From a bacterium (lineage in GTDB: Bacteria; RBG-13-66-14; B26-G2; WVWN01): DNA of 33,845 bases. Location of the stretch: the NCBI GenBank assembly GCA_035529855.1, contig DATKVX010000023.1, forward strand, positions 1 through 33,845. Reading direction: 5' to 3'. The position numbers and the translations under genes are program-made. This document shows positions 1 to 33,845 of the stretch, piece after piece. The first letter of the stretch is position 1, and every line of letters begins with the position of its first letter. The notes under the pieces are model-generated. The model made no database searches. It was not told where the DNA came from and saw nothing but the letters and a program-made list of their open reading frames with translations.

Positions 1-245
1 ATGGTGCCGGAGGGTACGGGGCGGATAAGGCCGCCGCGGCCCACGACGGCGTCGAGCGCGACGTCGCCCCGCTCTTTTAGGAAGCCGTTTACCGACGCGA
101 GGCGGCCCTCGAGCTGGTCCCACAACGCGCCACCGCCCGCCGGCGCCGGCACGGTCTCCTCCGCCTCGCAGCTCTCGCCCCGAAACAGCGCCAGCTTCGT
201 GCTGGTCGAGCCGGGGTTGATTACCAATACTAGCTCTTCGCTCAT
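1..245 (-). CDS. buk: Butyrate kinase, N-terminal part (runs off window)
   Basis: The first 81 codons of a minus-strand gene lie in the window; the rest is beyond base 1. The protein opens MSEELVLVINPGSTSTKLAL, the first phosphate-binding segment of acetokinase-family enzymes in the form typical of butyrate kinase, and later has DAVVGRGGLIRPVPSGT, also characteristic of that family. Butyrate kinases convert butyryl phosphate and ADP to butyrate and ATP; relatives use branched-chain acyl phosphates, so the substrate is not certain. The ATG at 245 is preceded by GAGG a few bases upstream. The gene diverges from the radical SAM gene. A phosphotransbutyrylase gene is often next to buk but would lie outside this window. 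Confidence 0.85.
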   Translation of the reverse strand, partial: MSEELVLVINPGSTSTKLALFRGESCEAEETVPAPAGGGALWDQLEGRLASVNGFLKERGDVALDAVVGRGGLIRPVPSGT

Positions 246-473
246 ATGCCTCGCCCGGGGCGCGGCGCGTTACGGAAATCACGATTTACCGCGTGTTTGA
301 GAGACGACGATACACCCTTTATGGTAATCGCTTAAGGCGAAAATTTACCGCGGGAGGGGAAATAAAAATTAATATACGCCGCAGGAGGCGTCAAGGAAAA
401 AATCCTTGCCTAAAGGATTATTTATTAGTAAAATCGCGTTCCGGTTTTGTTTACGTTTCGGCTAGGAGGTCTT
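246..473. other. Divergent intergenic region
   Basis: About 230 bases separate the divergent buk and radical SAM genes. The part from about 300 to 460 is clearly AT-richer than the genes. It holds a good sigma-70 type promoter for the radical SAM gene at 406-434 and a short CGCC/GGCG hairpin near 378-392. No convincing small gene or RNA gene was seen. Confidence 0.6.
406..434 (+). promoter_or_regulatory. Sigma-70-like promoter of the radical SAM gene
   Basis: TTGCCT (406-411), a 17-base spacer and TAAAAT (429-434). The predicted transcription start is near 441, about 33 bases before the ATG at 474, leaving room for the AGGAGGT ribosome binding site at 464-470. Confidence 0.6.
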
Positions 474-1742
474 ATGTGCGGCCTTAGTAAATCGGAGCTC
501 TATCGTTTCCCGTGGTCCAAAAACGACAACCCCATCGGTTGGCTCGAGGTCACCGACGTGTGCAACATCCACTGCAAGGGGTGTTACCGCCAGAACCTGG
601 AAGGCCATTTTCCGCTGGAGCGGCTTAAAGAAGAAGTCCTCGTGATGAAGGAGTACCGCAACATCGACAACGTCTCGCTCGCGGGAGGCGAACCGCTCAC
701 GCACCCGGACATCGAGGGTCTTATCGAGTTCATCCACCTCCAGGGAATCAAGCCGTACCTCCTGACCAACGGCAAGGCCGTAACCGAGGAGCGGATACGG
801 ACCCTCAAGAAGCTGGGCCTGGCCGGCGTCGCGTTCCACATCGACATGATGCAGGACCGCCAGGGCTGGGAGGGCAAGGACGAGATAGGCCTCTTGCCGC
901 TGCGCGACCAGTGCGTCGATATAATGGCGGCGGTGGGCGGCATCCCGACCTCGTTCGGCATCACCGTGTACAAGGATAACTTCGAGCAGATCCCGGACCT
1001 CGTACGGTGGGGCATCAAGAACATCAAATACGTTCAGGGCCAGACGTTCATCACGTACCGCGGCGCGATAGTGAAGCCGGGCGTCCGGTACATGGTCGGC
1101 GGCCGCGAAGTCGACATGGGGTTGGAGAAACTGGGCTACGCGACCGAGGAGGAGCCGGAGGAATTTAACATCACCTCGAACGACGTGTACAGGATAATAA
1201 GGGAGAACGTGCCGGAGTACGACGCCGCGGCGTACCTGGGCGGCACCGAGCGCCACGACTCCTTCAAGTGGCTTATTGGGTTTATGGTCGGCTCGGACGA
1301 CGGCTGGTACGGGGCAGTCGGTCGCAAGACCGTCGAGTTCTCGCAGGCGTTGTATCATCTCTTCCATGGCAGCTACTTCGCCTACTCGCGGAAATGCGGT
1401 TTGGGTCGGAAAGTGTTCCTGGCCGCCCTCTTCGACCCGAAGGTCCGCCGCCTTAGCCGCCGTTTCTTCTCCAATCCGTTCCGCTTCTTCTACAAACCGG
1501 TCTACGGCCAGAGCATCGGCATCATCCAGGCGCCGGACGTTCTGCCCGACGGCCGCGTCGACATGTGCGACGCTTGCCCGGACCTCACCGTCTACAAGGG
1601 CCAACTCATCCACTCCTGTCGGATGGACGAGTGGCGCCGCTGGGGCGGCTATATGACGCAAGTCCGCGAAGACATCGACGCCGCGCAAGAGGAGGCGCCC
1701 CCCGGCCGCAAACAGAGGAAATGCCGCGCCGCGCCGGTGTGA
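474..1742 (+). CDS. Radical SAM protein of unknown substrate
   Basis: A 422-residue protein with the radical SAM cluster motif CNIHCKGC (Cys30, Cys34, Cys37), followed by a GGEP motif in LAGGEPLTHPDIE, which contacts the SAM amino group in this superfamily. It should bind a [4Fe-4S] cluster and cleave S-adenosylmethionine to start a radical reaction. The C-terminal part has further cysteines (MCDACPDL, then HSCRMDEW) that could bind a second cluster, but their spacing is not a standard SPASM domain. The ATG at 474 is chosen because AGGAGGT lies four bases upstream; an earlier in-frame start at 447 has no ribosome binding site. The gene stands alone between its own promoter and terminator, so context does not reveal the substrate. 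Confidence 0.85.
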   Translation: MCGLSKSELYRFPWSKNDNPIGWLEVTDVCNIHCKGCYRQNLEGHFPLERLKEEVLVMKEYRNIDNVSLAGGEPLTHPDIEGLIEFIHLQGIKPYLLTNGKAVTEERIRTLKKLGLAGVAFHIDMMQDRQGWEGKDEIGLLPLRDQCVDIMAAVGGIPTSFGITVYKDNFEQIPDLVRWGIKNIKYVQGQTFITYRGAIVKPGVRYMVGGREVDMGLEKLGYATEEEPEEFNITSNDVYRIIRENVPEYDAAAYLGGTERHDSFKWLIGFMVGSDDGWYGAVGRKTVEFSQALYHLFHGSYFAYSRKCGLGRKVFLAALFDPKVRRLSRRFFSNPFRFFYKPVYGQSIGIIQAPDVLPDGRVDMCDACPDLTVYKGQLIHSCRMDEWRRWGGYMTQVREDIDAAQEEAPPGRKQRKCRAAPV

Positions 1743-1763
1743 TATTAAACTAAAAAGGCTACG

Positions 1764-1790
1764 GGCGGCCCGTCGGGGCCGCCTTTTTTT
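1764..1790 (+). terminator. Rho-independent terminator
   Basis: An 8-bp stem GGCGGCCC/GGGCCGCC with loop GTCG is followed by seven T. It lies 21 bases after the radical SAM stop codon. Confidence 0.85.
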
Positions 1791-1871
1791 ATAATGAAAC
1801 GCTGTATTTATTCGGTTTATTAAACGTTTCGCCGCCTGTTCCGTCTAAAAAGTAAAGAGCGAGGTGGAGAT

Positions 1872-1964
1872 ATGTTCGCGTGGCAAGTAGCTTTGGGCGT
1901 CGAGTTGTTGGTGGTCCTAGTGGCGTTTTTCGTCTTCCTCAAGGCCTCGAGCGCGGCGAAATGA
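1872..1964 (+). CDS. 30-residue membrane peptide
   Basis: A very short open frame encodes a 30-residue peptide beginning MFAWQVALGVELL, almost wholly one transmembrane helix, ending in a short polar tail (KASSAAK). A GAGGTGGAG ribosome binding site lies just upstream and a strong terminator follows, so the unit looks like a complete transcript. It is clearly related to the first 29 residues of the next protein (MHGWDIALALELL): shared are the Trp at position 4, the ALxxELL core and the F(L)KAxxA end. Function is unknown. It could be a regulatory partner that pairs with the longer relative in the membrane, or a decayed copy of its 5' end. Real translation is likely but unproven. Confidence 0.6.
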   Translation: MFAWQVALGVELLVVLVAFFVFLKASSAAK

Positions 1965-2018
1965 TGAAGAGGAAGTGGGCCGAACGCGGCGCTTAGCACC
2001 GACGGCGTTATAAGTTTC

Positions 2019-2042
2019 GGCGGCCTTCGGGCCGCCTTTTTT
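2019..2042 (+). terminator. Rho-independent terminator
   Basis: A 7-bp stem GGCGGCC/GGCCGCC closed by a stable TTCG tetraloop is followed by six T. It ends the unit that carries the 30-residue membrane peptide. Confidence 0.85.
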
Positions 2043-2110
2043 ATTTTAAGGCCGGCTGAAGCGTTTTTATGTTATTATTAAGTGAACGATCAAGTAAAGG
2101 TGGTGAGGAC

Positions 2111-2518
2111 ATGCACGGTTGGGACATAGCGTTGGCCCTCGAGCTCCTGGCGTTGCTCTTCGGCTTCATTCTATGGTTCAAAGCCGCGAGAGCCGAGGGC
2201 GGCCCGAAGAAGCTCGCCAAGGTCGTCTCGATCGTCGTAATTATTTTGGCCGTTCTTCTCGCGGCGTGCACGGTCACGCGGGCGTTTATGTACGCGGGCG
2301 CGGGGAAGGCGGGGCCGTACGGGCCCGGCCATAAATGTTGCATGATGATGCAACACGGCGGCTTCGAGGAAGGCAAGTGCCCGTGTTGCGGCGCGGCTTA
2401 CGGAAAAGGGCACGGCCCCGGTATGGGTAAGGGGCGCGGCCTGGGCCCGGGTATGGGCGGCAAGTTCCCCTGCCCGTGGATGGAAGAGCCGGCTCCCGAG
2501 GAACCGAAGACCGAGTAA
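2111..2518 (+). CDS. Small membrane protein with Cys/Met/His-rich tail
   Basis: A 135-residue protein with two N-terminal transmembrane helices (about residues 5-23 and 35-57) and a tail with likely metal ligands: KCCMMMQHGG, CPCCGAAYGKGHGPGMGKG and repeats of GPGMG. Clustered Cys, Met and His next to a Cu+-exporting ATPase gene suggests metal, perhaps copper, binding on one face of the membrane; this is inference. The ATG at 2111 has GGTGAGG just upstream; an earlier in-frame start at 2069 lies in poor context. The first 30 residues resemble the whole of the preceding 30-residue peptide. It has its own terminator, so it is not in one transcript with the ATPase gene unless there is read-through. 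I do not recognise a named family. Confidence 0.75.
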   Translation: MHGWDIALALELLALLFGFILWFKAARAEGGPKKLAKVVSIVVIILAVLLAACTVTRAFMYAGAGKAGPYGPGHKCCMMMQHGGFEEGKCPCCGAAYGKGHGPGMGKGRGLGPGMGGKFPCPWMEEPAPEEPKTE

Positions 2519-2539
2519 CGACGTTAGAGACTCCGAGGA

Positions 2540-2565
2540 GGGTAGGCTTGGCCTACCCTTTTTTT
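2540..2565 (+). terminator. Rho-independent terminator
   Basis: An 8-bp stem GGGTAGGC/GCCTACCC with a TTG loop is followed by seven T. It terminates the Cys/Met-rich membrane protein gene. Confidence 0.85.
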
Positions 2566-2571
2566 ACCTCC

Positions 2572-2606
2572 CCGCCGGCGGTCGATTCCGCCGCGGCGGT
2601 TTTTTT
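2572..2606 (+). terminator. Second hairpin plus T-run before copA
   Basis: An imperfect GC-rich hairpin (CCGCCG pairing with CGGCGG, bulges inside) is followed by seven T. It may be a back-up terminator, or the T-run may simply belong to the copA promoter region that starts here. Confidence 0.35.
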
Positions 2607-2620
2607 GGTATAATTATACC
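2607..2620 (+). promoter_or_regulatory. Perfect 14-bp palindrome over the copA -10 box
   Basis: GGTATAATTATACC is a perfect inverted repeat and contains TATAAT (2609-2614), about 40 bases before the copA start. No good -35 box was seen at the right spacing. A weak -35 plus a dyad on the -10 is what one expects where a dimeric repressor or activator controls the gene. Which metal regulator would bind is not known. Confidence 0.45.
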
Positions 2621-2656
2621 CGCGGCGGGCCCGGCCGCAATATCCGGCGAATCAAC

Positions 2657-4996
2657 ATGAAAACGGTTACGTTCCCCATATCCGGCATGACGTGCGCGAC
2701 GTGCGTAGCGACCAACGAGAAGGCGCTGCGCGCGCTGCCGTTCGTCAAAGAGGTGGCAGTAAACCTGGCCGCGGAGAAGGGGACCGTGACGTACGACGAC
2801 GGCCGTGGCCGCTTCGGCGAGTTGGTCAAGGCCGTCCGCGGCGCCGGCTACGACGTCCCGACCGAGAAGGCGGTCCTGCGCATCGGCGAGATGACGTGCG
2901 CGACGTGCGTCGCCAACGTCGAGGACTTCGTCGGCGCCCTGCCCGGCGTGGCCTCCATCGGCGTAAACCTGACGGCGGGGCTGGCGCGCGTCGAGTACGT
3001 CCCCTCGGTCGTATCGCTCGCCGAAATTAAGGGCGTAATCCGCGACCTGGGATACAAAGCCGAAGAGGAGCGGGCGGTTACTCCGACGGGACGTCTTTCC
3101 CCCGCTTTAAAGAGGCTCATATTCGCGGCCGCGTTCACGGCGCCCCTCTTCGTAATCGGGATGTTTTTGCGCTTCCGCTACGACGGCTGGGTGATGCTCG
3201 CGCTCGCGACGCCGGTGCAGTTCTGGGCCGGGTGGCAATTCTACGTCAAGACCGTGCGGGGGGTCCGCCGCGGCATCCTGGGGATGGACGCCCTCATCGC
3301 GATGGGCACGAGCACCGCCTACGGGTACAGCTTGTACGAGCTGCTCTTCGGCCGTACCGGCCACTACTACTTCGAGACCGCGGCCATGATAATCACGCTT
3401 ATACTCTTCGGCCGCTGGCTGGAGAACCGCGCCAAAGGCCGCGCCTCCGCCGCCATCCAGAAGCTCCTCGAGCTTACGCCGCCCGTGGCCCATAAAATAG
3501 CGGACGGCGAAACGCGCGACATCCCGGTGGAGGAAGTAGCGGTCGGCGACCGGCTGCTCGTCAAGCCGGGCGAGCGCGTGCCGGTGGACGCCGACGTGGC
3601 CGAGGGCGTTTCCGCGGTCGACGAGTCGATGCTGACCGGCGAGCCGATGCCGGTGAGGAAGACGGTGGGCGACGCCGTCGTCGGCGGGACCGTGAACCAG
3701 ACCGGTGCCCTCACGATCGTCGCGACCAAGGTCGGTGCCGATACCGTCCTGGCGCAAATAGTCCGGATGGTGGAGGAGGCGCAGGGGTCCAAGGCGCCGG
3801 TCCAGAAGTTGGCGGACAAGGTAGCCGGCGTCTTCGTGCCTACGGTTTTCGCCGTTGCGGCCTTGACGTTCGCCGCGTGGCTTGTAACCGGCCACGCGCT
3901 CGAGCCGGCCATAATCGCCGCGGTGGCGGTGCTGGTCATCGCGTGCCCGTGCGCGCTGGGGCTCGCGACGCCCACCGCCGTTACGGTGGGCACCGGGAAG
4001 GGGGCCGAGCTGGGGGTCCTGTTCCGCGACGCCGAGAGCCTGGAACTTATGGGGCGCGTCACCGTCGTAGCCTTCGACAAGACCGGGACCATAACCAAAG
4101 GCGCGCCGGCGGTGGTGGCGTTCGCGCCGGCTGAGGGCGTGACGGAGGAGGAGCTCGCGACGTACGCCGCCGCGGTGGAGCGGCTGAGCGAGCACCCCGT
4201 CGCGGCCGCGGTCGTCGCCGCCGCCCAAGGCCGCGGCCTGACGCTGCCCGAAGTGGCCGACTTCGACTCCACGACCGGCCGGGGCGTCGCCGCGACGGTT
4301 AACGGTGAGCGCGTGTTGGTGGGAAGCGTGCGCTTCATGAGCGAGAACGACGTCTCGCTCGACGGCATGGAGGGTAGGCTGGCGGAGATGGAGGCGCAGG
4401 GAATCACCGCGGTGGCGGCGGCGCGCGACGGCAAGCTGTTGGGGTTGATCGGCGTGGCCGACGAGCTAAAACCCGGCGCGCGCGAGGCGGTGTCCGCGCT
4501 GGCCCGGGCGGGCGTCGCGACGGCGATGCTCACCGGCGACAACGAGGCCACCGCCGCGGCCATCGCCGGCGAGGTCGGCATCGCGGACGTGCGGGCGCGG
4601 CTGCTGCCGGCCGACAAGCTCGAGGTCTTAAACGGTTGGAAGCAGAAGGGCGAGATCGTCGCGATGGTGGGGGACGGCATCAACGACGCGCCGGCGCTGG
4701 CGGCCGCCGACGTGGGCGTGGCCATCGGAACCGGGACCGACATCGCGCTGGAGGCCGCGGACGTGGCGCTGATGTCGGGGGACCTGGCGGGCGTCCCCCG
4801 CGCCTACCGGCTCAGCCGCCGCACCCTCCGCAACATCAAACAGAACCTGTTCTTCGCGTTCTTCTACAACTCCGCGGCCATCCCGCTTGCCGCGCTCGGT
4901 TTGCTGAACCCTATGATCGCCGCCGGGGCCATGGCGATGTCGTCGGTATCGGTCGTGACGAACGCGCTGCGCTTGAAGAGGTTCCGGGGGGATTAG
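2657..4996 (+). CDS. copA: Cu+-exporting P1B-type ATPase
   Basis: A 779-residue P-type ATPase that pumps Cu+ out of the cytoplasm using ATP. Order of domains: two N-terminal heavy-metal (HMA) domains, each with MTCATC (Cys13/Cys16 and Cys81/Cys84); transmembrane helices; the actuator motif TGEP; the membrane copper motif CPC (Cys430-Pro-Cys432); the phosphorylated Asp474 in DKTGT; the SEHP motif of the nucleotide-binding domain; [10 protein letters not shown]; and the last membrane pair with YN and MSSVSVVTN, the signature of the Cu+ subgroup. It is full length. The ATG at 2657 has only a weak ribosome binding site. The promoter carries a perfect palindrome. The Cys/Met-rich membrane protein just upstream may work with it. 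Confidence 0.95.
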
Positions 4997-5015
4997 GCCG
5001 GCAGGAATGCCGGCC
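4996..5015 (+). terminator. Hairpin overlapping the copA stop codon
   Basis: An 8-bp perfect stem GGCCGGCA/TGCCGGCC with loop GGAA starts at the last base of the copA stop codon. There is no T-run, so it may protect the 3' end rather than terminate. Confidence 0.4.
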
Positions 5016-5034
5016 CCACCATAATAATACGAAA

Positions 5035-5055
5035 CGGCGGGCTTAAAGCCCGCCG
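5035..5055 (+). terminator. Weak terminator hairpin after copA
   Basis: An 8-bp stem CGGCGGGC/GCCCGCCG with loop TTAAA is followed only by the pyrimidine-rich CTCCTTTC. Probably the end of the copA transcript, with a poor T-run. Confidence 0.5.
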
Positions 5056-5336
5056 CTCCTTTCATAATTTATTAATTACTTCCGGGCAAAATAATTCCCT
5101 TTAAGCGGTGGCCGGATGTAATTATTCATATTGACATCGCCAATATTATATGTTATTCGTTCGGCTCCCGGATAATTATGGTTCCGGAAACAGTTTATAC
5201 GTGATAATTATTATTATGTATAGCCGAATTAACGGGAGGAAATTAATCGTAAATCGGCGAGAGGAGCCGCGCTCGACGCGCGGTTGCGGCCGGAAATAAG
5301 ACCGGCCCGGGCGGCCGGCAATAGAGGAGGTCTCGG
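5056..5336. other. AT-rich intergenic region before the inositol-phosphate synthase gene
   Basis: About 280 bases without a gene. The stretch 5060-5240 is strikingly AT-rich for this window. It contains TTGACA at 5131-5136, but the matching -10 at about 17 bases (TATTCG, 5154-5159) is poor, so the promoter call is weak. The last 100 bases are GC-rich leader with a small hairpin (GGCCGG/CCGGCC around 5289-5308) and the AGAGGAGG ribosome binding site at 5323-5330. I did not recognise a riboswitch or small RNA. Confidence 0.5.
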
Positions 5337-6533
5337 ATGTCCAAGGTTAAAGTCGGCATCATCGGCGTAGGCAACTGCGCCTCCAGTTTCGTGCAGGGGG
5401 TGGAATATTACAAGAACGCCCGCGAGGACGAACGGGTCCCGGGCCTGATGCACGTCAACCTCGGCGGCTACCGCGTCAAGGATATCGAGTTCGTGGCGGC
5501 GTTCGACATCGACAAGAACAAGGTGGGCCGCGACGTGGCGGAGGCGATATATACCTCCCCCAACAACACCTATAAATTCTGCGACGTGCCGAAGCTGGGC
5601 GTCAAGGTGGAGCGGGGAATGACCCACGACGGCCTGGGTAAATATTTAAAACAGGTTATAAAGAAGGCCCCCGGCCCCACCGCCGACATCGTCGAGATTC
5701 TCAAGCGGACCAAGTGCGACGTCGTCGTTTCGTACCTGCCGGTGGGGTCGGAGATGGCGACGAAGTGGTACGTAGAGAAAGTGCTGGACGCCGGCTGCGC
5801 CTTCGTCAACTGCATCCCGGTCTTCATCGCCCAGGAGGACTACTGGCGGAAGGAGTTCGAGAAGCGCGGCCTGCCGGTCGTCGGCGACGACGTCAAGTCG
5901 CAGGTGGGGGCGACCATCGTCCACCGCGTACTGGCCAACCTCTACAACGACCGCGGCGTCCGGTTGGAGCGCACCTACCAGCTCAACGTCGGCGGCAACA
6001 TGGACTTCTACAACATGCTGGAGCGCGAGCGGCTGGAATCCAAGAAGGTATCGAAGACGCAGGCCGTAACGTCGCAGCTGCCGTTCGACATCGGCGCCGA
6101 CAACATCCACATCGGCCCCAGCGACTACGTCGCCTGGCTCACCGACCGCAAGTGGGCGTTTATCCGGCTGGAGGGGCGGACCTTCGGCGACGTGCCGCTC
6201 AACGCCGAGCTCAAGCTCGAGGTGTGGGACAGCCCCAACTCCGCCGGCATCGTCATCGACGCGGTACGGTGCGCGAAGCTCGCGCTCGACCGCGGCATCG
6301 CCGGCGCGCTCATCGCCCCGTCGTCGTACTTCATGAAGTCGCCGCCCGAGCAATTCCCGGACGACGTGTGCCGCCGGATGGTGGAGGACTTCATCGCCGG
6401 CAAGGGCGTCGACAACGAGCGGGCGCTGGAGAAGGCGGCCAAGCCGGACGTGGGCGTGCCGGCGGCCAAGCGCAAGCGCGGCCCCAAGGCTCGCGCCAAG
6501 AAGAAGGTTCCCGCCGGCGCCGCGAAGAAATAG
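5337..6533 (+). CDS. ino1: Inositol-3-phosphate synthase
   Basis: A 398-residue enzyme of the NAD-dependent family that turns glucose 6-phosphate into 1L-myo-inositol 3-phosphate, the first step to inositol lipids and inositol solutes. The Rossmann nucleotide motif GVGNCASS sits at residues 10-17. [12 protein letters not shown] and [20 protein letters not shown] are typical of the short bacterial and archaeal enzymes, and the length fits once the tail is subtracted. The last 30 or so residues are an unusual Lys/Arg/Ala-rich tail (from about residue 366) that is not part of the catalytic fold. The start has AGAGGAGG upstream. The thymidylate kinase gene follows after 20 bases, so the two may be co-transcribed. 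Confidence 0.9.
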
Positions 6534-6553
6534 CGCCGGGTGGTGGCACAAAT

Positions 6554-7198
6554 ATGCCGCGAGGAAAGCTCATAACCTTCGAGGGCGTCGAGGGCGCCGG
6601 CAAGACGACCCAGCTCGAGCGCGCCGCGGCCTACCTCCGCGACGCCGGCGTCGAGGTCGCGGTCGCCCGGGAGCCCGGCGGCACCGCCGTCGGCGAGCAG
6701 GTCCGCGAAATCCTGCTCAGCCGCGAGAACGCGTCGATGGCGCCGCTCGCGGAATTGTACCTGTACCTGGCGGCGAGGGCGCAGCTGGTGGCCCAGGTGG
6801 TCGCGCCGGCCCTCGCCGCCGGGACCTTCGTCCTCCTCGACCGCTACGTCCACTCCACGCTGGCCTATCAGGGTTACGGCCTGGGCGTGGACCTGGGCGG
6901 CGCGTCGGCCGGGGAGAACCTCGCGAAGCTGCGCGAGCTGTGCCGGGCGACGGTCGGCGACGCGTGGCCCGATTTGGTTATCGTGCTGGACGTCGAGGCG
7001 GAGGCGGGGTTCGCGCGGCTGGCGGGCGAGGCGCCGGACCGGATAGAGTCGCGCGAGCTCGCGTTTCACCGCCGCGTGCGGGACGGCTTCATAACGCTGG
7101 CGGCCGAGGAGCCGGCGCGGGTAGTGGTCGTCGACGCCTCGCCTCCGGTGGAGGAGGTATTCGCCGCCGTCAAGGCCGCGCTCGCGAGCGTTTTATGA
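6554..7198 (+). CDS. tmk: Thymidylate kinase
   Basis: A 214-residue kinase that makes dTDP from dTMP and ATP for DNA synthesis. It has the P-loop GVEGAGKT (residues 11-18), REPGGT after the second strand, DRYVHSTLAYQG (the DR motif and dTMP-binding loop) and DRIESRELAFHRRVRDGF in the lid and helix region. The ATG at 6554 is chosen because the P-loop follows at the usual distance; the reading frame stays open far upstream but only as a shadow of ino1. GGTGG lies about a dozen bases upstream. The neighbouring gene encodes the DNA polymerase III delta-prime subunit, a very common tmk neighbour, although a terminator separates them here. Confidence 0.95.
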   Translation: MPRGKLITFEGVEGAGKTTQLERAAAYLRDAGVEVAVAREPGGTAVGEQVREILLSRENASMAPLAELYLYLAARAQLVAQVVAPALAAGTFVLLDRYVHSTLAYQGYGLGVDLGGASAGENLAKLRELCRATVGDAWPDLVIVLDVEAEAGFARLAGEAPDRIESRELAFHRRVRDGFITLAAEEPARVVVVDASPPVEEVFAAVKAALASVL

Positions 7199-7227
7199 CG
7201 AGCCGCATCGCAACCGTTAACGACGAA

Positions 7228-7249
7228 ACCCGCCGCCGGGCGGGTTTTT
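7228..7249 (+). terminator. Rho-independent terminator after tmk
   Basis: A 7-bp stem ACCCGCC/GGCGGGT with loop GCCG runs into five T. It lies 30 bases after the tmk stop codon and implies that the next gene has its own promoter. Confidence 0.7.
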
Positions 7250-7274
7250 CGCGGCCGGCGACTTCCGGCCTTGG

Positions 7275-7303
7275 TTGCGTAATCGGCGATAGTTTTGTAG
7301 AAT
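7275..7303 (+). promoter_or_regulatory. Promoter candidate at the start of the delta-prime gene
   Basis: TTGCGT (7275-7280), a 17-base spacer and TAGAAT (7298-7303), just after the tmk terminator. The predicted start of transcription (about 7310) falls beside the in-frame GTG at 7311, so translation could be leaderless from that GTG rather than from the ATG at 7302, which lies inside the -10 box. Confidence 0.45.
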
Positions 7304-8315
7304 GAGCGCCGTGAGCGACGAGCACCCCAAGCGCTGGACCTTCGCCGAGCTGCCGTACCAGCGCGAGGCGGCGGCGGCGCTGGCGCGGGCGCTGGGGAGC
7401 GGCCGGCTGGCGCACGCCTACCTCTTCGCCGGGCCGCGGGGCGTGGGCAAGGAGGCGGTGGCGTACGCGCTGGGGGCCGCGGCGCTGTGCCGCGAGAAGC
7501 CGCTCGAGGGCTGCGGCGCGTGCAACACGTGCCGCCGCGTCTTCGCCGACGTGCACCCCGACTTCCGGCGCTACGAGGCGCCGGGGATGCATTTCGACAT
7601 CGACCGGGTGCGGGAAATTCTGGCGGAGGCGGGCCGGCCGCCGAGCGAGAGCCCGCGCAAGGTCCTCCTCGTGGTCGAGCCCGAGAAGATGACCTATCGC
7701 AGCGACGCTCCCGCCAATGCCTTCCTCAAGACGCTGGAGGAACCGCCCGGGCGTACGACGACCTTCGTCCTCGTCTCGCACGACCCGCGCCAGCTTTTGC
7801 CTACGGTCGTCTCGCGGTGCGTGAACGTCCACTTCCCCCGGCTGACGGCGGCGGAGCTTGCGGAGGCGCTGGTGCGCGAGCGCGGCGTGCCGGCGGCGGA
7901 GGCGGCCGACGTCGCGCGGAAGGCCGACGGGACGCTGGAGGGCGCGGCGGCCGCGGTGGACGAAGAGCAGCTCGGGCGACTCGAGGCCGCCCTCCGTATT
8001 ATGGAGGAGCTGGCGGCGGGCGGCGTGGTCGAGGCGCTGGGCGCGGCGCAGATTACGCGGGGCCGCGAGGAGGCGCTGGCCCTGGTCGCGGCGTGGGCGG
8101 ACTTGACGCACGAGCTGGCGGCGGTGCGCGGCGGCGCGCCGGATACGCTCCGCCTCGAGGCGCTCGAGGGCCGCGTACGGGCGCTCGCCGGGAGCGGCCG
8201 TCTGGTGACCCCGGAGCAAGCGTGGGAAGCGCTGGCCCGGGCCGCGGCGGCGCTCCGCGACAACAGCAACGTCGCGCTTACGCTCGAGGAGTTGTTCCTG
8301 GAGTTGACGGCGTAG
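7302..8315 (+). CDS. holB: DNA polymerase III delta-prime subunit
   Basis: A 337-residue AAA+ protein of the clamp loader. It has a P-loop-like GPRGVGKE (from Gly44), in which the usual Ser/Thr after Lys50 is Glu; the four-cysteine zinc module of this family (Cys63, then CGACNTC with Cys71, Cys74, Cys77); LKTLEEPP; and VSRC, the SRC motif that supports ATP hydrolysis in a neighbouring subunit. Delta-prime itself often does not bind ATP, which fits the altered P-loop. The C-terminal part is rich in Ala and Arg and poorly conserved, as usual. The start may be ATG 7302 or GTG 7311; the promoter position favours GTG 7311. No ribosome binding site is seen. Confidence 0.88.
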   Translation: MSAVSDEHPKRWTFAELPYQREAAAALARALGSGRLAHAYLFAGPRGVGKEAVAYALGAAALCREKPLEGCGACNTCRRVFADVHPDFRRYEAPGMHFDIDRVREILAEAGRPPSESPRKVLLVVEPEKMTYRSDAPANAFLKTLEEPPGRTTTFVLVSHDPRQLLPTVVSRCVNVHFPRLTAAELAEALVRERGVPAAEAADVARKADGTLEGAAAAVDEEQLGRLEAALRIMEELAAGGVVEALGAAQITRGREEALALVAAWADLTHELAAVRGGAPDTLRLEALEGRVRALAGSGRLVTPEQAWEALARAAAALRDNSNVALTLEELFLELTA

Positions 8316-8333
8316 TTATTTTACCGAAAAGAG

Positions 8334-8365
8334 AAGGAGGGCCGAACGTCGGCCCTCCTTTTTTT
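8334..8365. terminator. Bidirectional terminator between convergent genes
   Basis: A 12-bp perfect stem AAGGAGGGCCGA/TCGGCCCTCCTT with loop ACG is followed by T on the plus strand, and by TCTTTTC on the minus strand. It can end both the delta-prime gene and the convergent OmpA gene. Confidence 0.85.
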
Positions 8366-8386
8366 ATCGCGTCGTTAAAACGGCGG

Positions 8387-9943
<1,557 letters not shown>

Positions 9944-9986
9944 TATTAAGCCTCGCTTTCGTTTCGTCGGAGCTCTGCGGCGGCCG

Positions 9987-10877
9987 CTACTTAACGAACC
10001 ACCACGTCCTTAGGCGCATTTCTATGTTATCGAGGTAACCGCTGCCGCGGTACCAGTTGATTTTGGCTATGCCGTAGTACGGCGCGACCCAGTAGGTGGT
10101 CGTGGAAACATCCTGCTTGTCGCCTTCGCCGGAAAGGTGGAAGACGAGGGTCTGGGTTAGTTCGACGGCGTGGCAATTGAGGCTCCCCAGTTCCGTATCG
10201 ATCAACGCGCTGCCGGTGACTTCCCCCGTTATCGATATGTCCATGGTGTCGACGCGTTCGTCGCCGTCGAGGTCGCGCGCGAGGCCGAAGTAATCTTTCT
10301 GGTCGACGTTGTAGTATACGGTGGGAGGGTTCGTCGGTATTTCGTTGTCGAATTTTAAGACGTCCCATTGTTCATGCGCCACTAAGGGCGTCTTAAACAA
10401 AGTGAACGGCGCTCTTTGGCCGTTCGTGTTGTAAAAGAAGGTCCCGATTACCGGGTCGTGGTAGGCGTTCGTGTAGTTGTACCCGCGTAGGACGAAGCGG
10501 CGGTCGGCCCCGTAGACGAAGTAATCGTTCTTGAAGAAGATGTCTTGGTTGGCCCAGTAGTAGGCCTGGTCGAGCCGCAGCCGGACGCCCTCTTTGTTCT
10601 CGGCGTATTTGGTTACGAGGGTAGGCTCGACGGCGCCGCCCGGACCCACCGGCGCGTTTTCCACCGATACGTGGGTATAGAAAGGCTTCTCCATCGCGGG
10701 GTCGCGCGTAACGTTGTACGTATCGTAGACCCACCGCTGACCCGCGCTCGTCGGGAAGTATTCTTCGCTCGGGCCGTTGGTGCCGGCCTCTTCCGTGCCG
10801 CACGACGTGATAACGACGCCGGCCGTCAAGGCCAGGACGGCAATCGCGGTGGTCATCCCTTTAAGATGTCGTTTCAT
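9987..10877 (-). CDS. Lipoprotein of unknown function
   Basis: A 296-residue protein with a lipoprotein signal peptide: basic start (MKRHLKGM), hydrophobic stretch and the lipobox VITSC, with Cys26 as the lipidated residue. The mature part starts with a Gly/Glu/Thr linker, then EEYFPTSAGQRWVYDTYNV, a pattern seen in predicted secreted lipoproteins where a single beta-rich domain follows. YWVAPYYGIAKINWYRGSG near the end also recurs in such proteins. No catalytic motif is visible. The ATG at 10877 has AGGGGAT upstream; a second ATG at codon 8 is possible. It sits upstream of the OmpA gene on the same strand, consistent with an envelope role. Confidence 0.75.
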   Translation of the reverse strand: MKRHLKGMTTAIAVLALTAGVVITSCGTEEAGTNGPSEEYFPTSAGQRWVYDTYNVTRDPAMEKPFYTHVSVENAPVGPGGAVEPTLVTKYAENKEGVRLRLDQAYYWANQDIFFKNDYFVYGADRRFVLRGYNYTNAYHDPVIGTFFYNTNGQRAPFTLFKTPLVAHEQWDVLKFDNEIPTNPPTVYYNVDQKDYFGLARDLDGDERVDTMDISITGEVTGSALIDTELGSLNCHAVELTQTLVFHLSGEGDKQDVSTTTYWVAPYYGIAKINWYRGSGYLDNIEMRLRTWWFVK

Positions 10878-11142
10878 AAGGCTATCCCCTTTCGCCTTGC
10901 CGGTTTATCTCGCGGTATTTTCCGTGCCCTCTTTTCAGTTTGGCCTCCTTTCTCCGGATATTTTAAAGCGCGTTCGTGGAACGCTTTGGAACCAGCCGTT
11001 CCGTGAACGCGTGCGTGTCATAGGGGGGGTAACGCGTCGTTCGTACCCGCGGTTCCCATTTCCTACCCCACCGCCGGCCCCCTAATTCGGGCGCCGGCCT
11101 TAACCGCGATTTCCTAACTGCCGACGGCGCGGGCGCGCCGGT
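10878..11142. other. Intergenic region between two minus-strand genes
   Basis: 265 bases without a gene. An imperfect long inverted repeat at about 10969-11010 (CGCGTTC...GAACGCG arms of roughly 15 bases with two mismatches, 12-base loop) could be the transcript end of the small exported protein gene upstream, though the T-run on the minus strand is poor. A GGAGAAAGGAGG purine run on the minus strand near 10940-10951 has no start codon after it. No clear promoter was found. Confidence 0.4.
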
Positions 11143-11637
11143 TTAATTGCGGCGCATTAACCATACGCCGCCGCCGGCCAGGCAGACGCCGGCTACGACC
11201 GTCGGTACGTTAACCGTGTGTTCCCGGGCCAACGGTATAACGCCCGTGCTGGCGTATATTTTTTGCCAGTTGTCGGGCCTGGTTTGTTCGGTATTGAAAA
11301 ATACGGCCCAACCCGTCATCGTTATCGCCGTCGATATTAAGCTGAGCCCGATTATTCTTTTGATGTCGCGCGACGCTTTGCCGGTCGTATCCTGGAAGCG
11401 CGACCATCCCGACTCGACGGAGTCCTCCCGTTCGCTCTCGCCGAAGTAGAAGACCTCGTCTTCTTCCTCGAGCGAAGGCGTGCCGAACGGGTTTCTCCCG
11501 CGGCCGTAGTAGTAGCGTACGTTTTCGCCGGTCGTACCGGAGGATTCTTCGCCTTCTTCTTCCGCCACCGCCGGCGCCGCGGCCCACCACACAAGGATGG
11601 CAACGACGGCCAGCGCTGTTAGTTTACGCGCGTTCAT
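11143..11637 (-). CDS. Small exported membrane-associated protein, unknown
   Basis: A 164-residue protein with a signal peptide (MNARKLTALAVVAILVWWAAAPAVA, cleavage after AVA likely). An acidic linker follows (EEEGEESSG), then a low-complexity region with RYYYGRGRNPFGTPSLEEEDE, and two hydrophobic segments near the end (about residues 96-116 and 140-160; ending GGGVWLMRRN). The mature protein is probably anchored in the inner membrane by the last helices. The ATG at 11637 is chosen because a longer GTG start at 11682 lies inside the promoter; AAAGG is present 10 bases before the ATG. No family recognised. Confidence 0.7.
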   Translation of the reverse strand: MNARKLTALAVVAILVWWAAAPAVAEEEGEESSGTTGENVRYYYGRGRNPFGTPSLEEEDEVFYFGESEREDSVESGWSRFQDTTGKASRDIKRIIGLSLISTAITMTGWAVFFNTEQTRPDNWQKIYASTGVIPLAREHTVNVPTVVAGVCLAGGGVWLMRRN

Positions 11638-11672
11638 AATCAAATGACCTTTCCGTTCGTTTCCTACGTTCA

Positions 11673-11702
11673 AGATTAACACTTTTAAGTTGACGCGTCA
11701 AC
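11673..11702 (-). promoter_or_regulatory. Promoter with palindromic operator candidate
   Basis: On the minus strand TTGACG (11701-11696), a 17-base spacer and TAATCT (11678-11673) form a good promoter for the small exported protein gene. The -35 box lies in a perfect 14-bp palindrome, GTTGACGCGTCAAC (11689-11702), a likely site for a dimeric regulator. The region also separates this gene from the divergent DUF885 gene. Confidence 0.55.
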
Positions 11703-11748
11703 ACATATTTCGGAACGCCTCCGCGGACGCCGCCGGCGCACTTGTTCC

Positions 11749-11777
11749 TTGACCGGCCGTGAATCGTATGTTAGCTT
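11749..11777 (+). promoter_or_regulatory. Weak promoter candidate of the DUF885 gene
   Basis: TTGACC (11749-11754), a 17-base spacer and TAGCTT (11772-11777). The -35 is good, the -10 poor. Predicted transcription start is about 28 bases before the ATG at 11812. Confidence 0.35.
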
Positions 11778-11811
11778 TGCCGAAAAATCGACATAGGAGC
11801 GTGCTTGAGAG

Positions 11812-13422
11812 ATGAACGCAGAAGTCGCCAAATTGATAGACGAGCTCCTCGACCGCGAGAACGAGCTGCAACCCCCGTCCGCGACCTTTAAGGGGATTCA
11901 CGATTACGACGAGGAATGGGACGACCCCGGGCCGGACGGGATAGCCGCTTACGAGGCGTTCGTCGACGAATACCTGGCGCGGGTGGAGGAGGCCGCCGGG
12001 GCGGCCGAGGGCGACGACGCCGTCGACCTGGCGTTGGCGCGGGCGCGCCTGGCGAATTACGACGTTTCGTTGCGGGTTCTCGACGATTTGCGGCGCAACC
12101 CGCTGGGCGTCCCGGGGACGGTGGTCCAGACGCTCTTCGTCATGCTGGTCCGGGACTACGCGCCGCTCGAGGAGCGGCTCGGCGCGATGCTGGCGCGTAC
12201 TGAGAAGGTGCCGGCCTATTGCGAGGAGGGAAAAAAATCTTTCCGAGAACCGGTGGCGAAGTTCGTAGAGTTGGCGGCCGAAGTGGCCGCGCACGGGGGC
12301 CCTTTTTTGACCCGCGTCGTTCCGGCGGCCGCGGAGCAAGCGGGGAGTAAGTACGCCGCCGACCTGGCGAAGGCGGGCGAACGCGCCGCCGCGGCCCTGG
12401 ACGATTTCATAAGCCACGTCCGGGGGCTGCCGGCGCGCGAGGATTTCGCCGCGGGCCGGGAGGCGTTCGACCGGCTCCTGAAGGAGTACCATTTGCTCGA
12501 CTACGACGCCGACTCGCTCTTGGCCTTCGGCCGGGATTCGGTCGCCGAAATACAAGCGGAGGTGGCGGCGTTGGCCGAGGAGATCCGGCCCGGCGCGACG
12601 CCGGCCGAGCTGGTCGAGGAATTGAAAAAGGACCACCCCACCGCGGACGAGCTCCTGGATTTCTACCGGGATTGGATGTCGCGCTCCCGACAGTTTATAA
12701 TCGACAAAAATATCTGCGGCCTTCCGGAGGGGGAGGAGTTGGAGGTAATCCCGACGCCGGAGTTCGAGCGCGCCGTGATGCCGTACGGCGCGTATATGCC
12801 GGCCGCGGCCTACGAGCCCCGCCAGAAGGGTTTCTTCTACGTAACGCCGGTCGAACCCGACGCGACGCCCGAGGAACGCGAACAGAAGCTGGCGGGCCAC
12901 AACCGCGCCAAGGTGCCCGTCGTCGCGCTGCACGAGGGTTACCCCGGCCACCACGTCCAGCTGTGCTGGGCCAACCGCGTCGACAGCCGAATCCGCCGGG
13001 AATTCCATTCCAACCCGTTGATCGAGGGGTGGGCGCTGTATTGCGAAGACATGATGCGTGAGCAGGGTTTCTACGACGACGAGCGCATCGTATTGGGCCA
13101 GAAGAAGGCCACGCTATGGCGGGCGGCGCGCGTTATCCTGGACGCGTCGCTCCATACCGGCGGCATGACCTTCGAGGAGGCGGTGGCGTTCCTGGTGGAC
13201 GTGGTATCGCTGGAGCGCGTGAACGCGGAGGCGGAGGTCAAGAGGTACGTATATACGCCCACGCAGCCGATGTCGTACCTCGTCGGGAAGAACGAGATAA
13301 TGGCGCTACGGGACGAGTACTTCCGGCGGCATCCCGACGACTCCCTGCGCGATTTCCACGACCGCGTATTGGCCGTGGGCTCTCTGCCGGTGAGGCTCGT
13401 GCGGGAAGCGGTATTATCTTAG
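11812..13422 (+). CDS. DUF885-family predicted zinc metallopeptidase
   Basis: A 536-residue protein of the DUF885 family. The family hallmark HEGYPGHH is at residues 374-381 (a variant of the zinc-peptidase HExxH helix), followed by NPLIEGWALYCEDMM, whose Glu is the likely third zinc ligand, and YTPTQPMSYLVGK near the end. Members are thought to be metallopeptidases; the substrate here is unknown. There is no signal peptide, so it is probably cytoplasmic, whereas many relatives are exported. AGGAG lies about 12 bases before the ATG. It is divergent from the small exported protein gene and stands alone before a weak hairpin. Confidence 0.85.
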   Translation: MNAEVAKLIDELLDRENELQPPSATFKGIHDYDEEWDDPGPDGIAAYEAFVDEYLARVEEAAGAAEGDDAVDLALARARLANYDVSLRVLDDLRRNPLGVPGTVVQTLFVMLVRDYAPLEERLGAMLARTEKVPAYCEEGKKSFREPVAKFVELAAEVAAHGGPFLTRVVPAAAEQAGSKYAADLAKAGERAAAALDDFISHVRGLPAREDFAAGREAFDRLLKEYHLLDYDADSLLAFGRDSVAEIQAEVAALAEEIRPGATPAELVEELKKDHPTADELLDFYRDWMSRSRQFIIDKNICGLPEGEELEVIPTPEFERAVMPYGAYMPAAAYEPRQKGFFYVTPVEPDATPEEREQKLAGHNRAKVPVVALHEGYPGHHVQLCWANRVDSRIRREFHSNPLIEGWALYCEDMMREQGFYDDERIVLGQKKATLWRAARVILDASLHTGGMTFEEAVAFLVDVVSLERVNAEAEVKRYVYTPTQPMSYLVGKNEIMALRDEYFRRHPDDSLRDFHDRVLAVGSLPVRLVREAVLS

Positions 13423-13437
13423 GGCGGAGCACGGGGG

Positions 13438-13454
13438 CCGGGCTTACGGCCCGG
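13438..13454 (+). terminator. Hairpin after the DUF885 gene
   Basis: A 6-bp stem CCGGGC/GCCCGG with loop TTACG 15 bases after the stop codon, without a T-run. At best a weak terminator. Confidence 0.35.
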
Positions 13455-13481
13455 GTTAAGCGTGCGGTTGAGTTATACGTG

Positions 13482-13510
13482 TTGCCTTTGCCGTAGCCGT
13501 TTGCTATATT
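13482..13510 (+). promoter_or_regulatory. Promoter of the 13.5-15.1 kb gene pair
   Basis: TTGCCT (13482-13487), a 17-base spacer and TATATT (13505-13510). The predicted start of transcription is near 13517, some 33 bases before the GTG start at 13550, which has GGGGAG upstream. Confidence 0.6.
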
Positions 13511-13549
13511 AGGGCCGGTCGGCGGCGCCGGCGCGGGGAGCGAAGCGAC

Positions 13550-14344
13550 GTGGACTGGTACGGTTTCGGGCGGCGGCTGGAGAGCGCGGCCTCGAATTTG
13601 TGGCGTAATTTAAGGCTCCCGGGGGCGTTGTGGTACTTGGGCGCGGCCGCTTTCGCGACGTCGGGCGCCGGCGTATTGGCGGGAAGCAAGTTCGTGCTGC
13701 CGGCGCTGGACGTCGCCGCGGCGCTCCCCGTTTACGTGTGGGCGCGGCTTCACCGCGGCTTCCAGGGGGCGGCTTTCGCGCTCCTTTTTTGGTCTTTCTG
13801 TAAAGTAGCCGCCGTAGCTTTCTTTACGGTGCTTTTCCCGGCCCGGGCCGGGGAGGCCGTCGCATACGGCGCTTCGTACGCCCAAGGTATGACGTTGTGG
13901 GTGGGGTCGGGCGCGGACGTGGCGGGCATCGGCGCGTGGGGTACGTGGCGGCTCAAGGAAGCATTAGCGCTCGCGGCCCTCAGCCTGCCGACGGCGGGGG
14001 TGGGCGGCCTGGCGTTCGCGACGACGCTGTTGAATTGCCAGGCGTACTACTTGGGGACTTTATTTCTGCGGGCGGCGGAACCCTGGAAGGTGGTCGCGTT
14101 GGGGTGGCCGCTGTGGGAAGTTTTCCGGGCGCTCGCGTTCGTCAACATATTATTGGCCGCGGCCGAGCCTACCCTGTCGCGGGTTTTGCGCCGGCCGTTT
14201 CGCGGCCGCGATTTAAGGGACGCCGCCATTTTAGCCTTCTTGATGATGGTTGCGGCGTACGTAGCTCATATTAGCCTTGCGCCCTGGTGGCGCGAAGCAC
14301 TCGCGCCGGCGTTGTATTTCGACGTACCGCCGGCGACGCCGTGA
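13550..14344 (+). CDS. Multi-spanning membrane protein of unknown function
   Basis: A 264-residue integral membrane protein with a cytoplasmic-looking N-terminus (about 25 residues) and roughly six hydrophobic segments between residues 28 and 253. No catalytic or transport motif was recognised. Features: a Trp-rich last loop (LAPWWREAL) and a central LLNCQAYYLG segment. Translation starts at GTG with GGGGAG upstream, behind a good promoter. Its TGA stop overlaps the GTG start of the next gene (GTGA), so the two are translationally coupled and probably work together. The overall pattern resembles Yip1-like membrane proteins only loosely, and I would not assign it. Confidence 0.75.
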   Translation: MDWYGFGRRLESAASNLWRNLRLPGALWYLGAAAFATSGAGVLAGSKFVLPALDVAAALPVYVWARLHRGFQGAAFALLFWSFCKVAAVAFFTVLFPARAGEAVAYGASYAQGMTLWVGSGADVAGIGAWGTWRLKEALALAALSLPTAGVGGLAFATTLLNCQAYYLGTLFLRAAEPWKVVALGWPLWEVFRALAFVNILLAAAEPTLSRVLRRPFRGRDLRDAAILAFLMMVAAYVAHISLAPWWREALAPALYFDVPPATP

Positions 14345-15129
14345 GAGGTTTCGTCTTCATATTCGCTTTGTGGCTGGCCGGCGCGGGCACCGCGCAGGGT
14401 AAGGTGCTGGTCTGGGACCGGGATAACGGCCTTACTTTCGACGACCCGGAGAGCGGCCGCGCCGTCGGGACGGAGTACGCCGTGGTGAAGGCGCTAAAGG
14501 CGCGCGGCGTAGCGGACGTGGAACAGAGGTTCGTCTTGCCGTACGACCTCGCCGGGTACGAGGCGGTCTTCGTGCTGTGCGGCTTTTGGCCCGACGACGG
14601 CCGGTTGTCGTACGTCGAGCGTCAGGTTTTGGAAAGCTACCTCGGCGGGGACGGCGCCAATTTATACGTCGAAGGTACGGAGATAGGGCATCGATACGGC
14701 GGCTCGACTTTGTTTAAAAAGCTCGGTACGGCGTTCGCCGACGACGGCCGGCCGATGGAGGACGGCAACGTCAACGTCGCCGAGGGTATCGGCGCATGGG
14801 CCGGGATAAGTTTCGACTACTACTCGTACCGCAAGGACGAACCGGACGCCTACGTGGACGAATTTAAAAACGCCGGGGGCGAAGTGGTAGTACGCTCGCG
14901 GCGGGCCGGCTACCAGTCGAACGGCCGCGTGGTCAGGTACGCCGTCGCGGGCGAGTTCTACTATAAAACCATTACTTCTTCCATAATATTCGGCGCGTTG
15001 GCTGACGGTAAACACAAAAAGAAAGACCTGATGGCGAAGTACCTGGAGTTCTTCGGGATAACCGGCAGCCATAACGAGATAGGCGTCGCGCCGGCGTCGT
15101 TGGGGCGAATCAGGGCGTTGTTCCGCTAG
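14341..15129 (+). CDS. Exported protein, possible ThuA/GATase-like fold
   Basis: A 262-residue protein starting at a GTG that overlaps the stop of the preceding gene. This start gives a clean signal peptide (MRGFVFIFALWLAGAGTAQG); a longer frame from 14287 would bury it. The mature part reads VLVWDRDNGL, then YEAVFVLCGFWPDD, VLESYLGGDGANLYVEGTEIG: a strand-glycine-strand pattern like secreted domains with a glutamine-amidotransferase-like or ThuA-like fold that occur in exported proteins of candidate phyla. The catalytic triad is not evident, so it may only bind. It is probably periplasmic or outer-membrane and coupled to the membrane protein encoded just before. Confidence 0.7.
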   Translation: MRGFVFIFALWLAGAGTAQGKVLVWDRDNGLTFDDPESGRAVGTEYAVVKALKARGVADVEQRFVLPYDLAGYEAVFVLCGFWPDDGRLSYVERQVLESYLGGDGANLYVEGTEIGHRYGGSTLFKKLGTAFADDGRPMEDGNVNVAEGIGAWAGISFDYYSYRKDEPDAYVDEFKNAGGEVVVRSRRAGYQSNGRVVRYAVAGEFYYKTITSSIIFGALADGKHKKKDLMAKYLEFFGITGSHNEIGVAPASLGRIRALFR

Positions 15130-15164
15130 GGGCGCCCCCGCCGGACGACGGGAGGCAGCGAACG

Positions 15165-16808
15165 ATGGGCTACGACCCGGGACTTAAAAAGTTGATCGGG
15201 AAGGTCGAGGCTTCCAGGCCGGACCGCATCGAGGCCGTCAAGCGCGGCGAGCACTACCCGCGCCTTACGATGGAGGAGATAGACGCCCTCCTCAAATCGT
15301 TCCACCCCGACTTCCGCGCGGACGCCAAACGCGAATTGCGCGTCGGCCCCAACAAGGGCGCGGTTTACCCCAACGAGCTCGTCGACGTGTTGGAGTCGCG
15401 CAGTCGCCTCGACCCCACCGGGGTGGACCTGGAGCGCGTCGACTACGACGTCGAGCTGCTTATCGTGGGCGGCGGCGGCGCCGGCTGCAGCGCGGCCGTC
15501 ACCGCGTCCGACGCCGGCGTAAAGGATATCCTCATCGCGACCAAGCTCCGGCTGGGCGACGCCAACACCATGATGGCGGAGGGGGGCATCCAGGCCGCGG
15601 ACAAGGAGAACGACTCGCCGGTTATTCATTACCTCGACGTACTGGGCGGCGGCCGCTTCGCCAATTATCCCGAGCTGGTGGAGGCGTTGGTATACGACGC
15701 GCCGTTCGTCATCGCCTGGCTCGAGAAGCTGGGCGTGATGTTCGACAAGACCGAGGACGGGACGATGCGCACCCTCCACGGCGGCGGCACGAGCCGCAAG
15801 CGCATGCACTCCTGCGGCGACATCACCGGCGCCGAAATTATGAGGACGCTGCGCGACGAGGTGGAGTGCCGTCCCCATATCAAAACGTTGGAGTTCGCGC
15901 CGGCGGTGGAGATAATAAAGGACGAGGCGGGGAAGGCCGCGGGCGCGGTCCTCTACGACCTCGACCGCGACCGGTACATCGTCGTGCGGGCCAAGTGCAC
16001 CGTCATATCGACGGGAGGCTTCGGCCGCCTCCACCTCATGGGTTTCCCCACCACCAACCATTACGGCGCCACCGCCGACGGCCTGGCCATGGCCTACCAC
16101 GCCGGCTGCGAGCTGGTATTCCTCGAGTCCTCGCAGTTCCACCCCACCGGCGCCATATACCCGGAGCAGATCGTAGGCCTCCTTATTACCGAAAAAATAC
16201 GCGGCGCCGGCGCGCAGTTCCTCAACGTCGACGCCGAGCAGTTCGTCTACCCCCTCGAGACGCGGGACGTCGCCTCGTCGGCCCTCATCCGCGAGTGCGC
16301 GCCGCCCGACAAGGGGGGCCGGGGGAATGGCGTAACCACCCCCTCCGGCCGCGTCGGCATCTGGCTGGACTCGCCCATGATAGACATCCTGCGGGGCCCG
16401 GGGACCGTTCGGCGCGACTTCCCCGGCAAGTTCCGCATGTACGACAACCACGGCATCGACATCGCGCGCGAGCCGATGCTCATCTACCCGACGCTGCACT
16501 ACCAGAACGGCGGCGTCGCGATCCACGCCGACGCCTCGAGCAAGGACGTCGAAGGCCTCTATTTCGCGGGCGAGGTCGCGGGGGGCATTCACGGCCAGAA
16601 CCGGCTGATGGGGAATTCGCTTCTCGACGTGTGCGTCTTCGGCCGGCGGGCGGGGGCCGCGGCGGCGGCCAAATTGCCGACGGCGGAGTTGGGCGCGCTC
16701 TCGCTCGCGCACGTGAAGGCGTGGGACGAGGAGGTCGCCCGCGCCGGCCTGGAGAGCGAACTCGCGGCGCCGATACTTTTCCCGGACTACCGCGGTAGGG
16801 TGATGTAG
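15165..16808 (+). CDS. Fumarate reductase/succinate dehydrogenase-like flavoprotein subunit
   Basis: A 547-residue FAD protein. After a roughly 95-residue N-terminal extension (with HPDFRADAKRELRVGPNKGAV), the FAD-binding motif LIVGGGGAGCSAA lies at about residues 98-110. Also present: GDANTMMAEGGIQAADKEND (the flavin-loop segment), GGGTSRKRMHS, the substrate-loop sequences FHPTGAIYPEQ and HYQNGGVAI, and GQNRLMGNSLLDVCVFGRRAG near the end. The pattern fits the fumarate reductase/succinate dehydrogenase flavoprotein group with an N-terminal extension found in several anaerobic lineages, and differs from L-aspartate oxidase. No iron-sulfur or membrane-anchor subunit gene is adjacent, so its electron partner is elsewhere. 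GGGAGG precedes the ATG. Confidence 0.85.
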   Translation: MGYDPGLKKLIGKVEASRPDRIEAVKRGEHYPRLTMEEIDALLKSFHPDFRADAKRELRVGPNKGAVYPNELVDVLESRSRLDPTGVDLERVDYDVELLIVGGGGAGCSAAVTASDAGVKDILIATKLRLGDANTMMAEGGIQAADKENDSPVIHYLDVLGGGRFANYPELVEALVYDAPFVIAWLEKLGVMFDKTEDGTMRTLHGGGTSRKRMHSCGDITGAEIMRTLRDEVECRPHIKTLEFAPAVEIIKDEAGKAAGAVLYDLDRDRYIVVRAKCTVISTGGFGRLHLMGFPTTNHYGATADGLAMAYHAGCELVFLESSQFHPTGAIYPEQIVGLLITEKIRGAGAQFLNVDAEQFVYPLETRDVASSALIRECAPPDKGGRGNGVTTPSGRVGIWLDSPMIDILRGPGTVRRDFPGKFRMYDNHGIDIAREPMLIYPTLHYQNGGVAIHADASSKDVEGLYFAGEVAGGIHGQNRLMGNSLLDVCVFGRRAGAAAAAKLPTAELGALSLAHVKAWDEEVARAGLESELAAPILFPDYRGRVM

Positions 16809-16816
16809 CTCAAGCG

Positions 16817-17527
16817 ATGGCGTGGTTGGACCAGGCATTAAATTTTTTCGGTTACGCGGTCTGCCACTGCCTGCCGTCGCGCACGCTTACCGTGGGCGGC
16901 CATTTACTGCCGGTGTGTTCGCGCTGCACCGGCATATATTTAGGTATAGCCGCCACGTATATCTTTTTAATCTCTCGCAGGGGCTTCAAAGTTAACGCGC
17001 TGCCTTCACTTTGGGCTTCGCTGGCGGCGGCGGCGATGCTGTTGCCGATGGCGGTGGACGGCGTATCCTCGTACGTGGGCCTGCGCGAGACGACGAACAC
17101 GCTGAGGTTCCTGACCGGCCTGGCGGCCGGCGCCGCGCTGCCCGTTTTCGCCTTCCCTCTCCTGTCGCCGGAGTTGATCGTAGGCGGCGGCAAGAGGGGG
17201 GTCGTGCGGCCCTTCGGGGGGCCGTGGGACGGCGTAATATGGCTCGGGTTGCTGGCGGCGGCGGGGGCGCTGGTGTTCGCGCCGTGGCCTTGGCTCTACT
17301 ACCCGCTGGCTATCTTGACCGTCGCGGGGCTCGCCGGCATATTCTTCAACCTCGCGCTGGTGATATGGGAAATGGTGCTCGAGCGCGCGGGGCGGTGGGG
17401 CCGGCGGCCGTGGACGCTGGCCGCGGCGGCGTTGACGGTTCTGCTGGTATTCTCCGCGCTCAACGTCTTCCACTATTTCGCCTTCCGGGCGATGGCGGAC
17501 ATCTCGGGAGGCGAGCTGCCGTCGTAG
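16817..17527 (+). CDS. DUF2085 membrane protein
   Basis: A 236-residue membrane protein of the DUF2085 family. The hallmark is near the N-terminus: AVCHCLPSRTL (Cys16-His17) followed by LPVCSRCTGIYLG, which looks like a metal or redox site beside the first membrane helix. Five or six hydrophobic segments follow. Function of the family is unknown. The start lies 8 bases after the flavoprotein stop codon, suggesting one transcript. The last 12 codons (from MADISGGELPS) are encoded by a sequence that occurs again, 97% of the way through a broken nitroreductase gene, at 18238-18272. Confidence 0.85.
   Translation: MAWLDQALNFFGYAVCHCLPSRTLTVGGHLLPVCSRCTGIYLGIAATYIFLISRRGFKVNALPSLWASLAAAAMLLPMAVDGVSSYVGLRETTNTLRFLTGLAAGAALPVFAFPLLSPELIVGGGKRGVVRPFGGPWDGVIWLGLLAAAGALVFAPWPWLYYPLAILTVAGLAGIFFNLALVIWEMVLERAGRWGRRPWTLAAAALTVLLVFSALNVFHYFAFRAMADISGGELPS
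17492..17526 (+). repeat. 35-bp direct repeat, copy 1 (end of DUF2085 gene)
   Basis: 35 bases encoding MADISGGELPS plus most of the stop codon. It matches 18238-18272 with two mismatches. The two copies are 746 bases apart, with the barrel-protein gene in between. Confidence 0.9.
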
Positions 17528-17541
17528 GAAGGGGCGACACA

Positions 17542-18126
17542 ATGGTGCGAGCGTGCTTGATAGGGATCGTGGGCTTGGCGACGGCGGCGACGGCCGCCGC
17601 GGCCGGGCCTCCCGCGGAAACGTTATTCGGCGGCGACGTCACCTTCGGCGGCTACGGCGCGCCGGTGGTCCGCGTCGGCCAGTTTAACGGCGACGTGGCC
17701 GCGTTCGCCGGGGCCCAGGGCGGCGTCGTCTTGAACCATTCGCTAATCCTCGGCCTCGGCGGATGGGCCCTGATGCCGAGCGTCGACGTCACCGACGGCG
17801 TGCCCCGGCTGATCGATTTCGGTTACGGCGGCTTCCTCGTGGAGTACGTCTATCCGTGGCAGAAATTGCTGCACTTCCACGCCTCCCTCCTGATCGGCGG
17901 CGGCGGACTCGTCTACAACGACGTGTACTTCTGGGAGTACGGCGTAGTCGACGCCGTTTTTATCGCCGAGCCGACCGTGGGCGTCGAGTTGAACGTCACG
18001 CAGTATTTACGCCTGGCGGTCGGAGCCGGGTACCGGTACGCCGCCGATACCGAGTGCGAGGGCTTGACCGACGACGACCTGCGCGGCGTTTCGGGCGCCG
18101 CCGTATTCAAGATCGGCGTGTTCTAA
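17542..18126 (+). CDS. Predicted outer-membrane beta-barrel protein
   Basis: A 194-residue protein with a signal peptide (MVRACLIGIVGLATAATAAAA) and then alternating Gly/aromatic strands (GGYGAPVVRVGQFNG, GGFLVEYVYPW, LHFHASLLIGGGGLVYND, YLRLAVGAGYRY) ending in a C-terminal aromatic residue (KIGVF), as in outer-membrane barrels. Perhaps eight strands. The ligand or function is unknown. The ATG at 17542 lies 14 bases after the DUF2085 stop codon, with GAAGGGG upstream; an earlier open frame is the shadow of the DUF2085 gene. The segment between the two 35-bp repeats contains this gene, so it might have been involved in the rearrangement. Confidence 0.75.
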   Translation: MVRACLIGIVGLATAATAAAAGPPAETLFGGDVTFGGYGAPVVRVGQFNGDVAAFAGAQGGVVLNHSLILGLGGWALMPSVDVTDGVPRLIDFGYGGFLVEYVYPWQKLLHFHASLLIGGGGLVYNDVYFWEYGVVDAVFIAEPTVGVELNVTQYLRLAVGAGYRYAADTECEGLTDDDLRGVSGAAVFKIGVF

Positions 18127-18138
18127 GAGGTAGCGGGT

Positions 18139-18273
18139 ATGGAGGCGCACGAAGCCTTGCTCTCGCGGCGGAGTATTCGAAAGTACGCGGCGGAGGCCGT
18201 CCCGAAGGAGGAAGTCTCCCGGTTGTTGGAGGCGGCCATGGCGGACATCTCGGGCGGCGAGCTGCCGCCGTAA
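18139..18273 (+). pseudogene. Nitroreductase remnant with a borrowed tail
   Basis: A 44-codon frame. The first 33 residues (MEAHEALLSRRSIRKYAAEA and VPKEEVSRLLEAA) are a clear nitroreductase-family N-terminus, including the FMN-binding RRSIRKY motif. Where the family continues with AARWAPS and about 150 more residues, this frame instead has MADISGGELPP and a stop, a near-copy of the C-terminus of the DUF2085 protein. The rest of the nitroreductase is missing from the region. It is best seen as the product of a deletion or recombination event joining two reading frames. The peptide could still be made, but it cannot be a nitroreductase. Confidence 0.75.
18238..18272 (+). repeat. 35-bp direct repeat, copy 2 (tail of nitroreductase remnant)
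   Basis: Second copy of the sequence at 17492-17526, with two mismatches. It begins exactly where the nitroreductase homology ends. Confidence 0.9.
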
Positions 18274-18309
18274 CGCCGGGCCGGTAAAACGTTTTCTTGA
18301 GAGAGCTAA

Positions 18310-18627
18310 ATGGCCGATGAGTTAACGAACGCGGGCGAGTGGGAAGAGAGGGAGCGCCGCCTCCTGGACCTAGGCGAACCGGCCTTCTTGACCGTGTTGT
18401 ACTTCTACGCGGTCCTGTCGTGGATTTGGGGGCTCGTCTTCGGCATAGTCGCGCTGGCGCAGTGCAAGCTCGAGGCCAACAAGCGCGTCGGCAAGATATG
18501 CATAATCCTCGCCATCGTTAATTTCGTATTAATAGGTTGCCTGGTAGCAGCGTGCGTCGTGATAATTATTTTCGCCGCCGGCGCGTGGGCGTATCTCGCC
18601 TCGCCGTCCGGGGCGGGCGGCGGTTGA
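18310..18627 (+). CDS. Small two-helix membrane protein, paralog A
   Basis: A 105-residue protein. An acidic N-terminus with EERERRLLDLGEP leads to a first membrane helix (about 27-50). The motif CKLEANKRVGKICIIL follows, then a second helix (about 62-95) and a Gly-rich end. The layout, small loop with Gly-Lys-Ile between two helices, resembles DUF4190-type proteins, but I cannot confirm this. It is a paralog of the next gene; both share (A)xCxLExNKRxGKIC. GAGAG lies upstream of the ATG. Function unknown. Confidence 0.7.
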   Translation: MADELTNAGEWEERERRLLDLGEPAFLTVLYFYAVLSWIWGLVFGIVALAQCKLEANKRVGKICIILAIVNFVLIGCLVAACVVIIIFAAGAWAYLASPSGAGGG

Positions 18628-18660
18628 GGATAAACCTTACGTCGGTCAGGAGGACCGGTT

Positions 18661-18951
18661 ATGGAAGAGCTGCTGAACGTGGACTGGGACGAGAAGAAGC
18701 GGCGGTTGGTTGATTTGCTCGAGCCGTTAGCCGTGGCCTTCGTGATCTACACCGCGGTAACAAACCCGATCCTCGGTTTAGTTCTGGGTTTCGTGGCTAT
18801 GGCGAAGTGCCGGCTCGAGAAGAATAAGCGCATAGGCAAGATCTGCGTCATCATCAGCTTCGTGATGCTCGGCCTGTGGGTGCTGTGCATCGTCGCGTAC
18901 GTGATCGTTATCGTCGCGGTCACCGCCGCCGGCGGCCTGGGCGGAATTTAA
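18661..18951 (+). CDS. Small two-helix membrane protein, paralog B
   Basis: A 96-residue paralog of the preceding protein: acidic start DWDEKKRRLVDLLEP, first helix (about 24-46), the shared loop CRLEKNKRIGKICVII and a second helix (about 62-90). It follows 33 bases after paralog A, with a strong AGGAGG upstream of the ATG, so the two are a tandem duplication that has diverged mainly in the helices. They may form a heteromer. Function unknown. Confidence 0.7.
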   Translation: MEELLNVDWDEKKRRLVDLLEPLAVAFVIYTAVTNPILGLVLGFVAMAKCRLEKNKRIGKICVIISFVMLGLWVLCIVAYVIVIVAVTAAGGLGGI

Positions 18952-19012
18952 CCCGCCCCGAGTTAACGACAACCGTGTTGAGCTTTCGGCGCGAGCCGAA
19001 GGGAGCTCCGTT

Positions 19013-20146
19013 ATGAAGGTCCACGAGTATCAGGCCAAGGAGATTTTCAAGGAGTTTGGCATAAAGACGCCCCGCGGCGGCGTCGCGACGACGCCCGAGG
19101 AAGCGGAGGCCGTCGCGAAGGAGGTCGGCGGGCCGGTCGCCGTCAAGGCTCAGGTCCACGTGGGAGGCCGCGGCAAGGCCGGCGGCATCAAGGTGGCGCA
19201 GACGCCGGCGGAGGCCAGGGAGGCCGCGGCGCAAATCCTCGGCATGGACATCAAGGGCCTCACCGTGGAGAAGGTCCTGGTGGAGGAGGCGTCCCGCATC
19301 GCGAAGGAGTATTATCTGGGCTTCGTCGCGGACCGCGCCGCGAAGGCCGTAACGCTTATGGCCTCGAGCGAGGGCGGCGTCGAAATCGAGGAGGTCGCGC
19401 GGACCAACCCGGACGCCATCGTCAAAGTTACGGTGGACCCGTGCCTGGGCCTGCACGGCTTCCAGGCGTTCACGGTCGGCAAGAAGCTGACCGGCGACGC
19501 GGGGAAGGCACGCGTCGTCGCCGACGTGTTGTCGAGAATTTATAAAGCGTTCGTGGCGTACGATTGCTCGTTGGCCGAGATAAATCCGTTCGTGGAGACG
19601 GAGGACGGCGACTTCATCGCGCTCGACGCCAAGATAAATATCGACGACAACGCCCTCTTCCGCCACGCCGAGCTGGCGGAAGGCCGCGACGACCTGGCCG
19701 AGACCGAGCTACGCGCCAAGGCCGCGGACCTCAGCTACGTCCCCATGACCGGCAACGTGGCCTGCATCGTCAACGGCGCCGGCCTCGCGATGACGACGAT
19801 GGACCTCGTCAAGCTTTACGGCGGCGAGCCGGCGAACTTCCTCGACGTCGGCGGCTCGAGCTCCCCCGAGAAAATCCTGACGGCGATGGACATCATCATG
19901 TCGTCGCCCGGCGTGAAGGCGGTGCTGGTGAACATCTTCGGCGGCATCACGCGCTGCGACGACGTCGCGACGGGCCTGGTCGCCGCGCTAAAGAAGCACC
20001 CCCTCGACGTTCCGCTCGTCGTCCGCCTAACCGGCACCAACGAGGAGGAGGCGCGCGAAATTTTGAAGAAGGCCGGCATCGAGGCCGGCTCGGATATGGA
20101 CGAGGCGGTCAAGGCCGCGGTGGAGGCGGCACGAGGGAGCGCTTAG
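19013..20146 (+). CDS. sucC: Succinyl-CoA synthetase beta subunit
   Basis: A 377-residue ATP-grasp subunit of the tricarboxylic acid cycle enzyme that makes ATP (or GTP) from succinyl-CoA. It starts MKVHEYQAKEIFKEFGI and has GGRGKAGGIK, EINPF and DNALFRH for nucleotide and Mg2+ binding, then DVGGSSSPEK and VNIFGGITRCD in the CoA-ligase part. Full length for the family. The leader contains a small hairpin (TTCGGC/GCCGAA, 18985-19000) directly before the GGGAG ribosome binding site. sucD normally follows at once; here about 2 kb of MNT-HEPN genes lie between. The last 46 bases of the gene are duplicated at 20907-20952. Confidence 0.95.
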   Translation: MKVHEYQAKEIFKEFGIKTPRGGVATTPEEAEAVAKEVGGPVAVKAQVHVGGRGKAGGIKVAQTPAEAREAAAQILGMDIKGLTVEKVLVEEASRIAKEYYLGFVADRAAKAVTLMASSEGGVEIEEVARTNPDAIVKVTVDPCLGLHGFQAFTVGKKLTGDAGKARVVADVLSRIYKAFVAYDCSLAEINPFVETEDGDFIALDAKINIDDNALFRHAELAEGRDDLAETELRAKAADLSYVPMTGNVACIVNGAGLAMTTMDLVKLYGGEPANFLDVGGSSSPEKILTAMDIIMSSPGVKAVLVNIFGGITRCDDVATGLVAALKKHPLDVPLVVRLTGTNEEEAREILKKAGIEAGSDMDEAVKAAVEAARGSA

Positions 20147-20372
20147 CGGGGCGCGTAAGTATGCGTAAATTAGATTGGGACGAGAGCGGCTCTTTGGAGA
20201 ACTGGCAGCGAGCGGTGCTGGAATTCGCCCGGCGTGCGCGCGAGGAGCTGGGTGACCATATCGTCCGCATCATACTCTACGGCTCGCGGGCGCGGGGGGA
20301 TTATACCGAGGACTCGGATATCGACATCCTGGTGGTCGTGCGGGATATCGACGCCAAGGAGGCCGACGAGCG
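20101..20372 (+). repeat. 272-bp direct repeat, copy 1
   Basis: Runs from the 3' end of sucC through the first 71 codons of the first nucleotidyltransferase gene. It matches 20907-21178 with about nine mismatches (offset 806 bases). The identity stops abruptly at 20372. Confidence 0.92.
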
Positions 20373-20511
20373 ACTGAGTTGGTTAGCGTGGGAGGTTTTG
20401 GAGGATTACAACGAGTTATTTAGCGTCCGGGTCGTTCGGGAGGACGAATACGCCGTGAAGCGGGGCTCCAGTTACTATATTAACGTAAATGAAGAGGGCG
20501 TTGCCGTATGA
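20161..20511 (+). CDS. MNT-type nucleotidyltransferase, copy 1
   Basis: A 116-residue minimal nucleotidyltransferase. The pol-beta-type catalytic motif GSRARGDYTEDSDID carries Gly41-Ser42 and the metal-binding Asp53 and Asp55. Such proteins pair with HEPN proteins; in the MntA-HepT systems the MNT partner inactivates the HEPN toxin by adenylylation. The gene starts 14 bases after the sucC stop, without a clear ribosome binding site, and its TGA stop overlaps the ATG of the HEPN gene (ATGA), the usual coupling of such pairs. The first 71 codons are almost identical to those of copy 2; the rest is only distantly similar. Confidence 0.88.
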   Translation: MRKLDWDESGSLENWQRAVLEFARRAREELGDHIVRIILYGSRARGDYTEDSDIDILVVVRDIDAKEADERLSWLAWEVLEDYNELFSVRVVREDEYAVKRGSSYYINVNEEGVAV

Positions 20512-20903
20512 ACGACGATACTCGTACGGATATACTAGGCAACGTCGAGTTGGCTCGCGAAACGTTGGCCGAAATGCGCGGGGCGGTCGAGCGCGGCCGT
20601 TATAGAATCGGCGTATCGCACTTATACTACGCATGCTTCTACTATCTCCGGGCGTTACTGCTGACAAAAGGCGCCGCGTATCAGTCCCATAAGGGCGTCA
20701 TCGTCGGGTTCAATTTATTTTTCGTCAAGGAAGGTTTAGCGCCGCGCGATATGGGTGCGTTTTTACGGAAGCTGGGCGACGACCGGCAGGAAGCCGATTA
20801 CCGGTTCGGGAAATATAAACGCGAAGACGTAGAGGCCAGAATAAAAAAAGCGGACGCGTTCATAGTGTTCGCGGAGGGGTATCTGGAAGAAGCGTTGAAG
20901 TAA
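20508..20903 (+). CDS. HEPN-domain protein, copy 1
   Basis: A 131-residue all-helical HEPN protein. The typical segments are SHLYYACFYYLRALLLTKG and SHKGVIVGFNLFFVKEGL, then DADYRFGKY-like QEADYRFGKYKREDVE. The RNase-type RxxxxH motif of toxic HEPN proteins is not clearly present, so toxin activity is uncertain; a role as a binding or scaffold protein is also possible. It overlaps the nucleotidyltransferase gene by four bases. It is clearly related to the N-terminal half of copy 2 (both have YQSHKGV and F-x-V-x-EGLA), but at protein level only. Confidence 0.85.
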   Translation: MNDDTRTDILGNVELARETLAEMRGAVERGRYRIGVSHLYYACFYYLRALLLTKGAAYQSHKGVIVGFNLFFVKEGLAPRDMGAFLRKLGDDRQEADYRFGKYKREDVEARIKKADAFIVFAEGYLEEALK

Positions 20904-20906
20904 ACG

Positions 20907-21178
20907 CGAGGCGGTCAAGGCCGCGGTGGAGGCGGCACGAGGTAGCGCTTAGCGGGGCGCGTAAGTATGCGCAAATTAGATTGGGACGAGAGCGGCTCTT
21001 TGGAGAACTGGCAGCGAGCGGTGCTGGAGTTCGCGCGGCGTGCGCGCGAGGAGCTGGGCGACCATATCGTCCGCATCATACTCTACGGCTCGCGGGCGCG
21101 GGGGGATTATACCGAGGACTCGGACATCGACGTACTGGTGGTCGTGCGGGATATCGACGCCAAGGCGGCCGACGAGCG
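20907..21178 (+). repeat. 272-bp direct repeat, copy 2
   Basis: Starts 3 bases after the stop of the first HEPN gene with a copy of the last 46 bases of sucC (here untranslated), then covers the first 71 codons of the second nucleotidyltransferase gene. About nine mismatches to 20101-20372. The duplicated sucC tail shows that the unit was copied from a position next to sucC. Confidence 0.92.
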
Positions 21179-21317
21179 CATATTCCCGTTCGCGCATTAC
21201 GCGTTAACCGAATACGAAGAGTTATTGTTCGCTTCCGTTCTTACCGAAGAGGAATACGTCGCAAGCCAGGCGAGGAGTTTTTATATTAACGTCGCCGAAG
21301 AAGGTGTAGGAGTATGA
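20967..21317 (+). CDS. MNT-type nucleotidyltransferase, copy 2
   Basis: A 116-residue paralog of copy 1 with the same catalytic motif (GSRARGDYTEDSDID) and the same length. Residues 1-71 differ from copy 1 at only a few positions. From ERIFPFAHYALTEYEELL on, the protein has diverged strongly, though the order of conserved positions (E-E-Y, FYINV-EEGV) is kept. The stop overlaps the ATG of HEPN copy 2 (ATGA). It presumably acts on that partner. Confidence 0.88.
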   Translation: MRKLDWDESGSLENWQRAVLEFARRAREELGDHIVRIILYGSRARGDYTEDSDIDVLVVVRDIDAKAADERIFPFAHYALTEYEELLFASVLTEEEYVASQARSFYINVAEEGVGV

Positions 21318-22063
21318 CGGAGGAATTTCGGCAAGAGGTCCGTGAAGATTTAAGCGCGGCGGAGCGGAAGTTTACCTCAGCGGAATTCAATTTATCCCAA
21401 GGAGCGTTCGGCGAAGCAGTCGCGGACCTATATTACGTCTGTTTCCATTACCTCCGGGCGGTATTGCTAACGCGGGGGACGAAATACCAATCGCATAAAG
21501 GCGTCCTTAACGGTTTCCATAAGCATTTCGTCAACGAGGGGTTAGCGGAAGCGGAGTTGGGGAAGTTTCTAAATAACCTTGCGAAAGCGCGAAACGACGC
21601 CGACTATAAATACGGTACGTTCGACGCCGCCACGGTTTCATCGTTCCGCGATCAGACGCTTGCGTTTCGGGATTTTGCGGTGACTTATCTTGGCCAATTT
21701 TCCGATTGGGTACTCGTGTTCCGAGGGGCCCCCGTGCTTTTCGACCTCCTAAAGAATTCGTGGGAGAGTATCCCCGCAATAAAAGAACGGTGGATATACA
21801 ACGGCGTTTTCCACCGCCGCGCCCCGAGCGAATCAGGCTTACCTTCGCAAATAACGGTAGTCGTGTTACCGGATGGTACGGTGAGGTGCCGTTATCCGAA
21901 AAAGTCCGTATTGTTAGCTTTACCCGAATCCCCGCGAGACGAGGCTTTAAGTTACTTGGGTGATTTGTTGGAGGCATTATATATACAACTCGCCGCCGAT
22001 CTTCCGGCGGATTGGCGTAACGACGTATCGATTACCATTGAACCTCGTTACGAAACCGATTAA
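21314..22063 (+). CDS. HEPN protein with an extra C-terminal domain, copy 2
   Basis: A 249-residue protein. Residues 1-133 are a HEPN domain like copy 1 (LYYVCFHYLRAVLLTRG, SHKGVLNGFHKHFVNEGL, NDADYKYGTFD). Residues from about 134 to the end form an additional region not in copy 1: DLLKNSWESIPAIKERWIYN, then a beta-looking stretch (SQITVVVLPDGTVRCRYP) and a final SITIEPRYETD. I do not recognise that region. Codon choice from about 21330 on is richer in A/T-ending codons (TTA, ATA) than in sucC, which suggests a different origin. It is coupled to nucleotidyltransferase copy 2 by a four-base overlap. Confidence 0.82.
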   Translation: MTEEFRQEVREDLSAAERKFTSAEFNLSQGAFGEAVADLYYVCFHYLRAVLLTRGTKYQSHKGVLNGFHKHFVNEGLAEAELGKFLNNLAKARNDADYKYGTFDAATVSSFRDQTLAFRDFAVTYLGQFSDWVLVFRGAPVLFDLLKNSWESIPAIKERWIYNGVFHRRAPSESGLPSQITVVVLPDGTVRCRYPKKSVLLALPESPRDEALSYLGDLLEALYIQLAADLPADWRNDVSITIEPRYETD

Positions 22064-22140
22064 CGCGCGGGCGGTTCCCGTACGAAAAACGTTAATGTGG
22101 AGTGTTACTTAACGTCAACCGATATTAACCCGGAGTCTCT
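22064..22140 (+). promoter_or_regulatory. Leader of sucD with inverted repeat
   Basis: 77 bases between HEPN copy 2 and sucD. ACGTTAA (22089-22095) and TTAACGT (22109-22115) form a 7-bp inverted repeat with a 13-base gap, possibly an operator or a weak hairpin. A GGAG ribosome binding site precedes the sucD ATG. No clear promoter was found, so sucD may depend on transcription through the MNT-HEPN genes. Confidence 0.35.
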
Positions 22141-23016
22141 ATGTCCATTCTGATAGACGAAAATACCAAGCTCATCGTGCAGGGCATCACGGGCCGCGAC
22201 GGCTCCTTCCACGCCGCGCGGATGAAGGAATACGGCACCAGGGTGGTCGCCGGCGTCACGCCCGGCAAGGGCGGCTCGAGCGTCGACGGCGTCCCCGTCT
22301 TCGATACCGTAGCCGAGGCGGCCGAGGCCACCGGCGCCAACACCTCCATCATCTTCGTGCCGGTCGCCTTCGCCGCGGACGCGGTGTACGAGGCCATAGA
22401 CGCGGGCCTGGAGCTCGTCGTCATCATCACCGAGGGCATCCCCGTCGCCGACATGAACAAGATATATCATTACGCCGAGGAGGAGGGCGCGCGCTTCATC
22501 GGCCCCAACTCGCCGGGGCTCATTAGCCCGGGCAAGGCCAAGGTGGGCATTATGCCGGCGCGCATCCACGAGGCCGGCGACGTCGGCGTCGTCTCGCGCT
22601 CCGGGACCCTCACGTACGAGGTGGTATACGCGTTAACGCGGGCGGGGCTGGGCCAGTCGACGTGCATCGGCATCGGCGGCGACCCGGTCATCGGGACCGG
22701 CTTCATCGATTGTTTGGAGATGTTCGAGGCCGACCCGGAGACGCAAGCCGTGGTCCTCATCGGCGAAATAGGGGGCGACGACGAGGAGCGCGCCGCGGAA
22801 TACGTAAAGGCGACGATGTCGAAGCCGGTGGTGTCCTTCATCGCGGGCCGGACCGCGCCCCCGGGCAAACGGATGGGCCACGCCGGCGCCATCATCTCGG
22901 GCGGCGCCGGGACGGCGGAGGGCAAACGCAAAGCGCTGACCGCCGCGGGCGTAGGCGTCGCCGATACCCCCAGCGTCATCCCGGCGATGGTCAAGGAGGC
23001 GCTGGGGGCCGGATAA
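22141..23016 (+). CDS. sucD: Succinyl-CoA synthetase alpha subunit
   Basis: A 291-residue subunit that binds CoA and carries the phosphohistidine. It has the start [21 protein letters not shown], the CoA-binding stretch [14 protein letters not shown] and the active-site histidine in [19 protein letters not shown]. Full length. It works with SucC, encoded about 2 kb upstream; the two genes are separated by four MNT-HEPN genes. The Cys-rich secreted protein gene follows after 39 bases. Confidence 0.95.
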
Positions 23017-23055
23017 ATTAAACCAAAACAGTCATATATACGTCGAATATACGCC

Positions 23056-23511
23056 ATGGCAAGAAAGATAATCATAGGGTATATCGCGCTGGTGTTGGGC
23101 GCGATGTTGGCCTTGCCGGGGCCCGCGGACGTCGCGGCGCAGGACAGCATAACCTGCATCTATTGCGACGGTTCGGGCGAGGTAACCTGCGCTTATTGCG
23201 ATGGAAACGGCACCGTTACGTGTAATTACTGCGACGGCACCGGGAAGATTACGTGCACGTATTGCAACGGGACCGGCCGCATCCGCTGCGCGGAGTGTTT
23301 CGGCAAGGGATACATCTACGACGACGGCAATAGAACGAAGTGCCCGACGTGTAAAGGCGCGGGGAGCTTCCCCTGCGATTACTGCGTCGACGGCAAATTA
23401 TTCTGCGACGTATGCCGCGGTTCCGGCAAATTGACGTGCGTGGTGTGCGACGGTTACGGCGCGGTGCAATGCGCCGTATGCAAGGGTACCGGGAAGATGA
23501 AGTTAAAATAG
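23056..23511 (+). CDS. Secreted protein built of ten DnaJ-type CxxC motifs
   Basis: A 151-residue protein. A signal peptide ([29 protein letters not shown]) leads into a mature part consisting almost only of CxxC units of about 10-17 residues: [72 protein letters not shown] and CAVCKGTG. CxxCxGxG is the zinc-finger motif of DnaJ, which has four; here ten are present, without J domain or substrate domain. Pairs of motifs bind one zinc in DnaJ, so five zinc ions could be bound. In an oxidising compartment the cysteines might instead form disulfides. Partner unknown. It lies 39 bases after sucD; no ribosome binding site is evident. Confidence 0.85.
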
Positions 23512-23529
23512 GCTAATGAGAACGGGCCC

Positions 23530-23557
23530 GGCCGCGGCTCGAGCCGCGGCCTTTTTT
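23530..23557 (+). terminator. Rho-independent terminator
   Basis: A perfect 22-base palindrome (GGCCGCGGCTC/GAGCCGCGGCC) followed by six T ends the sucD-distal gene for the Cys-rich secreted protein. Confidence 0.85.
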
Positions 23558-23564
23558 ATGCCGC

Positions 23565-23593
23565 TTGACGGGCGGCCGCCGGTTCGATAAAAT
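23565..23593 (+). promoter_or_regulatory. Promoter of recN
   Basis: TTGACG (23565-23570), a 17-base spacer and TAAAAT (23588-23593). The predicted start of transcription is about 12 bases before the recN ATG, so the leader is very short and has no ribosome binding site. No SOS box was recognised. Confidence 0.65.
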
Positions 23594-23611
23594 AGGGCGG
23601 CGGCGGCCTCT

Positions 23612-25336
23612 ATGCTGAAGCAGCTCTACATCGAGGATTTCGTCCTCATCGACCGGGTGGCGTTGGAGTTCGGCCCGGGCTTCACCGTGCTGACGGGCGA
23701 GACGGGCGCCGGCAAGAGCATAATCGTCTCGGCGCTCGAGCTCCTGCTCGGCGGCCGGGGCGACAGCCTGCTGGTGCGCCGCGGCGCGGACCGGGCGCGG
23801 CTGGAGGCCGTCTTCGAGGGCAACCCCCGGGCGGCCGCGCTCCTCGACGAGGAGGGCATAGAGGCGGACGGCGGCGAGTTGATATTGCGGCGCGAGATAG
23901 GCGCCGACGGCCGGAGCCGCTGCTACGCCAACAACCGGCCCGTTACGGTCGCTTCCTTGGCGGCGTTGGCCGGGTCGCTGGTGGAGCTCCACGGCCAGTT
24001 CTCGGAGTTGCCGGCACTCAAGGGGCGGGGTCAGACCGAACTCCTGGACGATTACGCCGGCCTGGCCGAGCAACGCTTGCGCTACGAGGAGGCGTTCGCG
24101 CGTTGGCGGGACCTGGGCGCGGAGTGCAAGCAGCTCGAGGATTCCCGCGCCGAGCGCGGCGTCCTGCTCGACGGCCTGGCCTACATGATACAAGAGCTGG
24201 AGAGCGCCGAGCTGAGGGAGGGCGAGGAGGAGGAGCTGCGCGAGAAGCGCGGCCGCGTACGACACGCCGTCCGCATAAAGGAAGACGTGGAGGCCGCGCT
24301 CGCGCTCATCGCCGAGGGCGACGGCGCCATCTCGTCGCAGCTTACGGAGCTCGAGAAGGTGCTGGCGGACCTGGCCGAGGTGGTGCCGTCGGCGGCCGGC
24401 GCCGCCGGAAGGCTCGCCGACGTGAACGCCGTGCTCGACGAGATCAACCGGGAGCTCGCGGGGCTGCGGGCGGCGGAGGAGGGCGAGGCCGTCGACCTGG
24501 AGGCCATCGAGAGCCGGCTGGCGCTCCTCGAGCGGTTGAAGCGGAAGTACGGCAAGGACGTCGCCGGCGTCATAGCCCACCTCGACGAGCTGCGGGCGAA
24601 GAAGCGCGACCTCGAGCAGGCCGACGACCGCCTGGCCGACGCGGAGGAGGAGCGGGCGGCCGCGGCCCAGGAGGCGTTAACTCAAGCCGGCGAGCTCTCG
24701 GAGCGCCGGCGCGACGCCGCCGAAAAGTTGACGGCGCAAGTGAAAGCGGACCTGCCGGCGTTGGGAATGGAGGGCGCGGCGTTCCGCGTCGGCTTCGTCG
24801 AGCCGTCGCGCGCGGCCTTACCCCGCGAGGGCGCGCCGCCGCTGGGGCCGTCGGGCGCGGAGGAGGTCGTCTTCGAGCTGGCGGCCAATCCCGGCGAGGA
24901 GATGAAGCCGCTGGCCCGGGTGGCGTCGGGGGGCGAGTTGTCGCGCGTTATGCTGGCGGTCCGGTCGGCGTCGGCGGGCCGCGCCGGAATGGAGACCATC
25001 GTCTTCGACGAGGTGGATACCGGCATCGGCGGCCGGGTGGGCCACGCCGTGGGGAACCGGCTGCACGAGGTCGCTGCGGCGCGCCAGGTGGTATGCGTTA
25101 CGCACCTCGCCCAGATCGCGGCCCGGGCCGATACGCAGTTTTACGTCGACAAGGTAGTGGAAGGCGGCCGGGCGACGATAAGGGTAACCGGCGTCGACGG
25201 CCGGTTGCGGCTCGAGGAGTTGGCGCGGATGCTGGGGGGCGGTAAGCCGCCCACGCCGACGACGCTGAAGTACGCCCGCGAGCTTTTGGACACCGTCCGG
25301 CGCGAGGCAGGCGCCGGCGCCGAGAAAGGTGTTTAG
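23612..25336 (+). CDS. recN: DNA repair protein RecN
   Basis: A 574-residue SMC-like ATPase of double-strand break repair. The Walker A motif GETGAGKS is at residues 29-36; ELHGQFSEL follows, where most RecN proteins have ELHGQ-H; then a long coiled-coil region rich in Glu, Arg and Ala (about 150-370), the signature ASGGELSRVMLA, and Walker B VFDEVDTGIGGR with VCVTHLAQIAARAD. Full length. The gene has a very short leader. It is followed, after 2 bases, by the small DUF1232-like gene, so the two share a transcript. Confidence 0.95.
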   Translation: MLKQLYIEDFVLIDRVALEFGPGFTVLTGETGAGKSIIVSALELLLGGRGDSLLVRRGADRARLEAVFEGNPRAAALLDEEGIEADGGELILRREIGADGRSRCYANNRPVTVASLAALAGSLVELHGQFSELPALKGRGQTELLDDYAGLAEQRLRYEEAFARWRDLGAECKQLEDSRAERGVLLDGLAYMIQELESAELREGEEEELREKRGRVRHAVRIKEDVEAALALIAEGDGAISSQLTELEKVLADLAEVVPSAAGAAGRLADVNAVLDEINRELAGLRAAEEGEAVDLEAIESRLALLERLKRKYGKDVAGVIAHLDELRAKKRDLEQADDRLADAEEERAAAAQEALTQAGELSERRRDAAEKLTAQVKADLPALGMEGAAFRVGFVEPSRAALPREGAPPLGPSGAEEVVFELAANPGEEMKPLARVASGGELSRVMLAVRSASAGRAGMETIVFDEVDTGIGGRVGHAVGNRLHEVAAARQVVCVTHLAQIAARADTQFYVDKVVEGGRATIRVTGVDGRLRLEELARMLGGGKPPTPTTLKYARELLDTVRREAGAGAEKGV

Positions 25337-25338
25337 TC

Positions 25339-25551
25339 ATGAAAAAGATTTTACTGTGGATATTATTTTTCGTCTTCCTGATATTGATAATAAGCCCCAT
25401 AGACCTGATGCCCGGGCCGGTGGACGACATCGTCTACGGCATCCTGGACGTGATAATTATCGCCCTGTTGGGCGTGGTCCGGGACAAGAAAAAGAAAGCG
25501 CTCCCGCCTTCCGAAAAAGGCGAGAGCGCGGGCGTAAACGACAAACGCTAA
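25339..25551 (+). CDS. Small DUF1232-like membrane protein
   Basis: A 70-residue protein: one or two hydrophobic helices (residues 4-20 and 31-47), with SPIDLMPGPVDDIVYGILD between them, which resembles the DUF1232 (YkvA) core where an Asp-Leu-x-Pro pattern precedes a short helix. A basic tail (RDKKKKALPPSEKGESAG) ends the protein. It starts 2 bases after the recN stop; AAAGG inside the end of recN serves as ribosome binding site. Function unknown. Confidence 0.7.
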   Translation: MKKILLWILFFVFLILIISPIDLMPGPVDDIVYGILDVIIIALLGVVRDKKKKALPPSEKGESAGVNDKR

Positions 25552-25567
25552 GGGGCGTTATCGCCCC
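25552..25567. terminator. Weak hairpin between convergent genes
   Basis: A 6-bp stem GGGGCG/CGCCCC with loop TTAT between the DUF1232-like gene and the convergent Cys-rich gene. It lacks a T-run. Confidence 0.35.
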
Positions 25568-25582
25568 ACACGCGGGCCGTCG

Positions 25583-25747
25583 CTAGCAACAGCTGGCGTC
25601 GGCCTTGCTTTTGTCGCCCGAGTGCGGTGAGCGGCAGCAACACATCGGGAAGCACTTCATGAGTTGCTGGGCTCGTTCTCCCTTTACCCGGATGATGTAT
25701 TCGCCGTCCTTCTCCTCGATCTTGACGTCAAGGATATTTTTATCCAC
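25583..25747 (-). CDS. 54-residue Cys-rich protein
   Basis: A small minus-strand gene with a GTG start and a near-perfect ribosome binding site (AAGGAGGTGG). The protein starts MDKNILDVKIEEKDGEYIIR, a short beta-hairpin-like part, followed by VKGERAQQLMKCFPMCCCRS and ending in DASCC. Six of the last 23 residues are Cys (CFPMCCC and the terminal CC) and one is His, a likely metal-binding or redox tail. It has no signal peptide, so it is cytoplasmic. It is convergent with recN and lies downstream of the restriction-modification operon's terminator. Not recognised as a known family. Confidence 0.75.
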   Translation of the reverse strand: MDKNILDVKIEEKDGEYIIRVKGERAQQLMKCFPMCCCRSPHSGDKSKADASCC

Positions 25748-25846
25748 GGTACCACCTCCTTTCTTTGTTTGCTATATTCGTATATTTAAAATAATAGATG
25801 TTATAAGGTAAAAAAAACCGCGGCGCGACGGAGGTTATCAAATACG
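25748..25846 (-). promoter_or_regulatory. AT-rich leader of the Cys-rich gene
   Basis: About 100 bases, very AT-rich from 25770 to 25817. On the minus strand the 5' part holds the end hairpin of the restriction operon, and the remainder may hold a promoter (TTACCT, 17 bases, TAAATA at best), but no box pair is convincing. Confidence 0.3.
25810..25832 (-). terminator. Terminator of the restriction-modification operon
   Basis: On the minus strand a short GC stem (CCG-CG pairing with CG-CGG, one bulged T, loop CGC) is followed by eight T. It lies about 15-35 bases after the endonuclease stop codon. Confidence 0.55.
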
Positions 25847-26761
25847 TTATGATTTAGTACGGTGTAGCCAATCCATCAACGCCGGTAAGTTGTGCGCCCA
25901 GAATAAAGTAAGGCCGCGGTCCTGTGCGTCTTGGAGATTGTGGAGGGCATAAACGCCGCTCAGCATAGCTGCAGGCACTACCTGTACGGTGCCGAAGTCT
26001 TTCCGCCACGTCTCTGCCTTAACGGCAGCGTCATTGTTGAGTCTCTTGACGGAGTTTGTGGCCGAATTCGAGACCTTGCATTCGAGCGCCATCGTCCTAC
26101 CATCCCACAATCCGATTAGGAAGTCCGCCTTTCGAGTTCCAAGCATCGACTCTCGGCAGAATTCCCCTGGTGCGGGGGCTGACGAGAGCGTGGCGACACG
26201 ACGAGCGTTCACCTTTCGAAACCGTGATCTTTGAAGCTGGGTTGCAACAAACCGCTCTTGGATTTCCTTCCCTTCATTCCTTCTCATCGTTTCAAGCCGT
26301 CTCATGGCAAGCAATGCCGTTGTTGCTAGTACGGCTGCGGAACGTGCATGCTCGTCCGGTTCCCATCCCTCAGTAAGCCAGGGGAATCGTTTTCGGTCGT
26401 GCCAGTCTTTGATAAAGCCAACAAGCCGATCGAGGAGAGCAGGGTCATCCGAAAGCCGGCCGGGTGCGAGCGATACGGTCTGTACCAGCACTTTAAGGTC
26501 ATCTACGGAAATAGGAGGCCCTGATATATACCGAAAAACCTCTTGTTTCCGTTTGTCGGAAAGTAGGTCGAGGGCGTGTTCGTCTATTTGGGCAAGGTCT
26601 ACGGTCTGCTCTAAAAATTCTTCGACCACACCTTGGTACTCGTCAAACAATTCGAGATACAATTCCAAAGGTTCAGTATGGCGCCCCTCTCGAAAATGCG
26701 CTTCGGATGTTTTACGGGCTTTGTCTAACTCTTCAGTTGTCCATTTCGGAGGTTCGAGCAA
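25847..26761 (-). CDS. XamI-like type II restriction endonuclease
   Basis: A 304-residue protein resembling the XamI family of type II endonucleases. The start (PPKWTTEELDKARKTSEAHFREGR), a long helical middle and a C-terminal PD-(D/E)xK nuclease core fit. The core is visible as TRKADFLIGLWDG and ALECKVSNSATNSVKRLN, giving Asp213 and Glu227-x-Lys229 as catalytic residues. XamI itself cuts GTCGAC; whether this enzyme does is not shown by the sequence. The gene starts inside the end of the methyltransferase gene (29-base overlap), so methylation is made first. GC is lower than in neighbouring genes, consistent with horizontal transfer. Confidence 0.8.
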   Translation of the reverse strand: MLEPPKWTTEELDKARKTSEAHFREGRHTEPLELYLELFDEYQGVVEEFLEQTVDLAQIDEHALDLLSDKRKQEVFRYISGPPISVDDLKVLVQTVSLAPGRLSDDPALLDRLVGFIKDWHDRKRFPWLTEGWEPDEHARSAAVLATTALLAMRRLETMRRNEGKEIQERFVATQLQRSRFRKVNARRVATLSSAPAPGEFCRESMLGTRKADFLIGLWDGRTMALECKVSNSATNSVKRLNNDAAVKAETWRKDFGTVQVVPAAMLSGVYALHNLQDAQDRGLTLFWAHNLPALMDWLHRTKS

Positions 26762-28457
26762 TTCCGATCTCCTTTAATATTTCCGGTTCCGGGATAGGCA
26801 ACCGTTCCATCTCTCGCGGTTCGAACTTAGTAAGGCCACCGGCGTATACACGACCTCCGTGTAGGCTGGCCGATTCGCGTAGATAGTGGACAAGGCCGGT
26901 CAGAACCTCCGCTGTTATTTCTTCACGCGGATAAAGGCCGTGAGCGATGTTTAGGTGCCGCGCTTCCACTCGGTTTAAGACGAAGGTGGGCGGCCTTCTC
27001 GCCATGTACGTTGCAAGAATCGGGGCGGGTTTTCGCAGACCCACGGACCACCAGGCTTTACGATGACGGACAATATAACTCTCGCGGACCCCCATTTCTT
27101 CGGCGCGCTTTAGAAAGCGGTTGATGGCATCTTTTTCTTTACCGTTAAAACCTGATAGGTCTTGCGGTAGGTCGATTACGCGACGTAACGCCTCGTCGTC
27201 GGTTAAAACCCAACTTGCACTAAAAAGCTCACGGGCCTTGGTAACGGTTGGGAATAGTACTGTTTCGGGTAGCCCTGCGCTGTGGGGTCCTGCGATCCAA
27301 ATGTGATTGGCTCCCGTTACCTGTCCTCTATGTACTCGAGCGAGTTCCCCGAGTTCCGTATAACCTTCCGGAACCTCGCGCGGCGTCCGCGTAAAATGAG
27401 ACCACCTTTTTTCCGTAGCCAAACGTTCGCGCCCAACCGGACGACCGATAGAAAGATCACTAAGGTTTTTCAAACTCTCGACCCGAGCGAACTTAGCGGA
27501 TGGGGATTTTCCATTAACTGTGAATGTCGTGATAGCCCCCGTCGTGGCTGTCCCAGGGAACGGTTCCGCCCCCGGCTCGATTACAATGACACTTTGACCG
27601 CCCAAACGATCAAGGAATAAGTCGCGAACGAGCTGGCCGTAGTTGACGTCCATCCACTCCGCGGCCGTGATTAAACCACCGTAATCACCGGCTTTAGCGC
27701 GTCGCGCTATGGATAGGAAGAAATAAACGTGGAGCCCCGCCAGCGTACTAGCGTTAAGCCCCATCTCCGCCGCTTCGTTTTTCAACCACGATTTCCACTT
27801 CGGTTCTATTAAGTGGTGCCGCACGTACGGAGGGTTGCCAACGTAAAGCGTACTGCCCTCAAATCCGTCCAGTGTTGAGGTACGGAAATCTTCCAACCGA
27901 ACCTCAGCCCGATCCGCCATACCGGACGCCGCAAGGTTCGCTTTTACAGTTAACGCTGCGAGCGGGTCCGACTCCACCGCGACAAGATACGCTTTCGGAA
28001 ACCTCCGGCCGGCCTCCAATAAAAATCGGCCAGATCCCGCGCCAGGATCGATTACCCGTTTTGGTTCCCCAACCGTCTCCGCCCACGAAATGATAGCTTT
28101 GACGATCTCGCGGGGCGTATAGACGGCACCGTCTTTACGACGCCGCGGTGGGGGCCGCAACGCACAAAACGCCTCTCCGAGTGGGTCTTCTCCGGCGCGA
28201 ATTCGATCTCGCAATTCGCGTATAACCCGGTCGCTCATCTTCGGCAGTCCGTATGCGAGCTTGGTTTCCGATGTAGATAATCCCCTAACGACTAGCGCCC
28301 CCAATCCAAAGGCGAGCGCAGCTAGTATACGCTCGCTTTTTATGAGGCTGGTCGTTTCCGCCTCGTTTCCATCGTCGTCTATAAGAGGCCAAGGAACATC
28401 GAAGTTCCTTTTTACCGCCTCTTCGAATAAGGGGGATATTCTTTTATTCTCTACCAC
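26733..28457 (-). CDS. Adenine-N6 DNA methyltransferase of the restriction system
   Basis: A 574-residue DNA methyltransferase. A helical N-terminal part is followed by GAVYTPREIV, the SAM-binding motif I (DPGAGSGRF, residues 137-145), the catalytic motif NPPY (208-211) and a C-terminal target-recognition region that includes HRGQVTGANHIWI and LNRVEARHLNIAHGLYP. This order is that of gamma-class adenine-N6 methyltransferases. It should protect host sites from the endonuclease encoded next. The GTG start at 28457 lies 6 bases after the ArsR-type gene, with its ribosome binding site overlapping that gene's stop, so it is expressed from the regulator's promoter. GC is lower than in the flanks. 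Confidence 0.9.
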   Translation of the reverse strand: MVENKRISPLFEEAVKRNFDVPWPLIDDDGNEAETTSLIKSERILAALAFGLGALVVRGLSTSETKLAYGLPKMSDRVIRELRDRIRAGEDPLGEAFCALRPPPRRRKDGAVYTPREIVKAIISWAETVGEPKRVIDPGAGSGRFLLEAGRRFPKAYLVAVESDPLAALTVKANLAASGMADRAEVRLEDFRTSTLDGFEGSTLYVGNPPYVRHHLIEPKWKSWLKNEAAEMGLNASTLAGLHVYFFLSIARRAKAGDYGGLITAAEWMDVNYGQLVRDLFLDRLGGQSVIVIEPGAEPFPGTATTGAITTFTVNGKSPSAKFARVESLKNLSDLSIGRPVGRERLATEKRWSHFTRTPREVPEGYTELGELARVHRGQVTGANHIWIAGPHSAGLPETVLFPTVTKARELFSASWVLTDDEALRRVIDLPQDLSGFNGKEKDAINRFLKRAEEMGVRESYIVRHRKAWWSVGLRKPAPILATYMARRPPTFVLNRVEARHLNIAHGLYPREEITAEVLTGLVHYLRESASLHGGRVYAGGLTKFEPREMERLPIPEPEILKEIGIARTSEMDN

Positions 28458-28463
28458 GTGACC

Positions 28464-28742
28464 CTACCCTTTTACGCCGTTGATTTCGAACTCGTCGCGG
28501 ACGCAGCAGCACACGGAGTTGACTTTATCTTTATCTATGGCGTAATAAACCGTGGTGCCGCACTTTTCGGCCGTGACGAGGCCGGCCTCACGCAGGACCC
28601 GTAGGTGATGGGAAACGGCGGGTTGGCTGAGGTTGACGCGGGCGACGATGTCACCGACGCAAAGACGTTCGCAACACAGCGCCTTAAGAATCGAGACGCG
28701 GACCGGGTCGCCGAGGGCTTTAAAGGACGTACATATATCCAT
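28464..28742 (-). CDS. ArsR-family metal-type regulator
   Basis: A 92-residue winged-helix repressor. The ArsR core reads FKALGDPVRVSILKAL, then the recognition helix LSQPAVSHHLRVLREAGLV and the wing CGTTVYYAID. Cysteines sit in CCERLCVGD on the helix before the recognition helix (where ArsR/SmtB sensors bind thiophilic metals) and in a terminal CCC. A metal or arsenite sensor is likely. The ATG at 28742 is preferred: the promoter's -10 box ends at 28752, so the transcript starts three or four bases before the ATG (leaderless). An upstream TTG at 28763 would be in the promoter. The methyltransferase gene follows after 6 bases. Confidence 0.85.
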   Translation of the reverse strand: MDICTSFKALGDPVRVSILKALCCERLCVGDIVARVNLSQPAVSHHLRVLREAGLVTAEKCGTTVYYAIDKDKVNSVCCCVRDEFEINGVKG

Positions 28743-28780
28743 ACATTTAAATGTATAACACAACGGGCCCGCGATGTCAA
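28741..28780 (-). promoter_or_regulatory. Promoter and palindromic operator of the arsR-type gene
   Basis: On the minus strand TTGACA (28780-28775), a 17-base spacer and TATACA (28757-28752) form a strong promoter. A perfect 16-bp palindrome, ATACATTTAAATGTAT, covers 28741-28756, spanning the -10 and the start of transcription and reaching the ATG. ArsR repressors bind such dyads, so self-repression is likely, and the whole restriction-modification operon would be controlled with it. Confidence 0.7.
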
Positions 28781-28800
28781 CCCTTTATTTCGGAAGCGGC

Positions 28801-30045
28801 CTACGCGCCGAACTTCTCCGCTCGGCCCGCCAGGTTGAGTAATATCGGCAGGAGGTCCCGGCCGCGCAGGCGGCCGGCGCCGCCCACGGCCGCGGGGCGC
28901 TCGCCGAACGTCTCGACGGCGTCGGTACGCACCCCCGGGCCCCAAAAGAGCACCGGGACCGGGTCGCCGCTGTGGTCGCGCACCGCCACCGGCGTCGCGT
29001 GGTCACCCAATATCGCGACGTGGCAGCCGGCCGGGAGGCCGTCGAGCAGCGGCGCCGCGGCGGCGTCGATGCGCTCGATGACGGCGACCTTGGCCGCGGC
29101 GTCGCCGTCGTGGCCGGCGACGTCGGGCCCTTTCACGTTCGCGAGGACGAGGTCGTATTTCCCCACGGCCTCGGCCGTGGCGGCCATAAAGGCGCCGAGG
29201 TCGGTATCCAGGCCGCCGTTGACCGCCTCCGGCAGCGGGACGACGTCCAGGCCGCAGTACCGCGCAATACCGCGGATGAGGCCTACCTCCACGACGGCGG
29301 CCGCGGTCAGGTCGTAGAGCTCCGTGACGCGCGGGATGTGGGGCGCGAGGCCGGCCCCGCGCGGTAAGATAATATTGGCGGGCGGGAGGTTGCGTCGCGC
29401 GCGCTCGTCGTTGACGGCGTGGCCCTTCAGCGTCTCGTACGACAGCGCGACGAACTTGTTTACGACGGCCGCGGTTTTTTCGTCTTCGGGCGTTGGGCCG
29501 GCGGCGCGGGCGACGGCCGCGCCCTCCTCGTGGGGGTCGACGTCGCTGACGGCGGCGCCCAGGCCGTCGCCGCGGAGGACGAGCGCGGCCCGGTGAGCGG
29601 TCGATTCCTTGATGAAGCATTTAACGCCGTCGAGCTCGACGCCGTTCAGGGGGGCGACCAGCTCCGCGGTCCCCTCGGTGATGCGGCCCGCGCGTCGGTC
29701 GATAACGACGAGCTCGCCGTCCCGCTCTTCCACCGTCGCGAAGTTGCAGCGGAACGCCACGTCGCCCGGGCGCACGTCCATACCGACGCCCAGCGCCTCG
29801 AACGGCCCGCGGCCGGTGTAGTACTCGTAAGGGTCGTAGCCCAGCAGCGCCAGGTGCGCCGTGTCGGAACCGGGGCGCACGCCGGGCGCTACGGGGTCGA
29901 GGATGCCGTTTTCGCCCCGCCGCGCCAGTCGGTCGAAGTTGGGGGTGCGGGCGGCCTCGAGCGGCGTCTTGCCGTCCAGCTCTCCCACCGGCCTGTCCGC
30001 CACGCCGTCGCACAGCAGTATCAATATTTTCCCTTGGGATGTCAT
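28801..30045 (-). CDS. apgM: Phosphoglycerate mutase, 2,3-BPG-independent, archaeal type
   Basis: A 414-residue enzyme of the alkaline phosphatase superfamily that interconverts 3- and 2-phosphoglycerate in glycolysis. Motifs: LLCDGVADRP (metal ligand Asp13), GSDTAHLALLGYDP around the catalytic Ser, GRGPFEALG, FRCNF, KGPDVAGHDGD and LGDHATPV for the second metal site. The length fits the archaeal-type group, which differs from the roughly 510-residue bacterial enzyme. The ATG at 30045 lies 1 base after the ProRS stop codon, so both come from one transcript; GAAGG inside the end of proS is the ribosome binding site. Confidence 0.93.
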   Translation of the reverse strand: MTSQGKILILLCDGVADRPVGELDGKTPLEAARTPNFDRLARRGENGILDPVAPGVRPGSDTAHLALLGYDPYEYYTGRGPFEALGVGMDVRPGDVAFRCNFATVEERDGELVVIDRRAGRITEGTAELVAPLNGVELDGVKCFIKESTAHRAALVLRGDGLGAAVSDVDPHEEGAAVARAAGPTPEDEKTAAVVNKFVALSYETLKGHAVNDERARRNLPPANIILPRGAGLAPHIPRVTELYDLTAAAVVEVGLIRGIARYCGLDVVPLPEAVNGGLDTDLGAFMAATAEAVGKYDLVLANVKGPDVAGHDGDAAAKVAVIERIDAAAAPLLDGLPAGCHVAILGDHATPVAVRDHSGDPVPVLFWGPGVRTDAVETFGERPAAVGGAGRLRGRDLLPILLNLAGRAEKFGA

Positions 30046-30046
30046 A

Positions 30047-31504
30047 TCAGTACGCCTTCGCGAAGTACGCCCAGACCTTGGCCTTGCCGCCGCAGCCGGC
30101 GCAGCTCTTGTCGCCGGCGTCCTCCGGCTCGAGCGGGATGAAGCGAATGGTGGCGCCGGTCTGCGTCGCGATGTCGTCTTCGCACGCGGACTCGCCGCAC
30201 CACGGCGCCCGGACGAAGCCGGGCCGCCCCTCGAGGAGGGAGTAGAAGTCGTCGCGGTTGTCGACGGTCTTGGTGTTCTCTTGTAAGTAGGAGGCGGCCG
30301 CGGCCAGCATGTCCCCCTGTATCGCCTCGAGCGTCTCCGCGACCCAGGCGGCGATTTTATCGCGGGGCACCGCCGTTTTCTCGCGGGTGTCGCGCCGCAC
30401 CGCGGTGACGACGCCCTTCTCGACGTCCTTGGGCCCGAGCTCGAGCCTGAGCGGCGCGCCGCGCATCTCCCACTCGTTGAACTTCCACCCGGGCGTGTAC
30501 TCGTCGCGGTCGTCGAGCTTCACGCGCAGCCCCGCCGCCGCGAGCTCGTCGGCCAGCGCGCGGGCCTTGGCCAGGACGTCTTCCTTGGTCTTCTCGAAGG
30601 TGATGGGGACGACGACCGCCTGCACCGGCGCCACCCGGGGCGGGAGCTTAAGGCCGGCGTCGTCGCCGTGAACCATTATAAGGGCGCCTATCAAGCGGGT
30701 GGTGACGCCCCACGACGTTTGCCACACGTAGTGGAGCTTGTTGTCTTCCTCCAGGTACGTTATGTCGAAAACCTTGGCGAAGTGCTGACCCAGGTTGTGG
30801 GACGTGCCGGCCTGCAGCGCCCGGCCGTCCGGCATGAGCGCCTCCACGGTATACGTTTGGAGGGCGCCCGGGAAGCGTTCGCGGTCGGTTTTGACGCCCG
30901 TGTACACCGGGATGGCGAGGACTTCGTGGACGAATTTCTCGTAGAGCTCGAGGATCATCAAGGCTTCCTCGTGGGCCTCGTCGGCGGTGCGGTGGGCGGT
31001 GTGGCCCTCCTGCCACAGGAACTCGGTGGTCCGCAAGAAGAGGCGCGTGACCTTCTCCCACCGCACGATATTGGCCCACTGGTTTATCAGGACCGGCAAG
31101 TCGCGCCACGAGCGTATCCACTTGGCGTACATCTGGCAGATGATGGCCTCCGAGGTGGGCCGGATGGCGAGGCGCTCCTCCAGCACTTCGGTGCCGCCCT
31201 GCGTCACCCATGCCACCTGGGGCGTAAAGCCCTCGGTGTGTTCGGCCTCTTTGGCCAGAAACGATTCCGGGATAAGCAGCGGGAAGTACGCGTTCTCGTG
31301 GCCGGCGGCCTTGATGCGCGCGTCGAGCGCGTCGCGGAGCAGCTCCCATATGGCGTAGCCGTACGGCCGAATCACCATACACCCGCGAACCGGCGCGTAG
31401 TCGGCCAGCTCGGCCTTGCGGACGACGTCGATGTACCACTGCGAGAAGTCGACGTCCCGCCGGCAGATATCCTTCACGAATTTTTTTTCATTTTTTTCTT
31501 CCAT
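30047..31504 (-). CDS. proS: Prolyl-tRNA synthetase, eukaryote/archaeal type
   Basis: A 485-residue class II aminoacyl-tRNA synthetase that charges tRNA-Pro. Motif 2 is RLFLRTTEFLWQEGHTAH, and the substrate loops include RPTSEAIICQMYAKWIRSW and QAGTSHNLGQHFAKVFDI. The C-terminal zinc-like part (WCGESACEDD, then SCAGCGGKAKVW) and the final Tyr are those of the eukaryote/archaeal-type enzyme, which lacks the editing insertion of the standard bacterial enzyme. The ATG at 31504 has GGAG upstream. It lies 68 bases after the O-antigen-ligase-like gene on the same strand and is directly followed by apgM. Confidence 0.95.
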   Translation of the reverse strand: MEEKNEKKFVKDICRRDVDFSQWYIDVVRKAELADYAPVRGCMVIRPYGYAIWELLRDALDARIKAAGHENAYFPLLIPESFLAKEAEHTEGFTPQVAWVTQGGTEVLEERLAIRPTSEAIICQMYAKWIRSWRDLPVLINQWANIVRWEKVTRLFLRTTEFLWQEGHTAHRTADEAHEEALMILELYEKFVHEVLAIPVYTGVKTDRERFPGALQTYTVEALMPDGRALQAGTSHNLGQHFAKVFDITYLEEDNKLHYVWQTSWGVTTRLIGALIMVHGDDAGLKLPPRVAPVQAVVVPITFEKTKEDVLAKARALADELAAAGLRVKLDDRDEYTPGWKFNEWEMRGAPLRLELGPKDVEKGVVTAVRRDTREKTAVPRDKIAAWVAETLEAIQGDMLAAAASYLQENTKTVDNRDDFYSLLEGRPGFVRAPWCGESACEDDIATQTGATIRFIPLEPEDAGDKSCAGCGGKAKVWAYFAKAY

Positions 31505-31572
31505 AAAAGCTCCGTTGGGGGATTACGGGGGCGAGCTTCGGGTGCCGCCGGCGCGGTCGCGCCGACCGGAAT

Positions 31573-33087
31573 TCACCTCGCGGCGGCCGCGCCGCCCGCC
31601 GTTTCGGGCGCGGCCAGCGGCGCCGCGGCGACGCGGGAGGGCGCGCCGGCCGAGAGTAACACCGCGGCCCTGTTTACCGCGGCGGCCGCGGCTATAGCTA
31701 CGAAAAACGTCTGGCCCCCCCGCAGTATCGTCTCGAACGAGCCCGCGACGATGGTCGCTACGAACAGCGCTTCGTACATGCCGTTCAAGAGAAAGTACTC
31801 GTCCAGGCCGGCGCCGCGGCAAAGGCGCTCGTTCTCGCGGAACAACCGGAAAGTAACGATTATCAACCCCAGGAAGAAAAAGAAGCCGACGACGCCCGTA
31901 CTAACGAGTACTTCCAATATGCCGCTGTGGACGGCCTTGACGTGCTCCGCGGGCCCGCGGGCTTCGGCCGCGTATTCGGCCCGGTAAATGGTCCCGAACG
32001 TCCGCGGCCCGATGCCTATGAGGGGCGAGCTCTTAAAGATGTCCAGCGCGGAACGGTAAATGTAACCGCGCGACCCGCCGAGGGCCTCTTCCGTTTCCCC
32101 GGTGAACAACGCGCCGAACCATCGCTCTTGTCGGGTTTTGTATTGCTCCGGTATTAGTATCAGGGCGACCACCAATACGGAGGCGGCCAACAGATATGGG
32201 ATTAACTTCTTACGTTTTTTTATCAGTTGGTACGTAAAGGTTATAATGATGGTCAATAGGCCGCCCCGCGAGCCGGTGAAGATGATCGTTACGACGCACG
32301 TGGCCAGGCCGCAGAGGGAGAGCAGTCTTTTCTTGGCGTCCGTTACGGACAGCGTAAGTACGAGCAACATGGCGGCGGCGAAATTCCCCACCATAGCCAG
32401 GCCGTTGGGGTTGCCCACCGCTCCCGCGGCGCGTATGACCCCGCTCATAGCTATCGAGCCTATCCCGGTAACGCAGGAGGTTAGTAATGAAAGTACGAAG
32501 AACCACGTATAGCGAGCGAACCATTTCGTTTCGGCGAAGAGGTTTATGAATATAACGTACAATATTATGTTCTCGAGCAGTTGGAAGGTAGCCGTCCATA
32601 CCTTACTCCACGCCAGCGCTTGGAACGCCGATATCAAGGTGGCGACCAGGAAGCCGTATAAAAATACCAGTTGCGTTTTATGGCCGAAGACGGGCTTCTT
32701 TTTTTGGGTGACGACCAACGCTACGAACCCGATGAGCGTGAAGAGGCCGATGCTCTTGGTGAGCGTAACGCCTAAGCCGCGGAAGAGGCGCTCCAGCTGC
32801 AGCCCCTGGGCCAACGAACGGTAAACCCTTAACGCGATGACGCCGAGGTGGGGTTTCGTTATGATCGTCAGGAATAAAAACAGGAATAACGAAAGCTGTA
32901 GCAGCCTGGTCGCCGACCCCTTCCATAACAAAAAGTAAGAGGCCGTCGCCAATAACACCAACGCCAGCGCCGTCACCGTCCGGCGCCGGTTCGTCCCCCA
33001 CACGCCGCCCCGGACCCGGCGGCCCGCGGAACGAAGCAGCCCTTCGCCGCCCGGTTGCCTTCGGACCGTCTTCAACCACGTAGCCAT
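31573..33087 (-). CDS. O-antigen ligase-family membrane protein
   Basis: A 504-residue protein with about twelve hydrophobic segments. A basic N-terminus (about residues 1-36) precedes the first helix. Family marks of the O-antigen ligase/polymerase (Wzy_C) domain: RAAGAVGNPNGLA, FTGSRGGLLTI, and the periplasmic loop with SPLIGIGPRTFG and VHSGILEVLVSTGVVGF, whose Arg and His are the catalytic residues in WaaL-type enzymes. It likely joins or polymerises surface polysaccharide, or glycosylates a protein. No other polysaccharide genes are next to it in this window. A promoter candidate is at 33201-33228. Confidence 0.85.
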   Translation of the reverse strand: MATWLKTVRRQPGGEGLLRSAGRRVRGGVWGTNRRRTVTALALVLLATASYFLLWKGSATRLLQLSLFLFLFLTIITKPHLGVIALRVYRSLAQGLQLERLFRGLGVTLTKSIGLFTLIGFVALVVTQKKKPVFGHKTQLVFLYGFLVATLISAFQALAWSKVWTATFQLLENIILYVIFINLFAETKWFARYTWFFVLSLLTSCVTGIGSIAMSGVIRAAGAVGNPNGLAMVGNFAAAMLLVLTLSVTDAKKRLLSLCGLATCVVTIIFTGSRGGLLTIIITFTYQLIKKRKKLIPYLLAASVLVVALILIPEQYKTRQERWFGALFTGETEEALGGSRGYIYRSALDIFKSSPLIGIGPRTFGTIYRAEYAAEARGPAEHVKAVHSGILEVLVSTGVVGFFFFLGLIIVTFRLFRENERLCRGAGLDEYFLLNGMYEALFVATIVAGSFETILRGGQTFFVAIAAAAAVNRAAVLLSAGAPSRVAAAPLAAPETAGGAAAAR

Positions 33088-33200
33088 CTTTTTTACCGCG
33101 ACCGCAATCGCGACGGCGGCCGCGCGCCGACGCCCTTATGGCCCTACGTCGCCGGCGCCGATATCGGCCTTTTCCGTCTCAACGCCGCGATTTCTTTGGG

Positions 33201-33228
33201 ATATTACCAGATTATGAGGAAATGTAAA
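33201..33228 (-). promoter_or_regulatory. Promoter candidate of the O-antigen-ligase-like gene
   Basis: On the minus strand TTTACA (33228-33223), a 16-base spacer and TAATAT (33206-33201). The leader would be about 105 bases. Confidence 0.5.
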
Positions 33229-33277
33229 GGGTTTTTGCCCCAGGCCGTGACGTACGATGGCGCTCGAGTATCCTTTG

Positions 33278-33286
33278 TGATATATT
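33278..33286 (+). promoter_or_regulatory. Extended -10 box at the DUF4159 gene
   Basis: TG, one base, then TATATT (33281-33286), an extended -10 element. No good -35 box is present. The predicted start of transcription (33293-33295) coincides with the GTG start codon at 33295. Confidence 0.4.
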
Positions 33287-33294
33287 ATTTCGGC

Positions 33295-33845
33295 GTGAGA
33301 GTACCCCTTGCTTCCTTTCTGGTCTTATTTACGGCGGCCGCGGCCGGGGCGCAGTGGCGCGCGGAGGAGCCGCCCCCGGGCCAACTCGTCGTCGCCAAGC
33401 TGAAGTACGGCGGCGGCGGCGACTGGTACGCCAACCCCACCAGCCTCCCCAATCTCCACCGCGCGCTCCGCGAGCGCGCCGGCCTCCCCGCGGCCCGGAT
33501 AAAGGACGACGTCGTCGTCGACGCGGCCACCGACGCCCTCTTCGATTACCCGATTTTGTTTATGACCGGCCACGGCAACGTTCGCTTCTCCGGCGGCGAG
33601 GTGGCGCGGCTGCGTCGCTACCTGGAGCGCGGCGGCTTCCTGCACGTCGACGATAACTACGGCCTGGACGATTCCTGGCGCCGCGAGTGCGCCCGCCTCT
33701 TCCCGGACAGCCCCCTGCTCGAGCTGCCGCCGGACCACGAGATCTATCATATATATTACGATTTCCCGGCGGGTTTGCCGAAGATACACGAGCACCACGG
33801 CGGCCCGGCGCGCGGCTACGCCGTCTTCCACCAGGGCCGGATGGT
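33295..33845 (+). CDS. DUF4159 exported protein (N-terminal part, runs off window)
   Basis: The first 183 codons of a plus-strand gene. A short signal peptide (MRVPLASFLVLFTAAAAGAQ) is followed by the DUF4159 pattern: LKYGGGGDWYANPTSLPNL, YPILFMTGHGNVRFSGGE, LRRYLERGGFLHVDDNYGLD, DHEIYHIYYDFPAGLPKIHE and FHQGRMV. The fold is thought to be glutamine-amidotransferase-like. In other bacteria these genes lie by MoxR-ATPase and DUF58 genes, which may follow beyond the window. The only start that keeps the signal peptide is the GTG at 33295; it has no ribosome binding site and may be leaderless. Confidence 0.85.
   Translation, partial: MRVPLASFLVLFTAAAAGAQWRAEEPPPGQLVVAKLKYGGGGDWYANPTSLPNLHRALRERAGLPAARIKDDVVVDAATDALFDYPILFMTGHGNVRFSGGEVARLRRYLERGGFLHVDDNYGLDDSWRRECARLFPDSPLLELPPDHEIYHIYYDFPAGLPKIHEHHGGPARGYAVFHQGRM

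Follow-up and report, generated by a model that had tools for sequence, protein, structure and literature searches.

Two MNT-HEPN pairs between sucC and sucD: probable alleles of a Class II toxin-antitoxin module with an exchangeable block

The closest described relatives of the genes reported here are the Class II HEPN/MNT modules, in which a PF05168 HEPN protein with a conserved tyrosine, and without RX4H, is paired with a PF01909 minimal nucleotidyltransferase (MNT); as of 2020 no biochemistry had been reported for this class (Yao et al., PMC7641770). In the HEPN-T type, the histidine of RX4-6H is replaced by aspartate and another histidine is conserved (PMC3710099).

Here we describe two pairs of this kind in the sucC-sucD gap of a 2.62-Mb draft genome (G000). 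The whole stretch of DNA that was analysed, 33,845 nucleotides, is referred to as the window and is one contig of the 135 in the draft. The pairs are probably two alleles of one Class II, type VII-like HEPN/MNT toxin-antitoxin (TA) module within the sucC-sucD operon, with a specificity block that is exchanged between strains. They would thus represent a known kind of module in a new arrangement, and the sequence evidence for block exchange is strong. A literature search for HEPN genes linked with sucC or sucD returned no relevant paper.

Gene layout, family membership and distribution

The coordinates of the locus are collected in Table 1. Open reading frames, their + strand orientation and Pfam matches bear out the claim of an earlier note on this DNA that two co-directional MNT-HEPN pairs split sucC from sucD, beginning 14 bases past sucC, and the four-base ATGA overlap that it ascribed to each pair was found at both junctions (20508-20511 and 21314-21317). 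Its description of four small genes holds for the number, but HEPN2, with its long extension, is not a plain small HEPN. The SucC (ATP-grasp_2/Ligase_CoA) and SucD (CoA_binding/Ligase_CoA) domains are full-length, and both succinyl-CoA synthetase genes are intact. Both pairs exceed the Pfam gathering cut-offs, with E-values of 2e-11 and 1e-10 for PF01909 in the two MNTs and 1e-17 and 3e-11 for PF05168 in the two HEPNs. Directly 3' of sucD, at 23056-23511, lies a gene for a secreted CxxC-repeat (DnaJ zinc-finger-like) protein, which has the same place in the congeners G002 and G003.

Table 1. Features of the sucC-sucD locus, in window positions
Feature	Position	Strand	Description	Basis
sucC	19013..20146	+	succinyl-CoA synthetase beta subunit, 377 aa	Pfam PF08442, PF00549
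Repeat copy R1	20101..20372	+	last 46 bp of sucC, spacer, MNT1 codons 1-71	
Spacer sucC/MNT1			14 nt	ORF coordinates
MNT1	20161..20511	+	minimal nucleotidyltransferase, 116 aa; GSX10DXD at G41-D55	PF01909
MNT1 halves	20161-20373; from 20374		constant, codons 1-71; variable thereafter	maximum-chi-square break, codon 71-77
HEPN1	20508..20903	+	short type, 131 aa, predicted toxin; H61, R93-x3-D97-Y98	PF05168, alignment
Spacer HEPN1/MNT2			63 nt	ORF coordinates
Repeat copy R2	20907..21178	+	96.7% identical to R1; 89.8% to G001	
Duplicated sucC 3' tail	20907..20952	+	final 46 bp including stop codon, between HEPN1 and MNT2	
MNT2	20967..21317	+	minimal nucleotidyltransferase, 116 aa; codons 1-71 as MNT1	PF01909
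HEPN2	21314..22063	+	long type, 249 aa: HEPN domain ~1-128 and C-terminal extension	PF05168
HEPN2 C-terminal extension	~21698-22060		~120 aa, predicted alpha/beta	AF2 model
Spacer HEPN2/sucD	22064..22140		77 bp; holds 3' boundary of variable block	G000/G001 identity
sucD	22141..23016	+	succinyl-CoA synthetase alpha subunit, 291 aa	PF02629, PF00549

The gene organisation would fit a single polycistronic transcript, a reading taken from gene spacing alone. The absence of a clear promoter before sucD, also claimed earlier, agrees with a scan of 18900-23300 for sigma-70-type promoters, which returned none where 1.6 are expected by chance and is weak evidence either way. The spacer before sucD is completely different between G000 and G001, and it could hold an unrecognised promoter.

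The MNT motif GSX10DXD (G41-S42-x10-D53-x-D55) is invariant in 13 sequences, as are R93, D97, Y98 and H61 of HEPN in 12. In place of the RX4HXY RNase motif, the HEPNs carry R-x3-D-Y together with His61; no histidine stands 4-6 residues after R93 in HEPN1 or HEPN2, so that RX4HXY is absent from both. In Pfam the HEPNs match PF05168 and neither PF01934 nor PF08780, and the NCBIfam MntA equivalog scores 33.5 and 30.4 bits, below its cut-off of 60. Judged by domains, GSX10DXD and the conserved tyrosine without RX4H, the modules belong to Class II HEPN/MNT (PF01909/PF05168). The domain pairs thus uphold the earlier designation as MNT-HEPN and TA-like, which had left the class and the missing RX4HXY unremarked. 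For MNT and HEPN alike, the best PDB sequence match is one MNT-HEPN complex, 9xbd, distant in sequence, for which, as for 9xbc, a literature search found no accompanying paper. In 9xbc, phenylalanine occupies the position corresponding to the tyrosine of R-x3-D-Y, which suggests that this tyrosine matters.

That sucC and sucD are nearly always adjacent held true in a wider set: the gap is 150 bp or less in 94 of the 107 genomes that have both genes on one contig and strand. Within the genus, G001, labelled Candidatus Zixiibacteriota and the closest named relative of G000, has the order sucC-MNT-HEPN(long)-sucD (96% and 92% amino acid identity to SucC and SucD of G000). G003, with a SucC 91% identical, reads sucC-MNT-HEPN(short) up to a contig end 33 bp after HEPN, and its sucD starts another contig; the sucC tail is absent from those 33 bp. 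In G002, an N gap ends just before the sucD ATG and the assembly holds no sucC. G004, of the same order, has sucC and sucD 435 bp apart, with no MNT or HEPN reading frame; a decayed pair was considered for this spacer and dropped, as it contains neither an open reading frame nor a recognisable remnant. G005, of the same class, carries a clearly different, unrelated MNT-HEPN pair in the gap, by eye of the same subfamily as the pair at G000:C58. In the remaining phylum the two genes lie at most 10 bp apart or overlap by four bases.

This comparison of related neighbourhoods, which the earlier note had proposed, thus found a pair at the same site in G001 and G003 and a gap without MNT or HEPN in G004. 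Read errors beside insert-free relatives, or an artefact of one genome, are excluded for the insertion itself, since two congeners and G005 have one as well. The insertion is inherited within the genus (G001, G003). Because G004 keeps sucC and sucD without the module, sucCD can do without it, which counts against strict addiction. sucC and sucD are thus seldom interrupted, and at least three of the separate interruptions, two of them by MNT-HEPN, are due to TA-like modules.

Other occupants of the gap were also seen. In the unrelated genome G014 it contains an HTH_17 antitoxin-like gene and a ParE-like toxin gene with an in-frame stop (L028 2365-2906), in G237 a gene for a 23S rRNA intervening-sequence protein (L142 244-660), in G089 a HIT-domain gene (L143 183-626) and in G052 7.6 kb of other genes. 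Additionally, G000 has a second SucC/SucD-like pair of 515 and 302 aa near citrate-synthase-like and aconitase-like genes (L095 1363-6873, G000:C44); by eye it resembles citryl-CoA synthetase/lyase and could bear on a reductive TCA cycle.

Elsewhere in G000, seven of the eight MNT-HEPN loci whose neighbours were read have co-directional genes on either side, a count with no chance expectation beside it, which is only suggestive of a preference for lodging in co-directional gene strings. Metabolic neighbours of these loci are malic enzyme and ALDH, acyl-CoA dehydrogenase and APS kinase, and enoyl-CoA hydratase and biotin carboxylase; ATP-sulfurylase, upstream, and FolE2, downstream, are among them too. 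The position of the pairs between two subunit genes raises the idea of a domesticated regulator, which would modify succinyl-CoA synthetase or its mRNA and make flux through the TCA cycle depend on the nucleotide state; metabolic regulation is known for enzymes derived from HEPN/MNT, the modifiers of glutamine synthetase among them (PMC3710099). We consider this very improbable. A dedicated regulator would be expected to be conserved, yet no gene of the locus is less conserved than HEPN, the enzymes named above beside other pairs are unrelated ones, and the pair in the gap of G005 is unrelated too.

A constant half and a variable block

Within the genus, sucC and MNT codons 1 to ~71 are mostly 85-98% identical at the DNA level; for the flanks on both sides together, with the stretch from the sucD ATG onward, the figure is ~85-95%. 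After codon ~71 the identity of MNT falls to 50-60%, and the whole block of MNT C-terminal half and HEPN is ~40-60% identical; at its 3' edge, identity between G000 and G001 rises from ~40% to ~90% at the sucD ATG. In a maximum-chi-square scan, each of the six MNT pairs had its break at codon 71-77, and for five of them the value lay above those of all 500 permutations. Base composition breaks at the same place: third-position GC in three species is 90% in sucC, 78-87% in the N-terminal half of MNT, 49-65% in its C-terminal half and HEPN, and 90% in sucD. Of four copies of this MNT, three show a significant internal drop; among seven control MNTs no drop reaches significance, though two are borderline. 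High HEPN divergence is not the norm between G000 and G001, a possibility rejected by a six-locus control: orthologous HEPNs from six loci elsewhere share 79-94% identity in these genomes, against 46-52% at sucC-sucD. These comparisons show, at the level of sequence, that the C-terminal half of MNT and HEPN behave as one variable block, apparently replaced as a unit between conserved flanks.

A second site has divergent HEPNs as well. In G001 (L130 1092-3365, G001:C91) and G003 (L132 1186-3462, G003:C75), two MNT-HEPN pairs lie within an acyl-CoA carboxylase operon, in the order carboxyltransferase, pair, enoyl-CoA hydratase, pair. The HEPNs of both are only 48-54% identical between the two genomes, whereas the flanking genes are far more alike; the first pair is conserved at its start, and similarity then declines through MNT.

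In an AF2 model of MNT1 (mean pLDDT 92), the catalytic strands span residues 34-40 and 54-60 and are followed by a helix at 65-83, a strand at 87-93 and two C-terminal helices; the break falls in the helix 65-83, past the catalytic core. In the Legionella complex, the equivalent helix, alpha2, and the alpha2-beta3 loop of MNT touch HEPN, a role taken by helix alpha4 in two other systems (PMC11586414). By analogy with this Class I relative, the variable part of MNT is likely the predicted HEPN-binding part, which would explain its moving together with HEPN. The model of HEPN2 has a mean pLDDT of 83, lower in the extension; the extension gave no Pfam, PDB-fold or viral match, and a relative turned up only in the G001 protein of this locus.

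The variable block might simply reflect fast divergence under relaxed constraint, the module being a selfish passenger in a highly expressed operon. In agreement with this, the gap elsewhere holds the G005 pair, the decayed HTH/ParE genes, the 23S rRNA intervening-sequence protein and the HIT gene, and in G004 435 bp without reading frames. We judge it improbable nonetheless, as reading frames, ATGA overlaps and catalytic motifs are intact in three species, and neutral drift gives neither an abrupt boundary within a gene, nor a coincident break in composition, nor long and short types that recur across species.

An anti-phage role, in which the pairs form an abortive-infection device and the variable block tracks phage diversity, also deserves weight. 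Defence genes typically show variable specificity blocks flanked by conserved sequence, as seen here, and both MNTs match the PADLOC family PDC-S09 (5e-22 and 2e-20). However, PDC-S09 is only a candidate family, the HEPNs have no PADLOC match, and no further defence gene was identified beside the pairs. We regard this role as unlikely, though somewhat less so than mere drift; it is compatible with a TA mechanism and not exclusive of it.

The direct repeat and the conflicting histories

Like the sharp boundary within MNT and the allelic exchange, a direct repeat of 272 bp shared by the two pairs (R1 and R2, nine mismatches) had gone unremarked in the earlier note; it runs from within the 3' end of sucC to MNT codon ~71. 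A 35-mer of the sucC tail has two exact occurrences in the window, against none in 100 shuffled versions. Eight codons are touched by the nine mismatches; the change is synonymous in six of them, I/V in one and E/A in another. The single difference in the sucC tail, read in the sucC frame, is synonymous, and the notion that it was a nonsense mutation marking a non-functional relic was dropped for that reason; both copies look like working alleles. Past the repeat, MNT1 and MNT2 are 42% identical and HEPN1 and HEPN2 37%. Since the second pair bears part of sucC, it derives from a copy already standing behind a sucC gene, and two independent insertions are ruled out. Another tandem MNT duplication was seen in G000 at L093 4769-5780 (G000:C6), where a 300-bp repeat, 98% identical, recurs 712 bp apart next to ATP-sulfurylase; a HEPN nearby is interrupted by a frame break.

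The tandem arrangement is known from one genome only, the 135-contig draft, and the mismatch pattern fits a merge of two strain alleles in vivo and equally one made in assembly. In the latter case two strains with one pair each, short or long, were joined end to end, and no cell has both pairs. The 3.3% difference between R1 and R2, mostly synonymous and extending to the sucC tail, is what working alleles of different strains would give, and two congener assemblies break at the locus (G003 33 bp after HEPN, G002 with its N gap before the sucD ATG). Against an assembly join stand the absence of an N run at the junction, the quality of G000 (97% complete, 0.4% contamination) and the identical run before the first difference, which at 36 bp is not k-1 for any of the usual assembler k-mers. 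We hold such a join to be rather unlikely, yet the most serious of the alternatives. Under it, the insertion and the allelic variation remain real; the latter stands whether the tandem arose in vivo or in assembly.

Phylogenetic trees of the parts of the locus disagree. That of the repeat region places R1 and R2 together (bootstrap 90). In the HEPN tree, HEPN2 and the G001 protein, which have the C-terminal extension in common (44% identical), form a group (UFBoot 97; four-taxon bootstrap 100), and monophyly of HEPN1 and HEPN2 is rejected (AU p=0.004); the nearest relative of HEPN1 is the short HEPN of G003, 52% identical. The C-terminal half of MNT alone gave an unresolved tree (bootstrap 55). 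These histories are drawn from four sequences, with three congeneric genomes informative, so that direction and donors are not nameable. As the HEPN types group across species, the long and short types predate the species, while the flanks share the species' history. The comparisons show that the constant half of MNT (codons 1 to ~71) has, as far as sequence can tell, the same history as sucC, and block recombination is the simplest account of the conflicting trees.

Proposed mechanism and comparison with known systems

For two alleles of a Class II, type VII-like TA module, we envisage the following mechanism. The pairs would be transcribed together with sucCD; MNT would be made first, and the ATGA overlap would couple translation so that HEPN is produced in step. 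MNT would then nucleotidylate (AMPylate) Tyr98 in the R-x3-D-Y of its own HEPN and keep it inactive, and where MNT is lost or fails, the freed HEPN would arrest growth. The tandem would have originated when the short-type allele already in place gained a second, long-type one behind it, which brought along 46 bp of sucC and the constant half. We infer toxicity, Tyr98 AMPylation, cotranscription and cognate specificity from the features of the genes and their relatives.

More tentatively, and with less confidence than we place in the allelic reading itself, we suggest that the gap is a polymorphic TA locus. A fixed nucleotidyltransferase core might serve as docking or recombination arm, while diversifying or balancing selection might maintain interchangeable blocks of MNT C-terminal half and HEPN as long-lived cross-species types, which would stack in tandem wherever two of them meet. 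If true, the locus would swap specificities in a way analogous to variable target-recognition domains, with a type VII-like module as its basis and a TCA-cycle operon as its anchorage. The swapping of C-terminal half and HEPN on a constant catalytic core serves as a natural experiment to tell which region of MNT recognises a given HEPN and, if confirmed, would make cognate specificity directly testable. The locus also illustrates how such modules may persist, lodged in core-metabolism operons with allelic types common to several species.

With Class II HEPN/MNT (PMC7641770) and HEPN-T (PMC3710099), the pairs share the two domains, MNT upstream with an overlap, GSX10DXD, the conserved tyrosine without RX4H, and aspartate in place of histidine with a conserved histidine elsewhere. 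Unlike Class II modules described so far, they lie between sucC and sucD, their MNT consists of a constant and an apparently exchangeable half, allelic pairs stand in tandem, and the long type has an undescribed C-terminal domain. The type VII TA systems HepT/MntA (Class I; Shewanella SO_3166/SO_3165 and Legionella HEPN-MNT) have both protein folds, the nucleotidyltransferase motif and a candidate acceptor tyrosine in common with them; here, in contrast, the HEPN family is PF05168 and not PF01934/PF08780, RX4HXY is missing, and the activity is a predicted one. PADLOC PDC-S09, a candidate for defence only, has the MNT match (5e-22) in common and leaves HEPN without one. The structures 9xbd and 9xbc, a HEPN domain protein with a nucleotidyltransferase of the same subfamily, are distant in sequence and share the R-x3-D-Y motif, with Phe for Tyr in 9xbc.

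Follow-up and report, generated by a model that had tools for sequence, protein, structure and literature searches.

Analysis of a 33,845-nucleotide stretch of bacterial DNA (contig DATKVX010000023.1 of assembly GCA_035529855.1; hereafter the window) revealed a known kind of restriction-modification (RM) enzyme pair with an unusual host-derived regulator in front of it. Comparison with related genomes indicates that a XamI-family methyltransferase-endonuclease (M-R) cassette that lacks its own regulator was very probably acquired horizontally and integrated where the native arsR gene ends, at its stop codon, where it split arsR from a cysteine-rich (Cys-rich) partner gene and placed the host regulator in the controller slot by accident. 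The locus is a clear case from nature of a regulator-less restriction cassette settled behind a probable host autorepressor, the empty site still being present in three sister genomes (the sampled same-genus genomes G001, G002, and G003), and one in which defence expression possibly falls under host metal sensing.

The genes of the locus lie on the minus strand. The arsR gene (28464–28742; 92 aa), assigned from family profiles and orthologues, ends in a stop codon at 28464–28466 and is followed after a gap of 6 bp (28458–28463) by M, a Type II N6-adenine DNA methyltransferase gene (26733–28457; 574 aa, GTG start). M overlaps by 29 bp (26733–26761) with R, which encodes a XamI-family endonuclease (25847–26761; 304 aa, TTG start); M was assigned from profile matches, and R from profile matches and homologue alignment. 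A sequence-only reading of this DNA had reported the same order, gap, and overlap, which agreed with the re-read coordinates, and the three families it proposed were confirmed by profile scores. Absent from that reading was the Cys-rich gene (25583–25747; 54 aa, GTG start, GGAGGT ribosome site), which lies 3' of R, likewise on the minus strand, and has orthologues in the sister genomes. The terminator which had been placed after R could be retained only in part. A stem at 25829–25817 does precede a T-run, but it is weak (5 pairs), and a T-run is also present at this position in the empty site of G001; the strong terminator-like hairpin detected by the terminator scan, 14 pairs followed by a T-rich stretch, is located 3' of the Cys-rich gene at 25529–25498.

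In all three sister genomes, an arsR orthologue is followed within approximately 70–90 bp by the Cys-rich gene without restriction genes between them, and both flanks are syntenic, with recN on one side and the phosphoglycerate mutase and prolyl-tRNA synthetase genes on the other. Thus, arsR and the Cys-rich gene constitute a native unit, and G004, a genome of the same order, likewise has an arsR adjacent to a Cys-rich gene. Similarity to G001 at the DNA level stops at positions 25819 and 28482 of the window, and nearly the same points were obtained with G002 and G003, delimiting an inserted M-R segment of approximately 2.66 kb (25820–28482, ends ± ~10 bp). These alignments indicate that the segment is a later insertion at the arsR stop codon, found in one genome only among the genus members sampled (the host and G001–G003). 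As a result of the insertion, ArsR ends in FEINGVKG here, compared with FEVE in G001, and arsR no longer adjoins the T-rich stretch that comes after it in the sisters. Inspection of the junctions by eye showed neither a target-site duplication nor the end of a mobile element. Of the two possibilities offered by the sequence-only reading, a regulator native to a locus that received the cassette gained support, with arsR standing at the same place without M-R in the three sisters. The first half of what that reading had named as evidence against a linked operon, namely related genomes carrying the regulator alone without restriction genes, was found in the same three genomes.

In at least the genus, and probably throughout the order, the gene for the 54-aa Cys-rich peptide belongs natively beside arsR as its partner. 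The peptide shows a conserved N-terminal DxxxEEKDGEYIIRxKG sequence and a Cys-rich C-terminal half ending in CC. Profile searches matched it to no known family, and it is possibly a metal-binding peptide.

The distribution and composition of M-R were also compared with those of the neighboring genes. RE_XamI could be detected in 3 of the 386 genomes searched and in none of the 13 other sampled genomes of the phylum. Searches of further phyla added little. The closest relatives found were located in an alphaproteobacterial and a Tepidiformaceae metagenome-derived genome, with 67% and 63% identity, and on 18 plasmids from Alphaproteobacteria, Actinomycetota, Pseudomonas, Massilia, and one haloarchaeon. 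The GC3 values of M and R were 0.55 and 0.53, clearly below the 0.70 for arsR, 0.75 for the Cys-rich gene, and 0.91 for recN, in keeping with a foreign origin. A viral origin was considered and rejected: R had no relative among viral contigs, and M gave only a weak partial match to one phage. Three chromosomal matches were uninformative on the regulator slot, one (G163) having a different layout with an in-frame stop in its R match and another (G044) consisting of fragments. In the third genome, G442 (locus L101, contig G442:C33, 1198–2118, minus strand), a XamI-type endonuclease frame begins with a fused fragment similar to the C-terminal region of M; no full M was found near it, and the locus is apparently a decayed RM system.

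By every feature testable here, M-R is a XamI-family RM pair, and both reading frames are intact. M scored 656 bits against PADLOC MTase_II, carries intact NPPY and SAM-binding motifs, and adjoins R as its paired N6-adenine methyltransferase. R scored 213 bits against PADLOC REase_II and 113 bits against Pfam RE_XamI (PF09572; curated cut-off 25), and its D213...E227-C-K229 motif of the PD-(D/E)XK type is intact, with D213, E227, and K229 invariant in relatives. The 29-bp overlap is real because the TTG start of R (26761) aligns with the starts of its homologues. The presumed recognition site, which we take from the family prototype to be GTCGAC, was not depleted in approximately 260 kb of the host genome (242 sites against 227 expected) or in G001 (233 against 226), a result compatible with either a recent arrival or another specificity. 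Avoidance of GTCGAC as a mark of long residence was therefore not detected within this ~260 kb.

The regulator belongs to the ArsR/SmtB family, scoring 96.4 bits against the NCBIfam profile NF033788 (cut-off 55), and SmtB is its nearest solved relative; the more specific NCBIfam models SdpR, CmtR, BigR, and TsoR all remained under their cut-offs. Its start was set to the ATG at 28742 (MDIC...), 21 bp inside the TTG at 28763 given by the ORF tool, because this ATG is kept in the three sister genomes and one same-order genome. Cys residues occur in the alpha3 region (CCERLCVGD) and as a CCC cluster near the C-terminus; the latter is invariant out to G004, and those of the alpha3 region vary. The dN/dS of arsR against G001 was 0.12, with approximately 0.15 for recN, indicating that arsR is still constrained.

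A promoter could be read upstream of arsR, with TTGACA at 28780–28775, a spacer of 17 bp, and TATACA at 28757–28752, and sequence comparison placed the TTGACA at equal distance in G001–G003. The consensus promoter scan omitted this promoter owing to its last-base rule. The -10 hexamer ends approximately 10 bp before the ATG, giving the arsR mRNA a nearly leaderless appearance in all four genus members. Motif comparison revealed an operator-like site, TTAAATGTATGGATAT, across the arsR start codon (28735–28750, minus strand), which is a better-supported candidate operator than the stretch 28741–28756 named in the sequence-only reading. This site was observed to cover the arsR start codon in 4/4 genus members. 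A second operator-like site, TTAAATATACGAATAT, lies upstream of the Cys-rich gene (25774–25789, minus strand), and the two sites can be made out in each of the four genus members. The common motif TTAAATRTNYGRATAT has exactly two perfect copies in the 2.62-Mb assembly, at the arsR start and before the Cys-rich gene, a count that is partly circular, these being the sites on which the motif itself was built; the reversed control pattern had 0 copies in the same assembly. In G004, which lies outside the motif derivation, an arsR start is overlain by a copy with one mismatch, and among shuffled pairs 1 of 300 was as similar as the two sites of the window. On these grounds, ArsR likely represses both its own gene and the Cys-rich gene.

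Other genes of the window were also noted. A heavy-metal P-type ATPase gene with two HMA domains, resembling CopA, is located at 2657–4996 (plus strand), and its surroundings showed no operator-like site. The recN gene is preceded by a gene at 23056–23511 (plus strand) for a secreted-looking protein of 151 aa with repeated CxxCxG zinc-finger motifs like those of the DnaJ central domain. In the region 19013–23016 (plus strand), a nucleotidyltransferase-like frame (from ~20200–20511 onward) and a HEPN-domain gene (21314–22063) lie between the succinyl-CoA synthetase subunit genes (19013–20146 and 22141–23016); they resemble an MNT-HEPN pair within a housekeeping operon, and a similar stretch is present in G001.

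The gene slot before M was compared among M-R relatives. Alphaproteobacterial plasmids carry a Xre/HigA-type helix-turn-helix gene in this slot, and Massilia and Pseudomonas a ribbon-helix-helix-like gene (weak matches, under cut-off). In Rhodococcus and Micrococcus it is occupied by a gene for a 74–75-aa protein without a family match, which looks like a small winged helix, and in Agreia by a gene for a 236-aa protein of no known family. In Gordonia and Mycobacterium kansasii, the position immediately upstream of M holds no small gene of the same strand. At locus L031 an IS1595-type transposase fragment precedes M, and at locus L032 glpX does. Since it stands behind such differing upstream genes, M-R is a portable two-gene unit, and the comparison suggests that, from host to host, unrelated regulators occupy the slot before XamI-type M-R pairs. 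ArsR was found beside M in none of the relatives examined. The arsR-M-R trio as a conserved module was rejected on this count together with the empty site in the sisters. That reading was correct in placing ArsR directly before M, in the position of a C protein; its other possibility, a dedicated controller linked to metal or thiol stress, was not upheld, given the lack of ArsR beside these relatives.

Under the preferred explanation, the native arsR was probably autoregulated, and its Cys-rich partner peptide probably binds metals or thiols. The arsR stop and the M start are 6 bp apart without a good terminator between them, from which read-through into M-R was deduced; such read-through would put M and R under the same control as arsR. 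M-R is most likely transcribed by read-through from the ArsR-controlled promoter, and arsR, M, and R are likely co-transcribed from it. ArsR would hold M-R low through this read-through transcription, a thiophilic metal or thiol-reactive inducer acting at the ArsR Cys sites would release M-R expression, and M would methylate host sites and R would cut unmethylated DNA in the usual Type II manner. Metal-dependent restriction is plausible, and follows only if this ArsR senses metal. It is possible, and can be put forward tentatively, that the captured ArsR truly controls restriction: M and R would be little expressed in the resting cell, a thiophilic metal or thiol stress would induce both of them along with arsR and, in parallel, the Cys-rich peptide, and restriction strength would track the metal state of the cell.

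Independence of M-R from ArsR, with transcription from a cryptic promoter of its own, appears rather unlikely. Own promoters are common among RM genes, consensus scans miss non-canonical promoters, and M could have a weak promoter, for example within the 3' end of arsR; against this stand the short same-strand gap, which holds no terminator, and the scan's sole promoter-like match on the minus strand, which is inside R and not before M. We consider it improbable that ArsR was recruited under selection as a C-protein analogue, a role in which it would set the timing of M and R and couple restriction to metal or thiol stress. Such recruitment would be in line with the location of arsR directly before M, where plasmid relatives have small DNA-binding genes, with the operator-like site over the arsR promoter, and with the constraint on arsR after the insertion. 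However, ArsR is native and this constraint is accounted for by its original role, the trio occurs in one genome only, and M and R form one operon behind arsR with no evident transcript-level delay of R relative to M.

Arrival of the whole trio as a defence module with its own regulator is the least probable of these readings, and is largely refuted by the empty sites in the sisters. All three genes are lower in GC than the adjoining recN and phosphoglycerate mutase genes, but the sisters carry both arsR and the Cys-rich gene as orthologues in synteny, with similarly low GC (0.55 and 0.59). Moreover, the breakpoint falls at the arsR stop and not upstream of arsR, and no M-R relative examined has an ArsR beside it. 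Insertion of a regulator-less cassette behind a native arsR is the explanation retained here.

Compared to C-protein Type II RM systems of the PvuII and BamHI type, the locus shares a small DNA-binding regulator gene directly before the RM genes in one operon. C proteins, however, are of the Xre-type helix-turn-helix and travel with RM genes, whereas the regulator here is a native ArsR/SmtB winged helix outside the C family, and its gene occurs without RM genes in the three sister genomes; at most, the locus may work like a C-protein RM system. Reviews of RM regulation describe C proteins, promoter methylation, methyltransferase-repressor fusions, and antisense RNA (PMC3874152, PMC12707154), and no ArsR-controlled RM system was found in the open-access literature searched, including passages of these reviews. 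With the ArsR/SmtB metalloregulators (NF033788; SmtB, CzrA, and AfArsR-like), the regulator shares the family signature, Cys residues in the alpha3 region, a C-terminal Cys cluster, and an operator-like site across its own promoter and start; it differs in that its native partner is a small Cys-rich gene without a known family. The enzymes M and R themselves are ordinary. XamI-family pairs on plasmids of Sphingopyxis (pSREG01), Tabrizicola, Rhodococcus (pNC500), and Pseudomonas aeruginosa likewise place R after M on one strand, with the two genes overlapping or almost touching, and most of them show 46–57% identity in R and 43–60% in M to the present pair. Those plasmid pairs have a Xre/HigA-type gene, a ribbon-helix-helix-like gene, a small gene of no known family, or none before M, whereas the present pair is chromosomal, has an empty site in sister genomes, and stands behind a host arsR.
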